From positions 62,001-126,000 of the forward strand of contig MKSF01000007.1 of the NCBI GenBank assembly GCA_001897155.1: 64,000 bases of DNA. Direction: 5' to 3'. Positions 1-64,000 of the stretch are shown here, piece by piece. Both the position numbers and the translations under genes were made by a program. The notes under the pieces are model-generated. The model saw only the letters and a program-made list of their open reading frames with translations, was not told the origin of the DNA and made no database searches. How positions within the stretch are numbered: position 1 is the stretch's first letter; each line of letters begins with the position of its first letter. Source of the DNA: Bacteroidetes bacterium 47-18 (GTDB lineage Bacteria; Bacteroidota; Bacteroidia; Chitinophagales; Chitinophagaceae).

Positions 1-183
1 ACTGATCACAATGGCAGTGCCCTCAGCCGCCAGCGCCGGCACCTGGTAGCACAGGGATTTGCCGCCGCCCGTAGGCAGCACGGCCAGGGTATCCCTGCCG
101 GCCAGCAGGCTTTGGATGATCTCCAGTTGCTGCGGCCGGAAAGCGTCATAGTTCCAGTATTGCTTTAATAGTTCCTGCAGCAT
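1..183 (-). CDS. recQ: ATP-dependent DNA helicase RecQ, N-terminal fragment (cut by window edge)
   Basis: Reading the minus strand from an ATG at 183-181 gives 61 residues that run off the left edge. They contain the RecQ N-terminal signature FRPQQ (motif 0) and the Walker A motif [12 protein letters not shown], typical of this superfamily 2 helicase, which unwinds DNA 3' to 5' in recombination and repair. The start codon overlaps the aroA stop by one base (TAATG), so recQ is the last visible gene of an aroB-aroA-recQ operon and is probably translationally coupled. The rest of the helicase, RQC and HRDC regions lie outside the window. Confidence 0.9.
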
Positions 184-1472
184 TACCGTTGTTGTATATT
201 AGCTCCTATTTTTATAAGTTCTTCGTAGAAAAGAGGAAAGGATTTATTCACTACCCGGGCATTGGTGAGCAGTATAGGCTCTTCTGCCAGCATGCCCAGG
301 ATGGTGATCATCATAGCGATACGGTGATCGTTATGCGCATCCAGGGTGATCCCGCCTTTGACCGCGGTGACTCCTTTGATGATCAGCATGTCGTCCTGTA
401 TGCTCGCCGGGATATCCAGGGTAGTCAATACATTCACAATGGCTTCCGCGCGGTTGCTTTCCTTATGATGCAGCCTGTGCACGCCTGCTATGACGCTTGT
501 GCCTTCACATTGCGTGGCCAGCGCGGCCAGCACCGGGAAAACATCGGGAGTGTCCGTGGCATCGTAATGAAAGGCCTTAAGCGGCTGCCGGGCAGCCGTA
601 ACCCTGTCACTTTCTATGGATAGCCGTACACCGGCATCCATCAGGGCGGTCAGCACGGCTTTATCTCCCTGCCGGGTGAAGGCATTGATGCCATCCACGG
701 TGATCTCACCGGTCAGCGCACCGGTGATCAGCAGGGTAATGGCAGCGCTCCAGTCACCTTCGATTTCCAGCTTGAGCTGCTGGCCGTAAGTGATGGTACG
801 CGGCATAAAGGTAAAGGTGCTGTAGTCTTTGTTCTCAGGGACATTCAGGCCGAAATCCGCTATCACCTGCAGGGTAAGGTCAATATAGGGCTTGCTGACC
901 AGGTTGGCTACGGTAATGATCACGGGCTCGCTCAGCGAAAAGGAGCTGTAGGCCAGCAGCAGCCCGGTAAGGAATTGCGAGCTGGTGCTGCCGTCAATAT
1001 CTACATTTTCAGGTACCAGGTTCCCTTCGATGCTGATGGGCAGCGAGTCGTTGGTGGCGTTGACCTGGAGCCCGAGCCCCCGGAGCGCCCGGATTATCGG
1101 TCCGAAGGGTCTTTTTTTCAATCCGTCCTCACCTTCCAGGGTGCTGGAGTAAAAAATGGTAGCCACTACCGGCATGAACATCCTGGACGATAAGCCGCTT
1201 TCGTGGCAGTTCAGTTGCAGCGTCTCTGTTATATGCGTATTCTTATTTTCAAATTTGATAATGGCCGTAGTGCCTACAAATACGACCTGCGCACCCATTT
1301 TTTTTATGATCTCAATAGCTGTCTTGTCATCTTCAGAGTACCCGCCGTTCTTGAGCACTGTAGCACCCTGCTTCAGTACGGCAGCGGCACAGGCTCTCTG
1401 GAAGATGCTTTTGGAGGGTGGTGCGGTCAGTGTCCCGTTAAGTACGGATCTGGATATGCTGATCTGGTTCAT
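183..1472 (-). CDS. aroA: 3-phosphoshikimate 1-carboxyvinyltransferase (EPSP synthase)
   Basis: The sixth step of the shikimate pathway: it joins shikimate 3-phosphate and phosphoenolpyruvate to make EPSP in the cytoplasm. The 429-residue protein has the N-terminal [10 protein letters not shown] segment (PEP/S3P-binding Lys and Ser), the ESGLSSRMF segment at the place of the usual GTAxR loop, [13 protein letters not shown] in the middle, and the late HNDHRIAMM and [10 protein letters not shown] motifs. Length is normal for the family. The start lies 35 bp inside aroB and the stop overlaps recQ, indicating one transcript. The central loop differs from the classical glyphosate-sensitive form, which is common in this phylum. 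Confidence 0.96.
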
Positions 1473-2502
1473 GCTGCTCTTTTAGTAAAATTTCTAATTG
1501 CTGTAGGGATATATTCTTAATAACGCCTTTCCCTATTTTTTCCAAAACTATATAATCTATGCTGTTATCGGATAAAGATTTTTTGTCATTGGCAATGTAA
1601 TGCATCAGCTCGTCTGCGTGCCCGTTATAATGTACAGGCAGGCGGTAGCGGAGCAATACCGCTGCAATGCGGTCTGCTTCCCGGAACGGACCGGTCACCT
1701 GTGAGAGGAGCGCATCCCGGTACATGCCGATGCTGATGGCCTTCCCGTGGTCTGTCTGCTGCAGCTTTTCTACCGCGTGCCCGATAGTATGCCCGAAGTT
1801 CAGCAGCTTCCTGTCGCCGTTCTCATTCACATCCTCCGAGACGATCCCGCTTTTGATACGCACGTTCCTGGCTATCAGCTCCGCCAGCCTGCCGGGATTG
1901 TCCCGGTAAAAGTCTATATCCCGTTCTTCCAGCTCGCTGAACAGGGTGGTATCCCGGATGCAGGCATGCTTGATGATCTCGGCAAAGCCGTTGCTCCATT
2001 CTGTTTCCGGGAGCGAGCTGAGAAAGCTGTGATCGTAGGCAATGAAGGCGGGCTGCGCTACCGTGCCCAACATATTCTTATGATTGCCGATGTTGATGCC
2101 GTTCTTGCCTCCCAGCGAAGCGTCTACCATAGCGAGCAGGGTAGTGGGAACAAATCCGAAAGATATCCCGCGCTTATAGGTGGCGCCGAGAAAACCGGTA
2201 ATGTCACATACCACGCCGCCCCCGACACCTACCAGCTTATCGTTGCGCTGCACTTTCATGGCCAGGAGCTGTTCGGCCAGCTCCATCACGTAGCTGAATT
2301 CCTTGGCTGTCTCCCCGCTCTTTACGGAGAGGACCCTCAGCTCCCTGAATTTATCCGGGTGAAACTTCAGCACCTGCTCATCCACGAGGAAGATGGCGGA
2401 GTCTAACTGCTCCTCAACTACAAATGCTGCGAAATCCATATTAAAGCGGAGCGGTACCGTAACCGGCGCCTCTCCCGGTATGGTATAGGAGTCATTATTC
2501 AT
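1438..2502 (-). CDS. aroB: 3-dehydroquinate synthase
   Basis: Second step of the shikimate pathway: converts DAHP to 3-dehydroquinate with NAD+ and a divalent metal as cofactors. The 354-residue protein shows the glycine-rich NAD-binding segment GVGGGVVCDITGF, then GFVPTTLLAMVDASLGGK, the metal-ligand region around FAEIIKHA, and LLNFGHTIGHA near residue 245. It is first in a tight operon with aroA (35-bp overlap) and recQ. The DAHP synthase of the same pathway is encoded separately at 7942-6848. Confidence 0.96.
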   Translation of the reverse strand: MNNDSYTIPGEAPVTVPLRFNMDFAAFVVEEQLDSAIFLVDEQVLKFHPDKFRELRVLSVKSGETAKEFSYVMELAEQLLAMKVQRNDKLVGVGGGVVCDITGFLGATYKRGISFGFVPTTLLAMVDASLGGKNGINIGNHKNMLGTVAQPAFIAYDHSFLSSLPETEWSNGFAEIIKHACIRDTTLFSELEERDIDFYRDNPGRLAELIARNVRIKSGIVSEDVNENGDRKLLNFGHTIGHAVEKLQQTDHGKAISIGMYRDALLSQVTGPFREADRIAAVLLRYRLPVHYNGHADELMHYIANDKKSLSDNSIDYIVLEKIGKGVIKNISLQQLEILLKEQHEPDQHIQIRT

Positions 2503-2539
2503 AATATTACCAGAATTCGATCCATGTAAATATAAGGAT

Positions 2540-2568
2540 AAAAAAGCACTATCCCTTTAAGATAGTGC
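2540..2568 (-). terminator. Rho-independent terminator behind the 2596-4818 gene
   Basis: Perfect 8-bp stem GCACTATC / GATAGTGC (2546-2553 with 2561-2568) and a 7-base loop. On the minus strand it is followed directly by a run of T residues (2545-2541). It lies 28 bp after the stop of the secreted protein and separates it from aroB. Confidence 0.8.
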
Positions 2569-2595
2569 CCTGAAAATAGTCTTTGTATGGAAATG

Positions 2596-4818
2596 CTATA
2601 AACTGACAGCCATTCGTTTGTAGGCCTTGATGAATATCACTCCCAAGTTCCTGTTCGGCGGAATATAATCGCTGAACAGGTCTTTCTCCACGCTGGAGCT
2701 TTTGCTGAATTTAGCTGACAGCTCATTCCAGAGCTCCAGCCAGTTGACATCCTTGCCGGCCGCCATCCTGTTATCAATGGATTGTATGATCGGCATATTG
2801 ATGTTCAGCGCTCCCACCTGCTTGGAAGAGATGATATGGGCGTCCGGGGAGCTTTCCAGCACAGTGGCCAGGTTATGGTAGCCGCCGCAGGAGCCCAGCA
2901 TTACGATTTTAGCGCTTTCCTGCAGGTAGGATAGGGTGGCGGGCAGGTAATAGCTGTGGCCCCTGTGGATGACGATAGATGGGTGAATGTCGTTTTCCTC
3001 CAGGTAAGCGTTCATTTTACGCTGTGCCTCCTCGTCCTGCCCGGTCTCTTCGGGAAGCGGCTTGTTGGCAAATATCGTAATGGGGAATTCCCCGTTCCTG
3101 GTTATGGTGGTCCAGTGAGCGGTATGGGAAACATTCCAGCCGCTGGCATTCTTGAAAGAATTGATATAGTGATTATAAGCGGTCTTGCCGTCCGCATCGC
3201 CGTAAAAATAGGATACTTCATATACCCTGCCGTCCTTGCCTTGCAGGCTGCTGTAGGAAACGTGCATAATAGGTGGAATGAACTGGGACAGGTCCTTATT
3301 CAGCGCTTCCGGGTTGTCGGCAGAGCTGAAGATGGTGCTGAGCAGGCCGTAAATAATGGTGCCCTTCTGCTGCTTTTCCTCGTTGTCCAGTTTACTGACC
3401 CTTTTGTAGTTGCTGTTGATCTCTGAGCGGATAAAGGCAAGCAGGTTGTCATCCTTGATGCTTCCGTAGGCGTCGGCCAGGTCCACCGCGCCTTCAAGGT
3501 CGTCATAGGGGCCTTCTTCCAGGTCTGCCACGAATTGCCTGATCAGCTTATTCTTGGCTGTTTCGTCCATAGAGGCCAGGAAAGGGGTCAGGGTATTATA
3601 GCCGGCGCACATCCTCAGGAAGGTACGGAAATGGTACTGATGCACGAATTCCAGGAACTGGTCCCCGGTCCGGGGCTTCATTTTTTCCATCATCCTGTTG
3701 AACATCCAGATGAAGCTGCTGGTGTAGATCTCCTCCACACCTCCTATCATACAGAAATACAGGTCTTCCGGCCTGAGGTTGGTCATAGAGGCAAAGCGCA
3801 CGTTGGCCGGGCTGTTGTGCAGCTCGTTGACCTTCCTGATATAGTTCAGTCCCCTGCGCTTGAGCTCCTGGTCGATATTGTAGACCCCCAGAGTTTCCCC
3901 TGAGGTCTTTAGGTCCACCAATGCTTTCAGGTAGCCTTCTTCATTGCCGGTGATGCCATCTATCTGCTTGATGGACATCTGGCCGCTATTGATCTTGTTC
4001 AAAAAAGGAAGCACCATCCAAGGCTGGTCGCTCTGGGAGGCGATTTTACAGATGGTCTGTACCAGCGGGTCGGTATTTCTCCTTACCACACTGCTCAGCC
4101 TGCTGGTAGACAGCGCATATTTCAGGATGGTTCCCGGCACTACCTTGGCAGCGGCAGCCACTACGACATCCGCGTATTTCTCATTGGCAAATTCATCCAG
4201 CCTGTTGACAAGTATCTCGGGGTATTGCTTGCCGAGGTTTTCTACAAGGTAGGCCTTTTCTTCGGGGTAATCGCTGAGCAGGTCGGCATTGTCCAGGGTG
4301 TAAAGGTTGACATTGCTCCTGACGTATTCCTTGACGCTCCCGGTCTCTCTTGCCAGGATAAGCCCTTCCATATTGCCCACAATGCGTCTTGCATACAGGG
4401 GGTCAATGGTCTCAAAGTTCCTGGTGTTGATCTTTTTCAGCAGCGATTCCAATGCCCGGTGGTACTGTATCTTTGTCTGGTGAGGGATCTCTATGTTCTC
4501 GATCCTGATCTCCAGTTGCTTTGCCTGCTGCAGTATATAGTCCGTAAGAATGCGGGACATCATCGTATCCTTTACGGTTATGGTATTATCCGCTTTTCCG
4601 TCCTTTAAATCGGCTTTATTGATCTGTTTGGCCACATAGTCTGTGAACAGGGCCCTGTTGGCAGGGATGGGCTTTATAAGCGCATCTGCATTCCAGTTAG
4701 GCAGGGGCTCGGTTTCTTTTTCAGCTTCTTTGCCTTTTTTCCGCTGTGCAGATAAGGTTCCTGTTGCCAGTAAGGTCAGCACACAGAACGATAAAACAGG
4801 TTTATAGTAAAACGTCAT
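2596..4818 (-). CDS. Large secreted protein with a candidate His/Cys (clan CD-like) C-terminal domain
   Basis: A 740-residue protein of no family I can name. It starts with a signal peptide (hydrophobic core at about residues 7-22, ending at SAQ), so it is exported to the periplasm or beyond. Most of the chain looks helical and lacks recognisable repeats. Near the C-terminus, a beta-strand-like segment ends in HRGH (His618/His621) and, 23 residues later, another strand ends in GSCGGY (Cys644). Strand-His followed by strand-Cys is the arrangement of caspase/gingipain/CHAT-type clan CD peptidases, so a cysteine peptidase or a decayed relative is a reasonable inference, not proven. It has its own terminator and sits alone between gldA and aroB. 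Confidence 0.75.
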   Translation of the reverse strand: MTFYYKPVLSFCVLTLLATGTLSAQRKKGKEAEKETEPLPNWNADALIKPIPANRALFTDYVAKQINKADLKDGKADNTITVKDTMMSRILTDYILQQAKQLEIRIENIEIPHQTKIQYHRALESLLKKINTRNFETIDPLYARRIVGNMEGLILARETGSVKEYVRSNVNLYTLDNADLLSDYPEEKAYLVENLGKQYPEILVNRLDEFANEKYADVVVAAAAKVVPGTILKYALSTSRLSSVVRRNTDPLVQTICKIASQSDQPWMVLPFLNKINSGQMSIKQIDGITGNEEGYLKALVDLKTSGETLGVYNIDQELKRRGLNYIRKVNELHNSPANVRFASMTNLRPEDLYFCMIGGVEEIYTSSFIWMFNRMMEKMKPRTGDQFLEFVHQYHFRTFLRMCAGYNTLTPFLASMDETAKNKLIRQFVADLEEGPYDDLEGAVDLADAYGSIKDDNLLAFIRSEINSNYKRVSKLDNEEKQQKGTIIYGLLSTIFSSADNPEALNKDLSQFIPPIMHVSYSSLQGKDGRVYEVSYFYGDADGKTAYNHYINSFKNASGWNVSHTAHWTTITRNGEFPITIFANKPLPEETGQDEEAQRKMNAYLEENDIHPSIVIHRGHSYYLPATLSYLQESAKIVMLGSCGGYHNLATVLESSPDAHIISSKQVGALNINMPIIQSIDNRMAAGKDVNWLELWNELSAKFSKSSSVEKDLFSDYIPPNRNLGVIFIKAYKRMAVSL

Positions 4819-4984
4819 AATGGTATGATGTATATTTTAACAAATTTAAGGGCTTGACTTTACTTTATTGGTTAAATTTATATAAAAGCAGGCGGGCAAT
4901 AAGCATCACCGGCAAAGTATAAGCCATGGTCTCTGGCAGTAATGTGCTGCGGTCCGGCACCGCTGCCGGGGAACAGTTGTAATG

Positions 4985-5896
4985 CTAGCTGGTAAGGTGA
5001 CGGAACGTACTTTCCAGGGAGGTCTGGTTGGTCGTGATATTGAGAATGTCATTATCGGTCTCCATGCTCCATTGCATCAGTTGCTTCCTCAGCTCCTGCG
5101 GATGGCGGGTATGGAATTCCAGCGTTCTTACGGACAGCACCTTAATATCCTCTATATGATTGCCGGGCAGGGCGTCCCGCTGCGGCTCTTTTGCAAATTC
5201 CACGGTGATGACGTGCAGGTCTGAAGCCGCGCTGCCGGACTGTATGCCGGTGAGGCTGTCATCAGCTACGATATGGCCGTTGTTGATAATGACCACTCTT
5301 TCACACATTGCTTCCACTTCCTGCATAATGTGGGTAGACAGCAGGATGGTCTTGTCCCTGCCGATATTGATAATGAGATTGCGGATGTCTGCCAGCTGGT
5401 TGGGGTCCAGGCCGCTGGTAGGCTCGTCCAGTATGAGGACCTTAGGGTCGTGGATCATAGCCTGCGCCAGACCCACCCTTTGCTTATATCCTTTGGAAAG
5501 GTTGCCTATCTTTTTCCTGATCTCTTTCTGCAGCCCGGTCATTTCTATCACCGCGTCGATCCGGGATCTTTTCTGAGTGCCCAATTGATGAATGCCGGCT
5601 ACGATCTCAAGATATTCCTTTATGTACAGGTCATAATACAGGGGATTGCTTTCCGGGAGGTAGCCCACTATTTTCCTGACCTCCATGGCCTGCTTGATGA
5701 TATCCAGCCCGCAGATGCTGGCGGTGCCGGAAGTAGGCGGAATATAGGTAGTCAGCATTTTCATGGTAGTGGATTTCCCCGCGCCGTTGGGTCCCAGGAA
5801 GCCAACGATGGTACCTGAAGGCACTTCAAAGGAAATATGATTCACCGCGGCCTGTTCTCCGAATGTCTTGGTAAGTGACTGTATGTGTATGGACAT
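4985..5896 (-). CDS. gldA: GldA-like ABC transporter ATP-binding protein
   Basis: A 303-residue ABC ATPase with Walker A GPNGAGKS (residues 35-42), signature LSKGYKQRVGLAQ, Walker B VLILDEPTSGLDP and the switch histidine in LLSTHIMQEVE. Residues 71-90 (VGYLPESNPLYYDLYIKEYL) match the GldA branch, which with membrane partners GldF and GldG supports gliding motility in Bacteroidota. The partners are not next to it, so it could be a general ABC-2-type exporter ATPase. The presence of porT and T9SS cargo genes in the window fits a gliding/T9SS organism. The downstream YpfJ-like gene starts on the far side of a 23-bp gap on the same strand. Confidence 0.8.
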   Translation of the reverse strand: MSIHIQSLTKTFGEQAAVNHISFEVPSGTIVGFLGPNGAGKSTTMKMLTTYIPPTSGTASICGLDIIKQAMEVRKIVGYLPESNPLYYDLYIKEYLEIVAGIHQLGTQKRSRIDAVIEMTGLQKEIRKKIGNLSKGYKQRVGLAQAMIHDPKVLILDEPTSGLDPNQLADIRNLIINIGRDKTILLSTHIMQEVEAMCERVVIINNGHIVADDSLTGIQSGSAASDLHVITVEFAKEPQRDALPGNHIEDIKVLSVRTLEFHTRHPQELRKQLMQWSMETDNDILNITTNQTSLESTFRHLTS

Positions 5897-5919
5897 AATC
5901 TTATGATGCGTATCTTGAA

Positions 5920-6777
5920 TTATCTGATATTTTCGTATTTACCCTGGTTCAGGTCTCCTGTTTCATATCCTTTTTTGAACCAGAACATGCGCTGGGCGGA
6001 GGTGCCGTGTGTAAATGATTCGGGTACTACATATCCCTGGGCTTCCATTTGCAGCTTATCATCGCCTATGGCCCTGGCCGCATTCAGGGCGGATTCCAGG
6101 TCATTCATGTCCAGGCTGAACTGGTCACGCATATAATGCGCCCAGATACCTGCATAAAAATCGGCCTGCAATTCGAGCTGCACCGAGAGCCGGTTGTAGG
6201 TGGCCTTATCGACTTTGCCGCTTTGCTGCTGCATCCAGCGGGTACGCCCCTGCAGGTTCTGGATATGGTGCCCTATCTCGTGGGCTATCACGTAGGCCAC
6301 CGCGAAGTCTCCCGGCGCCTTGAAACGGTTACGGAGCTCATCGCAGAAGCTGAGGTCTATATAGGCTTTCTGATCGCCCGGACAGTAGAAGGGCCCCATG
6401 GCCGCCTGGCCCATACCACAGGCCGAGGAGGTCTGTTGGTCGAACAATACCAGGCCTGCCGGCTGATAGGTAAGGTTATTCTGGCGGAAAATCTCCTGCC
6501 ATACGTCCTCTGTACTGGCCAGCACGACCTTTACCAGATCGGCGCTGCGCGCGTCCGGGCGGGCAGCCAGCTCGGTCTCTGAAAGGGTGGTGGTCTGCTC
6601 CGTGGCAATGCCGTTATCGCCTGTCAGTCCCGTTAAGGAGCTGAGGTCTATACCGGTGAAATAGCTGAGCAGGGCAATGACCAGTACGCCTATGCCGCCC
6701 CCGGCTATCAGCTTACCGCCCGATCTGCCACGCCTGTCTTCCACGTTGCCGCTTCGTCTTTGGTTTTCCCATTGCAT
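5920..6777 (-). CDS. YpfJ-type neutral zinc metallopeptidase, membrane-anchored
   Basis: A 285-residue protein with a basic N-terminus, one transmembrane segment (about 24-41) and a large outward-facing domain. It carries the zincin motif HEIGHH at 166-171 and the LQADFYAGIWAH segment, whose acidic residue is the likely third zinc ligand. The N-terminus (MQWENQRRS..) and spacing match the KPN_02809/YpfJ family, whose substrates are unknown. It is followed on the same strand by gldA after 23 bp, so the two may be cotranscribed. Confidence 0.88.
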   Translation of the reverse strand: MQWENQRRSGNVEDRRGRSGGKLIAGGGIGVLVIALLSYFTGIDLSSLTGLTGDNGIATEQTTTLSETELAARPDARSADLVKVVLASTEDVWQEIFRQNNLTYQPAGLVLFDQQTSSACGMGQAAMGPFYCPGDQKAYIDLSFCDELRNRFKAPGDFAVAYVIAHEIGHHIQNLQGRTRWMQQQSGKVDKATYNRLSVQLELQADFYAGIWAHYMRDQFSLDMNDLESALNAARAIGDDKLQMEAQGYVVPESFTHGTSAQRMFWFKKGYETGDLNQGKYENIR

Positions 6778-6847
6778 AATATAATAGTATTAATGAAAGA
6801 TAGCAGTATCTGTAACAAATATAGTATTTCGGTATTATAATCCGGGG

Positions 6848-7942
6848 CTAATCTTTAGGATTCATAATAATATCCTGGTTGCGGATGCTTTCCAGGTGTA
6901 TGGCTTCCATGTAGTGATTGATGAATTCCTCGCTCAGTCCCAGCTCCTGGCCCAGGGCTTTGACCCGGTCATAGATATACTGCCACCGCCTGGTCTGGAG
7001 TATGGTTACATTATGCTCTTTCTTTACACGGCCTATTTCCCTGGAGATATGCATCCTTTTACTGATGAGCTCCAGCAACTGGTGGTCGTACTGGTCTATC
7101 TGGCGCCGCAATTGCTCCAGTTGCCCGATGATCCTTTCTTCCTGTATATCGTCCTTTCTCCAGATAATGGCGTTGATGATCCGGAGCAGCTCGTCCGGTG
7201 TCACCTGCTGTGCCGCATCGCTCCATGCGCTGCCGGGACGGCAGTGCGCTTCTATGATGGCCCCGTCATAATCCAGGTCGATGGCTTTCTGCAGTATTTC
7301 CGGAATGAGCGCGCTGTTGCCTGTGATATGGGACGGGTCTATGAGCACCGGCAGGTCCGGGAACCGTCTCCTGATCTCTATGGCCAGGTGCCACATCGGC
7401 ACGTTCCGGAGCCTGGCATTGCCGTAAGAGGAGAAGCCGCGGTGAATGAGGCCGATGTCCTTTATATCCGCCTGCTGGATCCGCTCTACCGCGCCTGTCC
7501 ATAATTCTATATCCGGGTTAACGGGATTTTTGATGTACACAGGAATAGCTGCTCCTTTGAGCGCGTCCGCTATTTCCTGTACGCTGAACGGATTCACCGT
7601 GGTACGGGCGCCTATCCATACGGCGTCAATGCCGTACCGCAGTGCCAGCTCTGCCTGCCGGGCATTGGCCACTTCTATAATGGCCGGCAGCCGGTACAAC
7701 GCTTTGACCTCCCTGAGCCATTCCAGCCCCGCTTCACCTACGCCTTCAAAATTCCCGGGCCGGGTCCTGGGCTTCCAGATGCCCGCGCGGAACATGTCCA
7801 CTTTTCCTGTCCTGCTCAGGAGGTCTGCGGTTTCCAGCACCTGCTCACGGGTCTCGGCGCTGCAGGGCCCTGCTATGATCAGCGGTTTTTTTCTGGTAAG
7901 TCGTGAAATGGTCTCGTTATGCTTTATGGTATTCTCTAACAT
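6848..7942 (-). CDS. Bifunctional 3-deoxy-7-phosphoheptulonate synthase / chorismate mutase
   Basis: The N-terminal 260 residues or so are a type I-beta (KdsA-like) DAHP synthase: IAGPCSAE, FRAGIWKPRTRPGNFEG, WIGARTTVNP and LIDPSHITGN. The C-terminal 90 residues are an AroQ chorismate mutase (LRRQIDQYDHQLLELISKRM then IGRVKKEH). The fusion couples entry into the shikimate pathway to the first committed step to Phe/Tyr, and the mutase domain is known to act as the regulatory sensor in such fusions. I chose the ATG at 7942: the frame stays open to a TTG at 7990, but the family begins near here and the extra residues are not conserved. It stands divergently from tsaB. Confidence 0.93.
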   Translation of the reverse strand: MLENTIKHNETISRLTRKKPLIIAGPCSAETREQVLETADLLSRTGKVDMFRAGIWKPRTRPGNFEGVGEAGLEWLREVKALYRLPAIIEVANARQAELALRYGIDAVWIGARTTVNPFSVQEIADALKGAAIPVYIKNPVNPDIELWTGAVERIQQADIKDIGLIHRGFSSYGNARLRNVPMWHLAIEIRRRFPDLPVLIDPSHITGNSALIPEILQKAIDLDYDGAIIEAHCRPGSAWSDAAQQVTPDELLRIINAIIWRKDDIQEERIIGQLEQLRRQIDQYDHQLLELISKRMHISREIGRVKKEHNVTILQTRRWQYIYDRVKALGQELGLSEEFINHYMEAIHLESIRNQDIIMNPKD

Positions 7943-8017
7943 TAGTGTACTGCATCTGGGAAAATAAATCCGGGTCAAAGCCGGCTTCAAAGTTCGGATT
8001 TCTTTTAATTATTAACG

Positions 8018-8029
8018 GCTAAATTTAGC
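8018..8029. promoter_or_regulatory. 12-bp perfect palindrome between divergent genes
   Basis: GCTAAATTTAGC lies in the 132-bp gap between the DAHP synthase fusion (minus) and tsaB (plus). Its place suggests an operator, but no known regulator site matches and one such palindrome could occur by chance. Confidence 0.3.
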
Positions 8030-8058
8030 ACATGTTTATAGATAACCAATATTAGGGT

Positions 8059-8066
8059 TATTTTTG
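8059..8066 (+). promoter_or_regulatory. Bacteroidota -7 element upstream of tsaB
   Basis: TATTTTTG fits the Bacteroidota sigma-A -7 consensus TAnnTTTG. The tsaB ATG follows only 8 bp later, so transcription would begin almost at the start codon. A clear -33 TTG is not visible, so support is moderate. Confidence 0.45.
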
Positions 8067-8074
8067 CAGGGAAT

Positions 8075-8749
8075 ATGAGCCATAAGTTTTTATTACTGGA
8101 TACTACGTACGCGGTCAGCTCCTATGCGCTGGCGGAAGAAGGGAAGGGTGTTGTGGCGCTGAGGCATCATGCCGAGGCGCAGGAGCAGGCGGCGGTCATC
8201 AATAATATGATCGATACGCTGCTGAAAGAGGCCAGCTGGTCCTGCCGGGACCTGTCCGCCGTCATCATCTGCTCGGGTCCCGGGTCCTATACCGGTATGA
8301 GGATCAGCTACAGCGTGGCCAAAGGCCTGTGCTACGGGCTGGAGCTGCCCCTGGTAGCCGTGGACCGGCTTTCGGTGCTGGCCTATGGTAAGCCGGGTGT
8401 ATCGCTTGTGGCGCTGTATGCCAGGACCGGCGAATATTTTGCGGGTATCTGCCGCGATGCCGAATGGCTGGTGGCTCCCCGGCACTGCGAGGAGAATGCG
8501 CTGCCCCGCTATGTGCAGCAGTTGGCACCGCAGCGTCTTATAACCGACCGTGTGCCTGCCATATGGCAGGATGCCTACCCGCTGGAAGTGGAGCAACTGG
8601 ACCTGCTGCAGCCGCTGAATATGGACTTCCTCTATATGCTGGGCCGGGAAAAGTACCGGGCAGGCAGCTATGAAGATATCGCATACAGCGAGCCTTTATA
8701 CCTGAAACCGGTCTATACGACCGTACCTGGCAAAAAAAGCATCCTATAA
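8075..8749 (+). CDS. tsaB: tRNA threonylcarbamoyladenosine biosynthesis protein TsaB
   Basis: A 224-residue member of the ASKHA fold with the TsaB hallmarks LLLDTTYAVSSYAL at the N-terminus and IICSGPGSYTGMRIS followed by AKGLCYGLELPLVAVD at about residues 67-98. TsaB is the dimerisation partner of TsaD (with TsaE) in the complex that adds the threonylcarbamoyl group to A37 of ANN-decoding tRNAs in the cytoplasm. It is a single gene here, followed by the pdhB promoter region. Confidence 0.93.
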   Translation: MSHKFLLLDTTYAVSSYALAEEGKGVVALRHHAEAQEQAAVINNMIDTLLKEASWSCRDLSAVIICSGPGSYTGMRISYSVAKGLCYGLELPLVAVDRLSVLAYGKPGVSLVALYARTGEYFAGICRDAEWLVAPRHCEENALPRYVQQLAPQRLITDRVPAIWQDAYPLEVEQLDLLQPLNMDFLYMLGREKYRAGSYEDIAYSEPLYLKPVYTTVPGKKSIL

Positions 8750-8766
8750 AACAAATCAGGAGAATA

Positions 8767-8798
8767 TTTTACAATCTAAATCCAAAGTAATATATTTG
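8767..8798 (+). promoter_or_regulatory. Promoter of pdhB
   Basis: TATATTTG at 8791-8798 is a full match to the Bacteroidota -7 consensus TAnnTTTG, and a TTTTAC box at 8767-8772 lies at about the -33 distance. It would give a leader of about 65 nucleotides before the pdhB ATG at 8871. Confidence 0.55.
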
Positions 8799-8870
8799 CA
8801 ACGCCTAATTACAGCGTGATCGGGCGCATTCTGAATTTTAATCTAATACTTCAATATTTAAATATAAGTT

Positions 8871-9854
8871 ATGCCGGAAATAGCATTTAGACAAGCTTTA
8901 AGAGAAGCCTTACAGGAAGAGATGCGCAGGGATGAGACCGTATTTCTGATGGGAGAGGAAGTGGCTGAGTATAATGGTGCTTATAAAGTAAGTCAGGGAA
9001 TGTTGGAAGAATTCGGTCCCAGGAGAGTAATAGATACGCCTATCGCTGAACTGGGATTTGCTGCTATCGGTGTGGGCGCCGCCTCCAACGGCCTGCGTCC
9101 TGTGGTGGAATTCATGACCTGGAACTTTGCCGTCCTGGCGCTGGACCAGATACTGAACCATGCTGCCAAAATGCTGAGCATGAGCGGCGGGCACTTCGGA
9201 TGTCCTATCGTGTTCCGTGGCCCTAACGGCTCTGCCGGTCAGCTGGGCGCACAGCACTCACAGGCTTTTGAAAGCTGGTATGCCAATATACCGGGTCTGA
9301 AAGTGATTTCCGTATCCAATCCTTATGATGCCAAAGGCTTATTGAAATCTGCTATCCGCGATGATAACCCGACCATTTTCCTGGAATCGGAGGTCATGTA
9401 CGGTGATATGGGCGAAGTGCCCGCGGAAGAATACCTGATACCTATCGGCAAAGCCCGTATAGCGCGCGAAGGAAAGGATGTTACCATCGTATCTTTCAAT
9501 AAGATGATGAAAGTGGCCCTTGGAGCGGCCGAAGAGCTGGCTAAAGAGGGTATCAGCGCAGAAGTGATCGACCTCAGGACGATCCGCCCGCTGGATAATG
9601 AAACGATTATCAATTCCGTGAAGAAAACCAACAGGCTGGTCATAGTGGAAGAGCAATGGCCTTTCGCCTCCGTATCTTCTGAAATTACCTACAGGGTACA
9701 GAAAGATGCGTTCGATTACCTGGATGCTCCTATCAGGAGGATCTGCTCCGCAGATGCGAACATGCACTATGCGCCGAGCCTGGTAGCTGCCTATCTCCCC
9801 GATGTGCCCAGAACGGTGAATATTGTAAAAGAGCTGATGTACACTAAAAAATAA
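8871..9854 (+). CDS. pdhB: Pyruvate dehydrogenase E1 component, beta subunit
   Basis: A 327-residue transketolase-type beta subunit of the 2-oxo acid dehydrogenase E1 enzyme, with GEEVAEYNGAYKVSQGM near the N-terminus, the IDTPIAELGFAAIGVGAA segment, FRGPNGSAGQLGAQHSQ, and the C-terminal transketolase domain beginning near IGKARIAREGKDVTIV. With the alpha subunit it decarboxylates pyruvate using thiamine diphosphate and passes the acetyl group to E2. The alpha subunit and E2 are not in the window, which is common in Bacteroidota. Pyruvate specificity over branched-chain oxo acids is inferred from overall resemblance. Confidence 0.92.
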   Translation: MPEIAFRQALREALQEEMRRDETVFLMGEEVAEYNGAYKVSQGMLEEFGPRRVIDTPIAELGFAAIGVGAASNGLRPVVEFMTWNFAVLALDQILNHAAKMLSMSGGHFGCPIVFRGPNGSAGQLGAQHSQAFESWYANIPGLKVISVSNPYDAKGLLKSAIRDDNPTIFLESEVMYGDMGEVPAEEYLIPIGKARIAREGKDVTIVSFNKMMKVALGAAEELAKEGISAEVIDLRTIRPLDNETIINSVKKTNRLVIVEEQWPFASVSSEITYRVQKDAFDYLDAPIRRICSADANMHYAPSLVAAYLPDVPRTVNIVKELMYTKK

Positions 9855-9874
9855 CAGCAATTATAAATCGTTTG

Positions 9875-10011
9875 AATGAAGCTGTCTGAAAAGCTTCTTT
9901 TAATTGTCACATTGAGCCTGTCGAAATGTGGTATGTACGGATCAAGCAACCCTGTCTATATTGCGGCTTAGCCCCATATGACAGGGTTGCTTATTTTTAG
10001 ACAGCCTCATT
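9875..10011. mobile_element. MITE-like repeat, second family (137 bp)
   Basis: Terminal inverted repeats of 18 bp with two mismatches (left AATGAAGCTGTCTGAAAA at 9875-9892, mirrored at 9994-10011). Inside are a perfect 13-bp inverted repeat AAGCAACCCTGTC (9944-9956 with 9980-9992) and the string CATTGAGCCTGTCGAAATG, which I recall from dispersed repeats in other Bacteroidota genomes. It codes for nothing, is unrelated to the IS1595-type family, and may also act as the transcription terminator of pdhB. Confidence 0.6.
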
Positions 10012-10115
10012 TTTTTGTTCTTATTACGGGGCTGCCGGCATATTTTATGAACGGATTCAACAAAATCTGATTTTTGGCATTAATATTGTCTGGTTAAATA
10101 CTAAAAAGAAAGATT

Positions 10116-10916
10116 ATGAAAATAAAATTACTTGGCTTGTCCTTATTGACAGGAGCCTCCATGCTGATAGGAGGATGTTCCAAAGACGGTTCTGTGAATA
10201 TTTTTTCACTGGAAGATGATAAGACCCTGGGCTTGCAGACCAAGGAGCAGATAGAAGCAAATCCTTCCCAGTTCCCTATTATGCCGCCTTCCCAGTATCC
10301 TGCTGCCTACGAATACATCTATTCTATCAGGAATGAGATCCTTGCGAGCGGGCAGGTAACGCACAAAGATGATTTTGTATGGGAAGTAAAGCTCATCAAG
10401 GATGATAATACGCTCAATGCCTTCTGTACGCCGGGCGGCTATATATACGTGTATACCGGCCTTATAAAGTACCTGGACAGCAAATCCGCGCTGGCGGGGG
10501 TAATGGGCCATGAAATGGCGCATGCCGACCGGAGGCATTCTACCAACCAGATGACCAAACGTTATGGCGTGCAAACGCTGCTGGATGTAGTATTGGGTAA
10601 GAACCAGGGGCTGGTCAGCCAGATCGCTTCGGAACTGGTGTCGCTCCGGTTCAGCAGGACCGATGAAACGGATGCGGATGCGCATTCCGTACAATACCTG
10701 TGTCCTACCAAATACCACGCGGACGGCGCCGCTGAATTCTTTGAAAAGATCGAGCAGTCGGGCGGTTCAAATGTTCCTGAATTCCTGAGCACGCACCCCA
10801 GTCCCGATAACCGCGTTAAAAATATCCAGGATAAGGCAGTGGAGCTCAATTGCGGTACCACGATCTCCAACACGGAAAATGATACGGAATACAGGCAGTT
10901 TAAGAACAGCTTGTAG
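10116..10916 (+). CDS. M48 family zinc metallopeptidase lipoprotein
   Basis: A 266-residue protein with a lipoprotein signal peptide (lipobox LIGGC, lipidated Cys21). The M48 catalytic motif HEMAH is at 132-136, and the downstream acidic ligand lies in DETDADAHSVQY. It resembles the BepA/YfgC and LoiP group of periplasmic peptidases that act on outer-membrane protein quality control, so the mature protein is probably anchored on the periplasmic side of a membrane. It is a single gene with its own terminator. Confidence 0.9.
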   Translation: MKIKLLGLSLLTGASMLIGGCSKDGSVNIFSLEDDKTLGLQTKEQIEANPSQFPIMPPSQYPAAYEYIYSIRNEILASGQVTHKDDFVWEVKLIKDDNTLNAFCTPGGYIYVYTGLIKYLDSKSALAGVMGHEMAHADRRHSTNQMTKRYGVQTLLDVVLGKNQGLVSQIASELVSLRFSRTDETDADAHSVQYLCPTKYHADGAAEFFEKIEQSGGSNVPEFLSTHPSPDNRVKNIQDKAVELNCGTTISNTENDTEYRQFKNSL

Positions 10917-10943
10917 CAGATCTTCTGATAATTTTAGTTATAG

Positions 10944-10974
10944 GCCGGTACCTGATAAGGTGCCGGCTTTTTAC
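10944..10974 (+). terminator. Terminator of the M48 lipoprotein gene
   Basis: A 9-bp stem GCCGGTACC / GGTGCCGGC (10944-10952 with 10959-10967, one G-U pair) with a 6-base loop, followed by TTTTT. It lies 28 bp after the stop. Confidence 0.85.
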
Positions 10975-11130
10975 TTTTCGTTTGCCGGGGAAATAATCAT
11001 AAAATGGAAAGAGAATGTGTGTTTTCAAAAGTCCTGATAGGCGCAAGCAGTGCTGCCGGCTAAGCGGGTAAGATAGCGTGCTTAAGTCATTGTTGGGTAA
11101 AAGTACGCAGGCATATGATACAACCATAGG

Positions 11131-11162
11131 TAAAAAGACCGGGCGGCCCGCAGGGCCGCCCG
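11131..11162 (-). terminator. Terminator of the MORN-repeat gene
   Basis: Perfect 10-bp GC-rich stem (CGGGCGGCCC at 11140-11149 with its complement at 11153-11162) and a 3-base loop. On the minus strand it is followed by a T run, seen here as the A run at 11132-11136. It lies 50 bp beyond the stop at 11212. Confidence 0.85.
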
Positions 11163-11211
11163 AAGTATTGAGAACCGGGAACTTTTCTTCCGATTGGCAA
11201 AGGCCAATAAC

Positions 11212-11925
11212 TTATTTTTTCACCGGCGTACCATTCTCAAAAAAGTAGGCTTCCGATCTCCCGTCGGGAAAAATATTGATCAGTCTGCCGTCCCGTTTGC
11301 CATCCTGCATTTCAGCCAGCTCAATGCCGCCGGTCGAATACATGATCACCATAAAGCCGTGTGTTATACCGGCCTTGTAAGTGGCATAGATTGTATTAGG
11401 ACTGTTGGAATAAAGCGAATAGCCCGGACCTTCCAGGAAGCCGTTGACAAACTTTCCTGTATATAATATGCTTTTCCCGTCGGGCAGGTTTTCCAGCTTA
11501 ACGCCTATACCATTCTGGCAATTACCGTAAGGACAGTCCGCATTGCCGCTTTTCAGGACGGCATGGTTGTCTTTCAGCACACCCTTATCGAAGGTATGGG
11601 CAATAATACTACCGTCCTCGAAAGGGGTAACATGCAGTCCCTGCTTCTGATCGTTGACAAACATCCCGTAGCTGATACGGTCGCCGTCTTTATACACTAC
11701 AAAACCTTCTTTCTTCCCGTCTTTCCATTGCCCGGAACAAAGCTGTTCGCCGTAAACATCACCCGGACCATCCAGCTTGCCGTTCTTAAAAAATCCCGTG
11801 GTAGTGGTCTCACCGGCAACCAATGCACCATAGCCGTTGTTGCAATCTCCCTGGCACTGTGCTGCAGCCCGGGTCATACACATGATGAACGCAAGGGCTG
11901 TAAATAAACTCATTGTTGTTTTCAT
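11212..11925 (-). CDS. Secreted MORN-repeat protein
   Basis: 237 residues with a signal peptide (about residues 1-22, ending AAAQ). The mature part consists of MORN-type repeats: GFFKNGKLDGPGDVYG, SGQWKDGKKEGFVVY, YTGKFVNGFLEGPGYSLY and QDGKRDGRLINIF, each a short beta hairpin. Such repeats mediate protein or lipid contacts and give no enzymatic prediction. Cysteines in CQGDCNNGYG and CPYGNCQNGIG look like paired disulfides. It follows the TPR-CHAT gene by 60 bp on the same strand, so the two may form a transcription unit. Confidence 0.75.
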   Translation of the reverse strand: MKTTMSLFTALAFIMCMTRAAAQCQGDCNNGYGALVAGETTTTGFFKNGKLDGPGDVYGEQLCSGQWKDGKKEGFVVYKDGDRISYGMFVNDQKQGLHVTPFEDGSIIAHTFDKGVLKDNHAVLKSGNADCPYGNCQNGIGVKLENLPDGKSILYTGKFVNGFLEGPGYSLYSNSPNTIYATYKAGITHGFMVIMYSTGGIELAEMQDGKRDGRLINIFPDGRSEAYFFENGTPVKK

Positions 11926-11985
11926 TGTTTTGTATTTAGTGATGATATCATTATGTGGTGCTGTCGTTATTTTTCTGATGCGGCA

Positions 11986-14847
11986 TTATCTCCCGGTATA
12001 GATAAAGGGTGCCCAGGACAGGGAGAACTGTAGCATAGGATCGCCGCTGGTGATGAATTCTCTTTTTACCTCGTTCAGCGCTTTTACGAATGTCTTCTTT
12101 TCCCCGAAGACTTTCTGGTAGAGCCTGGATACCAGCACGGAAGTGGCGTAGTCATTCACATTCCATAATGACGTGATGGTCGAGCTGGCGCCGGCCATCA
12201 GGAAAGCGTGGTTAAGTCCCGCTACACCATCGCCCGGTACCAGCTTACCCAGGCCTGTCTGGCAGGCGCTCAGCATCACCAGCTCGGGGGCCATCTTCAG
12301 CTTAGCCACTTCACTGACCACCAGCTCTCCATCTTCGCCATCTACGGGTTGCGGGAAGACCGAAAACATAATACCGCTCAGATCGAACACATAAGGATGC
12401 ACGCCCGCGTGGCTTGCCAGGTGAATGATACGGTAATGATGCAGCGCACCGGAGGCATTCAGCCGCTTAAATTCATTTTCGGTCATCTTATCATTCAGGA
12501 AAATATCGGCATCCGGCACGATGGTTTTGATCATTTCCACTTCCTTTTTTGTACCCTCCAGGTAATTGGCAGCCGTTTTGCTAAAGGTGGCGAACGCCGC
12601 GTCAAGATGCTGGTCGGTGGCAATAGCTTCCTTCACTTTAAGCTCGACGCGCTCTATATCGGTCTGTGACTGCAGGGGATAGCCTTTGGAAGTCCGTGCG
12701 CTATACCGGGCGTCACCGAAGGCCAGTACCGGCTTGCTGTATATTCTGGATTTGCGGGTGCGCAGGTTGACCAGAACCGTACCGCTGGGGATATAGCTGA
12801 TGTCGTATTGCTGCACCAGGTATTGCTTGTCCCCGGTAACCAGGGTCTCAAAAGGCAGGTAATTCAGTTCGCCGTCCAGGGAGAAGATCAGGTGCTTCTT
12901 GCCGGCAAGCTGGGGTTCGAACATCTGGAGCAGCATATTGTAAAGCGCCATACCGATGCCCTTCGCTATATTGGGGTTATAGGTGCCTTTTTTGAGCTCG
13001 TCGGATGAAGGATTCAGCTTGCGCCGGTACAATTCGATGAGCAAGCCCATCTCACCCTGCTTAAAATCATGGCCCCGGGCCTCTTCCCTGGACTGGTACC
13101 GGGTGTAAACAGGAGTGCGGAACTCTTTTTGAGCCAACTCTTGCTCTATTGCCCCGATCTCGGCATTGAAACCGGCATATATCTCGGGCAGGAAGCTGTT
13201 CCGTGCGAAGGAAAACCCAAAATGCACCTTATCTTTGGTCAGGACCAGCGGTATGTAGTAGCCATCAGAAAGCTCGCCCGATATGTCGATATAGTAGATC
13301 AATGCTTCATCGGGCCGCAATACGGCCTGTATCTCCTTCAAGGTGGCCCGCTTTTTATTTTTCGAGGTGCTTTCCGACAGGCTGTAGCCCTTCACGTCTT
13401 CAATGACCGGCAGCAATTCTTCGCCGCCCTGGACATGGGCAATACAACCTATCAGAAGATTACAGACCCGGTTGTAATCCGCCAGCAAGCCCTTCACCGT
13501 TTCGGCCGAAGCCCCGGCCATCTCGTTCTCTATGATCTTTTTAGAACGGACAAAGTGGGGGATGGCTTCTTTATATCGGGCGTCATTGGTGAGCAGCACA
13601 CCCTGGTTTTCCGCTACGATAAAGGATTTTTCATCGCTCTTGAGGGCCGCTGACATCTGCCCGCTTACGAATCCCTCTTTGTTCTGTACCAGGCCATAAT
13701 CGCTTACGCCGGTCCTTTTGGCATAAGCAATGCCTTCGTCAAACAGCTGTGCAGCCCTGGCTTTATCCGCATAGCTGATGGCTACGCCCGCGGTATTGTA
13801 AGCGTCTATTTTGTGTCCCTGGTTCACAATTTTGGGAATAACGGCAGCCAGTGCCTGCCCGTATTCTTTTGCCTGATTAATGTCTTTTTTCTTCAAAAAA
13901 GCGTCCGTCAGGTTGATCAATACCTCGTAGGACAGGGCCGGGGCGATACCCGAGCTGTTGAGTTCCGCCAGCAGTATCTTGGATGCCGAAATGATCGCTT
14001 CGTAATCTTTGACGTTTTCACTGTACCGCTCCATTTGCCTGTACAGCAGATATTTGGACAGCGGGTTGTCACGCTTTTCAGCAAGGGCTGCATTGAAATC
14101 CGGCAACAGCTTACGGAACAGGGTTTCCGTTTTCTCCTTGCCTGCTACGCAGGAAACAGCGATGCTGCCCAACAGATGATCATACAGCACGGCGGGATAG
14201 GCTCCGGCCTGCTTTTTAGCCTTGAGCTGCGCAAAGGCATCCTGTGGAAAAGCGCTTTTCCCGGCATCGAAACCCTTCAGTTTTATTACGTGCTGTTCGT
14301 GGAAAGCCATATTGCCTGCATAATGCTGCCTGTATTGTTGCAGGCCCTGTCGCAGTGCGTTTGTAACGCCTGAATAGTCGGTATAGGATGCAAAATTATC
14401 CAGCAATCCCTGCAGGTACTGTTCCGCCTGCGCCTTTTCTTCGGTGCTCATCGGTATAAAAGCAAGGGTGTACATGGCATTGGTCACTACTTGCGGTTCC
14501 TTGGCGTACATAGCAGCCATCACAGCCGAAGTGAGATGAACGGAATGAAACGGGTATAAAGCTATCACAGCCTGATAATATCGGGAAGCTGAAGGATACT
14601 GCTTGTTGTTGTAGAGGGCATTCCCGGCATAAAAATACAGGCTTGCCTCTTCGGGATACCTGTCGGCCAGGGCTATAGCGAGATTGAAGGCTTCTTCCCA
14701 CCGGCCGGCCTTGTTGGCATTGGAAAGCTGCTGCCAGGCGGGATGCGTTTCTAATCTGTCCGGCTGGGGGAATACTTCCTGGAACTGGCCGTAAGCGCTA
14801 TACATACCCAGCAGCAGGTATAAAGAAAAAATTTGTTTCACGCGCAT
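11986..14847 (-). CDS. Secreted TPR-CHAT protein
   Basis: A 953-residue protein with an N-terminal signal peptide (cleaved around YGQ, residue 21), a long helical TPR-like region (from the NANKAGRWEEAFNLAIALADRY area to about residue 500) and a C-terminal CHAT domain. The CHAT domain shows the clan CD pair His813 (LASHAG) and Cys862 (MLSACQTG), followed by GVAGLNHAFLMAGASS and SLWNVND. CHAT domains are caspase-like peptidases, usually controlled by a partner that binds the repeats. Secreted versions are widespread in Bacteroidota and their targets are unknown. The adjacent secreted MORN-repeat protein is a possible partner (inference from position only). Confidence 0.88.
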   Translation of the reverse strand: MRVKQIFSLYLLLGMYSAYGQFQEVFPQPDRLETHPAWQQLSNANKAGRWEEAFNLAIALADRYPEEASLYFYAGNALYNNKQYPSASRYYQAVIALYPFHSVHLTSAVMAAMYAKEPQVVTNAMYTLAFIPMSTEEKAQAEQYLQGLLDNFASYTDYSGVTNALRQGLQQYRQHYAGNMAFHEQHVIKLKGFDAGKSAFPQDAFAQLKAKKQAGAYPAVLYDHLLGSIAVSCVAGKEKTETLFRKLLPDFNAALAEKRDNPLSKYLLYRQMERYSENVKDYEAIISASKILLAELNSSGIAPALSYEVLINLTDAFLKKKDINQAKEYGQALAAVIPKIVNQGHKIDAYNTAGVAISYADKARAAQLFDEGIAYAKRTGVSDYGLVQNKEGFVSGQMSAALKSDEKSFIVAENQGVLLTNDARYKEAIPHFVRSKKIIENEMAGASAETVKGLLADYNRVCNLLIGCIAHVQGGEELLPVIEDVKGYSLSESTSKNKKRATLKEIQAVLRPDEALIYYIDISGELSDGYYIPLVLTKDKVHFGFSFARNSFLPEIYAGFNAEIGAIEQELAQKEFRTPVYTRYQSREEARGHDFKQGEMGLLIELYRRKLNPSSDELKKGTYNPNIAKGIGMALYNMLLQMFEPQLAGKKHLIFSLDGELNYLPFETLVTGDKQYLVQQYDISYIPSGTVLVNLRTRKSRIYSKPVLAFGDARYSARTSKGYPLQSQTDIERVELKVKEAIATDQHLDAAFATFSKTAANYLEGTKKEVEMIKTIVPDADIFLNDKMTENEFKRLNASGALHHYRIIHLASHAGVHPYVFDLSGIMFSVFPQPVDGEDGELVVSEVAKLKMAPELVMLSACQTGLGKLVPGDGVAGLNHAFLMAGASSTITSLWNVNDYATSVLVSRLYQKVFGEKKTFVKALNEVKREFITSGDPMLQFSLSWAPFIYTGR

Positions 14848-15252
14848 TGGTGTTAAGTATTAAAATATAAATCCCTGCGGCCCGGTAGACATACGGCTTG
14901 TACCGGGAGGGTCAGACGAGAAAGCATCCGGTATATTATTGCTTTCAAATATTTTACTGACTATCTGCATACGGTTAACTAAAGTAATTAGCCTCCTGCG
15001 CCTCTCATGCCATTGCCGGGAATAGCAAAAGGCCAATGGTGATGATTGTTTTGATTTTTTTATCTCTTTCCCTGTCTTTACAGAAATTGCTCCGCTCGCT
15101 CCATTCCGCCCGGCCGAAATGATCATTCCAATGATCCTGGCGACTGGCATTTTTTCTAAAACAACTACTACTCTTTAACTACCTGCACCACTTTGTACTG
15201 CGACCTAGACCTTAATATCCACCTGCACTATCCGGATAAAAATTGCCGGTCT
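14848..15252. other. Intergenic region without a convincing gene; contains one transposon-end remnant
   Basis: Open frames here (for example one on the minus strand at 15150-14860) have low-complexity composition and no recognisable start context. The only structure is ACTGACTATCTGCATACGG at 14956-14974, which resembles the left terminus of the MITE family in this window. No matching right end follows, so it is probably a remnant. Confidence 0.5.
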
Positions 15253-16287
15253 TTATTGCTTCGTCGGCTTCCGTACGATGACCATTCCGGCGTGGGCGGG
15301 AGTGGCATAGTACTGGGCATCAATGAGGCTTGCGGGGTCTTTGAGCTTCGGCACGACAATCAAAGCTCCTCCTCTGTTATTGTTGTTCTGGCTGTCACGG
15401 ATCGTGCGGCCATAATCTATAGCGATCTGGCTGCCCGTCTCTACCTGGTTGAATTCCCTGGTATTGGGCCGTACAAAGTCGTCCTGTCCATCCCATTTGA
15501 CAGTTACGTCCTGGACCTCGCAGTTCATGGAGGCCTTTCCTTTGAAGGTTACTGAGCCGTCGGCGGCGATGGTTACCGTTACGGGATTGGGTGAGCAAAG
15601 AGGCTGTAGGTGCGGGCCTTCCCAGGTACCTTTCAGCGAAGCGAAAGCCGCAGGCGGTGTGGTGCCGAAATGCTCCACGTTGTTGCGAAAACGGTATTGG
15701 TTTGAAAATTCTATGGAAGTGTAGCCATCATACAGCTCTCCGCTGTCGTCCGCATAGATCAATATTTGCTGACGCTTGGAATCCTGGTTATTGGCCCAGG
15801 TTGTAATGGTGGTATTGGAGGGGCTGCCTGATACACGGATGAATTGCTTGTAATTACTGCCGCCGTTGGCGTTGATGTCCACATTATTCTCAGCCAGCAC
15901 ACTGCCGCTTGCGTTCAGCAGCTTCATCGTAAATGTCGTGCCGTTTCGGGAGAGGACGAGCTTGCCTTTGCCGATATCGCTTCCTTTGCCTGCAGGAGTA
16001 GCATAGATGGCTACAGGATGCTCTCCTGCATAGAAGTCGGCCACGGCATTTGAATTATTAAAGTCGAGCGATGCCGCTCCGGAAAAGCTCTTTGCGATGC
16101 CGACCGAGAATTCCGAAGTTCCAATGCTATCCGGGTTTTCTTCTTTGGGATCCTTATTCACCGGAGGAGTGTCGTCCTTACTGCAGGAAATAAATGACAC
16201 TATGCTGGCTATGAGGACTGTGCTCAGGCCAAAACCTCTTACGAAGCGCGAGGTTTGCGCTGTGGGTTGGTTAGTTACATTTTTCAT
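15253..16287 (-). CDS. Hypothetical lipoprotein
   Basis: A 344-residue protein of no family I recognise. After a long hydrophilic N-terminus there is a hydrophobic segment ending in the lipobox-like FISCSKDD (cysteine near residue 35), then an acidic, proline-rich linker, as in surface lipoproteins of this phylum. The mature region is rich in Ser, Thr, Asn and Gly with alternating hydrophobic residues, suggesting beta-sandwich folds. The WG-repeat gene lies upstream on the same strand, 25 bp away, so both may be cotranscribed. Confidence 0.7.
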   Translation of the reverse strand: MKNVTNQPTAQTSRFVRGFGLSTVLIASIVSFISCSKDDTPPVNKDPKEENPDSIGTSEFSVGIAKSFSGAASLDFNNSNAVADFYAGEHPVAIYATPAGKGSDIGKGKLVLSRNGTTFTMKLLNASGSVLAENNVDINANGGSNYKQFIRVSGSPSNTTITTWANNQDSKRQQILIYADDSGELYDGYTSIEFSNQYRFRNNVEHFGTTPPAAFASLKGTWEGPHLQPLCSPNPVTVTIAADGSVTFKGKASMNCEVQDVTVKWDGQDDFVRPNTREFNQVETGSQIAIDYGRTIRDSQNNNNRGGALIVVPKLKDPASLIDAQYYATPAHAGMVIVRKPTKQ

Positions 16288-16312
16288 ATTCTTGGTTTTT
16301 TAAAATTGAATG

Positions 16313-16795
16313 TTATTTTATTTCCCTGCCTGTTTTGTCAATATAAAAATATTTGCCGTTGGCGTTCACATAGGCTTTCCCGTTCCTGAAATCTCCTGCC
16401 TCGTCAAATTTTACATTGATAACTTCCTTACCGGTTTTATCTATGTATCCCCATTTGCCGCCGAGCATTTGCTGCTGTTCATCATTGTATCTTGCACCAA
16501 TATTGACGGCAGCTAATCCATCGGAAAAAAAACCGGCAAAGTCATACTTCGGAGATACCACTAATTTCCCGGTACTATCTACAAATCCATATTTTCCACC
16601 GTTATAAACCGTTCCCATCCCTTCTGTAAGCGCTCCTGCATACTCAAATAAAGGCTGTACAACGACGTTCCCTTTGTCGTCTTTATAGCCGTAATAGCCA
16701 TAGGTCTCGTGTTTAAATGGTTTCAGGCGCTGCGCCTGAAATGTTGTTCCCCCGGACAGCATCAGGCAGAGGGTGATGATGGTTTTGGTGTACAT
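16313..16795 (-). CDS. Small secreted WG-repeat protein
   Basis: 160 residues with a signal peptide (to about residue 21, FQAQ). It contains three clear WG-type beta repeats: KYGFVDSTGKLVVSPKYD, KWGYIDKTGKEVINVKFD and KYFYIDKTGREI. WG repeats are non-catalytic and common in Bacteroidota surface or periplasmic proteins. It is upstream of, and 25 bp from, the lipoprotein gene on the same strand. Confidence 0.8.
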   Translation of the reverse strand: MYTKTIITLCLMLSGGTTFQAQRLKPFKHETYGYYGYKDDKGNVVVQPLFEYAGALTEGMGTVYNGGKYGFVDSTGKLVVSPKYDFAGFFSDGLAAVNIGARYNDEQQQMLGGKWGYIDKTGKEVINVKFDEAGDFRNGKAYVNANGKYFYIDKTGREIK

Positions 16796-17064
16796 ATTTT
16801 ATGAACTTTAAAGGGTTGCTTTTATGCTGCACCCGGTCACGAAGCTTGCGGGCAGGATGACAGCTTACATACGTTTGCCGGGCCGGTAGCAGGCCAGGTA
16901 ATTCCTATAAATACGATTGCTTCCAATTTTTTGATAAAATTAACATGCTTTTGTAGCTTCGTAAATACGGCAGATGTCGTATTTATGCCGGAATGTAGCA
17001 ACAGCGGACCCGGCACAGGACGGAGATGCTTTGCCGGGATGACATGAACAGCAGGCAGCAGTAA

Positions 17065-17221
17065 ACACTATAAGATAAGCTGCAAATGATTAGAAGAGAT
17101 GCCTCATGTAACCAGCGCGCTAAGACCTTTTATTGCAAAACCGGTCTTGACCTGCAGAGAGAACACTTCTCAGCGAGCATATTTATAATAAGAGATTGGT
17201 GCCTGTAAGCCGATAGTCACT
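17065..17221 (-). mobile_element. MITE copy of the IS1595-type family, directly before the SUFU gene
   Basis: Read on the minus strand from 17221, the sequence begins AGTGACTATCGGCTTACAGG and stays alignable with the MITE at 42071 through the internal landmarks CGCTGA, GTGTTCTCTCTGC, CCGGTTTTGC and a CATCTCTT segment. The far end (near 17065) has lost the ACTGACTATC terminus, so that boundary is approximate. The intact end is 14 bp before the SUFU start codon at 17236. The rest of the gap from 16796 to 17064 shows nothing I can name. Confidence 0.7.
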
Positions 17222-17235
17222 TAAAATAATTAAGC

Positions 17236-17808
17236 ATGGATGATGAAAATAATTATACGGATGTGCTGTCAAGGCATTATGATGCTGTTTGGGGACAAGG
17301 CTCCACTTCGCTGATATGGGAATACGGGCCTGTGAATAAATTGAATGATGATTTCAGCGTGCAGGAGTTTCCACCCGGAGATAGGATAGGCATGTGGGTA
17401 TATGCCACATCAGGAATGAGCTCTCATATGACAAAAGAAGGTGAGCCTGTCGAATTGCACATGTTTTCCTGCAGGCAGGACCGCGGATTGGCAGAGCTCC
17501 TGACAAGTGTTGCCTATTATCATAAGCTCGTTGCCAAGCTGAATTTGCATCATACTATAAATTTCGGTCAACCCTGGCAGGATAATTCAGGATGCGATCA
17601 TGGCTTTATTTCATTACCTTATATAAATGGCCCGGCGCTGATGGATTGTGCTTACCTGGGGGGAAATATTAAATGTTACTGGATGATACCTGTTACTGCA
17701 AACGAGGTGGCATTCAAGATACAGTATGGCGCGGAAGCACTGGAAGCAATCTTTGACAGGGAAGCGCTGGATTATCCAGATCCCGGGAGGAATGACGTAA
17801 TCAGGTAG
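17236..17808 (+). CDS. Suppressor-of-fused (SUFU) domain protein
   Basis: 190 residues that match the bacterial SUFU-like family: an N-terminal helix with HYDAVWGQGS, the central LHMFSCRQDRGLAELLTSVAYYH and NFGQPWQDNSGCDHGFISLPY, and a final acidic stretch. There is no signal peptide, so it is cytoplasmic. Bacterial SUFU proteins often act as immunity proteins in polymorphic toxin systems, but no toxin gene is adjacent, so the role here is open. A MITE ends 14 bp upstream and probably supplies or disrupts its promoter. Confidence 0.8.
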   Translation: MDDENNYTDVLSRHYDAVWGQGSTSLIWEYGPVNKLNDDFSVQEFPPGDRIGMWVYATSGMSSHMTKEGEPVELHMFSCRQDRGLAELLTSVAYYHKLVAKLNLHHTINFGQPWQDNSGCDHGFISLPYINGPALMDCAYLGGNIKCYWMIPVTANEVAFKIQYGAEALEAIFDREALDYPDPGRNDVIR

Positions 17809-17891
17809 GACAGCGGGGAGCTATCCCGGGATATCGTAATAATGGAGTAATGCATTTGAATTATTATACCCATGCCTGATGACTGAAAGGG

Positions 17892-19133
17892 CTATTTTTT
17901 ATCGAGCTTCCTGACCACCCAGGGCAGCGAAAGCCCTTGTCCCAGCAGGGAGAATAACACCACCACGATGGAAAGGAAAATGATCTCATTCCGCATCGGG
18001 AAAGGAGTGCCGTCCGCCAGGGTTACGGGCAGACCGATCGCAATGGCCAGTGAAACGATGCCCCGCATTCCCGACCAGGTAATGATAAAGCTTGTCCGGG
18101 AATCAAACAGCGCGTCTTCGCTGACCCTGCGGTTTCCCCGGAAAGCCCTTTGAAGGTTGAACTGCTGCAGGTACACCCGTATCATACGGATCGCCAGGGC
18201 AGTTACCGCAATTACCGCGGCATACCCTATGTAGGTCCAGGTTGCACCTTCATCCATCTTTTTCAGCACGACAGGGAACTGCAGCCCGATCAGCAAAAAG
18301 ATAAGCCCGTTGAGCAGGAAGATTATCACATCCCAGAAATGCTTTGACTGGTTCCTGATGGGCTCGGGGAATTTGTGCCGGCTCAGTCTTGACATGCTAA
18401 GACCCAGGATCACTACTGCGATCACGCCCGAAACCTGAAAATGCTCGGCAACGAGATAGGTTACAAAAGGCATCAGCAATGTCAGGCTGATGATGACCAT
18501 ATCATTGGCACGGAAAAAACGTGATACCCACCCCAGCAGTATGCCCGCGATCATACCTGTCAGGAAACCGCCGCCCAGCACCCACAGGAATTGCAGCGAG
18601 GCCTGCCACCAGACAAAAGCGACACCGCTGACGGCGGCTATCGCAAAACGATAGGCTATCAGTGCCGAAGCATCGTTCACCAGGCTTTCTCCTTCCAGGA
18701 TCGTTACGGTCTTATGGGGTAGTCCCAGCCCTTTGGTGATGCCGATCGCCGCTACGGCATCGGTGGCTGAAAGGATAGCGCCCAGCACAAAAGCAAGCGG
18801 CCAGCTCATGCCAGGTATCAGGTAATGGGCAACGATGGCAATGCCCCCGGTGGTAATAAATACCAGGCCGATGGACAGGGTGCTGATGGTATTGAAATTG
18901 GTCTTAAAATCTTTGAATGAAATATTGAACGCCGCATCATATAATAAGGGCGGCAGGAAAAGCAGCATCACGATATCAGGGTTCAGCTCAATACCGGGCA
19001 TAGCAGGCAGAAATCCGATGCCTATTCCTGTCAGCAGCAACAGCACAGGGGCCGGCAGCTTTATCTTGTCTGCGATACCGGACACCCCGATCATCAGTGC
19101 CATGATAATGAGTACGATCGTATAATTTTCCAT
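17892..19133 (-). CDS. Na+/H+ antiporter, CPA1 (NhaP-like) family
   Basis: A 413-residue inner-membrane protein with about 12 hydrophobic segments. It carries the CPA1 core motifs LSATDAVAAIGITKGLGLP and LEGESLVNDASALIAYRFA; the ND pair is the cation-binding site of electroneutral exchangers. It also has the late TWSGMRGIVSLAIAIGLP segment. Its role is sodium or potassium for proton exchange and pH homeostasis. The C-terminus is short, without the cytoplasmic regulatory domain seen in longer members. Confidence 0.9.
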   Translation of the reverse strand: MENYTIVLIIMALMIGVSGIADKIKLPAPVLLLLTGIGIGFLPAMPGIELNPDIVMLLFLPPLLYDAAFNISFKDFKTNFNTISTLSIGLVFITTGGIAIVAHYLIPGMSWPLAFVLGAILSATDAVAAIGITKGLGLPHKTVTILEGESLVNDASALIAYRFAIAAVSGVAFVWWQASLQFLWVLGGGFLTGMIAGILLGWVSRFFRANDMVIISLTLLMPFVTYLVAEHFQVSGVIAVVILGLSMSRLSRHKFPEPIRNQSKHFWDVIIFLLNGLIFLLIGLQFPVVLKKMDEGATWTYIGYAAVIAVTALAIRMIRVYLQQFNLQRAFRGNRRVSEDALFDSRTSFIITWSGMRGIVSLAIAIGLPVTLADGTPFPMRNEIIFLSIVVVLFSLLGQGLSLPWVVRKLDKK

Positions 19134-19275
19134 TCTGAAATTAAAGTTATTGCATTTGATTGTTTCCCGGCAGCATCAGTGCTGTTTATTTATGTATCGC
19201 CCGTCCAGCTACTAATTCGCGGCCGCGATACCGTGGGGCTGTTAAGACATCCGTGCGGTAAAGCCGTATGGGACA

Positions 19276-19851
19276 TCAATATTCCATCAGGTCTTTATAC
19301 AGCCCGTACAGGCGTTTCCGCAGGTATTTTACGGCATAATGCTTCCGGGATAAGAGTGTATTGACAGGTATGTTCATTGTTTTTGCTACCTCCTTAACAG
19401 GCAGCCCTTCCAGCTCCGTAAGTTCAAAGGCCTCCCTTTGCTCCGGAGGTAATTCCGACAGGGCGGCTTCCAGCTCTTTCCAGACCAGGGAGCGCATATA
19501 TTCCGCTTCCGGGGTCGGGCTGTCATCATTGAACAGGATATCTGAAAACGCTTCCAGCACATTCCCTTCCTCATCATACCGGGAAGCCGGCAGCGCTTCC
19601 TCCCGCTTTTTCCTGCCTTTATTGATGATGGTGTTCCGGGCTACGCGGTAAAGCCAGGCCGTGACCTGCTCGATCGGGCTGATATTGCTTTCAACCGTCT
19701 TGACCAGCTGGTAAAATACATCCTGCAGGATATCTTTCGCATCTTCGCTGTTAGAGACGCGTTTCCGTATGAACGATTGCAGGCGGGGCTGATGCTCCTT
19801 TACAAGCTGCTCTACATTGGCTTTCCCGTTGTGCTCATTTGTCTCCATCAT
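19276..19851 (-). CDS. ECF-type RNA polymerase sigma factor
   Basis: About 190 residues. Region 2 is visible as LQSFIRKRVSNSEDAKDILQDVFYQLV and AWLYRVARNTIINKGRK, and region 4 as LSELPPEQREAFELTELEGLPVKEVAKTMN. I chose the ATG at 19851 (a second ATG follows at 19848). The frame is open upstream to a TTG at 19911, but that would bury the end of the preceding gene. It overlaps the membrane-protein gene by 17 bp (19835-19851), indicating coupled translation. No classical anti-sigma gene is present; the two small upstream proteins are candidates for its regulators. Confidence 0.88.
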   Translation of the reverse strand: MMETNEHNGKANVEQLVKEHQPRLQSFIRKRVSNSEDAKDILQDVFYQLVKTVESNISPIEQVTAWLYRVARNTIINKGRKKREEALPASRYDEEGNVLEAFSDILFNDDSPTPEAEYMRSLVWKELEAALSELPPEQREAFELTELEGLPVKEVAKTMNIPVNTLLSRKHYAVKYLRKRLYGLYKDLMEY

Positions 19852-20194
19852 TATGCTGCGCTTGCCCTTCCCTGTCAAAGTGTTCGGCTCCGAAAGGATG
19901 ACCGAAGCCAAATTTCCGCCGCTTATTGATAAATTCTTTACGCTGCTCCGGTGTCATATTCATCCATTTCTCGCGGATATGATTGCCTCTTTCGTGCATC
20001 ATCCGTCTGCCGCCCCATCCGAAACGCCCGAAAAGTATGCGGCTCAGTACCAGCAGACCCAGCGCCTGCCAGAAATTAATGGTGACGAATCCGAAAATGC
20101 CGGGTATCAGCCAGTTCCACAGCAGCATGACCGCAACGCTCACGGCAGCCAGCGCTGCTATGCCCATTAAGGCTATTTTTATGCCTCTTTTCAT
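19835..20194 (-). CDS. Small membrane protein with an REKWxxMT motif
   Basis: 119 residues, of unknown family. Two hydrophobic segments (about 5-35 and 40-56) form a hairpin in the inner membrane. The remaining C-terminal part is basic and contains REKWMNMTPEQRKEF at 74-88. The same motif occurs twice in the neighbouring 99-residue protein. MTPEQR recalls the LTxxQ motif of the Spy/CpxP/CnrX group of stress or metal sensors, though this is only a resemblance. Its end overlaps the sigma factor start, so it may be the membrane-bound regulator of that sigma factor. Confidence 0.7.
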   Translation of the reverse strand: MKRGIKIALMGIAALAAVSVAVMLLWNWLIPGIFGFVTINFWQALGLLVLSRILFGRFGWGGRRMMHERGNHIREKWMNMTPEQRKEFINKRRKFGFGHPFGAEHFDREGQAQHNDGDK

Positions 20195-20221
20195 ATGTAT
20201 TAATTATGATGTGTTTCAATG

Positions 20222-20256
20222 AAGAGCACTTCCGGACTGTAGCGGAAAGTGCTCTT
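20222..20256 (-). other. Strong stem-loop between the two small EKW-motif genes
   Basis: A 13-bp stem with one bulged base (AAGAGCACTTCCG at 20222-20234 with 20243-20256) sits 15 bp after the stop of the 99-residue gene. A T run is lacking on the minus strand, so it may be an mRNA-stabilising or partial-termination structure that lowers expression of the sigma factor genes relative to the first gene. Confidence 0.55.
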
Positions 20257-20271
20257 GGGTTAGATAATTAA

Positions 20272-20571
20272 TTAATGCCTGTGCGCCCAGAAGCCTTGCA
20301 TACCCTGCATCCGGCCTTTAAAGGCGTTTTTTCGCTCCTCCACAAATGCCTGCTTTTCTGCTGCCGACATCTTTGTCCATTTTTCGCAAAGTTCGTCCAG
20401 TTTCTCTACAGAAAAGCGGTCTTCTCCCGCTTTTCCGAACCGCTCATTGGCAAATTCGAGCTTTTCACTGTCGGTCATATCCGACCATTTTTCCCGGAAC
20501 TGTTTGCTGGCTTCCTGATCAAAAGGATTATAGCCGAAGTATCCCATTCCAAAACTGTTTGGTGTCATCAT
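20272..20571 (-). CDS. Small protein with two EKWxxM repeats
   Basis: 99 residues with no signal peptide or membrane segment and no family I recognise. It has two copies of a motif: REKWSDMTDSEKLEFANER at 26-44 and CEKWTKMSAAEKQAFVEER at 62-80. Both are predicted amphipathic helices, matching one copy in the adjacent membrane protein. It is probably soluble, and the shared motif suggests that the two proteins bind the same partner or each other. It stands first in a probable operon ending with an ECF sigma factor. Confidence 0.65.
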   Translation of the reverse strand: MMTPNSFGMGYFGYNPFDQEASKQFREKWSDMTDSEKLEFANERFGKAGEDRFSVEKLDELCEKWTKMSAAEKQAFVEERKNAFKGRMQGMQGFWAHRH

Positions 20572-20777
20572 GTGCTTAAATTTTTGTAGTGATTCAATTT
20601 GTTGCTTTAAGAACGTTCTTACCTATGAAGACAACCGGGAAGGAAAAATATTTTATGAAGTCCGGATTTTTTTTAAAAACAGGAAAATTGCTAAGATGTT
20701 CAACCCGTTTAACCTGGCAGAGACTTTAAGCCTGTGTAAAACAGATAAAATTGTACATTTAGCAGTAAATTCATAGT

Positions 20778-21413
20778 ATGGATAAATATCAGGAAACTTT
20801 TGACACCTGGAATAAAATTGCGCATATCTACCGGGACAGGTTTATGGACCTGGACCTGTATAATGAAACGTATGACTGTTTCTGTGAGCTGGTACCGGCA
20901 GAGGGCGCCGTGATCCTGGAGATCGGCTGCGGACCGGGCAATATCACCAGGTATCTTTTGGGTAAGCGGCCGGATTTTGATATGACGGGGATCGACGTGG
21001 CCCCGGATATGCTGGAGCTGGCCCGGCAGCACAATCCTTCGGCCCGGTTCCTTGCTATGGACTGCAGAGACCTCCGCCAGTTGGATGCCCGGTATGACGG
21101 GATCGTCTGCGGGTTCTGCATACCTTATATATCGCAGGAGGACATCGCCACGCTGTTCAGGGACTGCCATGAGCTGCTGTCAGCCGACGGGTTGCTGTAC
21201 CTGAGCTTTGTGGAGGGAGATCCTGAAACGTCCGGTTATCAGACCGGGAGCAGCGGCCTCCGGCTTTTCTTCTATTACCATACACGGGATCATATAATGC
21301 AGGAGCTGGACAGGAACAACTTTGTCCCGGTACGGCAATTTGATGTCCCGTATCCCAAATCAGATACGACGTATGAGACCCATACCGTTATGATCTTCCG
21401 GAAAATAAAGTAA
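20778..21413 (+). CDS. Class I SAM-dependent methyltransferase
   Basis: 211 residues with the Rossmann-type SAM site: motif I VILEIGCGPGNITRYL (about 46-61), the acidic motif MTGIDVAPDMLELAR and the post-II segment YDGIVCGFCIPYIS. There is no sequence sign of the substrate; small-molecule methyltransferases of this layout are very diverse. It is a single gene, with a terminator right after the stop. Confidence 0.85.
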   Translation: MDKYQETFDTWNKIAHIYRDRFMDLDLYNETYDCFCELVPAEGAVILEIGCGPGNITRYLLGKRPDFDMTGIDVAPDMLELARQHNPSARFLAMDCRDLRQLDARYDGIVCGFCIPYISQEDIATLFRDCHELLSADGLLYLSFVEGDPETSGYQTGSSGLRLFFYYHTRDHIMQELDRNNFVPVRQFDVPYPKSDTTYETHTVMIFRKIK

Positions 21414-21448
21414 GACGGCAGCTATCCGTTTACAGGACAGGCCGTCTT
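21412..21448. terminator. Bidirectional terminator between convergent genes
   Basis: Perfect 8-bp stem AAGACGGC / GCCGTCTT (21412-21419 with 21441-21448) and a 21-base loop. It sits at the end of the methyltransferase and 39 bp from the end of the convergent PPOX-fold gene. T-rich stretches follow in both directions. Confidence 0.6.
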
Positions 21449-21487
21449 ATGGTTGTTTGTTTTGTCTGGTTGTGAGTTTGCGGAAGC

Positions 21488-21994
21488 TTACAGGTTCAGG
21501 TCGCCTTCCCTGCCTATATCCAGCTGCTGACCGGAGACGGCGCTGGCCGCTACTTTTAAAATGGTCATCAGCTTATTCGTCTTATTATCCCAATAATGCG
21601 CTTCCTGCGGGGTCACCTTCAGTACCCTGATCCGGGGATCTTCCTTGCCTTTCTCAAACCAGCCTTCCATCATCTTGTTCCAGTATTTCTCTATCCTGTC
21701 CTTATCCTCCGAGATTTCCGCGGTGCCGTTAATGCTTAGGAAGTTATAATCTCCTACATGCGAAAACAGCACGCTGACCTTATTATTATTTTTCAGGTTG
21801 GCATAGGTCTCGCTTTCCGATGAGAACAAATACCAGATATTACCTTCAGGGTCAGCTTCCTGCCGGCTCATAGGTATGGCGTGAGGGTACACGCTGCCGG
21901 AGGTAAAAGTGCAAAGCATACCGATATCGATCTTATTGACCATTTCCCGGAGCTTTTCGACAGCCGCCGAGTGATGCAGATTTTCTGTGCTCAT
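21488..21994 (-). CDS. Pyridoxamine 5'-phosphate oxidase-fold general stress protein
   Basis: 168 residues with the split beta-barrel fold of the general stress protein 26 group: MLCTFTSGSVYPHAIPMS, IWYLFSSESETYANLKNNNKVSVLFSH, FLSINGTAEISEDKDRIEKYW and the conserved PRIRVLKVTPQEAHYWDNK near the C-terminus. Members bind FMN or FAD and their reaction is unsettled. It lies downstream of katE on the same strand (94-bp gap), so a shared oxidative-stress role is plausible. Confidence 0.85.
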   Translation of the reverse strand: MSTENLHHSAAVEKLREMVNKIDIGMLCTFTSGSVYPHAIPMSRQEADPEGNIWYLFSSESETYANLKNNNKVSVLFSHVGDYNFLSINGTAEISEDKDRIEKYWNKMMEGWFEKGKEDPRIRVLKVTPQEAHYWDNKTNKLMTILKVAASAVSGQQLDIGREGDLNL

Positions 21995-22088
21995 AGTTGT
22001 TTATTATTTTGAATTATACATTGATAGCAGGTACACAGCCTGCTTTTTGTCTGCTTTATTGTTATTATTGATACCAGGCCGTCCTGTC

Positions 22089-24203
22089 TTAAGCCGGAAC
22101 TTTTCTGCCGGTTTCCCTTTCCCATACCCGGTGGCCTTTCATTACAGCGATGAAATCCTCCGCCAGGTTATCCCGGCTTTCAAAGATGACGCCCTGGTCT
22201 TTCTCAATAAACGTCTTGCCCGCCAATGATTCCGCGCCTTTGGCAAAGGCCAGCGCCTTGCAGTGCCGGTAGCCTTCGTTCAGGAACTGCAGGAAATCGG
22301 CGTTATCGGCCAGCCTGGCTACTGAATCACCGTCCGGGATATAAAAGGCATCGTAACATACGGATGCTTCTGTCAGGTAAGAGTGCAGGATGGCTGCCTT
22401 ACCGCCCTCCTTATATTTGATTTCCCCCACGTGCGGAGCGATCAGGACCGCCTGCGCGCCTTCTTTTTCAAGCTCCTGCTTCATGGTATCGATAGATGCC
22501 CTGCTGACCCCTTCATCTACCAGGAAAGCTACTTTCCGGGACCGGATGGTACCTTCGCCTGCCTTTACCTTCATGCTGAGGGCAGGGGATAGCTCTATCT
22601 CGGGTTGTTGGGGCCGGATCGGGTACTGCGGGTGATTCTGGCGTGCGAATTTTAAAGTTAGCGGATCCAGCTCTTCAGAAGGCTTAAGTCCCAGGTTATC
22701 ACCTACCTTCTTTGCCAGCGTTTTATCGATCTGGTTCAATACGGCCAGCTCCCGCTTGCGGATATTAACGTCCTTCACCTTGGAAAGTTCAAAGCTCAGC
22801 GCATTGATGATATGAGCCTGCTCTTCCTTGCTTTGGGAATTGAAAAACAGCCGTGCCTGTGTAAAATGATCCGCGAAGGCCTCCGGGCGGGCCCTTACTT
22901 TAGGCGCGTTCACGGGCTGCCGGTGCGACTGGAAGCCTGTTTCGCCTTTCAGCATAGCGTGGTAAGGACAGCCTTCGGCTTTGCTGTTGGGGAAATAGCT
23001 TACCGCTCCCCCGGGTATGTCCATCCTGCTGAATCCGTCTTTCTGGTTGTTATGCTTACCGTTTACGGGCCTGTTGATGGGCAGCTCATGGAAGTTGGGG
23101 CCGCCCAGCCTGTAATTCTGGGTATCCATATAAGAGAAGATCCTTCCCTGCAGCAGGGGATCATCGGAAAAGTCAATGCCGGGGACCAGCCTGCCGGGGT
23201 CAAAAGCGGCCTGTTCCGTTTCGGCAAAGAAATTCCCGGGGTTCCTGTTGAGCGTCATCGTACCGATGATCTGAACAGGGACCAGCTCTTCGGGGATGAT
23301 CTTGGTCGGGTCCAGGATATCAAAAGAGTATTTGGATTCGTCCTCTTCGGGTACCAGTTGTACCCCGAGGTCCCATTGCGGGTAATCGCCGTTCTCAATG
23401 GCCTCCCACAGGTCGCGCCGGTGAAAATCGGCATCGAACCCGGAGATCTTCTGGGCTTCGTTCCAGGCTACTCCATGCACGCCCAGCCTGGGTTTCCAGT
23501 GGAACTTCACAAAAGTGGCCTTACCCTCCGCATTCACGAATTTAAAGGTATGCACCCCGAATCCTTCCATCATCCTTAAGCTCCTGGGTATGGCCCTGTC
23601 CGACATGATCCACATCGTCATATGGGCCGCTTCGGGCATCAGCGAGATAAAATCCCAGAACGTATCATGCGCGGATGCCGCCTGGGGCATTTCATTATTG
23701 GGTTCCGGCTTGACCGCGTGGACAAGGTCGGGGAAGTTCATGGCATCCTGGATAAAGAAGACCGGGATATTATTGCCTACCAGGTCATAATTCCCTTCTT
23801 CGGTATAAAATTTAACGGAGAAGCCCCGGACATCCCTGGCCAGGTCTGTTGAGCCCTTGAAGCCGGCCACCGTAGAGAAGCGTGTGAATACAGGCGTCAC
23901 GGTCCCTTTTTTCAGGAAGGCGGCAGAGGTATAAGCCGACATATCTGCGGTGGCTTCGAAAATCCCATGCGCGCCGGATCCCCTGGCATGTACCACCCGT
24001 TCCGGGATCCGTTCCCGGTCGAAGTGCATCAGCTTGTCGAAAAAAATATGATCCTGCTGCAGAGAGGGGCCTCTTTCACCGGCTTTGAGCGTATTGTTGT
24101 TGTCATACACCGGCACTCCGTCATTGGTGGTCAGAACTTTGTTGGTGTTATCAACCTGGTGCTGGTCGATGTGGGCGGTTTTTAAGTTACTTTGCTTTTT
24201 CAT
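22089..24203 (-). CDS. katE: Large-subunit catalase HPII with C-terminal DJ-1/GATase-like domain
   Basis: About 704 residues from the ATG at 24203 (a TTG two codons upstream is open but unneeded). Catalytic His72 lies in RVVHARG, the distal Asn in GNNIPVFFIQDAMNF, and the haem-ligating Tyr in FSYMDTQNYRLG. After residue 560 or so there is a flavodoxin/DJ-1-like domain (KVAFLVDEGVSRASIDTM), which defines the large-subunit clade. The enzyme breaks down hydrogen peroxide in the cytoplasm. A 4-kb transposon begins 101 bp upstream of the start codon, so the native regulatory region is interrupted. Confidence 0.97.
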   Translation of the reverse strand: MKKQSNLKTAHIDQHQVDNTNKVLTTNDGVPVYDNNNTLKAGERGPSLQQDHIFFDKLMHFDRERIPERVVHARGSGAHGIFEATADMSAYTSAAFLKKGTVTPVFTRFSTVAGFKGSTDLARDVRGFSVKFYTEEGNYDLVGNNIPVFFIQDAMNFPDLVHAVKPEPNNEMPQAASAHDTFWDFISLMPEAAHMTMWIMSDRAIPRSLRMMEGFGVHTFKFVNAEGKATFVKFHWKPRLGVHGVAWNEAQKISGFDADFHRRDLWEAIENGDYPQWDLGVQLVPEEDESKYSFDILDPTKIIPEELVPVQIIGTMTLNRNPGNFFAETEQAAFDPGRLVPGIDFSDDPLLQGRIFSYMDTQNYRLGGPNFHELPINRPVNGKHNNQKDGFSRMDIPGGAVSYFPNSKAEGCPYHAMLKGETGFQSHRQPVNAPKVRARPEAFADHFTQARLFFNSQSKEEQAHIINALSFELSKVKDVNIRKRELAVLNQIDKTLAKKVGDNLGLKPSEELDPLTLKFARQNHPQYPIRPQQPEIELSPALSMKVKAGEGTIRSRKVAFLVDEGVSRASIDTMKQELEKEGAQAVLIAPHVGEIKYKEGGKAAILHSYLTEASVCYDAFYIPDGDSVARLADNADFLQFLNEGYRHCKALAFAKGAESLAGKTFIEKDQGVIFESRDNLAEDFIAVMKGHRVWERETGRKVPA

Positions 24204-24304
24204 AATCAAAATTTTGTTGAGATTATTACAGACCGGAAAGGTCGCTGTACAGGTGATTGAAAGTGTAGTATAAACAGAAAAAGCTACTAATTGTTTTAAT
24301 GCTT

Positions 24305-24335
24305 ACTGACTATCTACATATAGGCAACAAAAAAA
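24305..24335 (+). repeat. Left terminal inverted repeat of the cargo transposon
   Basis: Begins ACTGACTATCTACATATAGG and ends in an A run. It pairs with 28310-28340 at 29 of 31 positions. The preceding eight bases TAATGCTT are the target duplication. Confidence 0.92.
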
Positions 24336-24361
24336 CCATAGATGCGGGGGTCTATGGTTTT
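24332..24361 (-). terminator. Bidirectional terminator inside the left end of the transposon
   Basis: Perfect 11-bp stem AAAACCATAGA / TCTATGGTTTT (24332-24342 with 24351-24361), an 8-base loop, and T runs on both strands. It ends the XRE gene and shields the element from katE-side transcription. Confidence 0.85.
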
Positions 24362-24362
24362 T

Positions 24363-24770
24363 TTATTTGGTTTCTGACAGTTTCTCGAGGAGATGTAATA
24401 ACCTTTCGTTCTGTTCTTCTAACTTATTATTCTGCCTTTCTAACCGTTCTATCACTTCCTTATACATCTTTCGTTCGTCTTCTGCCAAACCGTTATTATT
24501 TATGGTTACGCTCTCGCTTATGCCATTTGAATAAGTAAAATGCTGTTGTATAATAGTCTGGTCGCTTAACTTCAATAAATCACTTATATCCATTTTATAT
24601 AAACTTGCTAATTTCTCTATCCTTTCTATCGTTATCTGTGCTTGTCCCTTCTCCATTAATGAATACGTGCTGGGTGCTACATCCAAGACATTAGACACAT
24701 ACTCCTGTGTATAATTATGGACTTCCCTTAAAACCCTCAATTTATTACCTAATTTCTTGTTGATATTCAT
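24363..24770 (-). CDS. XRE-family transcriptional regulator with C-terminal coiled coil
   Basis: 135 residues. The N-terminal 60 residues are a lambda-repressor-type helix-turn-helix (KLGNKLRVLREVHNYTQEYVSNVLDVAPSTYSLMEKG). A C-terminal heptad-rich segment (about 95-133, ERLERQNNKLEEQNERL) should form a dimerising coiled coil. It lies inside the transposon at its left end, divergent from the lipoprotein gene, and is probably the regulator of the cargo. An inverted repeat ATCAA-8-TTGAT in the divergent gap at 24800-24817 is a candidate operator. Confidence 0.88.
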   Translation of the reverse strand: MNINKKLGNKLRVLREVHNYTQEYVSNVLDVAPSTYSLMEKGQAQITIERIEKLASLYKMDISDLLKLSDQTIIQQHFTYSNGISESVTINNNGLAEDERKMYKEVIERLERQNNKLEEQNERLLHLLEKLSETK

Positions 24771-24921
24771 TTCCTTATATGCTATCTAAATGCAAGTTAA
24801 TCAAATCTATGATTGATACAATATATTCACCGAAAAATCAATGAAACTTTCGATTTATCATTACAGACAAACACCCAAATATATCTTTCTTTGCTCCTAC
24901 AAAACAAAGATATTTATTTCT

Positions 24922-25803
24922 ATGAAAACACCTATCATTACTCTATTTTCTTTTCTTTTAGTCTCTTTGATTGTCTCTTGTAAGCCAAAAGATATTGATC
25001 CTATTAACGATCCAAAGCCGGACACAACCCAAGTTGATAACGGCTATCTTAAAGACAAAGACGTCTTTGTATATAACGAACAAAACCTGACTTATACCTA
25101 CAATCAGGACTATAAAGTCCGTAAGTCAATGGTGGATAGTCATATGGTTGACCTGTTTTATCACCTCAAAAATGGACTGAATACCATTACTACAACCCAT
25201 TACGTCAATGCAGAGGTGTCTATTACAGACTACACCGATGAAAACAACTTTACAATTTCAAACACGGTTAAAATTGCCCGGTCTTATCATAACGGGGATA
25301 AGGACTATTCCTTGAAATATGACTATGAAGTCAAAGACGGTGTAATGGTAATGAAGGAACATAATGATTTATATCCAACCCATATTATTCATGATTCGTC
25401 AAATAGAGATATATGGCGTCCTGCTGATAATCCGTTAAAGATACGGTTTAATAATACGGTGTTATATCATATAGAAATGTTTACATCCGGTTCTAATGAA
25501 TATCGTATATCCGTTGATTTAGTAGCTTTAAAAGATAGTTCAACTTACAAAAATAATACAAATGGCATTGAGCGTTTAGTCTTGACCCTTGAAAATGGTA
25601 AAAAGGTTAGTCCCCGTTATTGGGCTCCAGTTGATGACCAACAGGGCGGGTATGTTGAATTTGTCTTTGATAATCCGGCAAGGGAAATTAGTGAGGGATT
25701 AATACTATTTAAAGTAAAGTCAATAACGTTAAATAGCATTACCTATCCATTGACTGAAAGACAACATAAATACTTTAAGAGAGTAAATTATGTATGGGAA
25801 TAA
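24922..25803 (+). CDS. Transposon cargo: hypothetical lipoprotein
   Basis: 293 residues from the ATG at 24922. An earlier in-frame ATG at 24841 would add a non-signal extension, while from 24922 the protein begins with a clean lipoprotein signal ending in LIVSC. The mature chain has an acidic proline linker (DIDPINDPKPD), is rich in Asn, Tyr, Thr and Asp, and looks all-beta, as in surface lipoproteins of the phylum. I recognise no domain. Codon use is AT-rich, like the rest of the transposon, so it travelled with the element and not from this chromosome. Confidence 0.75.
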   Translation: MKTPIITLFSFLLVSLIVSCKPKDIDPINDPKPDTTQVDNGYLKDKDVFVYNEQNLTYTYNQDYKVRKSMVDSHMVDLFYHLKNGLNTITTTHYVNAEVSITDYTDENNFTISNTVKIARSYHNGDKDYSLKYDYEVKDGVMVMKEHNDLYPTHIIHDSSNRDIWRPADNPLKIRFNNTVLYHIEMFTSGSNEYRISVDLVALKDSSTYKNNTNGIERLVLTLENGKKVSPRYWAPVDDQQGGYVEFVFDNPAREISEGLILFKVKSITLNSITYPLTERQHKYFKRVNYVWE

Positions 25804-25884
25804 AATATAGCATGAAAAATAAATTATTCAACAACAGGGAAAGCCGAAAACTGATTTAGAGTAGGCACTAAACAAATTACTTTT

Positions 25885-26397
25885 ATGCCTAAATGTAAAT
25901 GGTGTGGCAGAACATTTGAGAAAGGAGGATTTAATAAGTTTAAAAGCAGTTGGACATTAGGAATTGCTGGTAGGGAAAGTTATTGTAGTCGTCAATGTGA
26001 AGTCTCTGCTGTTCATGGTAATAACAGTGTAATGGATTCGGAAAGACCATCTTTTAATCCTTTTAGAAGTAATTCAAGGGCTAATGAAGATAATAATGCT
26101 GAATTAGCAAGAATACAATTAGAAAAAGAACAATTTAGAGAAAAATTAGAAGCAGAGAAAGCATCCAAGAGAGAAGCCAAAGCAGAAATTTTAAGAGAGC
26201 AAGGTAAGCCATTTATGGCTTTTGTTGTTGTCAATCAAGATAAAATAGGATATGGATTATTATTTGGCTTAGTATTTGGTATCCCAATAATATTTTCTGT
26301 AACTAATGCTTTAATCGGTATAATTGTATGTATAATTGTTGTAATAGCAATAGGATTAGGAACCTATAAATATTTAAAAGAAATGTTAAAGAAATAA
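25885..26397 (+). CDS. Transposon cargo: zinc-ribbon, coiled-coil, two-helix membrane protein
   Basis: 170 residues of no family I can name. The N-terminus has a zinc-binding arrangement CKWCGRTF .. YCSRQCEVS (Cys4 at about residues 4, 7, 34 and 38). Then come a charged coiled coil (about 72-108, ELARIQLEKEQFREKLEAEK), a hydrophobic hairpin (about 120-162) and a basic tail. This layout fits a membrane-tethered cytoplasmic protein. It lies 81 bp after the lipoprotein gene and shares its orientation and AT-rich composition. It is followed by a perfect terminator. Confidence 0.75.
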   Translation: MPKCKWCGRTFEKGGFNKFKSSWTLGIAGRESYCSRQCEVSAVHGNNSVMDSERPSFNPFRSNSRANEDNNAELARIQLEKEQFREKLEAEKASKREAKAEILREQGKPFMAFVVVNQDKIGYGLLFGLVFGIPIIFSVTNALIGIIVCIIVVIAIGLGTYKYLKEMLKK

Positions 26398-26400
26398 AAA

Positions 26401-26434
26401 GTTAAGGATATATATCCTTAACTTTTTATTTTCA
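26401..26434. terminator. Terminator after the zinc-ribbon membrane protein gene
   Basis: A 22-base perfect palindrome (GTTAAGGATA at 26401-26410 mirrored to 26422), followed by a T-rich run on the plus strand and preceded by an A run, so it could stop transcription in both directions. Confidence 0.85.
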
Positions 26435-26500
26435 CATATAAATTATATCATATTTTAAATTTAATCACTTTTTATTAACCTTTTAAACAACTTTTAAATT

Positions 26501-26866
26501 ATGCCAGAAATAGTCATAAGGAATACCGAACTTGACAAAGGAGAACTTTTTTTTGAAAAAATTTTTAATAATAGTCTTAATAAGAGGTTAGAAAGAATAC
26601 GCATAACAACAACTGGAATAACCAATGAGAATTGGTCATTATTTAATGAAACCTCTATTGAAATTATAAAGTGTGATAGAAGCACTGGCCAACAAGATTC
26701 ATATAAACTGGATATAAATAAATTACAAGATAACCAATATACTTATAGTGGAGAATATAATTTTGATTTAACAAATGATTGTTTCTATATATGTAGATTC
26801 AACTATAATAATATAAGTATTTTAGATATAGAATTCACAATTACTATTACTTACGAATTAACATAA
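26501..26866 (+). CDS. Transposon cargo: small hypothetical protein
   Basis: 121 residues without signal peptide, membrane segment or recognised motif. Alternating hydrophobic and polar residues (RIRITTTGITNENWSLF, YTYSGEYNFDL, ILDIEFTITITYEL) suggest a beta-rich soluble fold. It starts 104 bp after the terminator of the preceding gene and converges with the small gene at 26873-27193. It is AT-rich, like the rest of the element. Function unknown. Confidence 0.65.
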   Translation: MPEIVIRNTELDKGELFFEKIFNNSLNKRLERIRITTTGITNENWSLFNETSIEIIKCDRSTGQQDSYKLDINKLQDNQYTYSGEYNFDLTNDCFYICRFNYNNISILDIEFTITITYELT

Positions 26867-26872
26867 TACTAT

Positions 26873-27193
26873 TTAATCTTTGAAGATATGACCGTAGCCA
26901 ATTACATTACGATTACCTGTTAAGTGGCTAAATCTTTCAATTTTATAATCTACATTTACAAATCGAAGTTTTATCATATGGCTTGATTTTAAATCCGCCA
27001 TTTTGAAAATATCATGAACATCATCTTCTGATATTTCTATTCGACAATTATTTTCTTTACACCAATCAATAATTTCTTTTGGAGTTGATATATTCCAAAA
27101 ATCATCTGATAATTTAGATATAGCACATAAAATCCAAAAAGTTTTATTCACTAATAATTCTTCGCTCGTTAATTCTTTTTTTGTTATTTCCAT
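26873..27193 (-). CDS. Transposon cargo: small hypothetical protein
   Basis: 106 residues from the ATG at 27193 (a TTG two codons earlier is open). It is mostly helical, with no signal or membrane segment. The segment TPKEIIDWCKENNCRIEISEDDVHDIFKMAD looks like a helical winged-helix-type region, but too weakly to call it DNA-binding. It is convergent with the preceding cargo gene (6 bp between stops) and lies 86 bp after the transposase on the same strand. Function unknown. Confidence 0.6.
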   Translation of the reverse strand: MEITKKELTSEELLVNKTFWILCAISKLSDDFWNISTPKEIIDWCKENNCRIEISEDDVHDIFKMADLKSSHMIKLRFVNVDYKIERFSHLTGNRNVIGYGHIFKD

Positions 27194-27278
27194 AAACAAA
27201 ACATTTAATTTCTTGAATTATATATTCGGAATTGAATGTTTTGTTTATGTTTTTTAATGACTTTTTTTAGAAGATTTT

Positions 27279-28182
27279 TTAAGCGGCCCATGAATGCTCT
27301 ATACAAGCCAATGCAAGACCGTCAAACATATCTCTATGCTTGAAATTACGTCTATTCAATTTATAACAGAACTCGTTTAAGTAATTTTGGATATACTTCT
27401 TATTCACTGAATGATGAATACCAGCAGTCATCTTTTTAGAGTTAGAAATGATTGTGTGCACCCAAGGAAGTTTTTTCATGGCATCTTCTTTCTTTACCAC
27501 TTCTGAATAATGCTTTTTTACAACATTAGATAATCTGTTAAAGCCTTTATGTTTATCGGTATAGACCGTAGCAGTCTTACATATAGACTTCTGGACTTCA
27601 TAGTTAATGGATTTAATAGTAAAACTATCTACATAAGACATCTTTACATATCCCAAGACCCTCTTTTTCTTATGCTTTAAATCGTGTTCTACTGGCTTGC
27701 TTTCAACCATAACCAGGACTTTCGCTTGCCGTTGGCTGCCTTGTCCGGCTTTCAGTTTCGTTTTACCCCTTTTAAACTCGTCATTGACCACTTCATAATG
27801 CCCACCATCTATCTCTATATCCCCGTCTAAAAGGTATCTTTCGTCCCTTTTACCCATTATTATACGGATTTTATGAAGCATATACCATACAGTCTCATAA
27901 CAGGATATACCTAAATGACTTTTTGATAGTAGATATAAAATGTATAGCGGTAAGCCATACCCGAATGGATATTTTAGACTTCTCCATTATCGTTCCAGAC
28001 TTAATATTTGTCCGGGAGCGGCAAACAGAGCATTGGAATTTATTATTGTATTTAACCCAGTAATGTTTAGTCTTTTCATTGCATCTTTTACAGGTTATAC
28101 CTTGCTTTAACCTCAAATCTTTGATATATTCTATACAGTCTTGTTCTGTTCTAAACGTGTCCATAAATTGAAATATCGTCAT
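27279..28182 (-). pseudogene. IS1595/ISXO2-type transposase, frameshifted
   Basis: Two adjacent frames together spell one transposase. The first (28182-27895) has the Cys4 zinc ribbon CKRCNEKTKHYW..CSVCRSRTNIKSG and the WLTAIHFISTIKKSF helix, then runs into a stop. The second (overlapping, with conserved sequence from about 27926 to 27279) continues with LGISCYETVWYMLHKIR and the ISXO2-like DDE domain: IEIDGGHYEV (first Asp), VYTDKHKGF (second Asp) and HHSVNKKYIQNYLNEFCYKLNRR (Glu). Family members have several more residues between KK and LG. Here the short string AAAAGTCATTT serves both sides of the gap, as after a deletion between two copies. The gene is therefore probably inactive. Confidence 0.85.
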
Positions 28183-28270
28183 ATCCGTTATTTTTATAAT
28201 ACAAAGATAATGAAGGGTATTTATATTGCCAAATAAAAATATGTGAAATTAAAATATTATTTTTTGAAAT

Positions 28271-28304
28271 AAAAAAAGCCTTAAATTAGTTTAAGACTTT
28301 TTTT
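28271..28304. terminator. Hairpin terminator inside the right end of the transposon
   Basis: A 15-bp stem with one mismatch (AAAAAAAGCCTTAAA at 28271-28285 with 28290-28304) and a 4-base loop, bounded by A and T runs. It can stop transcription in either direction and insulates the element from flanking genes. Confidence 0.75.
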
Positions 28305-28309
28305 ATTTA

Positions 28310-28340
28310 TTTTTTTGTTGACTACATGTAGATAGTCAGT
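28310..28340 (-). repeat. Right terminal inverted repeat of the cargo transposon
   Basis: Ends in GATAGTCAGT at 28340 and is complementary to 24305-24335 with two mismatches. The next eight bases, TAATGCTT, are the second copy of the target duplication. Confidence 0.92.
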
Positions 28341-28464
28341 TAATGCTTTAATATATTGGACGTCCCCTGTACAGGCCCGCTTTTACAGGGATGGTAAGGT
28401 GTGGCTGCCGGGCAGGCTGACCTGGTTTGATTATGAAGGCATTACAGGCACTATCTGAGGTTGG

Positions 28465-28965
28465 CTATAGCGGGACCCGGTAAAAAGCCAGGAAGATATG
28501 CAGGTTGTGGAACAGCAGGAATAATATAAGCAGTGACCAGGGTATCCACTTCCGGTAGGGTATCCCGAAGCTAAACCCGTTGCAGAGGCAGATAATGCCT
28601 GACATCCAGCATACAGGTGTCCAGGAAGGAGCGGACAGTCCCAACAGGCTGACGGACCAGCTGCTGTCCGGGAACCATACCAGGGGTACCCAGCTGGCAA
28701 AATACAGCAACAGTCCCAGGATATACAGTATTCCGCCCCGGCGTATTTGGGTTCCTGTGCGGGATAACGGCATCAAAAAGACAACTATAAAGAACAGGAC
28801 CCGGAACAGCTGCTCTGAAAAAGTGATCATGAAAGGGATATGATGATCCAGGGAGGCCGGCTCAAAGAACGGCGGCAGCCGGTGGGCCAATGCCGCATTC
28901 CAGGCTATCGCCGGCAGTATAAGCAGAAAGCCGTTGAAGATATAGGGTCTGAACTTTTCACGCAT
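28465..28965 (-). CDS. Hypothetical integral membrane protein
   Basis: 166 residues with about five hydrophobic segments (near 10-28, 45-66, 76-96, 102-128 and 138-160) and short polar loops. No motif I recognise. It lies directly beyond the transposon's right end and has backbone base composition. Before the insertion it was probably the gene immediately upstream of katE on the same strand. Function unknown. Confidence 0.65.
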   Translation of the reverse strand: MREKFRPYIFNGFLLILPAIAWNAALAHRLPPFFEPASLDHHIPFMITFSEQLFRVLFFIVVFLMPLSRTGTQIRRGGILYILGLLLYFASWVPLVWFPDSSWSVSLLGLSAPSWTPVCWMSGIICLCNGFSFGIPYRKWIPWSLLILFLLFHNLHIFLAFYRVPL

Positions 28966-29104
28966 ATATAAGGACCACTAAGTTATACAATCCCGGATAT
29001 TGTAATGGTATCCTGCCGGAAAAAAACTGTTTTGCCGGAATTGTGAAATTCACATATATCCCAATAAGAATCCATTTATTTACGTCTAAGAAAAAAATAA
29101 TTTT

Positions 29105-29518
29105 ATGAAATATCGTTATGCTGCTATCATTATTTGCGCCGCTATTGTGAGTGCTGCCTGCAAAAAGATCAATCCGCACCTGGTCGGGACATGTTCTGAG
29201 CCATTTGTTTTGACTTCGGAACATATTTATATGTCACCTGCTGATGATTCTGTTGAGATAGGTATTAATAAAGACTATTGGTGGATAAGCAATGTCAATT
29301 GGAATGGCACTTTATTAAAAGTGTACGATACGCTTGGAGCCCGTGCCGGTATGGAGTTTGTTTACGAGCATGAATACTTTACAATAGTGAGAAAGGAAAG
29401 CAATATGCTTAAAATAAAATGTAACCGGAATGCCGGCAATACCGAAAACATTCTGTTTGTACAATTACAGGCCGGTAATTGCTTTGGCGGATTCAAGCTT
29501 ACGCAGGCCGCTCCATGA
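29105..29518 (+). CDS. Small hypothetical lipoprotein
   Basis: 137 residues with a lipoprotein signal peptide (lipobox VSAAC, cysteine at residue 19). The mature part contains CSEPFVLTSEHIYMSPADD and SNVNWNGTLLKVYD, which look like an Ig-like beta fold as found in BACON-type or related surface domains; this is a guess from pattern only. It is a single gene; a probable terminator hairpin lies about 250 bp downstream, beyond a MITE fragment. Confidence 0.65.
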   Translation: MKYRYAAIIICAAIVSAACKKINPHLVGTCSEPFVLTSEHIYMSPADDSVEIGINKDYWWISNVNWNGTLLKVYDTLGARAGMEFVYEHEYFTIVRKESNMLKIKCNRNAGNTENILFVQLQAGNCFGGFKLTQAAP

Positions 29519-29617
29519 CCTGCTTTTGATGTAATGTATATGTAGCGCTGTTTTTCCCGGTCTGTTGCAGGAGCTTATAGCATTGGATATGCTCCTTGCC
29601 CGGGCAGTGTTACATGT

Positions 29618-29692
29618 CGTGACTATCTGCTTACAGGAAACAACCTTTTATTACGGATGCGCTTCGCTACGCGGTGTCCTCTCTGCTGGCCG
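29618..29692 (+). mobile_element. Truncated MITE of the IS1595-type family
   Basis: Starts CGTGACTATCTGCTTACAGG and continues AAACAACC..ATTACGG..GTGTCCTCTCTGC, in step with the copies at 38417 and 42071. Similarity ends near 29692 and no right terminus follows, so the copy is a left-end fragment. Confidence 0.75.
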
Positions 29693-29769
29693 GAGTATCG
29701 TATAAGACATAGTATAAGGGAATGTCTGCTTCCTGTTGTATGGAATAAATGACCTGTTTTATATCAGCA

Positions 29770-29800
29770 GACCGACCGGCTGACAATTGCCGGTCGGGTC
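29770..29800 (+). terminator. Hairpin, possible terminator for the small lipoprotein gene
   Basis: GACCGACCGGC (29770-29780) pairs with GCCGGTCGGGTC (29789-29800) with one bulged base, followed by a T-rich tract. The MITE fragment lies between it and the gene end, so the hairpin may have been pushed away by insertion. Confidence 0.5.
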
Positions 29801-30190
29801 CTTTCTCCTTTGTTGGTGTTTTACCCACAGCCATAGATACCTATCCGACTTTTAAACTCCGGGGTCTTCCTGCAACACATAAGCCGTTTTGGTTCCATCT
29901 CTGGTATATTATCAGCAAAAATTATTCTCCGTTGTTGGTGTTCTTCACCAACAACCCATAGCACATGGAAGAGATAACAGAGAAATAAATAGCCGATACA
30001 ACTTTTCGCTCCGTAGCCGGTGTGTTTTATCAGCAATGATAACGGTTGCCAGGAGATTATCACCCGGAATGAGGTGCGCTGAAAATAGAAATTATTGTTC
30101 TCCGTTGTTGGTGTACTTCACCAATAACCCACGGCACCCAGCAGAGATAACAGAGAAATAAAATAGCCGATACAACTTTTAAACTCCGGG
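29801..30190. repeat. Three copies of a third dispersed repeat (about 95 bp unit)
   Basis: Copies at 29921-30013 and 30091-30190 share TCTCCGTTGTTGGTG, CAGAGAAATAAA and TAGCCGATACAACTTTT. A shorter copy at 29801-29863 shares the first and last parts (TTGTTGGTG, ACTTTTAAACTCCGGGG). Each carries an inverted repeat, perfect in the second copy (GTTGTTGGTG at 29931-29940 with CACCAACAAC at 29946-29955). The spacing of the full copies is about 170 bp. There is no coding capacity. The rest of the 29519-30261 gap holds only the MITE fragment and the hairpin. Confidence 0.7.
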
Positions 30191-30261
30191 AATGTTCATA
30201 CCATACAACCGTTTTTCCGGATCCGGTTTTTCTTCCTATATTTAACAAAATACAGATAACT

Positions 30262-31287
30262 ATGAAAGCAGTACGTTTTTTCGGTCAAAACGATGTCAGG
30301 ATCGTGAACGATGTTGAAAGACCCGTTCCCAAAGGTGATGAGGTCTTATTGAAAATAGCGGGCGCCGGCGTTTGCCATTCCGACCTCCATGTAATAGATG
30401 ACGGCATCATCCCAGCAGGGCCCTTTACACTGGGTCATGAGAATGCCGGGTATATAGAGGAGATGGGTCCGGAAGTCAAGGGATTTAACAAAGGGGATGC
30501 GGTGCTGGTATATGGTCCCTGGGGATGCGGGCATTGCAAGCCCTGCCAGGAGTCCTTTGAGAACTACTGTGACCACCAGGCAGAGCAGGCCTTCGGTGGC
30601 GGGCTCGGGTTTGACGGCGGTATGGCGGAATATATGCTGGTGCCTTCATCACGTCTGCTGGTACCTATTCATGACCTGGACCCGGTGATGGCTGCCCCGC
30701 TGACGGACGCGGCCCTGACGCCCTATGCCGCTATCAAGCGGTCGCTGGATAAGCTCACCGCGGACGAATTTGTGGTGGTCATCGGTGTGGGCGGCCTGGG
30801 ACATATGGCGCTGCAGATACTGTCTGCCATGACCGGCGCTGCCATCATAGCCTGTGACATCTCGCAGGAGAAGCTGGACTTTGCCAAGGAGCTGGGGGCC
30901 GCTTATGTGGTCAATTCGGGCGATAAGGATGCGGCAGCGCAGATCACCCGTATCACGGGCGTGAAAAAAGCCAGGGTGGTGCTGGACTTCGTAGGCGCCA
31001 CGCCTACTATTGAGCTGGGCGCTGAAGTGGTGGCCCTCAACGGAGACCTGACGGTAGTAGGGCTGGGCGGCGGCAATTTTCCTTTTACTTTCGGTAAGGT
31101 GCCGCTGGGAAGCAATCTGAGCATACCTTACTGGGGAGCCCGTACCGAGCTGATGGAAGTAATAGGGCTGGCACGGCAGGGAAAGATCCACGTGACGGTG
31201 GAGCAATTCCCGCTCGACCAGGCCCTGGAAGTATATGATAAGATGCGGAAGGGCGCCCTGAAGGGCCGGGCGGTGCTGGTGCCCTGA
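30262..31287 (+). CDS. Zinc-dependent NAD(P)-alcohol dehydrogenase (MDR family)
   Basis: 341 residues. Catalytic zinc ligands: Cys in GVCHSDLH and His in GHENAGYIEEMG. The four structural cysteines are in GCGHCKPCQESFENYC. Rossmann motif VVIGVGGLGHMALQ at about 172-185. Medium-chain dehydrogenase/reductase, oxidising alcohols or reducing aldehydes in the cytoplasm; the substrate cannot be told from the sequence. It is a single gene placed after a repeat-rich region. Confidence 0.9.
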   Translation: MKAVRFFGQNDVRIVNDVERPVPKGDEVLLKIAGAGVCHSDLHVIDDGIIPAGPFTLGHENAGYIEEMGPEVKGFNKGDAVLVYGPWGCGHCKPCQESFENYCDHQAEQAFGGGLGFDGGMAEYMLVPSSRLLVPIHDLDPVMAAPLTDAALTPYAAIKRSLDKLTADEFVVVIGVGGLGHMALQILSAMTGAAIIACDISQEKLDFAKELGAAYVVNSGDKDAAAQITRITGVKKARVVLDFVGATPTIELGAEVVALNGDLTVVGLGGGNFPFTFGKVPLGSNLSIPYWGARTELMEVIGLARQGKIHVTVEQFPLDQALEVYDKMRKGALKGRAVLVP

Positions 31288-31417
31288 CGGGCCTTATTCC
31301 CGCCGCCGGTCCTCCCGGCCTTTGTGCAACGGCCTGTATGCTCACAGGGGCTTACAGGTCCGATGCCTTAGTGGTTTCCTGCTGTAAAGTGCACCCTTTT
31401 TTGAAAAAAATCGTGTC

Positions 31418-31446
31418 TTGCAAACCGTACAATTAGCTTATCTTTG
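31418..31446 (+). promoter_or_regulatory. Promoter of ubiE-porT, giving an almost leaderless mRNA
   Basis: TTG at 31418-31420, an 18-bp spacer and TATCTTTG at 31439-31446 match the Bacteroidota -33/-7 consensus fully. Transcription would start about 4-6 bases after the -7 box, within a few bases of the ATG at 31455. Confidence 0.7.
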
Positions 31447-31454
31447 TAGTAATT

Positions 31455-32186
31455 ATGAATACAAGAAATGTAGTACCTGTTCCGGGGCTGAATGAAGGCA
31501 AAAAAGAGCAGGTAGCCGGAATGTTTGACAGGATTGCCCATAAATATGATTTTCTGAATCACTTGTTTTCTATGGGTATTGATAAGGGTTGGCGCCGTAA
31601 GGCGATCAGGAGCATATACGACATACACCCGTCCCTTATACTGGACGTGGCTACCGGCACCGGTGACTTTGCTATGGCGGCTATGGCGATACACCCCGAA
31701 AAGGTGACAGGCATAGATATCTCGGAAGGTATGCTGGAGGTAGGCAGGAAAAAGATGGCGGAGGCCGGACTGGAGGACCGCATACACCTGGAATACGGCG
31801 ACAGTGAAACCATGCAGTACGAAGATAATTCCTTTGATGCCATCACCTGCGGGTATGGTGTGAGGAACTTTGAGAACCTTGAAAAGGGACTGACCCAGAT
31901 GCACCGTGTGCTGAGGCCGGGCGGCAAGGTAGCCATACTGGAATTTTCCAGGCCCAAAACTTTCCCTGTTAAACAATTATATTATTTCTACTTCCGTTAT
32001 ATAATGCCGAAAATGGGTAAAATGGTTTCAAAGGATGCTACTGCCTATACCTACCTGCCAGAATCTGTGATGGTATTCCCCGAAGGCAAAGAATTTACCG
32101 CCATTATGGAAAAGTGCGGATTCAGGAATGCCAAGGCGCAGCCGCTGACGTTCGGGATCACCACGCTCTATACGGCTACCAAATAA
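31455..32186 (+). CDS. ubiE: Demethylmenaquinone methyltransferase (UbiE/MenG)
   Basis: 243 residues with the UbiE signatures FDRIAHKYDFLNHLFSMGIDKGWRRKAI near the N-terminus, the SAM motif LDVATGTGDFAMAA, and FDAITCGYGVRNFENLEKGL followed by LEFSRPKTFPVKQLYYFYF. It methylates demethylmenaquinone, the last step of menaquinone synthesis, at the membrane surface. The porT gene starts 18 bp downstream; the ubiE-porT pair is conserved in Bacteroidota. Confidence 0.95.
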   Translation: MNTRNVVPVPGLNEGKKEQVAGMFDRIAHKYDFLNHLFSMGIDKGWRRKAIRSIYDIHPSLILDVATGTGDFAMAAMAIHPEKVTGIDISEGMLEVGRKKMAEAGLEDRIHLEYGDSETMQYEDNSFDAITCGYGVRNFENLEKGLTQMHRVLRPGGKVAILEFSRPKTFPVKQLYYFYFRYIMPKMGKMVSKDATAYTYLPESVMVFPEGKEFTAIMEKCGFRNAKAQPLTFGITTLYTATK

Positions 32187-32204
32187 TAATATTGTAAAGA
32201 ACGC

Positions 32205-32909
32205 ATGAGATTTCTGAAAAAATATATCGTAATGGCGCTGGCTGCCACGCTGGTCTGCCAGTCCCTTGCGGCACAGCGGCGTATCCAGAGTATGCCCGAG
32301 CATGATACCAAATTGTATTATTTCGGTATCGCGCTGGGGGTGAATATGAGCGCCTACAAACTATCCTATACCCAGCAGTACGCCACCTCCGATGAGTTCA
32401 GCCTGATACAGCCCGTCAACGGCCCCGGCTTTACCATGGGTATCATAGGCAACCTGAAGCTGAGTAATTTTATCAACCTGCGTTTTATCCCTGCGCTCAC
32501 CTTTGCCAACAAAGGCATACAAAGTATCGGGGTGCTGGAAAAAAATACGGCCGTCCGTAATGTGGAGTCCATCTTTACCAGCCTGCCGCTGCAACTGAAG
32601 TTCAAGAGCGACCGGATCAACAACTTCAGGTTTTACGGTATTGTCGGCAGCAAATTCGACTATGACCTGGCCTCCAATGCCAAAAGCAGGCGGGAGGACG
32701 AATGGCTCAAGATCAGGCCCTATGATATGGGCGTGGAGCTGGGGGTCGGCTTTGAATTTTACTTCCCCAATTTTATTCTGAGCCCGGAGCTGAAGATCAG
32801 CCATGGCCTGATGGACCTTCACGAACGGGACAAGCTGATCCCTATGAGCAACCAGATAGACCAGATCAAGACAAGGTGCGTTATGCTGACCTTTATGATA
32901 GAAGGATAA
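32205..32909 (+). CDS. porT: Type IX secretion protein PorT
   Basis: 234 residues with a signal peptide (to about residue 24, SLAAQ) and a mature part of alternating beta strands typical of an eight-stranded outer-membrane barrel (GIALGVNMSAYKLSY, FINLRFIPALTFANKG, FEFYFPNFILSPELKISHGL). The position right after ubiE and the overall sequence match PorT/SprT, an outer-membrane component needed for the T9SS. It is followed by a strong terminator. Confidence 0.85.
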   Translation: MRFLKKYIVMALAATLVCQSLAAQRRIQSMPEHDTKLYYFGIALGVNMSAYKLSYTQQYATSDEFSLIQPVNGPGFTMGIIGNLKLSNFINLRFIPALTFANKGIQSIGVLEKNTAVRNVESIFTSLPLQLKFKSDRINNFRFYGIVGSKFDYDLASNAKSRREDEWLKIRPYDMGVELGVGFEFYFPNFILSPELKISHGLMDLHERDKLIPMSNQIDQIKTRCVMLTFMIEG

Positions 32910-32916
32910 GCTTACA

Positions 32917-32946
32917 GGCTGACCGGGAGAACGGCCGGCCTTTTTT
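32917..32946 (+). terminator. Terminator of ubiE-porT
   Basis: A GC-rich stem GGCTGACCG / CGGCCGGCC (32917-32925 with 32932-32940, one wobble and one mismatch), followed by six T residues, 8 bp after the porT stop. Confidence 0.8.
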
Positions 32947-32992
32947 CTTATTCCCGTATGATAAAGTTTATTTAACGTGCCATATGACTGCG

Positions 32993-33018
32993 GAAGCCTA
33001 CTTTTAGGCTTCTTTTTT
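32993..33018 (+). terminator. Second hairpin with T run, in front of the nucleotidase genes
   Basis: Perfect 8-bp stem GAAGCCTA / TAGGCTTC (32993-33000 with 33005-33012), a 4-base loop and TTTTTT. It is a good intrinsic terminator shape but lies after the porT terminator and only 49 bp before the next ATG, so it could be a back-up terminator or a leader attenuator. Confidence 0.65.
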
Positions 33019-33066
33019 ATTGGAAATAATACTTGTTTTGCTTACATTAGAGGATGTGATAATATA

Positions 33067-33819
33067 ATGCCTATGAAGCGCCTATACCAACCGATACTAT
33101 ACCTGTTTATCGCTGCAGGCCTTACGCTGGGAGCCTGCCGTACCGCCTCCTATGCGCCGCAGCAGCAGGTGGCGTACACCTATACTGCCGTTCGGCTCCC
33201 GGAGCGGGCGCCCAACAGGCTGGATACCTTCCTGGATGCCTACAGGCAGGGTAAGGACTCCGTGATGAATGTGGTGATCGGCAGCACGGCGGTGCCGCTT
33301 ACCAAAACACAGCCGGAAAGTACGATGGGCAACTTTATGGCGGATGCCCAGCTACGCTATGCGAAAGGCAGGGATGCCCAGGTGGCGGCCAGCGTGCTCA
33401 ACTACGGCGGCATGCGCATTCCTTACCTGGCCCCCGGTCCCGTAACGGTAGGCAATATCTATGAAATGATGCCTTTTGACAATACCCTGGTCATTGCGGA
33501 AGTGCCGGGCAGCACCGTCAGGGAAATGTGCAGGCTTATAGCGGATAAAAAGGGCTGGCCGGTGGCAGGCATCACGTTTGTGATCGCCAATGACCGCTCC
33601 GTAAAGGATATCCGGATAGACGGCCGGGACATTCATGATAATATCATCTATAAGATCGCTATTTCCGACTACCTTGCCAACGGCGGCGATGACTGTGAAT
33701 TCTTCAGGAAATGCAAGCGTAAGTTTTACAATGTATTCATAAGGGATATACTCATAGAGTATGTGCAGGAACATAAAAATATCAATCCCGTACTGACACA
33801 ACGGATAAGCTATGAATAG
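33067..33819 (+). CDS. 5'-nucleotidase, C-terminal domain, as a separate lipoprotein
   Basis: About 250 residues from the ATG at 33067 (a second ATG at 33073; an upstream ATG at 32977 would read through the terminator hairpin). Lipobox LTLGACRT marks an exported lipoprotein. The domain has the 5'-nucleotidase C-terminal features STMGNFMADAQLRYA, NYGGMRIPYLAPGPVTVGNIYEMMPFDN and a late ISDYLANGGDD, which build the nucleoside-binding site. The catalytic metallophosphoesterase half is the next gene, which overlaps it by 8 bp; the two must cooperate to hydrolyse extracytoplasmic nucleotides. Confidence 0.88.
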   Translation: MPMKRLYQPILYLFIAAGLTLGACRTASYAPQQQVAYTYTAVRLPERAPNRLDTFLDAYRQGKDSVMNVVIGSTAVPLTKTQPESTMGNFMADAQLRYAKGRDAQVAASVLNYGGMRIPYLAPGPVTVGNIYEMMPFDNTLVIAEVPGSTVREMCRLIADKKGWPVAGITFVIANDRSVKDIRIDGRDIHDNIIYKIAISDYLANGGDDCEFFRKCKRKFYNVFIRDILIEYVQEHKNINPVLTQRISYE

Positions 33820-34741
33820 AAGATATTTTTTGACGAAGGGCGTGCTGGCAGGCGGCCTGCTGGCTACGGGCGGCTTTCCCTACAGCGCACTGGCACAGCA
33901 GCAGCGTGAGCGGCTGGTGATACTGCATACCAACGATACCCACAGCAGGCTGGACCCTTTCCCCGATACCGATAAGAGCTTTGCCGGCCGCGGCGGGGTG
34001 GCCGCGAGAAAAGCCATCATTGACGCGGTAAGGGCCCAGGAGCGTAATGTATTGCTGCTGGATGCGGGAGATATCTTCCAGGGCACGCCTTATTTTAACC
34101 TGTACAAGGGCGAGCCGGAAATAAAGGCCATGTCCATGATGGGGTATGACTGTGCCACTATGGGGAACCATGATTTTGACATAGGACTGGACGGCTTCCT
34201 GAAGCAACTGCCGCATGCCACCTTCCCGTTCGTAACGTCCAATTACGACTTTTCCCGGACCATACTGCATAAGAAGACCCTGCCTTATACCATTATCCGT
34301 AAAGGCGGCATCAGGATAGGCATACTGGGACTCGGGGTGCAGTTGTATGGACTGGTACCGGCGGAAGCCTACGGTAAGACCTATTATAAAGACCCACTGG
34401 CAACGGCGCTGGAAGTGAGCAGCCATCTGAGGCATAAGAAAGGATGCGACTTCATAATCTGCCTGTCGCACCTGGGCTACCGGTACGACTTTGACAAGGT
34501 CAGCGATATACGGATAGCGGAACAGACCGAGGAGATCGACCTTATTATCGGGGGGCATACCCATACCTTCCTGGAGGCCCCGGTGGTGATCAAAAACAGG
34601 AAGCAGCGGGATGTGGTCATCAACCAGGTGGGCTGGGGTGGCGTCAATTTAGGTCATCTTGTTTTTGAATTTGAAAAAAATAAAACTAAAAATTCTTTGA
34701 AACAGTATACTGTTATTCCCGCCAAACAAACAAGAGGTTGA
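33812..34741 (+). CDS. 5'-nucleotidase-type metallophosphatase, catalytic domain only
   Basis: 309 residues. The N-terminus NRRYFLTKG..ALAQ is a twin-arginine-like signal, implying export in a folded, metal-loaded state. Calcineurin-like motifs in order: LHTNDTHSRLDPFP (metal ligands), LLLDAGDIFQGTPYFN, MGNHDFDIG, and the late LSHLGY and IIGGHTHTF. The usual C-terminal nucleotide-binding domain is missing here and is encoded just upstream in the overlapping gene, so the order is reversed relative to the fused enzyme. Confidence 0.9.
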   Translation: MNRRYFLTKGVLAGGLLATGGFPYSALAQQQRERLVILHTNDTHSRLDPFPDTDKSFAGRGGVAARKAIIDAVRAQERNVLLLDAGDIFQGTPYFNLYKGEPEIKAMSMMGYDCATMGNHDFDIGLDGFLKQLPHATFPFVTSNYDFSRTILHKKTLPYTIIRKGGIRIGILGLGVQLYGLVPAEAYGKTYYKDPLATALEVSSHLRHKKGCDFIICLSHLGYRYDFDKVSDIRIAEQTEEIDLIIGGHTHTFLEAPVVIKNRKQRDVVINQVGWGGVNLGHLVFEFEKNKTKNSLKQYTVIPAKQTRG

Positions 34742-34932
34742 AAATTTTTTTTTTCAACATTTTGTGTATTATTTCGTAGCTACAAATTTTGAAAATAGAA
34801 TGTAATGAAATAGTGGAAATTTGTGGTCAGGAACATCCCGTCCGGGCTGTTCAAAAAGGAATATGAAGAATCTTTAATACAGATACCATCCCAAAACCTT
34901 ATCTACGGAATATCTGATACTTATAGCACACA

Positions 34933-36408
34933 ATGAACGAAGGAACAACCATATTACAGAACAATGCCTCTGACCCAGTGACAGTGTGGGAAAGATGTCT
35001 TGCTATTATAAAGGATAATGTTAACTGGAGAGCTTATCAAACCTGGTTTGAGCCTATTACTGCTGTTGATTTAAGTAAAAATATTTTGACTATTCAGGTG
35101 CCCAGCCAGTTCTTCTATGAATGGCTGGAAGAACACTACGTGGAGCTGCTGGGCAAGACCATCAAAAGAGTGCTGGGAAGAGAAGGCGGGCTTGCATACA
35201 GGATACAGATGGAAAACCCCAACAGGAGGGATAATCCTGCCACTATGCAGCTGCCGGCGAGCAAGCATCCCAAGGTTCAGAAAGACTCCAACTTTGTGAA
35301 TATGGATTACGTAATGGAGGATCCTATGAAGATCAAGAATCCGTTCGTAATACCAGGGATGAAACGGGTGCAGATAGACCCGCAACTGAACGTTAATCTG
35401 ACATTTGATAATTATATAGAAGGGGAGTGCAACAGGCTGGCAAGAACGGCCGGTCTGCATATTGCCCAGAAGCCGGGTACCACTTCCTTCAACCCGATGA
35501 TGGTATTCGGAGGCACGAGCTGCGGTAAGACCCATTTGCTGCAGGCCATAGGAAACGAGACCAAAAGGCTGAACGCCAATAAGACGGTGCTGTACGTAAG
35601 CGCTGAAAAGTTCATTAACCAGTTCATTGAGCACAGCAAGAACGGAGAGGTCAATAACTTTATCCATTTTTACCAGCTGATAGATGTGCTGCTGATAGAT
35701 GATATTCATCTTTTTGTCACTGCTCCCAAGTCCCAGGATGCCTTTTTTGCCATCTTCAACCACCTGCAGCAGAACGGCAAGCAGATCGTGCTGACATCCG
35801 ATACGCCGCCCAAGGACCTGGATGGTATGCAGGAAAGGCTGCTCTCCCGTTTCAGGTGGGGGCTGCATGCTGAGATCACGGCGCCCGATTTCGATACCCG
35901 CAGGGCTATCCTGGAGATGAAGATGCACAATGAAGGCCTGGTGATCCCCGAGGAGGTGATCCACTATGTGGCTTACAATGTACAGAACAATATCCGCGAC
36001 CTGGAAGGGATCGTTATTTCCCTGTTCGCGCAGGCTACGCTCAACAAAAAGGAGATCGACCTGGAGCTGGCGAAGAAAGTCATGAAGAACTTCGTGAAAA
36101 GCTCGTTCACCGAGCTGAAGATCGAAGATATCCAGCATATGGTATGCGATTTTTACGGGGTAGGTTATGATGCGCTGCTGAGCACTTCCAGGAAAAGAGA
36201 GATCGTGCAGGCCCGTCAGATCACGATGTATCTTGCCAAAAAATTTACCAAGAACTCTCTGAAATCCATAGGAGAGCACTTTGCGGGCAAAGATCATACT
36301 ACGGTGATCCACTCGTGCCAGACGGTAGAAAACCTGATGGATACGGACGGGGAATACAGGGAAAAGCTGGAGGAGATCATGCAGAAAGTACAGATCGCTT
36401 CTATTTAG
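34933..36408 (+). CDS. dnaA: Chromosomal replication initiator protein DnaA
   Basis: 491 residues with all four domains: domain I (WERCLAIIKDNVNWRAYQTWFEPI), a variable domain II (about 95-150), the AAA+ domain III with Walker B LLIDDIHLF and the SDTPPKDLDGMQERLLSRFRWG arginine-finger region, and DNA-binding domain IV (RKREIVQARQITMYLAKKF, then GKDHTTVIHSCQTV). The P-loop reads GGTSCGKTH (193-201) instead of the near-universal GGVGLGKTH. It still fits the general GxxxxGKT pattern, so ATP binding should be possible. I found no cluster of consensus DnaA boxes nearby. A tRNA-Ser gene follows. Confidence 0.96.
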   Translation: MNEGTTILQNNASDPVTVWERCLAIIKDNVNWRAYQTWFEPITAVDLSKNILTIQVPSQFFYEWLEEHYVELLGKTIKRVLGREGGLAYRIQMENPNRRDNPATMQLPASKHPKVQKDSNFVNMDYVMEDPMKIKNPFVIPGMKRVQIDPQLNVNLTFDNYIEGECNRLARTAGLHIAQKPGTTSFNPMMVFGGTSCGKTHLLQAIGNETKRLNANKTVLYVSAEKFINQFIEHSKNGEVNNFIHFYQLIDVLLIDDIHLFVTAPKSQDAFFAIFNHLQQNGKQIVLTSDTPPKDLDGMQERLLSRFRWGLHAEITAPDFDTRRAILEMKMHNEGLVIPEEVIHYVAYNVQNNIRDLEGIVISLFAQATLNKKEIDLELAKKVMKNFVKSSFTELKIEDIQHMVCDFYGVGYDALLSTSRKREIVQARQITMYLAKKFTKNSLKSIGEHFAGKDHTTVIHSCQTVENLMDTDGEYREKLEEIMQKVQIASI

Positions 36409-36437
36409 AAAAATAGCAGAAAAATTCTCCTGAAATA

Positions 36438-36469
36438 TTTGGCAAATAAAAACTTAGCATATACATTTG
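36438..36469 (+). promoter_or_regulatory. Promoter of the tRNA-Ser gene
   Basis: TTTG at 36438-36441 and TACATTTG at 36462-36469 fit the Bacteroidota -33 and -7 boxes with a 20-bp spacer. The predicted start is about 35 bases before the tRNA. Confidence 0.65.
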
Positions 36470-36509
36470 CAATCCCAAACGCTCCCTGAGCGCTGAGGGA
36501 AAATGAAAC

Positions 36510-36596
36510 GGTGAGGTGGGTGAGTGGCTTAAACCAACAGTTTGCTAAACTGTCGTACGGGAAACTGTACCGGGGGTTCGAATCCCCCCTTCACCG
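36510..36596 (+). tRNA. tRNA-Ser (anticodon GCT)
   Basis: 87-nucleotide cloverleaf. Acceptor stem GGTGAGG / CTTCACC, D arm with GAGTGGCTTAAACC, anticodon stem ACAGT-TTGCTAA-ACTGT with anticodon GCT (36544-36546), a long class II variable arm (GTACGGGAAACTGTAC) and T arm GGGGGTTCGAATCCCCC. The discriminator base is G and the CCA end is not encoded. It reads AGC/AGT serine codons. Confidence 0.96.
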
Positions 36597-36602
36597 CGCC
36601 TG

Positions 36603-36632
36603 AGGGCCTTCTTTAAGAAGGCCCTTATTTTT
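36603..36632 (+). terminator. Terminator of tRNA-Ser
   Basis: A stem of about 10 bp, GGGCCTTCTT mirrored by AAGAAGGCCC, with a tiny loop (36603-36625), followed by TTATTTTTT. Confidence 0.85.
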
Positions 36633-37004
36633 TAATATTCAACAGGTAAAGCTTAGCTTATTTATATCCATTCTCTTGCCTGCCACTCTTTAATATATAT
36701 GTCATATACGGAACAATTAATTGATCCGGTTGCTTTCCTGCAAAATTGAAATAGCATGACTTTAAGTTTTAAGCTTTGGTGCGGTATTGCAGTTACCTGC
36801 AAAAAGAATGCACTTACGGCCTTATTCAACTCAATTGCTCATTCCCTTTAAGCTAACTAAAATAAAAACATTAAAATTGCTTAATTGACTGTGAATTGCA
36901 TCCGGGCAACGATCATACCCGGGTACAAGTCAATTGCATATCACCGTGTTTTCGTCAGATACTAATTTTTGCAACCCAATTATTAACCATAAATAAGTAA
37001 TGAA
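36633..37004. other. Intergenic region before a lipoprotein gene, no gene seen
   Basis: AT-rich sequence with only short frames. It holds one small hairpin (CCGGG..CCCGG near 36901-36922) and presumably the promoter of the lipoprotein gene; I see no clear -7 box. Confidence 0.4.
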
Positions 37005-38057
37005 ATGAAAAAAATCCTTATCCTTTCTGCCTTTGCCCTGCTGGCATTGGCTTCATGTAAAAAAAATGCCTCCGAAAATCAAAGAGAGACAAATAAAGTG
37101 AGCTTAATATCCGGCTCAACGGAAACATTCAGTGTTACCGAGGATGGGTATCTGCATTTCGCGTCGCCGGAGGCCTATAATGCCGTTTTGAATGACTTGA
37201 ATGCACTGACAGAGGAAGAGCTCAATAACTGGGAGGAAGTTATAGGCTATACTTCTTCTTATACACATTACGGCATAGCCAATATTGATGAAGATGATTC
37301 TGTGGCCATTTCAGGACTGAGCGATGATTTTAGGAACAAAGGTTTTGTCGATCCTTTCCTGCTGCGGATCATTGATAAAGACGGTATGCTGAGGATCGGA
37401 GACTATTTATTTAAATTTATGATCGACGACGGCTATATATTACAGATGTATGCAAAAGACATGCGGGTGGCTTACCAGGATTTCAGGGACGGGATATTTA
37501 AAAGCCGGTTCATGAATAAGCTGGAAAATGCCCATTTGGATCAATTGGATGACAGCGAGGATATTTTTGACTTATTGGGTACAGGCGTTGTCGGGTTGCA
37601 ACCCATGAGCTTCACCGTAAGAGATATTTTCGGGAATAAGGATGTTTCCTGGCATGACGGACCTGTAACCGGTACCCCTAATGAAGTAAATCCTTATAAG
37701 TTTAAACTGGTAGGTGTTTACCAGAATGCGATTGTGTACCGGGCTTTCAGGGCTAAGTTCAAATATTATACACGAGGGGTTGGAAATATAGAGATTCCTC
37801 ATCCTACAGTAATTAATATAGATTATAATAATGCAACAGCCACCTATAAAAAGCGTGATAATACCATAGAAACAGTAACTCCTACGACCGCAGATGTTGA
37901 TTATACTACGAACACAAGAGACAACGTGACCTGGGTGATCTACGGAGGCGCCTTTAAGCAAAGGCTGAGAAACGGTAGTTTCAGTATCCAATGGAGCTAT
38001 AAAGAGAAATATACAGGAGCGACCCTTATAGCGAACCACTATTATTCTTTCAATTGA
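37005..38057 (+). CDS. Hypothetical lipoprotein
   Basis: 350 residues, with lipobox ALASCKKN (cysteine at residue 18). The segment TFSVTEDGYLHFASPEAYNAVLNDL at about 40-65 is a pattern often seen in uncharacterised Chitinophagaceae lipoproteins. A helical middle is followed by a beta-rich C-terminal half with YYTRGVGNIEIPHPTV. I know no function. A MITE has inserted between its stop codon and the hairpin terminator at 38296. Confidence 0.75.
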   Translation: MKKILILSAFALLALASCKKNASENQRETNKVSLISGSTETFSVTEDGYLHFASPEAYNAVLNDLNALTEEELNNWEEVIGYTSSYTHYGIANIDEDDSVAISGLSDDFRNKGFVDPFLLRIIDKDGMLRIGDYLFKFMIDDGYILQMYAKDMRVAYQDFRDGIFKSRFMNKLENAHLDQLDDSEDIFDLLGTGVVGLQPMSFTVRDIFGNKDVSWHDGPVTGTPNEVNPYKFKLVGVYQNAIVYRAFRAKFKYYTRGVGNIEIPHPTVINIDYNNATATYKKRDNTIETVTPTTADVDYTTNTRDNVTWVIYGGAFKQRLRNGSFSIQWSYKEKYTGATLIANHYYSFN

Positions 38058-38080
38058 TCTAACTGAGCGTCATTCCATGA

Positions 38081-38273
38081 AGGGACTATCTGCTTACAGG
38101 CAACAAGTTTTTATTACCGATACGCCTCGCTGAACGTTGTTCTCTCTGCGGGTCAAAAAACGCTTTTACTATAAAGGAACTGAGGGTGGTGGCCATTCCG
38201 AACGAATGTGAGGAATCTCTTATAATAATTTATAACTGATAACGACTTTGTTGCCTATATATAGATAGTCAGT
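38081..38273 (+). mobile_element. MITE copy of the IS1595-type family (193 bp, both ends present)
   Basis: Left end AGGGACTATCTGCTTACAGG, right end TATATATAGATAGTCAGT, interior alignable with the copies at 38417 and 42223. It is flanked by TTCCATGA (38073-38080) and TTCCATTA (38274-38281), an 8-bp target duplication with one change. No coding capacity. It separates the upstream lipoprotein gene from its terminator. Confidence 0.85.
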
Positions 38274-38295
38274 TTCCATTAATATGATACAGCAA

Positions 38296-38328
38296 GCTGC
38301 CGTCCGGATAAGGACGGCAGCCTCTTTT
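38296..38328 (+). terminator. Terminator, probably of the 37005-38057 lipoprotein gene
   Basis: Perfect 10-bp stem GCTGCCGTCC / GGACGGCAGC (38296-38305 with 38312-38321), a 6-base loop, then a T-rich tract. It is now 238 bp after the stop because of the inserted MITE. Confidence 0.8.
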
Positions 38329-38416
38329 ATATGAGCTTTTAAGCTCTGCATCAGATTCCCGCTCAGCCATTTGAAAGATCAGCCGCGACAGGTCGTAACC
38401 CGCAAACCGGTGAGGC

Positions 38417-38549
38417 AGTGACTATCTGCTTGCAGGAAACAATCTTGTATTACGGATACGCTTCGCTGAGCAGTGTCCTTTTCGCGGGCCGGAAACCGCT
38501 TTTGCTATAAAGGTGCTGAGGGGGTCATTTGTTTCTATATATAGTCAGT
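38417..38549 (+). mobile_element. MITE copy of the IS1595-type family (133 bp, internally deleted)
   Basis: Left end AGTGACTATCTGCTTGCAGG. The right end TATATATAGTCAGT lacks the four bases GATA present in the other copies. The interior is shorter than in the copy at 38081 because the segment after GGTCATT is missing. No target duplication can be seen. The two MITEs are only 143 bp apart. Confidence 0.8.
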
Positions 38550-38690
38550 TAAAGTGTTTATATACATTAAACGGCGTTGCTGCCTTCGTGTAAAGACCGG
38601 AGAGGATGTTTATAGAGACCGGACAACTGTAGCTCGAGGCTCTCGTATAGCCAGCGGGTTTGCCGTTTCTTAAAGGTGCAGCCATAAAAA

Positions 38691-38722
38691 TAAAAACCCA
38701 TAAATGAATAAACATTTATGGG
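38691..38722 (-). terminator. Terminator of the small secreted-protein gene
   Basis: Perfect 10-bp stem CCCATAAATG / CATTTATGGG (38697-38706 with 38713-38722) and a 6-base loop. On the minus strand it is followed by TTTTTATTTTT. It lies 31 bp after the stop at 38753. Confidence 0.85.
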
Positions 38723-38752
38723 TCTGGCATTAAGCCTCTTTTTTAGCAACGA

Positions 38753-39136
38753 TTACATTCGTCGGTATTGCAGTATAAAGCCTTCACCGCTCCACCGGAG
38801 TGTTTGTGTAGGTACATAATAGGTATTTACCTGGTCGTTCTCTCTGTCCTCAAATGTAAATTCCTCAATAGTCTCGCCTTCGTAGCTCTGGTCGAACTGG
38901 GCTATTTTGGCACTTAAATGGGATGATGACTCAAAGCGGATGCGGATGTCGATGGTACAACTGGATCCGGACCACAGACAAAGTCTTCCCCTGGATATGT
39001 GTATATGTATTTCTCTGGCTGCTTCTGCTGTTGCTTCGATCCCATTGGCTGCACATGATGTAACAGGAGCTTCTTTAGCATTACCCATTCCTAAAACGGA
39101 GAGCAATAATCCGGCGGTTAAAATAATTTGTTTCAT
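38753..39136 (-). CDS. Small secreted protein of unknown function
   Basis: 127 residues from the ATG at 39136, chosen because it begins directly with a signal peptide (MKQIILTAGLLLSVLGMGNAKE). The frame is open further upstream, but that part has no signal character. The mature chain has four cysteines in two groups (TSCAANG and LCLWSGSSCTID) and looks beta-rich. No family recognised. It ends at a strong terminator. Confidence 0.65.
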   Translation of the reverse strand: MKQIILTAGLLLSVLGMGNAKEAPVTSCAANGIEATAEAAREIHIHISRGRLCLWSGSSCTIDIRIRFESSSHLSAKIAQFDQSYEGETIEEFTFEDRENDQVNTYYVPTQTLRWSGEGFILQYRRM

Positions 39137-39539
39137 GGCTGAATGTGTAGTGCAGACACTACGGGTCTTGAAGGTTGAAATGAAAATTGAATTACATGTA
39201 ATCTTTGCTGTTAACAAGCACTAAAGTAACGCAAGTTAAAAAGTTACCAAAGGGAAAAACCCTCCTGTTATTTTTTTATCTTCCTTCCTGTTTTGCATAG
39301 GGAAAGCATCGCTTCCTGAAACATATCATCAAACGATTCACAAAGCTGGCCGATGTTACGTTGATTCCGTGTCTGAATGTGGGAGTAAGAGCTTTATCAG
39401 CGATGACTCCGGCTTTAACTGCTCTAACATACATGATGTGCCAGGATTCTTCCCTTAAAAAATCAATTTATTTATCACCCCGGGCAACTAATTCCGGCAG
39501 CACTGCATTTATTAATTAAAGGCATTCGGAAAATATTAC
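39137..39539. other. Intergenic region between divergent genes, no gene seen
   Basis: About 400 bp separating the small secreted protein (minus) from the sigma factor (plus). It contains AT-rich stretches and must hold both promoters, but no long frame, hairpin or repeat stands out. Confidence 0.4.
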
Positions 39540-40100
39540 ATGCAGCATCCATACGAAAAAGACGAATACAGGTTATACCGGGATTGTAAGCAGGGAAATC
39601 ATGCCGCACAACGGTGGATATATAACGCATACTACCCGATGGCCGTAGCTGTATGCCTGCGCTATGTTGGCAGTGTATCTGATGCGGAAGAGGTCGTTGC
39701 CGACTGCTTTATCAGTTTCTTTAAAGCGCTGCAGCAGACATTCCGGTATCAGGACGGCGGCAGCATGAAGGCTTACCTTAAGAAGATCGCAGTGAACCAG
39801 TCGCTGATGTTCCTGCGGAAGCAGCGCCATTCTTTTGAAGAAATGGATGAGCGGTATGAGCAGGTGGCCGATGTGGACCTGGACGCGCTGGGGCAATTGT
39901 CAGCAAAGGATATCCTGAAAGTGTTACAGCGGTTGCCTCCCGGCTATCGCACGGTCTTTAATATGTATGTGCTGGAAGGCTACAGCCATGCTGAGATCGC
40001 GGAAGCGCTGCACATATCTGAGGCTACTTCCAGGACCCAGTTGATGAAAGCCAAATTACAATTACAAAAAATATTGAGCACCTATGAAAGATATGTTTGA
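39540..40100 (+). CDS. ECF-type RNA polymerase sigma factor
   Basis: 186 residues. Region 2: AYYPMAVAVCLRYVGSVSDAEEVVADCFISFFKAL. Region 4: LQRLPPGYRTVFNMYVLEGYSHAEIAEALHISEATSRTQLMKAK. It overlaps the following gene by 17 bp, the standard arrangement with a cognate anti-sigma factor in this phylum. Its targets probably include its own operon, ending with the secreted protein at 40762-41838. Confidence 0.9.
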   Translation: MQHPYEKDEYRLYRDCKQGNHAAQRWIYNAYYPMAVAVCLRYVGSVSDAEEVVADCFISFFKALQQTFRYQDGGSMKAYLKKIAVNQSLMFLRKQRHSFEEMDERYEQVADVDLDALGQLSAKDILKVLQRLPPGYRTVFNMYVLEGYSHAEIAEALHISEATSRTQLMKAKLQLQKILSTYERYV

Positions 40101-40755
40101 GGAACAGCTAAAAGCTAAGCTGGAAGAGCTGGAATCGGACCCGGAAGTAGCAGGGATGCTGTCTTCAGGAGCGATCTGGGACAAGATAAGCCGGGCACAA
40201 AATCCGCTGCCGCAGAAAAGGCTATGGCTGCCGCGAATGGCTAAGATAGCGGCGGCGCTGGTGATATGTTCCGGTATCGCCCTGCTGCTGAGGCCCCGGC
40301 AGGAAAGCACAGGGCTGCTGACACAGGCGGTGGATCAGGCAGGGACCGGGAAGCCCCTGAAGGACAAGCCTGTATTGGAGCAGGCGCCGGATATTCCTGC
40401 TACAGCCGGTCTGCCGCCTGCCTTACGGAAGGAGCAGGCAGCTACCGGCCGCAAAGAAGCGCCTTCACCGGCCGGCAAGGTACAGCCCGTACCGGCGCAC
40501 AGGGATGTTGCGGAACGGGTACCGGATTCTATCTATGTCTCTGTCGTACCCGAAATACAGGTCCCCCCGGAGGTAAGTGCCCCGGCCAGGCAAACGACGA
40601 TAGTGTACCTGAGCGACCTGGAAAAAGAAACGCCTGCGGCGCCCGCACCCCGGAAAGCCCTGGCATCCAGTAAGACGCTGCGTTATATTGAAAGTAACCA
40701 GGGAGCATATACCTGTATTCCTCCTATGGTATTCCTGAACCAAATCTTAAAATAA
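40084..40755 (+). CDS. Putative anti-sigma factor, single-pass membrane protein
   Basis: 223 residues: a cytoplasmic N-terminal helix (EEQLKAKLEELESDPEVAGMLSSGAIWDKI), one transmembrane segment at about 53-69 and a long proline/alanine-rich periplasmic part. This layout, with an overlap to an ECF sigma gene, is that of a membrane anti-sigma factor, although no zinc or ASD motif is visible. The C-terminal segment YIESNQGAYTCIPPMVFLNQIL may be a recognition tail. It is 6 bp from the next gene. Confidence 0.7.
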   Translation: MKDMFEEQLKAKLEELESDPEVAGMLSSGAIWDKISRAQNPLPQKRLWLPRMAKIAAALVICSGIALLLRPRQESTGLLTQAVDQAGTGKPLKDKPVLEQAPDIPATAGLPPALRKEQAATGRKEAPSPAGKVQPVPAHRDVAERVPDSIYVSVVPEIQVPPEVSAPARQTTIVYLSDLEKETPAAPAPRKALASSKTLRYIESNQGAYTCIPPMVFLNQILK

Positions 40756-40761
40756 ATAGCA

Positions 40762-41838
40762 ATGAATCTGAAAAAAATCCTGGCCGTGACCATATTCGGC
40801 CTGACCGGCACCTGCCTCTATGCGCAACAGACCCGTACCAATTTCATGCTTGATACGGTGCAAAAAAGGATCACCCTGACCAAAGAGCTGCCCGGAAAAG
40901 GGAAAGCGATCGTACAGATGGCCTTTAAGGAAGACTGGCAGGGTGAAGCGGAAATGCAGCACCTGGCGACCCTTGCGGGTGATCAGCTCAAACGTTTGCA
41001 GCCTGATTTTAAAGATGCGCTGACGCAAAAGAAAGTATATATAGAGCTGCCCCAGGATGAAAGCTATGTGAAGATCGCCTATGAAGAGATAGCCCCCGCT
41101 CATAGGGAGCTGGTCTATAAGGACAATGCCTATCACCCGCTCAAAACTATGCAGGATTCGGTATTTATATTGAAGTCTTACGGCACATACTCCAAGCCGC
41201 TTACCTTATCGGATAATAAGGATACCCTCAGCCGTATGGTATTGTACACCTTTGTGGTCAATGACGTCAGCGCATTTGACAGGGAGCCTTTGCGTGACAG
41301 CATCGGGCGGGCCGCTTCGTCCTTTTCTGCCTATCTTAACGATCCCCGTCGCCAGCGGGCCTTGAATGCGGCAGGGAACAGCAGGCGTTTCATGCAGGAT
41401 GTAGGTATCGGGCTGACCTATTTCAATGACCGCTTCGGCATAGCGATGGATGTCGGTTACGGGATATTATTCAACAAATACTCGCGCAATGCTTTCTTTG
41501 TAATGGGAAAAGTGGGAATGATCATGAATTACCGCTATCCTTTGTACCAATCCAATATGTACATGAACTATAACATTGAGTTCGGATCGGCTGATATGAG
41601 CACCAGCAGGGGCTTATGCAATAAATATTCGATTGGTTTCGGCTTTTTCCATGGGAACTATGACTACGGGAATCATACCGTTACGCAGCAGATACCCAAT
41701 ATGGCCAGGATGTACATTAACCTGCCCGTTGCGGCCAAGCTTAATTTTGGACTGGATCTCTATACCAATTTTATATTGAATAAGGATAATCCCAGGCAGG
41801 CGGCAATGATAGCGTTGTACCTGAAATACAATCTTTAA
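40762..41838 (+). CDS. Secreted protein, probable outer-membrane or periplasmic component of the sigma operon
   Basis: 358 residues with a signal peptide (MNLKKILAVTIFGLTGTCLYAQ). The N-terminal half is mixed helix and strand. The C-terminal half (from about residue 210) has repeated aromatic/glycine strands (FMQDVGIGLTYFNDRFGIAMDVGYGI, KVGMIMNYRYPLYQS, YSIGFGFFHGNYDYG) like an outer-membrane beta barrel. Third gene of the sigma-anti-sigma operon; likely the effector or the monitored surface component. No named family. Confidence 0.7.
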   Translation: MNLKKILAVTIFGLTGTCLYAQQTRTNFMLDTVQKRITLTKELPGKGKAIVQMAFKEDWQGEAEMQHLATLAGDQLKRLQPDFKDALTQKKVYIELPQDESYVKIAYEEIAPAHRELVYKDNAYHPLKTMQDSVFILKSYGTYSKPLTLSDNKDTLSRMVLYTFVVNDVSAFDREPLRDSIGRAASSFSAYLNDPRRQRALNAAGNSRRFMQDVGIGLTYFNDRFGIAMDVGYGILFNKYSRNAFFVMGKVGMIMNYRYPLYQSNMYMNYNIEFGSADMSTSRGLCNKYSIGFGFFHGNYDYGNHTVTQQIPNMARMYINLPVAAKLNFGLDLYTNFILNKDNPRQAAMIALYLKYNL

Positions 41839-41904
41839 AAAAAGATCATAATGGTACCCGGTCAGTTATATCTGGCGCTGCTGGTCCAAGGCCGCCCGGA
41901 AATA

Positions 41905-41914
41905 GATAGTCAGT
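41905..41914 (+). repeat. Solitary right-end remnant of the MITE family
   Basis: GATAGTCAGT preceded by AATA, the right terminus of the IS1595-type MITE, without a left end upstream. It lies 157 bp before the complete composite copy at 42071. Confidence 0.5.
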
Positions 41915-41921
41915 TAAATGA

Positions 41922-41956
41922 AAGCGCCCGATAGGTTATCGAGCGCTTATACTTTT
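41922..41956 (+). terminator. Terminator of the sigma-factor operon
   Basis: An 11-bp stem with one mismatch (AAGCGCCCGAT at 41922-41932 with 41938-41948) and a 5-base loop, followed by ATACTTTT. It lies 84 bp after the last stop. Confidence 0.7.
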
Positions 41957-42070
41957 GGGAGCTATGGAGTTATGCTTACGACTACTCATTTTTTATGCTC
42001 TATCTCCTGCAGCTTTTCCCGGAAAAATTCTTTTTATGTGATCTGCCTGCCGTTCTTAAGCTTAATATAA

Positions 42071-42420
42071 AGTGACTATCTGCTTACAGGCAATAACCTT
42101 TTATTACCGATACGCCTCGCTGAACGGTGTTCTCTCTGCGGATCAGATACCGCTTTTGCTATAAATGTACTGAGGGTTTTGGTCATTCCGAACGGATGTG
42201 AGGAATCTCTTATAATAATTTAAGTGACTATCTGCTTATAGGAAACAGCTTATTCTTACAGATACGTTTTGCTCAAAAGTGTCCTCTCTGCTGATCAGAT
42301 ACCGCTTTTACTATAAATGTACTGAGGGTTTTGGTCATTCCGAACGGATGTGAGGAATCTCTTATAATAATTTACTTTGTAGCTTATAACGACTTTGTTT
42401 CCTATATATAGATAGTCAGT
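42071..42420 (+). mobile_element. Composite MITE of the IS1595-type family: two units in tandem with exact 8-bp target duplication
   Basis: The first unit starts AGTGACTATCTGCTTACAGG at 42071 and runs to 42222 without a right terminus. The second starts AGTGACTATCTGCTTATAGG at 42223 and ends TATATATAGATAGTCAGT at 42420. The units share an almost identical stretch from GATCAGATACCGCTTTT to CTTATAATAATTTA. The direct repeat TAATATAA flanks the whole (42063-42070 and 42421-42428), so the 350-bp composite moved as one, or was duplicated inside after insertion. The remaining gap from 41839 to 42650 contains only the terminator and the end remnant. Confidence 0.9.
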
Positions 42421-42650
42421 TAATATAACTGGGTGTCCCGCCCGGGCAGGAAGAACACGCGATACCTGTAGTAAATCATGCGATGTTTTTATCCTGCTGC
42501 CGGCTTTTTCAGCCTGGTGTGTAAATAGCGTATCACAGCCCGCGATAAAAAACCGGGCGGAAGACCTGTCCGGCACACGCCTCAATACCTGGTCGTCTGC
42601 GTTAATAGCCGGGTTGCGCTTATGTTCATCTTCAGGCAGTCCTGCTTATA

Positions 42651-43292
42651 TCACAGGTTATTGAACGCATACACATAATCCAATTCAATAATGGCGTGAT
42701 GCGCACGGCCGATATTCTTTTGTGTACCGGTAATTTCATAAACTGCCGTAAGGTGTTCTCCTTTTTTCTCTACTCCTTTCCTTTGAGGGGTCAGCTGATG
42801 TGTTTTCAGGAAATTTTCAAACGCGTCCAGGTGTGATGTCCGGAGGCTTTGAAAAGTGATATGGATGACCTGTACGGAATAAACCCCGGACAGTAAGCTT
42901 TCCATCTTCTGGAAGAGCGAAAGGATCACTACCATGCACAGGGTAAGCATAAAACCCAGGGGATAATTACCAAACCCGATGATCATACCGATGCCTGCCA
43001 TCGACCAGATAACAGCCGCTGTTGTCAGTCCCTGCACGTTAAACTTACCCTGGTAAATAACGCCGGCGCCTATAAAGCCGATCCCGGTGACGATATTGGC
43101 GGCTATACGGTCATCAGAAATATTGCCCATACGGGAAGTGAGCGTGAAGATGGTCGAACCCAGGCAGATGAGAATGATGGTCCGGAATCCCGCGGATTTA
43201 TTTTTGAATTCCCGTTCAAAGCCCACTATAGCCCCACACAGGACGGATATCAATACAGTCAGGACGGGCAGATCTTCTAATCGGTCCAGCAT
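42651..43292 (-). CDS. MgtC/SapB family membrane protein
   Basis: About 213 residues from the ATG at 43292 (a TTG 13 codons upstream is open but adds a non-conserved basic stretch). The MgtC motif ISVLCGAIVGFEREFKNKSAGFRTIILICLGSTIFTL starts the protein, followed by RIAANIVTGIGFIGAGVIY and three more membrane segments. A soluble, ACT-like C-terminal domain of about 80 residues follows. MgtC relatives modulate magnesium or membrane-potential homeostasis. Composite MITE DNA lies downstream. Confidence 0.88.
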   Translation of the reverse strand: MLDRLEDLPVLTVLISVLCGAIVGFEREFKNKSAGFRTIILICLGSTIFTLTSRMGNISDDRIAANIVTGIGFIGAGVIYQGKFNVQGLTTAAVIWSMAGIGMIIGFGNYPLGFMLTLCMVVILSLFQKMESLLSGVYSVQVIHITFQSLRTSHLDAFENFLKTHQLTPQRKGVEKKGEHLTAVYEITGTQKNIGRAHHAIIELDYVYAFNNL

Positions 43293-43432
43293 ATTATGTC
43301 TTAGGTTAATGATGAATAATCGTACTGCCAAAGCATTGATGCTATAACGGTTTCGGGTTTGGAAAGTTTATTTATGAACATTTTGAAAGCGCTGTTGCCT
43401 GGGTATCCCGGGCGCTGTGGGTTCCAATAAAT

Positions 43433-43468
43433 AACCCCTTAACAAAACAAGCGTTTTGTTAAGGGGTT
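43433..43468 (-). terminator. Long perfect hairpin downstream of hmp
   Basis: A 16-bp perfect stem (AACCCCTTAACAAAAC at 43433-43448 with 43453-43468) with an AAGC loop. It lies 177 bp after the hmp stop, on its transcript. No good T run follows on the minus strand, so it may be an RNA-end stabiliser instead of a classical terminator. The rest of 43293-43645 shows nothing. Confidence 0.6.
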
Positions 43469-43645
43469 GCGCCCTGATGCTATCTTTATCGGTGTTTTTG
43501 CCTGATAACCCGATAAGCTAATATTATCCTACAGTGATGAAAAAACGATACCCGGAAAAACAGGACTACCGCAATACGCCCTTGCTTTAGGCAGCCTCAA
43601 TCCATTGTCGGGTCCGGCCTGTAAGATCATCCAGTTTTGAGCAGC

Positions 43646-44854
43646 TTATTGCAACTGTAAGGAAGAAGGACCAAACTCCTCGAAATGTATGGCGTCCTGC
43701 TGTATACCATTAGCGACCAGGAACCGGTAATGCTTGCTGATAAACGGTGCCGCTCCGCAGATATAATAGTCGGTCTCCTGGTTCAGGATTTCATTTTTTA
43801 GCAATTCCAGCTCTACCTGCCCCTGGTAGTGATTTTTATGTTGCAGCGGCGCGTCCTCATAAAAAATATGCTGGTTGAGGTTCCGGTAATGTTGTCCTAT
43901 TGCAGCTACCTTGTCCTTAAAGGCGTGGACCCGCTCGCTGCGGCAGCCGTGTATCCATGTCACGGGGAGCTGCTGTGCTGCCGGATCACCGGCAATATCT
44001 TCCAGCATAGAGAGCAACGGCGTCTGTCCCACACCGCCGCTGATGAATACCTTGTGCGACCGACTTTGCTTATTCAGCACGAAAGAGCCGGCGGGAGCAG
44101 TCAGCTCGACAATAGCGCCTTCCTGTATATGGTCGTGGAGCCTGTTGCTGATCATACCGTCCGGGTGCTGGCTCCCGGCTTCACGTTTTACGGAAATACG
44201 GTAATACCGGCCGTTAGGGGAACAGGATATGCTGTACTGCCGGGGCTGCATAAGGTTCAGCTCTGGCAGGAACAGGCGGAGGCTGATATATTGCCCCGGC
44301 AGGTATGAGGCCACATCGCCGCCATCCGCAGGGTAGAGGTAAAAGGAAGTGATCTCTGCCGATTCCCGGACCTTCTCTTTTACGATAAACGGTCGCCAGC
44401 CGGTCCAGCCGCCTTGCTTTGCTATCTGCTCATCGTATATTTTCTGCTCGTGACCGCTCATGATGGCCGCCAGTTGCTGGTAGGCCAGGGTCCAGGCTTC
44501 CAGTAACTGCGGGCTGGCCGCCTCTCCCAGCACTTCCGCAATAGAAGCGATGAGGTGCCGGCCTACGATGGCGTAATGCTCGGGGCGGATATCCAGGCTA
44601 GTATGCTTCTGCCCGATATGATCTACGGCCGGCATAAGCGCAGCGGGATTTTCGATATGTTCGGCATAGGCCAGCACAGCCATGGCCAGGGCGGTCTGCT
44701 GCTTGCTGTTCTGCTGGTTGCCCATATTGAACATATGCTTCAGCTCCGGGTTATGTGTGAACATGCGGTTGTAAAAATGGGTGGTCAGCGATACGCCGTG
44801 TTCTCTCAATACGGGTACGGTGGCTTTCACTAATTGCATTTGATCTGTTGTCAT
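43646..44854 (-). CDS. hmp: Nitric oxide dioxygenase (flavohaemoglobin)
   Basis: 402 residues. The N-terminal globin domain (about 1-140) has the distal FYNRMFTHNPELKHMFNM region and the proximal His in VDHIGQKHTSLDI. A FAD domain follows (LPGQYISLRLFLPE, RQYSISCSPNG), then an NAD domain (FISGGVGQTPLLSML, DYYICGAAPF and the terminal FEEFGP). It turns NO and O2 into nitrate using NAD(P)H. A 26-bp palindrome lies 46 bp upstream, and the Rrf2 regulator gene is next, so NO-dependent control is likely. Confidence 0.96.
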   Translation of the reverse strand: MTTDQMQLVKATVPVLREHGVSLTTHFYNRMFTHNPELKHMFNMGNQQNSKQQTALAMAVLAYAEHIENPAALMPAVDHIGQKHTSLDIRPEHYAIVGRHLIASIAEVLGEAASPQLLEAWTLAYQQLAAIMSGHEQKIYDEQIAKQGGWTGWRPFIVKEKVRESAEITSFYLYPADGGDVASYLPGQYISLRLFLPELNLMQPRQYSISCSPNGRYYRISVKREAGSQHPDGMISNRLHDHIQEGAIVELTAPAGSFVLNKQSRSHKVFISGGVGQTPLLSMLEDIAGDPAAQQLPVTWIHGCRSERVHAFKDKVAAIGQHYRNLNQHIFYEDAPLQHKNHYQGQVELELLKNEILNQETDYYICGAAPFISKHYRFLVANGIQQDAIHFEEFGPSSLQLQ

Positions 44855-44900
44855 AGCTATGAATGATTAAAAATTATTTCTTATTTCCTGTATTTTCTTT

Positions 44901-44926
44901 AATAAAGGACAAAAATGTCTTTTATT
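44901..44926. promoter_or_regulatory. Rrf2/NsrR-type operator upstream of hmp
   Basis: Inverted repeat AATAAAGGACA - AAAA - TGTCTTTTATT, 11 bp each side with one mismatch. A near-identical site lies at 45807-45832 before the cupin gene. Two copies in front of the two transcription units of this cluster point to autoregulation and hmp control by the encoded Rrf2 protein. Confidence 0.8.
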
Positions 44927-44939
44927 TGGGTAAAAAAAA

Positions 44940-45377
44940 CTATTTGTTCAGGGTGAGGGCACCGTCCAGCAGCTCCTGCTTAAACGCGCCGATGCTGGTA
45001 TTATAAAGCATTTGCGTGAGCCGGTTCCTTACCTGCTTAAATTCATGGTGCAGCGGGCAGGGGTTGCTTTCCGAGCAATAGCTCAGGCCCATAGCGCAGC
45101 CGGTAAATATCTCATTTCCTTCCAGGGCGGTGATAATATCTGCCAGTGGACGCTTAAGCCCTTGGGGCTCGATATAGAAGCCGCCGTTGGGGCCTTTAAC
45201 GGAGCAGATGATCCCTTCCTTGCTCAGCTTTTGCAGGATTTTGGCGAGGAAGTGCCCGGGCGAATTGATATTTTCGGCAATCTCCCTGATACCGGGACGG
45301 GCGCCGTCCGATGAACGGCTGGCGATATAAAAGACCGCCCGCATCGCATACTCGCATGTTTTAGAAAAAAGTCCCAT
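44940..45377 (-). CDS. Rrf2-family iron-sulfur transcriptional regulator (NsrR-like)
   Basis: 145 residues. A winged helix-turn-helix fills the N-terminal half (YAMRAVFYIA..IREIAENINSPGHFLAKILQKLSKEGII..GPNGGFYI). Three cysteines, Cys94, Cys101 and Cys107 (FTGCAMGLSYCSESNPCPLH), have the spacing of Rrf2 proteins that hold a [2Fe-2S] or [4Fe-4S] cluster. Next to hmp, the natural reading is an NO-sensing repressor like NsrR. It follows the cupin gene by 4 bp and so shares its promoter and operator. Confidence 0.9.
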   Translation of the reverse strand: MGLFSKTCEYAMRAVFYIASRSSDGARPGIREIAENINSPGHFLAKILQKLSKEGIICSVKGPNGGFYIEPQGLKRPLADIITALEGNEIFTGCAMGLSYCSESNPCPLHHEFKQVRNRLTQMLYNTSIGAFKQELLDGALTLNK

Positions 45378-45381
45378 TTGC

Positions 45382-45726
45382 TTAATTGTCCTTTATGACC
45401 TGTTGCACCCTGTCCGGCTGATCATTTTTATAGAGTGACAGCCTGACGATGCTGTCAGCAGCAGCTTTCAGGTCATGTACGATATGGCTTTCCAGGCTTA
45501 CAAGGGAGCCTTTGGGCAAAGGGTGACGAACGCCTTCTACACCAAGATCAATAAATCCTTCTACGATCTCGATGACAATAGGATAGGGAGCCTTATGGGC
45601 TTTCATTTCCTGTCCTTCCCGGAACACGATCCGTATTTCTTTACTATGGTCATTATGGATCAGCACCTGGGCGGAAGGATGATGGTCGGAATAGCTTATA
45701 TTGTCCAGCAGGGATGTTATTTTCAT
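45382..45726 (-). CDS. Small cupin-domain protein
   Basis: About 114 residues from the ATG at 45726 (a GTG eight codons upstream is open). Single-domain cupin: IVFREGQEMKAHKAPYPIVIEIVEGFIDLGVEG is motif 1 and LVSLESHIVHDLKA is motif 2. Only some of the usual metal-binding histidines are present (HKAP, ESHIVHD), so metal binding is uncertain. Its position at the head of an operon with the Rrf2 regulator, under a shared operator, suggests a role in the nitrosative-stress response, possibly NO sensing or detoxification. Confidence 0.78.
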   Translation of the reverse strand: MKITSLLDNISYSDHHPSAQVLIHNDHSKEIRIVFREGQEMKAHKAPYPIVIEIVEGFIDLGVEGVRHPLPKGSLVSLESHIVHDLKAAADSIVRLSLYKNDQPDRVQQVIKDN

Positions 45727-45806
45727 GACATTGTGACGCTCCCGGTACACAACGCCGGGGCCTTATCTTAATTGTGTATCACTCAGGTCAAAGGTAGGTA
45801 TAATTT

Positions 45807-45832
45807 AATAAAAGACAAAAATATCTTTTATT
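45807..45832. promoter_or_regulatory. Rrf2/NsrR-type operator upstream of the cupin-rrf2 operon
   Basis: Inverted repeat AATAAAAGACA - AAAA - TATCTTTTATT, 11 bp each side with one mismatch, 80 bp before the cupin ATG. It is the twin of the site at 44901-44926. The remainder of 45727-46052 shows no gene. Confidence 0.8.
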
Positions 45833-46052
45833 GTTCATCAAGCCGGGCAGGCTTACAGGAGGCCTTTCTGCGGGGTATTCCTGTTGACATGCAGGGTGAC
45901 TTTAATGGACCGGAGTGTGAGCACCCGGCGCACAGACCGGGCCAATCCTTTAAGCTCCCGCTATAATGTACCTGGAAAAAAAACGGACGGACCAAAGGAA
46001 CAATGTACATTTTACGTCTGCTTTATATTGTTCACTTATCAAATCAGTATAT

Positions 46053-46892
46053 ATGAAAAAACTATTTACCAGCTTAACCTTATTATTGGCCGTATGCTCC
46101 CTGCATGGCCAGACTATTGCCGATTTATCCGTACAGATCATAAGCCCCCAGTCCGGCGCCAAATTTCATTATCTGGATGATGATATTTCCATCAGCTATA
46201 TCCTGAAGAACAATGGACAGGATGCGATTGACTTTATAACGGATTCCATGGTTTCCGTAGGCGTTTACAGCTCAATAGACAGTGCTTTCCCTTCACCCGC
46301 CACGCAGCAGATGACTTATCTGCTTTCTCCTGAAAGCCGCTTTACCCTGGGAGTTGATGAAGAGCTGACCTTTCATACCGATACCGTGAAAACGGGACGT
46401 TTATTTTCCCTCTATGAAACGCCGTTCCAGCCCGGGAATCAACCTTTCCTGTATCGTGATATGCCCAGGGCCGGTCACTTCGTCCTGTTCGTGCGGTCTA
46501 TCGGGTTCGGCAGCGGGGATGCTACCGGTAATTGGGTAGAATCAAGCGATTATAATGATCCTGTTGATTCCAATAATTTTAGCTTCGTCATCATTGAAAT
46601 GCAGAGACCTATCAGCATTGGTGAGATAAATGCCTGTTCCGATGCCTTGCAGCTCTATCCCAACCCCGCTGTTTCGGGAACCATATATTTCGATTACGAA
46701 TTTGCAGGTACGGAGTCCGCGGCCGTCCGGGTGGCTGATGCAACAGGTAAGACTGTATTGGTAAAGGATATTACCGGGAGCGGCATGCAGACCGTACAGG
46801 TAGATGTGTCAGCCCTTAATGCCGGCCTGTATATCATGGAGATCAGTACCGGCGGCCGGCGTGGTATCAGCAAGTTCACGGTGGAAAATTAG
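46053..46892 (+). CDS. Secreted protein with T9SS C-terminal sorting domain
   Basis: 279 residues from the ATG at 46053, where a signal peptide begins (MKKLFTSLTLLLAVCSLHGQ); an earlier ATG at 45966 would place a charged tail before it. The middle is a beta-rich domain of unknown type (IADLSVQIISPQSGAKFHYLDDD..). The last 75 residues or so are a type A T9SS sorting domain: LQLYPNPAVSGTIYF, VRVADATGKTVLVKD and LNAGLYIMEIS. The protein should be exported through T9SS and attached to, or released from, the cell surface. Confidence 0.85.
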   Translation: MKKLFTSLTLLLAVCSLHGQTIADLSVQIISPQSGAKFHYLDDDISISYILKNNGQDAIDFITDSMVSVGVYSSIDSAFPSPATQQMTYLLSPESRFTLGVDEELTFHTDTVKTGRLFSLYETPFQPGNQPFLYRDMPRAGHFVLFVRSIGFGSGDATGNWVESSDYNDPVDSNNFSFVIIEMQRPISIGEINACSDALQLYPNPAVSGTIYFDYEFAGTESAAVRVADATGKTVLVKDITGSGMQTVQVDVSALNAGLYIMEISTGGRRGISKFTVEN

Positions 46893-46982
46893 CCGATACG
46901 GCAGAGACCCGGAAAAGAGCGACTGGCGGTCAGAAAGGTCTGCCAGGGTACAACACTTGTAATGAAAAACAGGTCAGAATAA

Positions 46983-47023
46983 AAATGACCGGGTAAAACC
47001 TGATTTTACCCGGTCATTTCTTT
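46983..47023. terminator. Bidirectional terminator between T9SS cargo gene and ligD
   Basis: Perfect 16-bp stem (AAATGACCGGGTAAAA at 46983-46998 with 47004-47019) and a 5-base loop, with T-rich sequence on both outer sides. It lies between two convergent genes. Confidence 0.9.
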
Positions 47024-47063
47024 AAAGCCAACTAAAAAAGCGAGGTTTCCCGGCGCCTTCATT

Positions 47064-49727
47064 TCAGCCTAATTTCCGCAGCACGGCTTTCAGGTCTATG
47101 CCTTTCCCGAGCACCGGCTTAAAAATATCTCCTTCCGACCTGATGCGGTCCAAAGCGTTGGCTATGGTAAAATCTTTCATACTCAGTCCTTCCTTCACCT
47201 CTTCCCAATGCAGGGGCATAGAGACCGTAGCGCCCGGCTTGGGGCGGACGGAATAGGGTGCTGCCAGGGTAGCTGCCGCCCGGTTCTGTAAATAATCTAT
47301 ATAGATCCGGCCTTTGCGCTTACCGGTCATCCGCTCAATGCTCGTAAAGTCAAACAACTGGCTTACCTCGCCGGCAATGAACCTGGCGAACATCTGCGAC
47401 TGGTCGTAGCTGTATTTATTGCCCAAGGGTATATAGATGTGCATGCCGGTGGATCCCGATGTCTTGCAAAAGGAAGGTACTTTTATGGATTCCAGGAATT
47501 CATGAATGGCCTGCGCTACCGCTATTACCTGGTCAAAAGTATTGGTCTTATCGGGATCAAGGTCCAGCGCGCACCAGGTGGGATTTTCAGGCCGCTCTAT
47601 GGTGCTGTTCCAGGGATTGACATCTATGGCGCCCAGGTTGGCCATGAACAGCAGGCTGGCCTTGTCCTGGCAAAGCATATAATTCTTTTGCTCGTTGTCG
47701 CCTTCCGCCTTGTAAGGGTAGGTGGCCACCCAGCCGGGGGCCTTGTCCGTCATATCCTTCTGGTAAAAGCTGTCCTTATCGATACCGTTGGGAAACCTGT
47801 GAAGCGACATGGGCCGGTTCCTGATATGCGGCAATATATACCTGGCTACCGATGCGTAATAATCTATCAGGTCGCCTTTGGTAAACCCGTCATCCGGCCA
47901 TAATACTTTATCCAGGTTGGTAAATACCAGCTCATTGTTATTCACCTTTACTGTCTTCTTTTGAGGCTTCTTCGCGGTTTTTGCAGGCGATTTACGGCTT
48001 TGGGGAGGCCCTGCTTCGTCTGTGACGACAGCCCCGGTAGGAAGCTCCTTTTCCTCCTTCACTGCTGTCGGCTTCTTATCTTCCCTTAAGGCAATGAATG
48101 CGGGATGGCGGAATACGCCTCCTTCCGTGATCTCCGTAAAACGGATCTCGCATACCAGCTCCGGCTGCAGCCAGACCACTGCTGCTCTGGGAGGGCGCGG
48201 TCGGAACGGGGAGGAGGTGTCCACGTCCGGCGTTTCGTCAAACGGGCTGGTCTTGCGGATCAGCGGTTCGAACAGCGCCAGGAGCGTGCGTTGTTCCTGC
48301 TCCTTGAACCCGGTACCGGCTTTGCCTACATATCTGAACTTTTTACCTTCAAAGACGCCCAGCAACAGGGAGCTGAAAGCCTTTGAGCTGCCCTGGTTCC
48401 TTGTATAGCCTCCTATCACCACTTCCTGCCTTTTCTGCGCTTTGATCTTCAGCCAGTCCCTGGAACGCTCCCCGGGATGATAGCGGCTGTTGGATCGTTT
48501 GGCTATGATGCCTTCAAGGCCCATACCAGACACCTGCTTAAAAAGCGTGGTACCGGCAACATTCAGGCTGTCGCTTAGCTTGATGATAGGATGCTTATCC
48601 GGGATTATGCTGCTTAGAATGGCCTTTCGCCGGGATAAGGGCAGCCCCCTCAGGTCTTTGCCTTCATACCAGAGCAGGTCAAAAATATAGTACTGCAAAG
48701 GTCCGTCCGATGGCTTCTGCCAGTTCTGAAGCCTGTTGAAATCAGGCAGGCCCTCATCGTTGACCGCGACGATCTCACCATCCAGCACCGCGCGTATGTG
48801 CCATGCCTTCACAGCGTCCGTTACCGGGTAGAACCTGTCAGAGAAGGACTTCTCATTCCTGGACAGCAGTTTTGTCGTCCTGTTATTGCAGAATGCCAGT
48901 GCCCTGTAACCGTCCCATTTTACTTCATATTCCCAATCGTCATTATCAAAAGGCTCATCCACCAGCGTGGCCAGCATAGGTATGACAGATTTTGGGAAGG
49001 CTGCCTCAGGCGCCCCGGCAAGTATTTTTTTAATATCCTCACCTGTGCCGGAAATAGCCCCCTTCTTTTGAACGTTCTTTTTGGCTGCCTTCTTCGGGGC
49101 TGCGGTTTTACGGGGAGGAGGAGCGACAGCTTTAGCGCCTGGACCTTTACTACTGGCTTTGGCCATCTGCGCTATGGTCTTTCGTGACACTACCGATTTA
49201 TCTTTAGTAGTTATATCTGCTTCGGAGGCATAAGCGTCCTTATGCTTGATCAGCAGCCAGGCATTCTTTTCCCGGCCTTTCATCCTTACCAACGCAAACT
49301 CTCCCCTGAGCTTTTTGCCGTTGAGCCTGAACTTCATGCTGCCGGCCTTCCACTGCTTCAGCAGGTCCTTTTCCATCTCCTGCTTGCTCTCCGCCGGAAC
49401 GAGAGGTTCATAGGTGCCCTCGTCCCAGACAATGACGGTACCGGCCCCGTAATTGCCTTTCGGTATGATACCCTCAAAATCTTTGTAATCGTACGGGTGA
49501 TCCTCCACTTCCATGGCCAGTCGCTTGTCCGCAGGATTGAGCGATGGACCTTTGGGTACCGCCCAGCTTTTCAGGACGCCCTGTATTTCCAGCCGGAAAT
49601 CATAATGCAGGTGGGATGCATCATGCTTCTGGACCACGAACCTGAGCTGCGTTGGGCCTGGCTTTCCGCCTTCCGGCTCCGGCGTATCATTAAATGATCT
49701 TTTCTTTCGGTAGGTAGCAAGTGCCAT
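47064..49727 (-). CDS. ligD: Multifunctional DNA ligase D (PE-LIG-POL)
   Basis: 887 residues with three modules. The N-terminal 3'-phosphoesterase (about 25-170) has SHLHYDFRLE, EDHPYDY and GNYGAGTVIVWDEGTY. The ATP-dependent ligase (about 245-560) has nucleotidyl Lys270 in EVKWDGYR, then GEIVAV and EGIIAKR. The C-terminal polymerase/primase (about 600-887) has WCALDLDPD. A Lys/Ala/Pro-rich linker joins the first two. LigD performs end processing, fill-in and sealing in bacterial non-homologous end joining, normally with Ku. No ku gene is in the window. Confidence 0.95.
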   Translation of the reverse strand: MALATYRKKRSFNDTPEPEGGKPGPTQLRFVVQKHDASHLHYDFRLEIQGVLKSWAVPKGPSLNPADKRLAMEVEDHPYDYKDFEGIIPKGNYGAGTVIVWDEGTYEPLVPAESKQEMEKDLLKQWKAGSMKFRLNGKKLRGEFALVRMKGREKNAWLLIKHKDAYASEADITTKDKSVVSRKTIAQMAKASSKGPGAKAVAPPPRKTAAPKKAAKKNVQKKGAISGTGEDIKKILAGAPEAAFPKSVIPMLATLVDEPFDNDDWEYEVKWDGYRALAFCNNRTTKLLSRNEKSFSDRFYPVTDAVKAWHIRAVLDGEIVAVNDEGLPDFNRLQNWQKPSDGPLQYYIFDLLWYEGKDLRGLPLSRRKAILSSIIPDKHPIIKLSDSLNVAGTTLFKQVSGMGLEGIIAKRSNSRYHPGERSRDWLKIKAQKRQEVVIGGYTRNQGSSKAFSSLLLGVFEGKKFRYVGKAGTGFKEQEQRTLLALFEPLIRKTSPFDETPDVDTSSPFRPRPPRAAVVWLQPELVCEIRFTEITEGGVFRHPAFIALREDKKPTAVKEEKELPTGAVVTDEAGPPQSRKSPAKTAKKPQKKTVKVNNNELVFTNLDKVLWPDDGFTKGDLIDYYASVARYILPHIRNRPMSLHRFPNGIDKDSFYQKDMTDKAPGWVATYPYKAEGDNEQKNYMLCQDKASLLFMANLGAIDVNPWNSTIERPENPTWCALDLDPDKTNTFDQVIAVAQAIHEFLESIKVPSFCKTSGSTGMHIYIPLGNKYSYDQSQMFARFIAGEVSQLFDFTSIERMTGKRKGRIYIDYLQNRAAATLAAPYSVRPKPGATVSMPLHWEEVKEGLSMKDFTIANALDRIRSEGDIFKPVLGKGIDLKAVLRKLG

Positions 49728-49844
49728 AATCTATATGTTTGAATGCATACAGAACATTCCGCTACTTAAATAGTTGCGTTCAAAATTGTAAAATCTGCCG
49801 GGCATGGCTTCACTCCCGGGTGGCTTACCTCGCTATATGCAGTT

Positions 49845-49878
49845 ACAACAACGCCCGGTGATAACCGGGCGTTGTTGT
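49845..49878. terminator. Hairpin between ligD and yihY
   Basis: Perfect 14-bp stem (ACAACAACGCCCGG at 49845-49858 with 49865-49878) and a 6-base loop, 83 bp after the YihY-family stop. T runs are weak on both sides, so it may act as a terminator or as an RNA-end stabiliser. Confidence 0.65.
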
Positions 49879-49960
49879 ATATTGTATGAACGATTCCGTG
49901 TATGATCCGGAATATCCTTTCCAGGCCCTGCGGACTTGGCTGATTGATGGTGACAATGAT

Positions 49961-50944
49961 CTATGTATCTGTTCTTTTTCCCTTGGCCATATCCGTCTCT
50001 GTGAGTGGTGCAGGCGGCACCTGGTCGGTCTCTTTCTCTACTTCTTTGACTTCCACATACACTGCAAACTCAGACGGCTCTATCGGTACGCCTTTATAGG
50101 CCGCATACTCACGCGTGTACACCGCTCCAAAATACAGGATAGCAGCAGTATAATACACCCATAACAATATAAGCACTATTGCGCTGGCTGCCCCGTAAGT
50201 GCTCTCTGTGCTGGACCTTTCGATATAGATGCCGATCAGGAAATGCCCGATCACGAAAAGAATAGCGGTGAACAGCGCTCCCGACCGCACCATTTTCCAC
50301 CGGATGTTTACGTCGGGCAGCACTTTGAAGATAATACAGAACATAAAAAAGATCACACCGAATGACACGAGGAAATTGATACCGCTGAACAATGAAACGG
50401 TCGAATCCGGGAAGAAGTGCTGGAGCCTGTCTGTAAGCGCGAGCACGGTACCGTTGACAATAAGGGTAACCACGAGCAGGAAGCCCAGCCCGATGACCAG
50501 CGAGGAGGAAAGCAGGCGGTCCTTGATCATCTTCAGCCAGCCCTTTTTGGCCTTGGCACGCACATGCCAGATATTATTGATGGAATTCTGGATATCGCCA
50601 AATACGGTGGTCGCAGCCAGGAGAAGCGTTACCACGCTGATGATAAGGGCCAGGTTGGACTTGCCCGAGAGCGAAAGGTTCCTGATGATATCCTGGACCT
50701 GGCTGGCGACGCTGGGTCCTATTAATCCCCGCAGCTCGCTAAAGATCTTCCCCTGGATAGCGTCTTCACCCAGGAAGATGCCTGCCAGCGAGATCACCAG
50801 TACCAATATCGGTCCGATTGAAAAAACAGTATAGTATGCCAGCGAGGCGCTGTATTTTAATGCCGGTTCGTTCATAAACCCCGTTACCGTGTTCTTTAAT
50901 ATGGTAAAGTGGGATCTGAAAAAATTGCCTTTATCCTTTGCCAT
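49961..50944 (-). CDS. YihY/virulence factor BrkB family membrane protein
   Basis: 327 residues with six hydrophobic segments. Family motifs: ALKYSASLAYYTVFSIGPILVLVISLAG, the NLSLSGKSNLALIISVVTLLLAATTVFGDIQNSINNIWHV segment, LPDVNIRWKMVRSGALFTAILFVIGHFLIGIYIE, and YGAASAIVLILLWVYYTAAILYFGAVYTREYA. The basic C-terminus is cytoplasmic. Members are poorly characterised inner-membrane proteins, once misannotated as RNase BN. Confidence 0.93.
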   Translation of the reverse strand: MAKDKGNFFRSHFTILKNTVTGFMNEPALKYSASLAYYTVFSIGPILVLVISLAGIFLGEDAIQGKIFSELRGLIGPSVASQVQDIIRNLSLSGKSNLALIISVVTLLLAATTVFGDIQNSINNIWHVRAKAKKGWLKMIKDRLLSSSLVIGLGFLLVVTLIVNGTVLALTDRLQHFFPDSTVSLFSGINFLVSFGVIFFMFCIIFKVLPDVNIRWKMVRSGALFTAILFVIGHFLIGIYIERSSTESTYGAASAIVLILLWVYYTAAILYFGAVYTREYAAYKGVPIEPSEFAVYVEVKEVEKETDQVPPAPLTETDMAKGKRTDT

Positions 50945-51320
50945 AGACGTTTAATTTTTGGTATAATAACTTCAAATGCAAAGGAATAGTTCATCAGGAT
51001 GCTTGATCCGTTTTTTTTTGATTTTTTAAGCGGTACATAACTTGGGACAGGATACCTGTAAAATTGTTGCCATCCTTCCCAACATTCAAGGGGAAACAGG
51101 CGTTATTTTTTTCTGCCCTGTTTAAACGGCCGGAACAGATAAACATATTCGAAAGCCCGGGAATCGGGCAGTACAGTTGTTTGTCAGGCTGTTTCCTGTA
51201 TCCGGGCAGCCGGCTGATATTATAATATATAAAATAAAAAACGTTATCTTTAATAAAAAGCCAATTCCTTTATTATCTTTCTGGATATAAAGCTTATTCA
51301 CTATAACAACAATCAGAACC
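50945..51320. other. Intergenic region between divergent genes, no gene seen
   Basis: About 375 bp with no convincing frame; the only open frames are short. A run TTATCTTTCTGG near 51274-51285 is close to a -7 box and could serve the PIN-domain gene. Confidence 0.4.
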
Positions 51321-52400
51321 ATGGTAAACCTGGTTTTAGATACCAATGCCTGGATGTACCTGGCTAAAGGGTTCTATGCAGATACGGAGAAAATTGAGCA
51401 TGAAGGTCACTTTGAGATTGCTGCCCGCATGCTGGACGGCATTGAAAACGGGACATGGAGACTGTTTTCCAATTATATAATCAGGCTGGATTGGGAAAGG
51501 AATAGGCTTATCTCTCAAAAATCAATAGAGCAGTATGAGCAGGAGATAGAAGAGGAAGAGCATCTGCTCAGGAAAAAACGCAACAAAGATTATGCGGAAG
51601 CGGTGCAGCTCTATTATAGGAAAAAGGGTAGCCTCCGGCAGAAAATAAACCGTAATAAAAGCCAGATCGAAATAATAGATGCATTATTGAAAAGGTCTGT
51701 CGATATACCGGTAAAGGATGATCATAAGAAAATAGTAGTGGACTGGATGATCGGGAAAAGGACACCATTTCACAGGAAATCCTATAATGTAGGGGATGCG
51801 CTTACCTTCCTGAGCACTGTTGATTTCTTCTGGTATGATGCAGACAGCCTCTATACGGAAAATACGATTTTTATATCCAATAATACTGCAGACTTTTACC
51901 TGGAAAATGATAGTATGCATTCCGGGCTGCAGGAAATGCTGCAGAACAAGCCGTTTATTTTTGAAAAGAACCTTGCAACAGCGCTGCAGGCGGAAAGCAC
52001 GATAATAGCTGAATATAATGCGTATTTAAGCTATGCCAACCGGGACGTGATCACCTGCTTGAAGCACTGTAAAGGTATGGAATACAATATGGCAACCGTG
52101 GAATTCAACCATAAGGTCATCATAGAAGAGGATAAGGAAGGCTTTATATACAACCCGCATCAGGGAAGACTGGATTTCGGGGAGGGCTTTGATCTGACGG
52201 AAAGGGAATTGATCGAACGCGACGGGAAAAGATTTAAGACCATTGACTTGGGCTCATGCAGCTTTTGCAACGCCGTTCATATCAGGTGCTGCTGCGGGGA
52301 AGAGCACGCCACGGACACCGGTGATATCATTTGCGGATGCGGAAGGCAATATCACTTCTCCGACCTGAACAATAATTTCCGCCAGGGATCGCTTCATTAA
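51321..52400 (+). CDS. PIN-like nuclease-fold protein with C-terminal zinc ribbon
   Basis: 359 residues. The N-terminus begins with a PIN-type first acidic motif LVLDTNAWMYL (Asp7). A charged helical insertion (about 75-150) follows, then DALTFLSTVDFFWYDADSL and TIFISNNTADF (about residues 159-200), the later PIN acidic positions, in the manner of the DUF4935 group. The C-terminus has two cysteine clusters (CSFCNAVHIRCCCGEEH and CGCGRQYHF) like a zinc ribbon. Such proteins are predicted RNases, often in stress or defence contexts. No partner antitoxin gene is adjacent. Confidence 0.7.
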   Translation: MVNLVLDTNAWMYLAKGFYADTEKIEHEGHFEIAARMLDGIENGTWRLFSNYIIRLDWERNRLISQKSIEQYEQEIEEEEHLLRKKRNKDYAEAVQLYYRKKGSLRQKINRNKSQIEIIDALLKRSVDIPVKDDHKKIVVDWMIGKRTPFHRKSYNVGDALTFLSTVDFFWYDADSLYTENTIFISNNTADFYLENDSMHSGLQEMLQNKPFIFEKNLATALQAESTIIAEYNAYLSYANRDVITCLKHCKGMEYNMATVEFNHKVIIEEDKEGFIYNPHQGRLDFGEGFDLTERELIERDGKRFKTIDLGSCSFCNAVHIRCCCGEEHATDTGDIICGCGRQYHFSDLNNNFRQGSLH

Positions 52401-52739
52401 TGCCGGTCAGCCCGGGACTGTATGGCTGGCGCTTAATACCCCATTTGGGGAAGTGCTTATACAGTTTGATATTTTTTTTAATGTATATTATTTTGGTTTT
52501 TAATGTGGGGTTGGTCTGGCAGGAGACTTGTTGCTGTTACTGTATCATTTCCTGTGAACTGCGGTTTCCGGGAATGAAAGCATACGATGCGGATATAGGG
52601 TGAAGATAAATGCCCCGGTTACTTCCGGAAATGGTCAGCAGCTTTATCCCGGTCCGTTCTGCCTCTTTTGACCATCCTGTGCTCAGGTGATTGCTACAGG
52701 TCAGAGAGTGCTTTTTTTATCACTTTAAAATGATGCAGG
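52401..52739. other. Intergenic region, no gene seen
   Basis: About 340 bp between the PIN-domain gene and a small lipoprotein gene. It has one short hairpin near 52439 (CCCCATTTGGGG) and several T runs, but no convincing coding frame and no clear promoter. Confidence 0.4.
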
Positions 52740-52979
52740 ATGAACAACATGTATAAGCCCAACCTGGTACTTCTGTTGCTGATGGCCGTAATAACGGCCC
52801 TGGCTGTCGGCTGTGAGCAGAATACCCATGGTTACAGGGACAGGGATAATTATGAAAGCAACACGCTGGAACCTTCTGATGAGACCGGAGCACCTGTTGC
52901 TCCGGACCATACGGATACTTCTACGAGCTCCGGTAACAATACGGGCGGTTCCGTGGATTCTGCCGGAGGTATGCAATAA
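52740..52979 (+). CDS. Very small lipoprotein
   Basis: 79 residues, mostly signal peptide plus a low-complexity tail. Lipobox ALAVGC puts the lipidated cysteine at residue 25, and the mature part (about 55 residues) is rich in Asp, Thr, Ser and Gly without structure. Many Chitinophagaceae have such short acidic lipoproteins of unknown role. It is followed by a terminator about 115 bp downstream. Confidence 0.65.
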   Translation: MNNMYKPNLVLLLLMAVITALAVGCEQNTHGYRDRDNYESNTLEPSDETGAPVAPDHTDTSTSSGNNTGGSVDSAGGMQ

Positions 52980-53095
52980 ATTACCGCGCTTAATTTTCCT
53001 GTCTGCACCTTATCAGGTCCTGTTGAACGGATTGGTTTGGCGGCGCTTACCGCGTACCGGTCCTGGAGGCAGGATATGACTGAAACCGGCAAAAA

Positions 53096-53130
53096 CAAAA
53101 GAGACTGCCCTTTTGGGACAGCCTCTTTTG
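53096..53130. terminator. Terminator between the small lipoprotein and the convergent T9SS cargo gene
   Basis: A long stem CAAAAGAGACTGCCC / GGGACAGCCTCTTTTG with one mismatch and one bulge, a TTTT loop and flanking A and T runs. It can work in both directions. Confidence 0.8.
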
Positions 53131-53173
53131 TAAGGTGTTAATATTACTGGTGCCTGTATAATACTTTCAGGCT

Positions 53174-55699
53174 TTAGGGTTTAACCAGTTTATCTGTATA
53201 GACTTCACGGGAGGTGCTTACTTCAAGATAATAATTACCTGGAGGTAAGTGAGTCACATCCAGATGTAAAGATGTGCTGCCGTTAGCGCCTTTAAAATGA
53301 TCTGCAACGGATATCGCCCCTTTGCTGTCATATATTACAACGCTTATAGCCTCATCCTGTTCCGTTTGCTGTAATTTGATGCTGATATATTCTGTAAAAG
53401 GGTTCGGGGCTGTTATCATCCGTGCTGCCGCGATGTTATGAGACACGATGATCACTTTACTATAGCTGTTACTTTTATCCAGGTCCGTCATTTGCAGTTT
53501 ATACAGATTTATGCCGCTGTAAGGGTGCTGATCCGTGAAGCTGTAATGATTTGCTGCCGGCTGGCTTTGTGCTTGCACGCTGCCTATGGTGGCCCACTGA
53601 GACCCGTTGGTGCTGCGCAGGATATCAAAGTGGCTTACATTTTTTTCCTCTTCTGTAGTCCATTCAAGCACAGTCTGCTGTTCCCGGGCATACCCGCTGA
53701 AAGCTGTCAGTTGCAGTGGCAGCGGTTCTGCGGTGATGATGGTATAGGAAACGGGAGCGCTGGAAGAGCCGGCAGCATCCGTCATAGTATAGTTAAAGAC
53801 TAATGGGTTGGAGGCATCGCCGCTGTTCAGGGCACCGTAGATGACCATTTTATTGTAATCAAAGTCAGGGATAATGGCTGTAGCGGTATTAGGGATCACC
53901 TGCTGTACGCCACCGTTTGCAGCCCCGAAATCATACCAAAGCCGGGTATTGTTTTTCACAGAAGTTACCGTAAAGGTCGCACCTGTACCGCCGCTTCCGT
54001 TACAGGCTGCTGCTGCGGGGCAGTCTTCCGCGTCAGAGCCGGATAGGGAGCCGTTGCCACCCGGCCCCGATAAGGCTGCAGCATTCATTGGTATATACCG
54101 GAAGCCGGCTACTGCGGGAAAGTCGCCGCCCGGTGAGCCGTATAATGCTGAAAATGCGCTGTTGGGCACCTGGTATTCTTTAGGATCCGCAACTGGTGTC
54201 TGCTGAATGCCGAATTTCACTTCAATCATATCCCTGTCGCGTATTTCTACCGGCACGATGCCGTTTTTAACGGATGAAGGACTGTTGTATCCGGTTCCTG
54301 ATCCGTCCTTTACGCCGGAACCGCTGCCATTATTTATTCCGAAATGCTCACCTGCATACTCCCATCCGGATGGCAGCTTTTTAAGGCTGCTGTTCCATGT
54401 GCCGCCTTCTGTACCGCTGCCGTCCGTAGATAAAATCAGTTCCAGGTTGCCGAAAGTGATTTTGTCTATTTCAAAAGTACCGTCATTCGCGACAGGAACT
54501 TTTGAAATAATGTTATGGGTGGAAGGATTGACCAGGTATACATACAGTTGCTCACCGGAAGGACTATATATGCCATCGCCGTCTACAGCGGCGTTTGTCA
54601 GACCGTTACCATCATGGTGTACGGAACCGCTTATAATCATTTTTTTTACAATGCCCGCTACCATGGAAAGATCTATGCCGCCATTGGTTTCGGTAGTATT
54701 GTTGGGAAACACGGTGGTGTTGGTCCAGTCTACAGCGCTTGCAGACCTGTTGGCAGGGGTGGTAGTGTTCCAGAAATCAACAGGAAAGATAGAGTAGCCG
54801 TATATGACAGAATGATTACTGAGATTGAAATCCATAAAGCTGAAATATACGCCGCCGATACCCTGGTTGCTGACAATATCGGATATTTGCAGCAAATTGT
54901 TGGTATTGACGTTTCTCCTCGTTATAAAATAATCCGCCGTATTGCCTCCGTATATATTGCCGGCAGTATAATAATTTGAGCTGTTTACCCGGAGGAAAGT
55001 GGGAGCGTAGGCCGTGGGAGTGCCGTTGGCGTCCACGGCGGTGACAATACCCACTACGCAGGCATCGTGTGCGTTGGAGGCGCCCCGTTCCAGGATGGCA
55101 AAGCCGGTGGCGGCTGCATTTTCAATATTGTAGCCTGATGCTATGATGGCGTCTACCCTTTCAATGGCATTATTATTAACCTGGTTGACATCGTTTGTAA
55201 ACAGGTTGTCCGTTCCCATACCCAGAAAGCGATGGGCGAAATTGTCTTCCATTTTGGGATAATACGGATAATTGGTTCTCACCTCTGTATTGCCTGAGCT
55301 TAAGGTGCCTTCGTAAAATATAAGGTCTACATTCCGTAAATTGGCGGGAGGGGTGGTTTGCCTCCTGACAAATATCTGGAGGGGGAGTGACTGCCCGATA
55401 TAATAGCTGTAGGTGGAATTTGTTGTCTGGAAGCTTTGGAGTTGCTGTGCTCTCGGTACTGCGGAACCGCTGAGATTGCCGTAATAATAATCCTTATTAT
55501 TGCTCCCGACCGATGATGCAGCACCGGGAGCGGCTCCCGTATTATATGTGTTTCCGACTGAAGGAATGAATGTGGTGTGGTAAGCTGCAGATATCCCGGT
55601 CTGGGCATAGGCTGCTTCACAGTAAGCGCTGCAAAGGCCGATCACTAAGGACGGGCATATAAAAGCACTTACTGCTGTTGACTTTAAGTAGTGTTTCAT
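53174..55699 (-). CDS. Large secreted protein with T9SS C-terminal sorting domain
   Basis: 841 residues with a signal peptide (to about residue 33, AYAQ). The long Ser/Thr/Asn/Gly-rich body resembles a surface adhesin: it includes GSVHHDGNGLTNAAVDGDGIY, a typical SdrD/Cna-B-like start, and a segment LTAFSGYAREQQTVLEWTTEEEKNVSHFDI that often precedes T9SS domains. The final 80 residues or so are the sorting domain (ITAPNPFTEYISIKL, VVIYDSKGAISVADH, HLPPGNYYLEV). Export is through T9SS, and a surface-attached or released role is likely. There is no sign of an enzyme. Confidence 0.88.
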   Translation of the reverse strand: MKHYLKSTAVSAFICPSLVIGLCSAYCEAAYAQTGISAAYHTTFIPSVGNTYNTGAAPGAASSVGSNNKDYYYGNLSGSAVPRAQQLQSFQTTNSTYSYYIGQSLPLQIFVRRQTTPPANLRNVDLIFYEGTLSSGNTEVRTNYPYYPKMEDNFAHRFLGMGTDNLFTNDVNQVNNNAIERVDAIIASGYNIENAAATGFAILERGASNAHDACVVGIVTAVDANGTPTAYAPTFLRVNSSNYYTAGNIYGGNTADYFITRRNVNTNNLLQISDIVSNQGIGGVYFSFMDFNLSNHSVIYGYSIFPVDFWNTTTPANRSASAVDWTNTTVFPNNTTETNGGIDLSMVAGIVKKMIISGSVHHDGNGLTNAAVDGDGIYSPSGEQLYVYLVNPSTHNIISKVPVANDGTFEIDKITFGNLELILSTDGSGTEGGTWNSSLKKLPSGWEYAGEHFGINNGSGSGVKDGSGTGYNSPSSVKNGIVPVEIRDRDMIEVKFGIQQTPVADPKEYQVPNSAFSALYGSPGGDFPAVAGFRYIPMNAAALSGPGGNGSLSGSDAEDCPAAAACNGSGGTGATFTVTSVKNNTRLWYDFGAANGGVQQVIPNTATAIIPDFDYNKMVIYGALNSGDASNPLVFNYTMTDAAGSSSAPVSYTIITAEPLPLQLTAFSGYAREQQTVLEWTTEEEKNVSHFDILRSTNGSQWATIGSVQAQSQPAANHYSFTDQHPYSGINLYKLQMTDLDKSNSYSKVIIVSHNIAAARMITAPNPFTEYISIKLQQTEQDEAISVVIYDSKGAISVADHFKGANGSTSLHLDVTHLPPGNYYLEVSTSREVYTDKLVKP

Positions 55700-56030
55700 A
55701 AGTATAATATATCCATATCAGCTTGGGTAACAGTATCTTTCCGGGACAGGCAGCCATGTTAAGGATTTAACCTGGATGCGCTGTAATATTTTGCAGGACA
55801 ATAATATCAGCTACCCGTTAATCATATTTAATGTATATGATTTCAAATACTGTGCCAGACGATGTTATTTAATACTTATTTGCCCTGTACATTATGCCGG
55901 TTTGCCGGTATGGGAGCCATTCTGGACGGGATGTAATAATAGTATGTTTTTGGAAAGAGCGTTGCGCAGCAAATACGCGCCGCTCTTTAACTGGGGCGTT
56001 GAGCAGACGGGCCGTCTTGCCTGGTCCATA
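55700..56030. other. Intergenic region, no gene seen
   Basis: About 330 bp between the T9SS cargo gene and the thioredoxin-like gene, both on the minus strand. Only short plus-strand frames exist; their sequence shows no family features. It should hold the promoter of the large secreted protein. Confidence 0.35.
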
Positions 56031-56519
56031 CTACTTTAAAAGAGGACGTATAATGCCGTCCAATTCTTTATACGTTACGGATGCTTCTGTAAAATAGCGG
56101 TAAGTTTTTCTTTTATAAAGAATGGTTGTAGCGGGCAGGCTGCCGGACCAGTCATTATTGAGCCGGGGAATGAACTCATCCGGCACGGATTCATTCATCC
56201 ATACCACTTCACTCTTTAATTGCTTCTGCTGTACCCATTTTTCCAGTTGCTCGGGATATTGCTCCTTAAAATCGAAGCTGACCAGCAGGACTTTTACGGG
56301 CTTGTCCTTATACTGCTCCTGTATCTTTTCCAGTGCCGGCAGCTCTTTGACGCATGGGATGCACCAGGTGGCCCAGTAATTGACCACATAGATGGTATCC
56401 GTACCGGCATTTAGCCTTTCGTTCAGCTGTACGGCGCTGACGGCGCTGATAGCCTGGCTGTATGCTGGGGCGGCATACAGCAGCAGGATCGCGATAAGAA
56501 GATGATGGATAACGTTCAT
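56031..56519 (-). CDS. TlpA-like thiol-disulfide oxidoreductase
   Basis: 162 residues with a signal peptide (to about residue 21, AYSQ), so it is periplasmic. Thioredoxin fold with the active site WATWCIPCVKEL (Cys53/Cys56) and the cis-proline in SGSLPATTILYKR. Such proteins reduce or form disulfides in cytochrome c maturation or other periplasmic proteins. It lies 11 bp downstream of gpmI on the same strand and is probably its operon partner. Confidence 0.88.
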   Translation of the reverse strand: MNVIHHLLIAILLLYAAPAYSQAISAVSAVQLNERLNAGTDTIYVVNYWATWCIPCVKELPALEKIQEQYKDKPVKVLLVSFDFKEQYPEQLEKWVQQKQLKSEVVWMNESVPDEFIPRLNNDWSGSLPATTILYKRKTYRYFTEASVTYKELDGIIRPLLK

Positions 56520-56530
56520 AAGAGGAAGAT

Positions 56531-58060
56531 TTAATCGATCAGGATATCCCCGGTCATAGCTGCCGGTATCTCCAGTCCCATTCTTTTAAGGATAGAAGGA
56601 GCGATATCTCCCAGCTTCCCGTTGCGGAGCGGTCCCCTGTAATCATTGGATATGAGTATCAGCGGTACCGGGTTCAGGCTGTGTGCAGTATTGGGGCTGC
56701 CGTCTGCATTGACAAGGAAATCTGAATTGCCATGATCTGCTGTGAGGAAAATGGTGTAATGATGCTCCAGCGCTTCCGGTATGATCCTGGACAGGCAGAG
56801 ATCCACCGTTTCAGCGGCTTTTATGGCGGCTTCCCATACGCCGGTATGACCTACCATATCGGTATTGGCAAAATTAAGGCAGATGAAATCGGCCGATTCC
56901 TGCCTGATCTCCGGGAGGATAGCGGCTGTGATCTCGTTGGCGCTCATTTCCGGCTTCAGGTCGTAGGTAGGTACATCCTGCGGGGAGGGGATCATAATAC
57001 GGCTTTCCCCTTCAAAAGGCACTTCACGCCCTCCGGAAAAAAAGAACGAAACATGGGGATACTTCTCTGTTTCAGCAATGCGTATCTGCCGCAGGCCATG
57101 ATCCGCTATTACTTCTCCCAGCGTTTTACTGAGATTGTCTTTGGTGAAAAGCACGCCGACATTGCTGAAGCTGGCATCGTATTCTGTCATTGTTACATAC
57201 TTCAGGTGCAGGGGCTTCATATTGAACTCGGGTATGGCTGTCTGGGTCAGTACTTCCGTGATCTCCCGGCAGCGGTCGGTACGGAAATTAAAGCAGATCA
57301 CCGCATCGCCCTCATTGATAACGGCCAGCGGGCTGCCTGCCTCATCCGTATGGATGATAGGCTCTATAAATTCATCGGTTATATCTTTTTCATAGGATTC
57401 CGCGATGGACCGGATAATATCGGTGGTACGCTCTCCGCGTCCCAGGGTAAGCGCTTCGTAAGCCTTCTGCACGCGTTCCCAGCGTTTATCGCGGTCCATG
57501 GCGTAATAGCGGCCTATGACAGTGGCTATCACGGCAGGTGTGCCGGAGATGCTGTCCATCAGGTCCCGGAGATAGCCTATGGCGCTTTTGGGATCGGTAT
57601 CCCGTCCGTCTGTAAAGGCGTGAATATATATCTTTTCTACCTGTGCCGCATGGGCATACTGCACCAGGGCTTTTAGGTGGTCCAGTGAGGCATGGACGCC
57701 GCCGTCGCTGGTCAGTCCTATCAGGTGCAGGGCTTTATTCCGCGACCTGGCGTAATCAAAGGTTTCCTGCAATACCGTATTGCTTTGTAGCAGACCTGTC
57801 CTGATAGCAACGTTGATCCGCTGCAATTCCTGGTAGACGATGCGTCCCGCTCCCAGGTTCAGGTGGCCCACTTCGGAATTGCCCATCTGGCCTTCCGGCA
57901 GGCCTACGGCCTCTCCGCAGGTTACCAGGGTACTATGGGGATATCGTGTATAAAGGCTGTCCACGAAAGGGGTGTGCGCATGCGCTATGGCGTCTGCAGA
58001 CGGCACCTGGCCCAATCCCCAGCCGTCCATTATTATAAGGATGGTCTTGTTGATATTCAT
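56531..58060 (-). CDS. gpmI: 2,3-bisphosphoglycerate-independent phosphoglycerate mutase
   Basis: 509 residues. It converts 3-phosphoglycerate to 2-phosphoglycerate in glycolysis and gluconeogenesis. Alkaline-phosphatase-type metal sites: MDGWGLG at the N-terminus, catalytic Ser62 in QMGNSEVGHLNLGAGR, then FTDGRDTDP, NFRTDR and the late NFANTDMVGHTG and LTADHGNSD. Length and motif order are standard. The TlpA-like gene follows after 11 bp. Confidence 0.96.
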   Translation of the reverse strand: MNINKTILIIMDGWGLGQVPSADAIAHAHTPFVDSLYTRYPHSTLVTCGEAVGLPEGQMGNSEVGHLNLGAGRIVYQELQRINVAIRTGLLQSNTVLQETFDYARSRNKALHLIGLTSDGGVHASLDHLKALVQYAHAAQVEKIYIHAFTDGRDTDPKSAIGYLRDLMDSISGTPAVIATVIGRYYAMDRDKRWERVQKAYEALTLGRGERTTDIIRSIAESYEKDITDEFIEPIIHTDEAGSPLAVINEGDAVICFNFRTDRCREITEVLTQTAIPEFNMKPLHLKYVTMTEYDASFSNVGVLFTKDNLSKTLGEVIADHGLRQIRIAETEKYPHVSFFFSGGREVPFEGESRIMIPSPQDVPTYDLKPEMSANEITAAILPEIRQESADFICLNFANTDMVGHTGVWEAAIKAAETVDLCLSRIIPEALEHHYTIFLTADHGNSDFLVNADGSPNTAHSLNPVPLILISNDYRGPLRNGKLGDIAPSILKRMGLEIPAAMTGDILID

Positions 58061-58225
58061 TTGGCAAATTTATAATAATCGGCTGATATTTCAGAGGGCG
58101 TCATGGACGTCACAGCCGTTACAGGCTGCTGCTGTAAATGATATGGCGGCTGCCGGGCTGCTGCTGTACTTATAGCCTAAGGGATGAATGCTCCGGAACT
58201 TAAAAAAATAACCAGGTGAAAATAA

Positions 58226-58255
58226 TTTGTTATTTCCAATTAATTAATATCTTTG
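58226..58255 (+). promoter_or_regulatory. Promoter of the arginine operon
   Basis: TTTG at 58226-58229, an 18-bp spacer and TATCTTTG at 58248-58255 fit the Bacteroidota consensus perfectly. The expected start is near 58260, leaving a leader of about 235 nucleotides before the first gene. Confidence 0.75.
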
Positions 58256-58259
58256 TGCC

Positions 58260-58494
58260 TCCATTTAAAATTCTGAACTGAAATTGGCACAGATATTTAT
58301 TACATCTCATCTTTCTTTTGAAGCGGCGGACTATACCGCTTCGTTGCCAGCTTCCCCGAAGTCTATACGACGATAGGGCTGAAAAGTAGCTGACGCTGCT
58401 TCACATTGCCCCAAACTTACTATCCTTAAAGATGCGCCGGAATTTCCCTGGTGTATCGTCATCTGTTTTTTTAATTTATCGTTGTTTTCATTAC
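58260..58494 (+). other. Long 5' leader of the arginine operon with stem-loops
   Basis: About 235 bases from the predicted transcription start to the GTG of the first gene. It contains a perfect 7-bp hairpin GAAGCGG / CCGCTTC (58320-58342), a hairpin AGTAGC-TGAC-GCTGCT (58386-58401) and a T7 run at 58465-58471. I do not recognise a known riboswitch class. It may be an attenuator responding to arginine, which is inference only. Confidence 0.45.
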
Positions 58495-59112
58495 GTGAAA
58501 AAGAATCGTAAGATCATTTTTCGTACTGCGTCCGTATTGGATGTGCAGTATGCGGAACAGATCTGTACTGAAATGGAAAGCAGTGCCCGTGTCAGAGGTA
58601 CGGGGATTGCCAAGCGCTCTCCTGACTATATCATCCGGAAAATGCTGGAAGGTAATGCTGTAGTAGCTGTTACTCCGGGAGGGGAATGGGTCGGGTTCTG
58701 TTATATTGAGACCTGGAGCCACGGTGCCTTTGTTGCCAACAGCGGCCTCATTGTTAACCCCGCCTTCAGAGGATTGGGTGTAGCTAAACGTATCAAATCG
58801 GGAATATTTAGGCTGAGCCGGAAACGCTATCCCAAGGCCAGGATATTCGGGCTTACCACGGGGCTTGCCGTCATGAAGATCAACAGCGACCTGGGATACG
58901 AGCCGGTCACCTATAGCGAGCTTACCCAGGACGAAGCATTCTGGGCAGGCTGTAAAAGCTGTGTGAACTTTGATATCCTTACCCGCAAGGAACGGAAGAA
59001 CTGCCTGTGCACTGCTATGATGTACGACCCTGAGCAGGAAAAGAAGCTGACGAAAAATGTGGCATCCGCCATCAGGTCCCGGTTTAAAAAATTATTGGTG
59101 ATGCCGCTGTAG
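58495..59112 (+). CDS. GNAT acyltransferase of the arginine operon (probable N-acylglutamate synthase)
   Basis: About 205 residues from the GTG at 58495, where family similarity begins (KKNRKIIFRTASVLDVQYAEQICTEM). An in-frame ATG at 58432 would add 21 residues unlike the family. The GNAT core is visible: AVTPGGEWVGFCYIETW, and the acyl-CoA loop VNPAFRGLGVAKRIKSG. First gene of the operon, 36 bp before argG, it is the likely first enzyme of the pathway, acylating glutamate. Whether the donor is acetyl-CoA or succinyl-CoA is not visible; the carbamoyltransferase in the operon favours succinyl. Confidence 0.8.
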   Translation: MKKNRKIIFRTASVLDVQYAEQICTEMESSARVRGTGIAKRSPDYIIRKMLEGNAVVAVTPGGEWVGFCYIETWSHGAFVANSGLIVNPAFRGLGVAKRIKSGIFRLSRKRYPKARIFGLTTGLAVMKINSDLGYEPVTYSELTQDEAFWAGCKSCVNFDILTRKERKNCLCTAMMYDPEQEKKLTKNVASAIRSRFKKLLVMPL

Positions 59113-59148
59113 CGGCGGGTCATCAGGTGTTAAATATATCCATTTAAA

Positions 59149-60342
59149 ATGAAAAAAAAAGTTGTATTAGGGTTCAGCGGAGGGCTGGATACCTCCTTTT
59201 GTGCCAGGTACCTGGCTGATGAAATGCAATACGAGGTGCACAGCGTTATTGTCAACACCGGCGGATTTGACACCGGGGAGCTGGAAGCAATAGCGGCGCA
59301 TGCATATCGCTTGGGCGTACACACGCATACGGCTATTGATGCAGTACAGGAATATTATGACACCATTATCAGGTACCTGGTATTCGGCAACTGCCTCAAA
59401 AATGATACCTATCCTTTAAGCGTGAGCGCGGAGCGCTTATGCCAGGCATTGCAGATAGCCCGGTATGCCCGGTCGGTAAAGGCGGATGCGGTGGCGCATG
59501 GCAGTACCGGCGCGGGCAATGACCAGGTGCGCTTTGATATGATCTTCCGGCAGTTGCTGCCGGGTGTGGAGATCATTACTCCTGTCAGGGACCTGCAGCT
59601 AAGCCGCGAAGCGGAAATAGCCTATCTCACCGGCGCGGGTGTGATGATGAACTTTGAAAAGGCGGCCTACAGCATCAATAAAGGATTATGGGGCACCAGC
59701 ATCGGCGGAAGGGAAACGCTCCACAGCTACGGTGTGCTGCCCGAAGACGCCTGGCAGACTGCCTGTACCAAAGACGGAACGGAAGAGGTCTGTCTGCATT
59801 TCACGGCCGGTGAGCTGACGGGCATCAACGATACGGTATATGCTCATCCGGTAGCCGCCATACAGGCATTACAGCAGATAGCCGGTCCCTATGGCATAGG
59901 CCGTGATATGCACATCGGTGATACCATTATAGGCATCAAGGGCAGGGTGGCATTTGAAGCTGCTGCCCCGATGGTGATCATCAAAGCGCATCATACCCTG
60001 GAAAAACATGTGCTTACCAAATGGCAGTTGAGCTGGAAGGACACGCTGGCACAATTCTATGCTAACTGGCTGCACGAAGGACAGGTGCTCGATCCTGTAA
60101 TGAGGGATATAGAGCAGCTCTTCCTCTCCTCGCAACAGGTGGTGACCGGCAGCGTTTATGTGCAGTTGTTCCCTTACAGGTTCCGGGTCAACGGGATTGA
60201 AAGCCGGTATGACCTTATGAAAAGCGCTTTCGGCCAGTACGGTGAGATGAATACGGGCTATACAGGACAGGATGTAAGGGGCTTCAGCGCTATTTTCGGT
60301 AATCAGACCAGGATATGGAATGCCATTCAGGAAACTATTTAA
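59149..60342 (+). CDS. argG: Argininosuccinate synthase
   Basis: 397 residues with the ATP P-loop-like VVLGFSGGLDTSFCARYL at the N-terminus, AHGSTGAGNDQVRFDMI at about 121-137 and the IGGRETLHSYGVLPEDAW region. It condenses citrulline and aspartate, using ATP. Length and motif order are normal. It sits between the GNAT gene and argC (13 bp to the argC ATG). Confidence 0.95.
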   Translation: MKKKVVLGFSGGLDTSFCARYLADEMQYEVHSVIVNTGGFDTGELEAIAAHAYRLGVHTHTAIDAVQEYYDTIIRYLVFGNCLKNDTYPLSVSAERLCQALQIARYARSVKADAVAHGSTGAGNDQVRFDMIFRQLLPGVEIITPVRDLQLSREAEIAYLTGAGVMMNFEKAAYSINKGLWGTSIGGRETLHSYGVLPEDAWQTACTKDGTEEVCLHFTAGELTGINDTVYAHPVAAIQALQQIAGPYGIGRDMHIGDTIIGIKGRVAFEAAAPMVIIKAHHTLEKHVLTKWQLSWKDTLAQFYANWLHEGQVLDPVMRDIEQLFLSSQQVVTGSVYVQLFPYRFRVNGIESRYDLMKSAFGQYGEMNTGYTGQDVRGFSAIFGNQTRIWNAIQETI

Positions 60343-60355
60343 AAATACACAGCAT

Positions 60356-61342
60356 ATGAAACAGGTTAAAGTGGGCATTATAGGGGGTGCCGGGTATGCC
60401 GGCGGCGAATTGATAAGGCTGCTGCAGCAGCATCCTTACGTTGTCCTCTCCTTTGCGCACAGCAGGAGTAACGCGGGTAAGCCGCTGGCGGCAGTCCATA
60501 CGGACCTGTCGGGTATGACAGACCTGCTGTTTACGGATGATGTGGATATGACCGTGGATGTGCTGTTCCTGTGCCTGGGTCATGGAGAATCCGCAGACTT
60601 TATGGCGCAGCATCATATCCCGGAGCAGCTCACTATCATAGACCTTGCCAACGATTTCAGGGTGAACGCGCACTGTACGGCAGCGAACCGCCACTTTATC
60701 TACGGACTGCCGGAAAGGAACAGGGAACATATAGCCGGAGCGGCGTCTATTGCCAATCCCGGTTGCTTCGCTACTGCCATACAACTGGCGCTGCTGCCGC
60801 TTGTACAGCAGGTACAACCCTGGACAGGCGTATATATAACAGGTATCACGGGAAGCACGGGCGCGGGACAGGCGCTTTCCCCGACATCGCACTTCAGTTG
60901 GCGTGCCAATAATATACAGCCGTATAAAACCCTGGTGCACCAGCACCTGGATGAAATAGCCTGCTCGCTTCAGGCTGTCAATACTACGGTGACTAAGCAG
61001 GATATACACTTCGTGCCCTGGAGAGGTGACTTCGCAAGGGGCATCTTCCTGTCGCTGCAGGTAAAGAGCCCGGTACCGAAAGCGCAGGTGTACGAATGGT
61101 TCGATGCTTATTATGAGCAGCATCCCTTTGTGCACATCAGCAGGGATCCCATCCACCTGAAGCAGGTGGTCAATACCAACCGTTGCTTTATCCATATTGA
61201 ACAAGAGGGAGATATCCTTGTAGTGCATGCTGCCATTGATAATCTCCTGAAAGGTGCTTCCGGGCAGGCCGTTCAGAATATGAACATCCGTTTCGGATGG
61301 GAGGAAACGGCAGGGCTACAACTGAAACCCTCATTTTTTTAG
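60356..61342 (+). CDS. argC: N-acyl-gamma-glutamyl-phosphate reductase
   Basis: 328 residues from the ATG at 60356, where VKVGIIGGAGYAGGELIRLL, the NADP-binding Rossmann motif, begins. The catalytic cysteine is Cys137 in SIANPGCFATAIQLAL. HFVPWRGDFARGIFLSL and NTNRCFIH follow. It reduces the acyl-glutamyl phosphate made by ArgB to the semialdehyde. The next gene begins 21 bp after the stop. Confidence 0.95.
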   Translation: MKQVKVGIIGGAGYAGGELIRLLQQHPYVVLSFAHSRSNAGKPLAAVHTDLSGMTDLLFTDDVDMTVDVLFLCLGHGESADFMAQHHIPEQLTIIDLANDFRVNAHCTAANRHFIYGLPERNREHIAGAASIANPGCFATAIQLALLPLVQQVQPWTGVYITGITGSTGAGQALSPTSHFSWRANNIQPYKTLVHQHLDEIACSLQAVNTTVTKQDIHFVPWRGDFARGIFLSLQVKSPVPKAQVYEWFDAYYEQHPFVHISRDPIHLKQVVNTNRCFIHIEQEGDILVVHAAIDNLLKGASGQAVQNMNIRFGWEETAGLQLKPSFF

Positions 61343-61363
61343 CCTTTAATTATTGCATTGATT

Positions 61364-62506
61364 ATGAAACTCTTTGATGTATACCCCTTATTGCCTGTGA
61401 ATATCGTACGCGCGGAAGGCGCTTATGTATGGGATGACCGGGATAACCGGTACCTGGATATGTACGGCGGTCACGCGGTGATCAGTATAGGACATAACCA
61501 TCCCAGGTGGGTGGAAAGGATAACGTCGCAGCTCCGGAAAATTGCCTTTTATTCCAACTCCGTTATCAATACGCTGCAGCAGGAGCTGGCAGAGCGTCTG
61601 GGCATAATGTCGGGACGCCCTGACTACAATCTGTTTTTATGCAACAGCGGTGCCGAAGCGAATGAAAATGCCCTGAAGCTGGCGTCCTTTTATACCGGCA
61701 GGAAAAAAGTAGTGGCATTTACCGGCGCTTTCCATGGCAGGACCTCGCTGGCGGTAAGCGCAACGGATAACCGCAGCTATACGGCTCCCGTCAACGAAAC
61801 AGGTAACGTGGTATTCTTACCGTTCAACGATGTGGCGGCCCTGCAGGAATACTTCGGCCGCCATGGCAGGGAAGTGGCTGCCGTCATTACCGAGGGCATA
61901 CAGGGGGTAGGCGGTATCAGGATAGCGTCCGGTGATTTCCTGGCGGCTATCAGGGAGCTGTGTGATACCTATGGCGCCGTGTTCGTAGCGGACAGCGTAC
62001 AATGCGGTTACGGCCGTTCCGGCAGATTTTACAGCCATGACCATGGAAACGTAGCGGCCGATATCTATACGATGGCCAAAGGTATGGGCAACGGCTTTCC
62101 CGTAGCGGGTATCAGCATTGCGCCGCATATTCCGGCGCGTCATGGGATGCTGGGCACCACCTTCGGGGGCAGCCACCTGGCCTGTGCGGCCGGTATTGCT
62201 GTACTGGAAGTGATGGAGACGGAAGGCCTGGCAGGTAATGCGCTGGAGATGGGCGCTTATCTGACGACGCAGCTCCAGGATATAAAAGAAATTGAAAATG
62301 TAAGGGGCAGAGGCTTAATGATAGGCTTTGATGTGCCGGGAGCGCTGGCGCCGCTTAAAAGGCACTTGCTGGAACATTACCGTATACTGACCGGCGAGGC
62401 GGCCCCGAATGTGATCCGCCTGCTGCCCGGCCTGGCTCTCAGCCGGGAGGAGGCATCGGTATTTGTGCAGGCTTTAAGGTCTGCTGTTAACGACCTGACC
62501 AGATAA
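61364..62506 (+). CDS. argD: Acylornithine aminotransferase
   Basis: 380 residues from the ATG at 61364 (a TTG two codons before is not needed). Class III PLP aminotransferase: FLCNSGAEANENALKLA, GAFHGRTSLAVSATDN, and PLP-binding Lys239 in YTMAKGMGNGFPVAG. The usual DEVQ segment is DSVQCGYGRSG here. It transaminates the semialdehyde to N-acyl-ornithine. argF' starts 13 bp downstream. Confidence 0.93.
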   Translation: MKLFDVYPLLPVNIVRAEGAYVWDDRDNRYLDMYGGHAVISIGHNHPRWVERITSQLRKIAFYSNSVINTLQQELAERLGIMSGRPDYNLFLCNSGAEANENALKLASFYTGRKKVVAFTGAFHGRTSLAVSATDNRSYTAPVNETGNVVFLPFNDVAALQEYFGRHGREVAAVITEGIQGVGGIRIASGDFLAAIRELCDTYGAVFVADSVQCGYGRSGRFYSHDHGNVAADIYTMAKGMGNGFPVAGISIAPHIPARHGMLGTTFGGSHLACAAGIAVLEVMETEGLAGNALEMGAYLTTQLQDIKEIENVRGRGLMIGFDVPGALAPLKRHLLEHYRILTGEAAPNVIRLLPGLALSREEASVFVQALRSAVNDLTR

Positions 62507-62519
62507 ATCCATTATTATA

Positions 62520-63491
62520 TTGAAACAGTTTACTTCCGTAAAGGACATAGCGATGCAGGGCATTCCTTTGTCCGCATCTATCGACCGTATGATTGCCCGG
62601 GCACTGGACTATAAAAAGAACCCCTGGCGGGATGTGCAGGCGGGCGCCCGTAAGCGGATCGGCCTTATATTTTTAAACCCCAGCCTGAGGACACGGCTCA
62701 GCACCCAGGTAGCGGCGCAGCAGTTGGGCATGGAAGCCATAGTCTTTAACATAGGTAGCGAAGGCTGGTCCTGGGAGCTGGAGGATGGCGCTGTTATGAA
62801 CGGTACTTCCGTAGAGCATATCAGGGATGCGGTGCCGGTACTGAGCAGCTACTTTGATGTGCTGGCCATAAGGACCTTTCCCGGCCTCTCCGACAGGGAA
62901 GCCGATTATGCGGAAACGGTATTGCAGCAATTTATAGCGTATGCCTCGGTGCCCGTCATCAGCCTGGAAAGCGCCACCCTGCATCCCTTGCAGTCGCTGG
63001 CGGATCTCATTACCATACAGGAGCTGGAGCTGAAGCGGCCTAAAATAGTGCTGTGCTGGGCCCCGCATATCAAGCCTTTGCCCCAGTGTGTGGCCAATAG
63101 CTTTGCCCAGTGGGTCGGTGCCTGGGACCGTGCAGACTTTGTTATAGCGCAGCCCCCGGGTATGGAGCTGTCTGAAACGTTCACCACCGGTGCGCAACTG
63201 GTCTATGATAAGGCAGCGGCGCTCCGGGATGCTGATGTAGTGTACGTCAAGAACTGGAGCGCTTACCGCTCCTACGGTGCCATGGGTACGGATCAGGACG
63301 GCTGGATGCTGCAGCCGGAAGATATGGAAAAGACCAACCGGGCAAAGATCATGCACTGCCTGCCGGTAAGGCGGAATATAGAGCTGAGCGATGCCTTGCT
63401 GGACAGCAGCAGCAGTATTGTCACCAGGCAGGCCGCCAACAGGGTATGGGCGGCGCAGGCGGTCCTGTCAAACATTATTCAATCATTATGA
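62520..63491 (+). CDS. N-acyl-ornithine carbamoyltransferase (probably N-succinylornithine-specific)
   Basis: 323 residues starting with TTG at 62520; the N-terminus MKQFTSVKDI matches the Bacteroides enzyme. The carbamoyl phosphate loop reads NPSLRTRLSTQ (54-63) instead of STRT. Substrate loop NGTSVEH (94-100) and HCLPVRRNIELS near the C-terminus follow. The position that is Glu92 in N-acetylornithine and Pro90 in N-succinylornithine carbamoyltransferases is Val98 here. Published swaps of Glu92 to Val, Pro, Ser or Ala turn the acetyl enzyme into a succinyl enzyme, so N-succinylornithine is the predicted substrate. It overlaps argB by 4 bp (ATGA). Confidence 0.9.
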   Translation: MKQFTSVKDIAMQGIPLSASIDRMIARALDYKKNPWRDVQAGARKRIGLIFLNPSLRTRLSTQVAAQQLGMEAIVFNIGSEGWSWELEDGAVMNGTSVEHIRDAVPVLSSYFDVLAIRTFPGLSDREADYAETVLQQFIAYASVPVISLESATLHPLQSLADLITIQELELKRPKIVLCWAPHIKPLPQCVANSFAQWVGAWDRADFVIAQPPGMELSETFTTGAQLVYDKAAALRDADVVYVKNWSAYRSYGAMGTDQDGWMLQPEDMEKTNRAKIMHCLPVRRNIELSDALLDSSSSIVTRQAANRVWAAQAVLSNIIQSL

Positions 63492-64000
63492 CGGAACATA
63501 TAAAGATCATAAAAGTAGGCGGTAATATTATCAACAGCCCGGCGGCCTTGCAGGCATTCCTGAAAGAATTCGCAGCGCTGGAAGGTAAAAAGATCCTGGT
63601 CCATGGCGGTGGCGCGCTCGCTACAGAGCTGGCAGGACGGCTGGGTATTACGCAGCAGATGATAGACGGCCGGAGAGTAACAGATGCCGAAACGCTGAAG
63701 ATAGTGACCATGGTCTATGCAGGCTATGTCAACAAGCAGGTAGTGTCCGGCCTGCAATCTTACGGGTGCAACGCGATAGGCATTTGCGGAGCCGACGGGC
63801 ATATCATAACCGCCCGCCGGCGTACCTTCCCGGCGGATTTCGGGTTCGCCGGCGATATAGACCGTGTGGATACGGACGCTTTAAGCGCACTGCTGCTGCA
63901 CTTTGATACTGTAGTGGTGGCACCGCTGACAATGGATGTGTCCGGTCAGCTACTGAATACCAACGCAGATACCATTGCCCGGTCTGTGGCTGCGGCACTG
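63488..64000 (+). CDS. argB: N-acylglutamate kinase, partial (cut by window edge)
   Basis: 171 codons from the ATG at 63488, which overlaps the preceding stop (ATGA), until the right edge. Amino acid kinase fold: KIIKVGGNIINSP, ILVHGGGALATELAGRLG, GICGADGHI and NTNADTIARSVAAAL. It phosphorylates the acylated glutamate. In the window it is the last gene of the arginine operon; further genes may follow outside. Confidence 0.93.
   Translation, partial: MTEHIKIIKVGGNIINSPAALQAFLKEFAALEGKKILVHGGGALATELAGRLGITQQMIDGRRVTDAETLKIVTMVYAGYVNKQVVSGLQSYGCNAIGICGADGHIITARRRTFPADFGFAGDIDRVDTDALSALLLHFDTVVVAPLTMDVSGQLLNTNADTIARSVAAAL

Follow-up and report, generated by a model that had tools for sequence, protein, structure and literature searches.

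The anti-sigma factor CnrY lies N-terminal to a single transmembrane (TM) helix, and works together with the periplasmic protein CnrX. Its cytoplasmic element is short, and consists of two helices that clamp both sigma2 and sigma4 of the sigma factor CnrH (PMC7406223). Among Bacteroidota, the Dma1/2 proteins, found with ECF21, are recently described and unusual anti-sigma factors (PMC13088901). Soluble anti-sigma factors derive by truncation from membrane-anchored ones (PMC8103513). Class I anti-sigma domains lie beside 6% of the ECF sigma factors of Bacteroidetes, as against 32% overall, and the survey that gives these figures asks whether other anti-sigma classes operate in this group (PMC7406223). 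The module described here offers a concrete candidate that is widespread; its partner and its promoter are both defined and its predicted regulon is almost confined to one locus, and the question of the missing anti-sigma factors can therefore be tested directly in a simple reporter strain.

The window (the whole 64-kb stretch of DNA that was analysed) contains three ORFs within positions 19276-20571 of the minus strand, confirmed by their positions and translations. They form a single minus-strand operon, in which a soluble protein of 99 residues with two putative EKWxxM helical hairpins (20272..20571) comes first, followed by a 119-residue membrane protein with two TM helices (19835..20194), and by an ECF sigma factor of 191 residues when counted from its ATG (19276..19851), with an alternative TTG start at 19911. 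The membrane protein stands out by its linkage to the sigma factor, by its AlphaFold model, and by the fact that no Pfam (2025) or NCBIfam (June 2026) family matches it above threshold. An earlier note on this DNA, made from the letters alone, had pointed to the overlap of the membrane protein and sigma factor genes and to the absence of a known anti-sigma factor. Both observations hold: the overlap is 17 nt from the ATG at 19851 (77 nt from the TTG at 19911), and no known anti-sigma family was matched by any of the three proteins. The reading that I favor, and hold to be moderately probable, is that the operon is an autoregulated sigma/anti-sigma module in which the membrane protein acts as inhibitor and sensor, and belongs to a new class of two-TM partners.

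The sigma factor itself is of a conventional composition, with sigma2 and sigma4 only (Pfam Sigma70_r2, 9.1e-14, and Sigma70_r4_2, 2.1e-13), and lies above the cut-off of the NCBIfam sigma70-ECF model. I gathered 281 non-identical sigma-membrane protein pairs, covering both gene orders. Across these, no C-terminal extension of the ECF41/42/CorE type follows sigma4, with a median of 1 and a maximum of 7 residues after the model, and the DAED motif is present in 217 of the 281 sigma factors, 279 of which keep at least two acidic residues there. In ECF43-type sigma factors, which are regulated by Ser/Thr kinases, DAED is replaced by uncharged residues, whereas this clade retains the acidic motif. 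The extension-controlled and the kinase-controlled modes therefore do not apply.

Loci were collected by scanning a genome collection with the membrane protein as the sole query (80 loci) and by searching 147 family-level genomes, and a locus was taken as linked when an ECF sigma factor lay on the same strand at no more than 300 bp. An ECF sigma factor adjoins 111 of the 113 loci found by the membrane protein alone, with the membrane protein gene first in 60 of the linked loci and the sigma factor gene first in 51. The reverse search, with the sigma factor of the window as the query against the 147 genomes (E<=1e-25), led to a similar picture: all 59 sigma homologues adjoin a membrane protein homologue, and 59 of the 66 membrane protein homologues adjoin such a sigma factor. 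The weakest linked match scored 7e-34, and none fell between this value and the cut, so the sigma clade is cleanly separated from the other ECF sigma factors of the family genomes. As judged from this genomic linkage, the membrane protein is a dedicated, evolutionarily fixed partner of this sigma clade.

The membrane protein was found in 169 of 394 genomes of the bacterial family, and a sample of 395 genomes from the phylum contained 58 carriers; it is rare in the class to which Herbaspirillum belongs, with 2 carriers among 274 genomes, one of these being the query genome itself. Both gene orders occur across Bacteroidota, Enterobacterales, Burkholderiales and Acidobacteriota. Besides Bacteroidota and Acidobacteria, the carriers include Enterobacter, Lelliottia, Superficieibacter, Herbaspirillum and Duganella, as well as Pantoea, Caballeronia and Burkholderia replicons. 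In Pantoea, the copies are annotated as "hypothetical protein" beside "RNA polymerase sigma factor". E. coli genomes gave no match to the Enterobacter pair at the nucleotide level. One operon, on a contig of a "Rhodobacteraceae" metagenome-assembled genome (MAG; locus L085), is nearly identical to that of a Cytophagia MAG (L088), and its placement is probably a binning error.

Some Chitinophagaceae genera possess the membrane protein without this sigma factor, and most of these copies keep an EKW-like motif. In a set of eleven such copies the promoter described below is gone and the TM core is kept, with the EKW motif lost in some. The idea that the motif decays once the sigma factor is lost came from three sigma-less copies, and was abandoned when most of the larger set proved to have kept it.

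The membrane protein possesses a TM hairpin at about residues 5-56 (20027..20182, minus strand), with the conserved core LWN...FWQALG...ILFG. Over the 281 pairs this core is strongly conserved as L-W-N (the W and N being essentially invariant), F/Y-W-Q-A-x-G and I-L-F-G, and is followed by a Gly/Arg/His-rich linker and by the motif [R][E][KR]WxxM[TS]xE[ER][RK]xxF, in which the W is conserved in 72%, the M in 90% and the E in 92% of the family. Averaged over the same pairs, the net charge amounts to +3.6 ahead of TM1, is close to 0 in the loop between TM1 and TM2, and reaches +4.0 after TM2, this last segment being positively charged in 99% of the membrane proteins. Because of the positive-inside rule, both ends of the protein, together with the EKW motif, are predicted to be cytoplasmic (N-in/C-in topology), and its EKW domain would therefore not be a periplasmic sensor. 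The AlphaFold model (mean pLDDT 74) shows helices at residues 2-33, 41-56, 72-78 and 82-95, so that two short helices (72-78 and 82-95) fall in the predicted cytoplasmic part. No anti-sigma domain family (ASDI or ZAS) of Pfam or NCBIfam was matched by this protein or by 74 of its homologues.

In the window's protein the motif is REKWMNMTPEQRKEF (residues 74-88; 19931..19975, minus strand; predicted cytoplasmic), where an R replaces the final K of the consensus. The 99-residue protein carries it twice, as REKWSDMTDSEKLEF (residues 26-40; 20452..20496, minus strand) and CEKWTKMSAAEKQAF (residues 62-76; 20344..20388, minus strand), and a six-frame search of the window shows no other exact occurrence of [RC]EKWxxM[ST]xxxKxxF. 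A single EKWxxM[ST] arose in 3 of 20000 shuffles of the 99-residue protein. In a profile-profile comparison, the small-protein and membrane-protein families matched with 95.8% probability (pairwise E 7.5e-9, over 24 columns), the second repeat of the former aligning with the cytoplasmic domain of the latter. The small-protein HMM singles out the membrane proteins among all ORFs of the loci, and the membrane-protein HMM independently matches small proteins (with 1.2e-7 at one locus, for example). Given the profile score and the selectivity of the small-protein HMM, the likeness between the two families is beyond chance. The 99-residue protein possesses no signal sequence and no hydrophobic N-terminal segment, and no Pfam or NCBIfam family matches it above threshold. 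In the family searches, resemblances to the HMG-box and to DUF1289 were dismissed, being sub-threshold and due to short W-x-x-[ML]-[ST] helix-turn-helix look-alikes. The AlphaFold model of the 99-residue protein (mean pLDDT 61.7) suggests two helical hairpins, and is too weak for a fold search. The best reading of these comparisons is that it represents a duplicated, unanchored copy of the cytoplasmic domain of the membrane protein, and by analogy it fits the general trend for soluble anti-sigma factors to arise from anchored ones (PMC8103513).

Homologues of the 99-residue protein are limited to a handful of lineages, namely the window, Sphingobacteriales 44-15, a Niabella MAG, other Chitinophagaceae MAGs, and termite-gut Prevotella-like and Bacteroidales MAGs, and every one is encoded upstream of the membrane protein gene on the same strand. 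It is an optional, patchily distributed first gene. The earlier note had described a motif occurring twice in the 99-residue protein and once in the membrane protein, which is correct save for the R noted above, and had proposed a sigma control module with the soluble protein as sensor or decoy and a loose likeness to CnrYX or Spy. The motif could have been a general domain unlinked to sigma factors, and the linkage counts given above speak to the contrary. The proposal of a control module is retained, in that it is sigma-linked and has the membrane protein as its constant partner. The sensor role is not, because the 99-residue protein lacks a signal sequence and is optional and patchily distributed, and is thus not the core sensor. 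The likeness to CnrYX or Spy is not borne out either, with the EKW domain predicted to be cytoplasmic, the soluble protein devoid of a signal peptide, and no significant family match.

I searched for shared promoter elements through an unsupervised count of dyads upstream of the operons, for each gene order separately. The leading dyad reached a weight of 63.7 of 137, whereas shuffling gave 6.5 at most, and a conserved ECF promoter of the form TAAAATAT-N14-(C/T)GTCT precedes the operon in both gene orders. With the sigma factor gene first, TTTAAAATAT-N14-CGTCT is present at 169 of 214 loci and at 0 of 214 in shuffled controls; with the membrane protein gene first, TAAAATATTTTTC...TCATTTGTCT is present at 56 of 63 loci, the Enterobacter and Pantoea promoters of this set reading AGCAATATTTCCC...TCATCCGTCT. 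A score of at least 12 was obtained for 205 of 274 operons. As seen with the position weight matrix (PWM) in both gene orders, an ECF-type promoter with a CGTC-like -10 element thus lies upstream of the sigma factor's own operon. Among membrane protein copies without a detected sigma factor it was found in 0 of 15, with a best score of 6.1.

In the window, the predicted promoter is ACTTCATAAAATATTTTTCCTTCCCGGTTGTCTTCA (20626..20661, minus strand), located upstream of the gene for the 99-residue protein and with a PWM score of 39.5. Its -35 element, TAAAATAT (20655-20648), and its -10 element, TGTCT (20633-20629), are separated by N14, making it an exact match to TAAAATAT-N14-TGTCT. It is the only strong site in the 64-kb window for the PWM built from homologous operons, and the sole exact match in its own genome to the near-identical pattern TAAAATATT-N13-TGTCT. 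This genome has just one perfect site, located at the operon, as do two other carriers of the 99-residue protein gene (G028, which is Sphingobacteriales 44-15, and G718). In eight further genomes, 9 of the 11 exact sites are at the sigma-membrane protein locus, before the sigma factor gene or after the membrane protein gene. A wider regulon in the window's genome was considered and rejected: looser matches occur there at control frequency (72, against 80 for the reversed pattern), and with the PWM the operon site alone stands apart. It is very probable that the sigma factor itself recognizes the operon promoter, which would make the operon autoregulated. Since the genome scans find the promoter almost only at the locus, the sigma factor probably controls mainly its own cluster.

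At 28 of 215 sigma-first loci a second copy of the promoter lies downstream of the membrane protein gene, typically before a third gene or an Hsp20 gene. Such a gene encodes either a further small TM protein, whose C-terminus is often EKW-like, or a protein resembling Hsp20. The conserved promoter, the near-locus-only regulon, these additional promoter-bearing genes and a range that extends well past Bacteroidota all go beyond what the first reading of this DNA contained.

Several observations were made on the genes around the module. A third small protein, mostly with a TM segment, is encoded downstream of the membrane protein gene at 28 loci, often with an EKW-like C-terminus of the form FADKIRNMSDEEYxxFK, and its gene frequently has a sigma promoter copy to itself. 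At sigma-first loci, a conserved protein of ~71 residues (MxxLVFKTxV...WNFDLxDxDNILRV...AGxxCEEL) follows the membrane protein gene at a median distance of 28 bp in 55 of the 281 pairs; it has no Pfam family, looks like a small HMA-type fold, and never occurs together with the third TM gene or the Hsp20 gene at these loci. This is also the largest number of pairs covered by any neighbor cluster. At six Enterobacter/Lelliottia loci, the pair is located about 90 bp upstream of scs-like (suppressor of copper sensitivity) genes, with DsbD_N and DsbA-like domains (Pfam). In several termite-gut and gut Bacteroidales, a gene for a TetR-family regulator adjoins the module upstream, and some modules in such genomes are also beside TolC/HlyD-type efflux genes. 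In the window itself, a pyridoxamine-phosphate-oxidase-like stress protein and a long catalase are encoded at 21488-24209, past an upstream methyltransferase gene, and in the PWM scan of the window neither gene is preceded by a strong match to the sigma promoter. A large CHAT-domain protein (11986-14847) and a SUFU-domain protein (17236-17808) are also encoded near the operon.

How might such a module operate? The membrane protein is most likely the inhibitor and sensor, because it is obligate, co-regulated and endowed with a cytoplasmic helical domain, and because the extension and kinase modes do not apply; its anti-sigma role is inferred from sequence. In the proposed mechanism, the sigma factor would read the conserved promoter and drive its own operon, and the membrane protein, an N-in/C-in TM hairpin bearing a cytoplasmic EKWxxM helical hairpin, would be at once sensor and anti-sigma factor. 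In the resting state, its cytoplasmic domain would hold the sigma factor at the membrane; a change sensed by the TM hairpin would release it, and the released sigma factor would transcribe mainly its own cluster, thereby restocking the inhibitor, which would shut off the response, and producing the small accessory proteins. The 99-residue protein may tune this loop, either as a second sigma-binder or as a competitor for the membrane protein. If this is correct, the sigma factor would be fed back on simultaneously by several of its own products carrying the same EKW domain. My best guess for the signal is envelope or protein-folding stress, as the neighboring targets in relatives include Hsp20 and small membrane proteins. 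A paired coupling analysis of the 281 pairs gave values above those of pairing shuffles overall, the top couplings being scattered and not concentrated on the EKW domain, and I do not count it in favor of direct contact.

The narrow regulon, which includes the partner, also fits the partner as an effector. The membrane protein, together with the 99-residue protein, would then carry out the response, and the sigma factor, controlled by its synthesis or by an unlinked factor, would serve to produce these small proteins. Consistent with this, the strong copies of the promoter are found almost entirely at the locus, the downstream EKW-like third genes and Hsp20 genes often bear a promoter copy of their own, and the membrane protein persists without the sigma factor in several genera; as the sigma-less Chitinophagaceae copies mostly keep an EKW-like motif, it would seem able to act alone. 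I nevertheless regard an effector role of this kind as unlikely, even if worth keeping in mind: the one-to-one linkage is fixed in both gene orders, no neighbor cluster is frequent enough to provide another candidate regulator common to the loci, and a positively autoregulated ECF sigma factor normally requires an inhibitor.

That inhibitor could also be the soluble protein, with the membrane protein recruiting or protecting the sigma factor at the membrane. The 99-residue protein is soluble, carries the EKW motif twice, and is encoded first in the operon in the window's lineage, as would be fitting for an abundant antagonist; however, the large majority of loci have the sigma factor and membrane protein without it, which renders this arrangement improbable. 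A metal-responsive module of the CnrYXH or Spy-ZraP kind was suggested by the His-rich tails of the membrane-first group (8.0% His, against 2.4% in neighbor proteins) and by the scs-like genes next to the Enterobacter pair. Yet His accounts for no more than 3.2% in the sigma-first group, the neighborhood seen in Enterobacter is limited to close relatives and absent in Pantoea, and there is neither a periplasmic sensor domain nor a signal peptide in a system whose EKW domain is predicted to be cytoplasmic. The case for metal or copper sensing is thus lineage-specific, and I demoted it to an alternative to which I give little credence. The sigma/anti-sigma module with a membrane-bound inhibitor therefore remains my preferred reading, and its compact set of sigma factor, partner and promoter could serve as an orthogonal switch.

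The pair and its promoter were found in no paper in the literature searched, and the sigma-linked partner appears to be undescribed, because no Pfam (2025) or NCBIfam (June 2026) model covers it and its copies are annotated as hypothetical; the pair may coincide with a previously numbered ECF group. In its genetics it resembles an anti-sigma factor, as a dedicated gene adjoining its sigma factor (111/113 and 59/59). With the class I anti-sigma factors (ASDI, as in RseA/RsiW, and ZAS) it shares membrane anchoring, a position beside an ECF sigma factor, a cytoplasmic helical part and, very probably, an operon with an autoregulatory promoter. However, the ASDI spans about 100 residues and is usually N-terminal to the TM helix, whereas the cytoplasmic part of this partner spans about 50-60 residues, is C-terminal to a TM hairpin, and has no ASD or ZAS match. 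A short helical element that clamps the sigma domains is the hallmark of class II and III anti-sigma factors (CnrY, NepR, RsbN). The short cytoplasmic helices of this partner could, by analogy, act on the sigma factor as those of CnrY do, but it matches no family of the class II anti-sigma factors (CnrY, NepR), and the operon has no CnrX.

The periplasmic sensors CnrX, Spy and ZraP are likewise small helical proteins, some of them His-rich. Unlike these, the 99-residue protein has no signal peptide and the membrane protein is predicted to be N-in/C-in, and a ZraP/Metal_resist match was seen in one homologue only, below threshold. The Dma proteins are large, with an anti-sigma domain, a TM segment, a disordered tether and a C-terminal beta-barrel (PMC13088901), whereas the partner described here has 119 residues, is helical with two TM segments, and also occurs outside Bacteroidota. 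In SigX-CfrX(-CmpX) of Pseudomonas (ECF102), an ECF sigma factor is accompanied by a small, unusual, putative anti-sigma factor that is soluble, and by a membrane component (PMC8999054), a likeness to this operon that is drawn from the description of that system. Set against these systems, the two-TM protein may represent a further structural class of ECF anti-sigma factors, one that occurs in several phyla and would account for some of those missing from Bacteroidota, with a near-single-locus regulon and feedback by several products, a proposal to which I would give slightly less than an even chance.

Follow-up and report, generated by a model that had tools for sequence, protein, structure and literature searches.

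A passenger-carrying IS1595-family transposon with a broken transposase in Bacteroidetes bacterium 47-18

Introduction

A segment of low G+C content at positions 24305-28340 of the window (the whole stretch of 64,000 nucleotides of Bacteroidetes bacterium 47-18 DNA analysed here) raises the questions of what kind of element it is, whether it can still move, and what its genes do. Passenger-bearing IS1595 elements are already a known kind, and Siguier, Gagnevin and Chandler reportedly described IS1595 insertion sequences, including passenger-bearing members, in 2009. In the searched literature, nothing was found on IS1595 transposons of Chitinophagaceae. According to the review PMC5704250, MTnSag1 and tISCpe8 are mobilizable elements with an IS1595-type transposase, 25-bp ends, 8-bp repeats and passenger cargo, and the title of a work cited there makes tISCpe8 a lincomycin-resistance element. 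PMC8101967 assigns an N-terminal zinc ribbon to all IS1595 groups but IS1016.

Results

Ends, target duplication and base composition

The segment is a passenger-carrying IS1595-family transposon. An earlier note on this DNA had proposed as much, and the ends, the duplication, the transposase domains and five open reading frames bear it out. The features that define its boundaries are as follows.

24305-28340: passenger-carrying IS1595-family transposon, 4036 bp (ends, 8-bp duplication, transposase)
24297..24304, no strand: left target duplication TAATGCTT
24305..24335, + strand: left terminal inverted repeat, on the side far from the transposase (repeat comparison, end pattern)
24329..24364, + strand: hairpin resembling a terminator, immediately inside the left end
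about 28271..28306, no strand: AT-rich hairpin resembling a terminator, inside the right end
28310..28340, - strand: right terminal inverted repeat, on the transposase side (repeat comparison, end pattern)
28341..28348, no strand: right target duplication TAATGCTT

The matched ends of about 31 bp and the exact 8-bp duplication claimed in the note both proved correct: the terminal inverted repeats (24305-24335 and 28310-28340) share 94% identity across 31 bp, and direct reading of the sequence showed TAATGCTT on both sides, at 24297-24304 and 28341-28348. A 25-bp end pattern matched the two ends without a mismatch; in 100 shuffles no match at ≤3 mismatches was obtained. The base composition is unlike that of the flanks, again as claimed, with a G+C content of 0.307 in the element versus 0.496 in the rest of the window, and the lowest value among 208 other 4036-bp windows was 0.432. 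Terminators had been described inside both ends; the left one was among the sites called by the terminator scanner (5 sites in the region versus 1.9 expected), whereas the right one was not called and is seen by eye only. A Thr_leader match at 28269-28346 (E 0.15) was taken as this AT-rich right-end terminator instead.

MITE-like repeats that share the end type

When the end sequence was searched against the bacterium's own genome, 42 matches were obtained (40 beyond the two of the element itself), versus 0 for a reversed-pattern control. Of the 28 ends examined, 18 could be paired with a partner, giving short MITE-like units, and the flanking duplication was 8/8 in six of these cases and 7/8 in four. 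The window contains the following units.

38081..38273, - strand: MITE-like unit of 193 bp, ends of the element's type; 7 of 8 bp agree in the duplication
42071..42420, - strand: MITE-like unit of 350 bp, nested or tandem, ends of the element's type; the outer partner gives an exact duplication TTATATTA, the nearer one 3 of 8

With so many end matches in the genome, two of them could flank a genomic island that lies between copies of the repeat by chance. This is very improbable, since the outer ends are inverted and share one exact 8-bp duplication, a transposase of the element's own family adjoins one end, related elements exist with the same layout and duplications, and no MITE interior was seen in the first 85 bp inside either end.

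Transposase of the window copy

The transposase is recognisable in two parts.

27279..27881, - strand: catalytic half, DDE_Tnp_IS1595 (PF12762); the open frame extends upstream, 235 aa in all
27895..28182, - strand: N-terminal zinc-ribbon half (PF12760), in a frame different from that of the catalytic half

The catalytic half scored 74.4 bits with PF12762 (cut-off 27) and the N-terminal half, in its separate frame, 30.9 bits with PF12760 (cut-off 25.4), while the NCBIfam IS1595 model NF033547 gave 122.8 bits (cut-off 75). In the transposase alignment, the columns D134, D225, N263 and K265 (numbering of the sibling transposase L097) are invariant, the window row included, and we take them to be the D, D, N, K catalytic motif of IS1595-type transposases. 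The ISXO2-type transposase named in the earlier note is upheld as far as these domains go, but the gene is not a single open one in the window copy. A tblastn search with two intact relatives placed residues 1-90 in frame -3 and those from about 104 onward in frame -1, and about 8 residues, counted by eye, are absent between the halves. We read the split, from the sequence, as probable decay of the window copy by a small internal deletion and a frameshift, and not as evidence against family membership; an assembly error could also have produced it.

A search with the catalytic half and a profile search gave one match only in the bacterium's own draft genome, and thus no second transposase of related type; the draft consists of 39 contigs, and a further copy may lie inside a gap. 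Since the transposase is broken and no other related one was found in the draft genome, the window transposon, along with the MITE-like repeats that share its end type, is probably stranded unless transposase is supplied from outside.

Related elements in other Bacteroidota

In 32 of 80 loci the transposase lies within an end pair that has an exact duplication, versus 3 with the direct and 1 with the reversed control. Most of these elements with proven ends (24/32) are simple insertion sequences roughly 1 kb in length, and the remaining eight are 1.4-4.4 kb long. Nine related elements of other Bacteroidota have matched ends, duplications, lengths of 1.4-14.7 kb and largely different passengers; the transposase is open in eight of them and has a stop in the ninth, L098. 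Further insertions that share the end type but have swapped cargo, which the note had named as a supporting result, were thus found, with 8-bp duplications. Exchange of contents is visible in L101 and L104 from one metagenome-assembled genome, which have the ends and the transposase in common and differ in the middle: the first 1074 bp are 92% alike, the far 98 bp are 79% alike, and nothing is alignable between them. The cargo of L098 is an EcoRI-type methylase and a type II nuclease, a complete-looking restriction-modification pair.

Closest to the window transposase, at 52% identity over the catalytic half, is that of a transposon of Edaphocola aurantiacus H2 (L219:3387-18064; 14,678 bp, 25/25 ends, 8-bp duplication), which has in common with the window element the end type, the 8-bp duplication, low G+C and one weakly related small passenger. 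It differs in its length of 14.7 kb, its open transposase, the absence of an XRE gene of the window kind, and a gene for a TIR-domain candidate defence protein that matches PDC-S66 at 6e-104. The best match in gene order is L164 (= L094), a 3017-bp transposon of an uncultured Chitinophagaceae bacterium with the order transposase, small genes, zinc-finger-like protein, lipoprotein and divergent outward XRE; only the transposase and the XRE protein are recognisably like those of the window. The top annotated plasmid matches for the sibling transposase L097, at 40% identity, are to ISBbi1, an IS1595-like element of Bacteroides, Myroides and Sphingobacterium plasmids that is annotated as an insertion sequence.

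On the transposase tree, the carriers of passengers are clustered, and carriage requires 2 changes, versus a minimum of 4 in 300 shuffles (0/300 as low). Eight of the nine passenger carriers in the tree sample fall in one group; this sample was taken from the best matches to one transposase and so does not represent the family evenly. L164 lies outside this main passenger group, and a single clade was not rejected (p-AU 0.45). L098 and L150 were removed from the tree for their stops, and the plain insertion sequences L223, L225, L227 and L228 were excluded from it; L224 appears to be the same place as L113. Two transposases of viral contigs (L231, L235) have end-like motifs and were rejected for want of a good end pair with a duplication. 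A third viral-contig element (L236; 24% identity, 25/25 ends, 2926 bp, passenger-sized) was too distant for the ten-element set and the tree.

Passenger genes and RNA leader

Five open reading frames unrelated to transposition lie between the ends of the window element, as the five cargo genes listed earlier.

24363..24770, - strand: 135-aa regulator of the XRE/HTH_3 type, transcribed outward towards the left end (PF01381, 38.7 bits, cut-off 23)
24771..24921, no strand: intergenic gap of the divergent XRE and lipoprotein genes, which presumably holds the operator and promoters
24922..25803, + strand: predicted lipoprotein, 293 aa, no family; signal peptide with ...LIVSC by eye
25834..25867, + strand: RNA leader resembling DUF805b (score under the Rfam cut-off), 17 nt upstream of the following ATG
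25885..26397, + strand: 170-aa zinc-ribbon membrane protein, by eye
26501..26866, + strand: 121-aa protein, probably all-beta (low-confidence model), no family
26873..27199, - strand: 108-aa protein, weakly like a 71-aa passenger of the Edaphocola transposon

By eye, the 170-aa protein has zinc-ribbon-like cysteines at its start, a charged middle and membrane stretches near its end. AlphaFold models made without relatives as input were poor (pLDDT 42 and 57, the latter for the 121-aa protein), and an apparent resemblance between the 121-aa protein and an Edaphocola passenger failed on comparison.

Neither the lipoprotein nor the zinc-ribbon protein had relatives at E 0.001 in 194 other genomes of the family. 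In 197 other genomes of the class, the lipoprotein gave only 10 weak matches (E 0.004-0.1) and the zinc-ribbon protein only 2 (E 0.002-0.009), none of them convincing; neither was found in plasmids, nor in viral contigs by a method that detects close relatives only. PADLOC, run on the XRE protein, the lipoprotein, the zinc-ribbon protein and the 121-aa protein, returned generic HTH models for the first and nothing for the other three, and family profile searches found no resistance-gene family among the passengers. The self-contained five-gene module of the earlier note is unsupported: in the searched sets neither the lipoprotein nor the zinc-ribbon protein gave a convincing relative, so the five genes were not seen together again.

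A DNA search with the whole element gave short matches in 23 of the 194 other family genomes. In the loci that were re-read, 12 matches near element positions 1511-1582 correspond to the RNA leader and two at 120-466 to the XRE gene; the remaining matches are short and fall in the transposase or in AT-rich sequence. The leader scored 25.6 bits with the DUF805b RNA model (RF02914; cut-off 35.6, E 0.00044) and falls short of membership, and the model at E≤1 also matches in 14 of 14 control genomes, in none of them over the cut-off. The stem pairs in 12 of 13 instances and is kept with changed pairs in relatives. The searched literature contained nothing on DUF805 as an RNA motif.

The outward XRE gene and the role of the passengers

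An outward XRE gene was found at the far end in four of the ten elements, divergent from the gene for a predicted lipoprotein (three) or a zinc-ribbon membrane protein (one), and was not found in the other six, which include the Edaphocola transposon. The lipoproteins of different elements are mutually unlike by phmmer. Kin of the window XRE protein occur in L090, L091 and L164, with weaker ones in L097 and L100. The XRE islands L090 and L091 were rejected as further elements, the scan for ends and duplications giving one 15/25 end match, taken as chance, in the former and nothing in the latter.

It is more likely than not that the XRE protein controls the divergent lipoprotein gene. Alternatively, it could be the transposon's own regulator, curbing the transposase or the copy number, with the lipoprotein incidental to it. 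The XRE protein does recur among elements with unrelated passengers and resembles phage-type repressors, but its gene sits at the end opposite the transposase and reads outward into a terminator-like hairpin, it was not found in six of ten elements with the same transposase type, and in the Edaphocola locus L091 a gene of the same subfamily neighbours a predicted lipoprotein gene at a site where the scan showed no ends. We consider this alternative unlikely.

The XRE protein also has weak antitoxin-type HTH matches, below cut-off, and the products appear by eye to be exported and membrane-bound, as in a toxin or immunity module (interbacterial or toxin-antitoxin) with an antitoxin-like protein and an exported partner. 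Such a module is improbable here, as no toxin family matched the passengers at the thresholds used, and the XRE and lipoprotein genes are divergent and form no operon. The surface exclusion or toxin role that the note suggested for the passengers is a guess.

It is also conceivable that the slot takes in any DNA that happens to lie between two ends and that the passengers are chance captures without a common function, decaying hitch-hikers in an already dead element. The variation of the passengers other than XRE between the compared elements, the broken transposase of the window copy, and a lipoprotein and a zinc-ribbon protein without convincing relatives are what one would then find. However, the five passenger frames are all open in this element of 31% G+C, the XRE gene recurs in the same place and orientation in 4/10 elements, and the sibling L098 has the complete-looking restriction-modification pair; on this evidence chance capture is a serious but rather unlikely explanation. 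A defence-like role, as an XRE-controlled envelope or defence module, is tentatively put forward, with considerable doubt; the defence-type cargo of the sibling elements (L098 and the Edaphocola transposon) lends it indirect support.

Discussion

Taken as a whole, our account is that of a stranded IS1595-family passenger transposon with an exchange slot, and we put its probability at about 0.8; the transposon itself is nearly certain, and the XRE-controlled envelope, defence or exclusion module that the slot would hold is the doubtful part. The element belongs to a group in Bacteroidota whose DDE transposase (D, D, N, K) acts on ends of about 25 bp and makes 8-bp target duplications, and whose exchangeable passengers occupy a slot reaching from the transposase to the far end. 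The outward XRE protein is predicted to repress its own gene and the divergent lipoprotein gene. Relief of the repression would allow a surface lipoprotein and the zinc-ribbon membrane protein to be made, the latter perhaps under its own RNA leader, and the products would most likely constitute an envelope-acting defence or exclusion module.

The element shares with the IS1595 family the DDE_Tnp_IS1595 domain, the N-terminal zinc ribbon, ends of about 25 bp, 8-bp duplications and the carriage of passengers, and differs in that its transposase is broken and its passengers, except XRE, belong to no known family. In its Bacteroidota group, passenger carriage is common in the sample. The transposase type, 25-bp ends, 8-bp repeats and presence of cargo are also those of MTnSag1 and tISCpe8; those elements are described as mobilizable, and the window passengers include no resistance cargo.

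Ends and 8-bp repeats around a transposase of the window type offer a simple search rule for new defence-type or envelope genes in Bacteroidota, because the passenger-bearing elements mostly group on the tree (8/9), reach 14.7 kb and have swapped contents in one pair. A wider reading, which we regard as speculative and unlikely, is that this group of IS1595 transposons in Bacteroidota has become a modular cargo shuttle, its slot sometimes closed by an outward XRE gene, and that the XRE-lipoprotein-zinc-ribbon set of the window is an undescribed exclusion system. If this were true, the sibling cargo and the window set would be phage-defence and envelope-exclusion genes spread by this group. The window copy shows the other fate of such an element, a passenger transposon with a broken transposase in a genome that holds many MITE-like repeats of the same end type.

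Structure of the transposon

Our best reading of the window element is that of an IS1595-family passenger transposon belonging to a modular group. Its inverted ends matched at 94% over 31 bp, and the 25-bp end pattern was present at both with 0 mismatches; 100 shuffles gave no match at ≤3 mismatches. The target duplication TAATGCTT was exact and read directly. The G+C content was 0.307 in the element vs. 0.496 in the rest of the window, the lowest value among 208 other windows of equal size being 0.432. Thus, the matched ends, exact 8-bp duplication and deviant composition described in the earlier note hold. The terminators claimed just inside both ends hold in part: the left one was called by the scanner, and at the right end an AT-rich, terminator-like hairpin was seen by reading only, the scanner making no call.

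Features of the window element
24297-24304 and 28341-28348: target duplication TAATGCTT
24305-28340: IS1595-family transposon, 4036 bp
24329-24364: terminator-like hairpin directly inside the left end
24363-24770, minus strand: XRE gene
24922-25803, plus strand: predicted lipoprotein
25834-25867: DUF805b-like motif, 17 nt upstream of the zinc-ribbon start codon (ATG)
25885-26397, plus strand: zinc-ribbon membrane protein
26501-26866, plus strand: 121-aa protein
26873-27199, minus strand: 108-aa protein
27279-27881: transposase catalytic domain (PF12762), separate ORF
27895-28182: transposase N-terminal zinc ribbon (PF12760), separate ORF

Two inverted repeats were observed within the element (26392-26431 and 27191-27249; 40 bp at 100% and 59 bp at 84%), one following the zinc-ribbon gene and the other where the 108-aa gene starts. 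The element is inserted approximately 90 bp upstream (gap 24210-24304) of a minus-strand gene at 22089-24209, which we take to be a catalase gene, and the insertion may therefore separate this gene from its upstream control region.

Alignment with two intact relatives as queries placed transposase residues 1-90 in frame -3 and those from roughly residue 104 onwards in frame -1. About eight residues were absent at the junction, in a stretch conserved among relatives as judged by eye on the alignments. We read the break as the trace of a short internal deletion that shifted the frame, and it may also stem from an assembly error. In the own genome, a 39-contig draft of 98.8% completeness, only one match to the window transposase was found by searching with the catalytic half and by profile search. 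Since its transposase is broken, the window element is probably now stranded.

Short repeats with the same ends

At ≤3 mismatches, the own genome had 42 occurrences of the end pattern vs. none for the reversed control. Two of these were the window element's own ends and two more lay within the window (38249-38273 and 42396-42420). We examined 28 ends, namely 27 of the other 40 and one beside locus L032. A partner end was found within 1.5 kb for 18 of the 28, the nearest being 192-193 bp away in seven cases. Among the 18 paired ends, the 8-bp flanks were identical in six (five different sequences) and agreed at 7/8 in four; no duplication was seen in the other eight. For each end, as many as four partners were inspected and the best one was counted, which mattered for locus L029. 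The own genome therefore harbours a family of MITE-like units whose movement left target duplications of the same type as that of the window element. The units were often about 193 bp long, at times tandem or nested, and in part duplicated 8 bp; two lay in the window (38081-38273 and 42071-42420), and the interior motif GAGATTCCTCACATCCGTTCGGAATGACC was common to many copies.

Related elements in other Bacteroidota

Genome contigs were searched with related transposases, and the best 80 of 348 loci were taken. Of these best 80 loci, 32 had a pair of ends that spanned the transposase, agreed at 18 or more of 25 bases (7 or more of the first 10) and were flanked by an exact 8-bp repeat, vs. 3 (direct ends) and 1 (reversed ends) in the controls. 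Among the 32, 24 were plain insertion sequences of 0.97-1.05 kb and eight were longer: L097 (2468 bp), L098 (4443 bp), L099 (3900 bp), L100 (1917 bp), L101 (1380 bp), L104 (1670 bp), L105 (2721 bp) and L164 (3017 bp). The closest transposase among the matches listed, with 52% identity in the catalytic half, was from Edaphocola aurantiacus H2, which shares a family with the own genome (Chitinophagaceae according to NCBI). Its element (L219:3387-18064; 14,678 bp) has 25/25 ends, the duplication TAATTGAT and an open transposase. The G+C content of these nine related passenger elements was 0.32-0.37 and lay below that of the flanks in eight; the exception was L164, where the flanks are short.

At the strict cut-off of 1e-40, a transposase of the wider type was found in 11 of the 394 genomes of the family and in 21 of the 395 of the class, the own genome being counted in both sets. 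On plasmids, 236 records matched the L097 transposase, all at <60% identity, the top ones being ISBbi1-like at 40%. A distant IS1595-type transposase (24% identity) was observed on an IMG/VR contig within a 2926-bp unit (L236:9893-12818) with identical 25-bp ends (25/25) and an 8-bp repeat. The viral-type IMG/VR contig 2651869533_000024 (L231 and L235) carries two related IS1595 transposases, and motifs resembling the ends (AATGACAATCCGCTT) recur there around small genes; a good pair of ends with a duplication was not found on it.

The transposase tree was built from 34 elements with ends (the 32 loci, Edaphocola and the window), of which L098 and L150 were omitted for stops, giving 32 rows; the window row was the catalytic half only. 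The sample consisted of the best matches to the Edaphocola transposase (best 80 of 348), thus leaning to its kin, and the distant L236 element was outside it. Passenger carriage, defined as >1300 bp, required 2 changes on the tree vs. 8.0 on average and never fewer than 4 in 300 label shuffles. Eight of nine carriers fell in one group, its support of 92/98 lying below the program's star. L164 stood apart, and a single clade for all nine was not rejected (p-AU 0.45).

Siguier (2009) reportedly described passenger-bearing IS1595 elements. Because such elements are on record, the window element belongs to an already known kind; the group-level pattern was not met in the literature searched on the topic. 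MTnSag1 and tISCpe8 are known examples according to PMC5704250.

Probable exchange of passengers

The stretch from the transposase to the far end holds the passengers in most elements; in L098, L099 and L105 some are also on the other side of the transposase. The clearest sign of exchange is a pair from one Saprospiraceae MAG, L101:2858-4237 and L104:1490-3159. Identity between the two was 92% over the first 1074 bp (end and transposase) and 79% over the last 98 bp, and the middle parts gave no alignment. The earlier note named insertions elsewhere with the same ends and the same or swapped cargo as a supporting result; the nine related elements have the same kind of ends and largely different cargo.

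L098:7497-11939, also from a Saprospiraceae MAG, has identical 25-bp ends (25/25), an 8-bp duplication and a transposase interrupted by a stop codon. Its cargo is a type II restriction-modification pair, an EcoRI-type methylase (PF13651, 4.5e-130) and a GmrSD_N/HNH nuclease (PADLOC REase_II, 2e-82). The Edaphocola element contains a TIR-domain protein matching the PADLOC candidate PDC-S66 (6e-104), a LuxR-type response regulator whose receiver domain is truncated, many unknown genes and, by eye, predicted lipoproteins and a large surface-type protein.

In four of the ten passenger elements (window, L097, L100 and L164), the terminal gene on the side away from the transposase encodes an XRE protein and reads outward. 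It is divergent from a predicted lipoprotein gene in three of them (window, L097 and L164) and from the gene of a zinc-ribbon membrane protein in L100. No such gene was found in the other six (tblastn, E up to 1). By phmmer in a small set, relatedness to the window XRE was 6e-11 for L164 and 3e-4 for L097 and L100; since many HTH proteins would be related likewise, the argument leans more on position. The same XRE subfamily was observed at L091:7947-9285 (Edaphocola), again divergent from a predicted lipoprotein, and at L090:3093-3542. These two islands hold PIN-, metallo-beta-lactamase- and DUF4062-like genes (named by eye), and no convincing transposon ends were found there.

Putative RNA leader of the zinc-ribbon gene

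The motif before the zinc-ribbon gene scored 25.6 bits (E 0.00044) vs. a cut-off of 35.6, and it appears to be like DUF805b without being counted as a member. Hairpins of this kind were recorded in the window, within L041-L056 and at L246 (about 1501-1538). Among family loci with the same stretch, an ATG, counted as the first in a reading frame of 50 aa or more, followed 14-19 nt after the motif in 11 of 12, before unlike genes; at L044 no such ATG was found. With two loop lengths allowed, the 3-bp stem was complementary in 12 of 13 instances, its paired bases changing in concert, vs. at most 11 in 2000 arm shuffles. The own genome has one further copy, over the Rfam cut-off, with an ATG approximately 28 nt downstream. 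When E up to 1 was allowed, the DUF805b model matched in all 14 control genomes, though never above the cut-off; in four other passenger loci it had no match at E 0.05.

Role of the passengers

The window XRE protein matched HTH_3 above the cut-off. The other four passengers had no Pfam or NCBIfam family above the cut-off, and their best PHROGs match was that of the lipoprotein (E 0.0086). The lipoprotein and the zinc-ribbon protein each had no match in 194 other family genomes, weak matches only in 197 class genomes, and none in plasmids or viral contigs; therefore, these searches do not establish that the five genes travel together. Only a weak likeness was seen between the zinc ribbon of the window protein and that of L100 (E 0.003 for the pair), the small protein at 26873-27199 resembled an Edaphocola passenger (E 1e-6 for the pair), and the lipoproteins of different elements were not alike (phmmer, small set). 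The window passengers are probably an XRE-controlled envelope module. A defence role would be favoured only by sibling cargo, the corresponding slot in siblings being occupied by genes of defence type.
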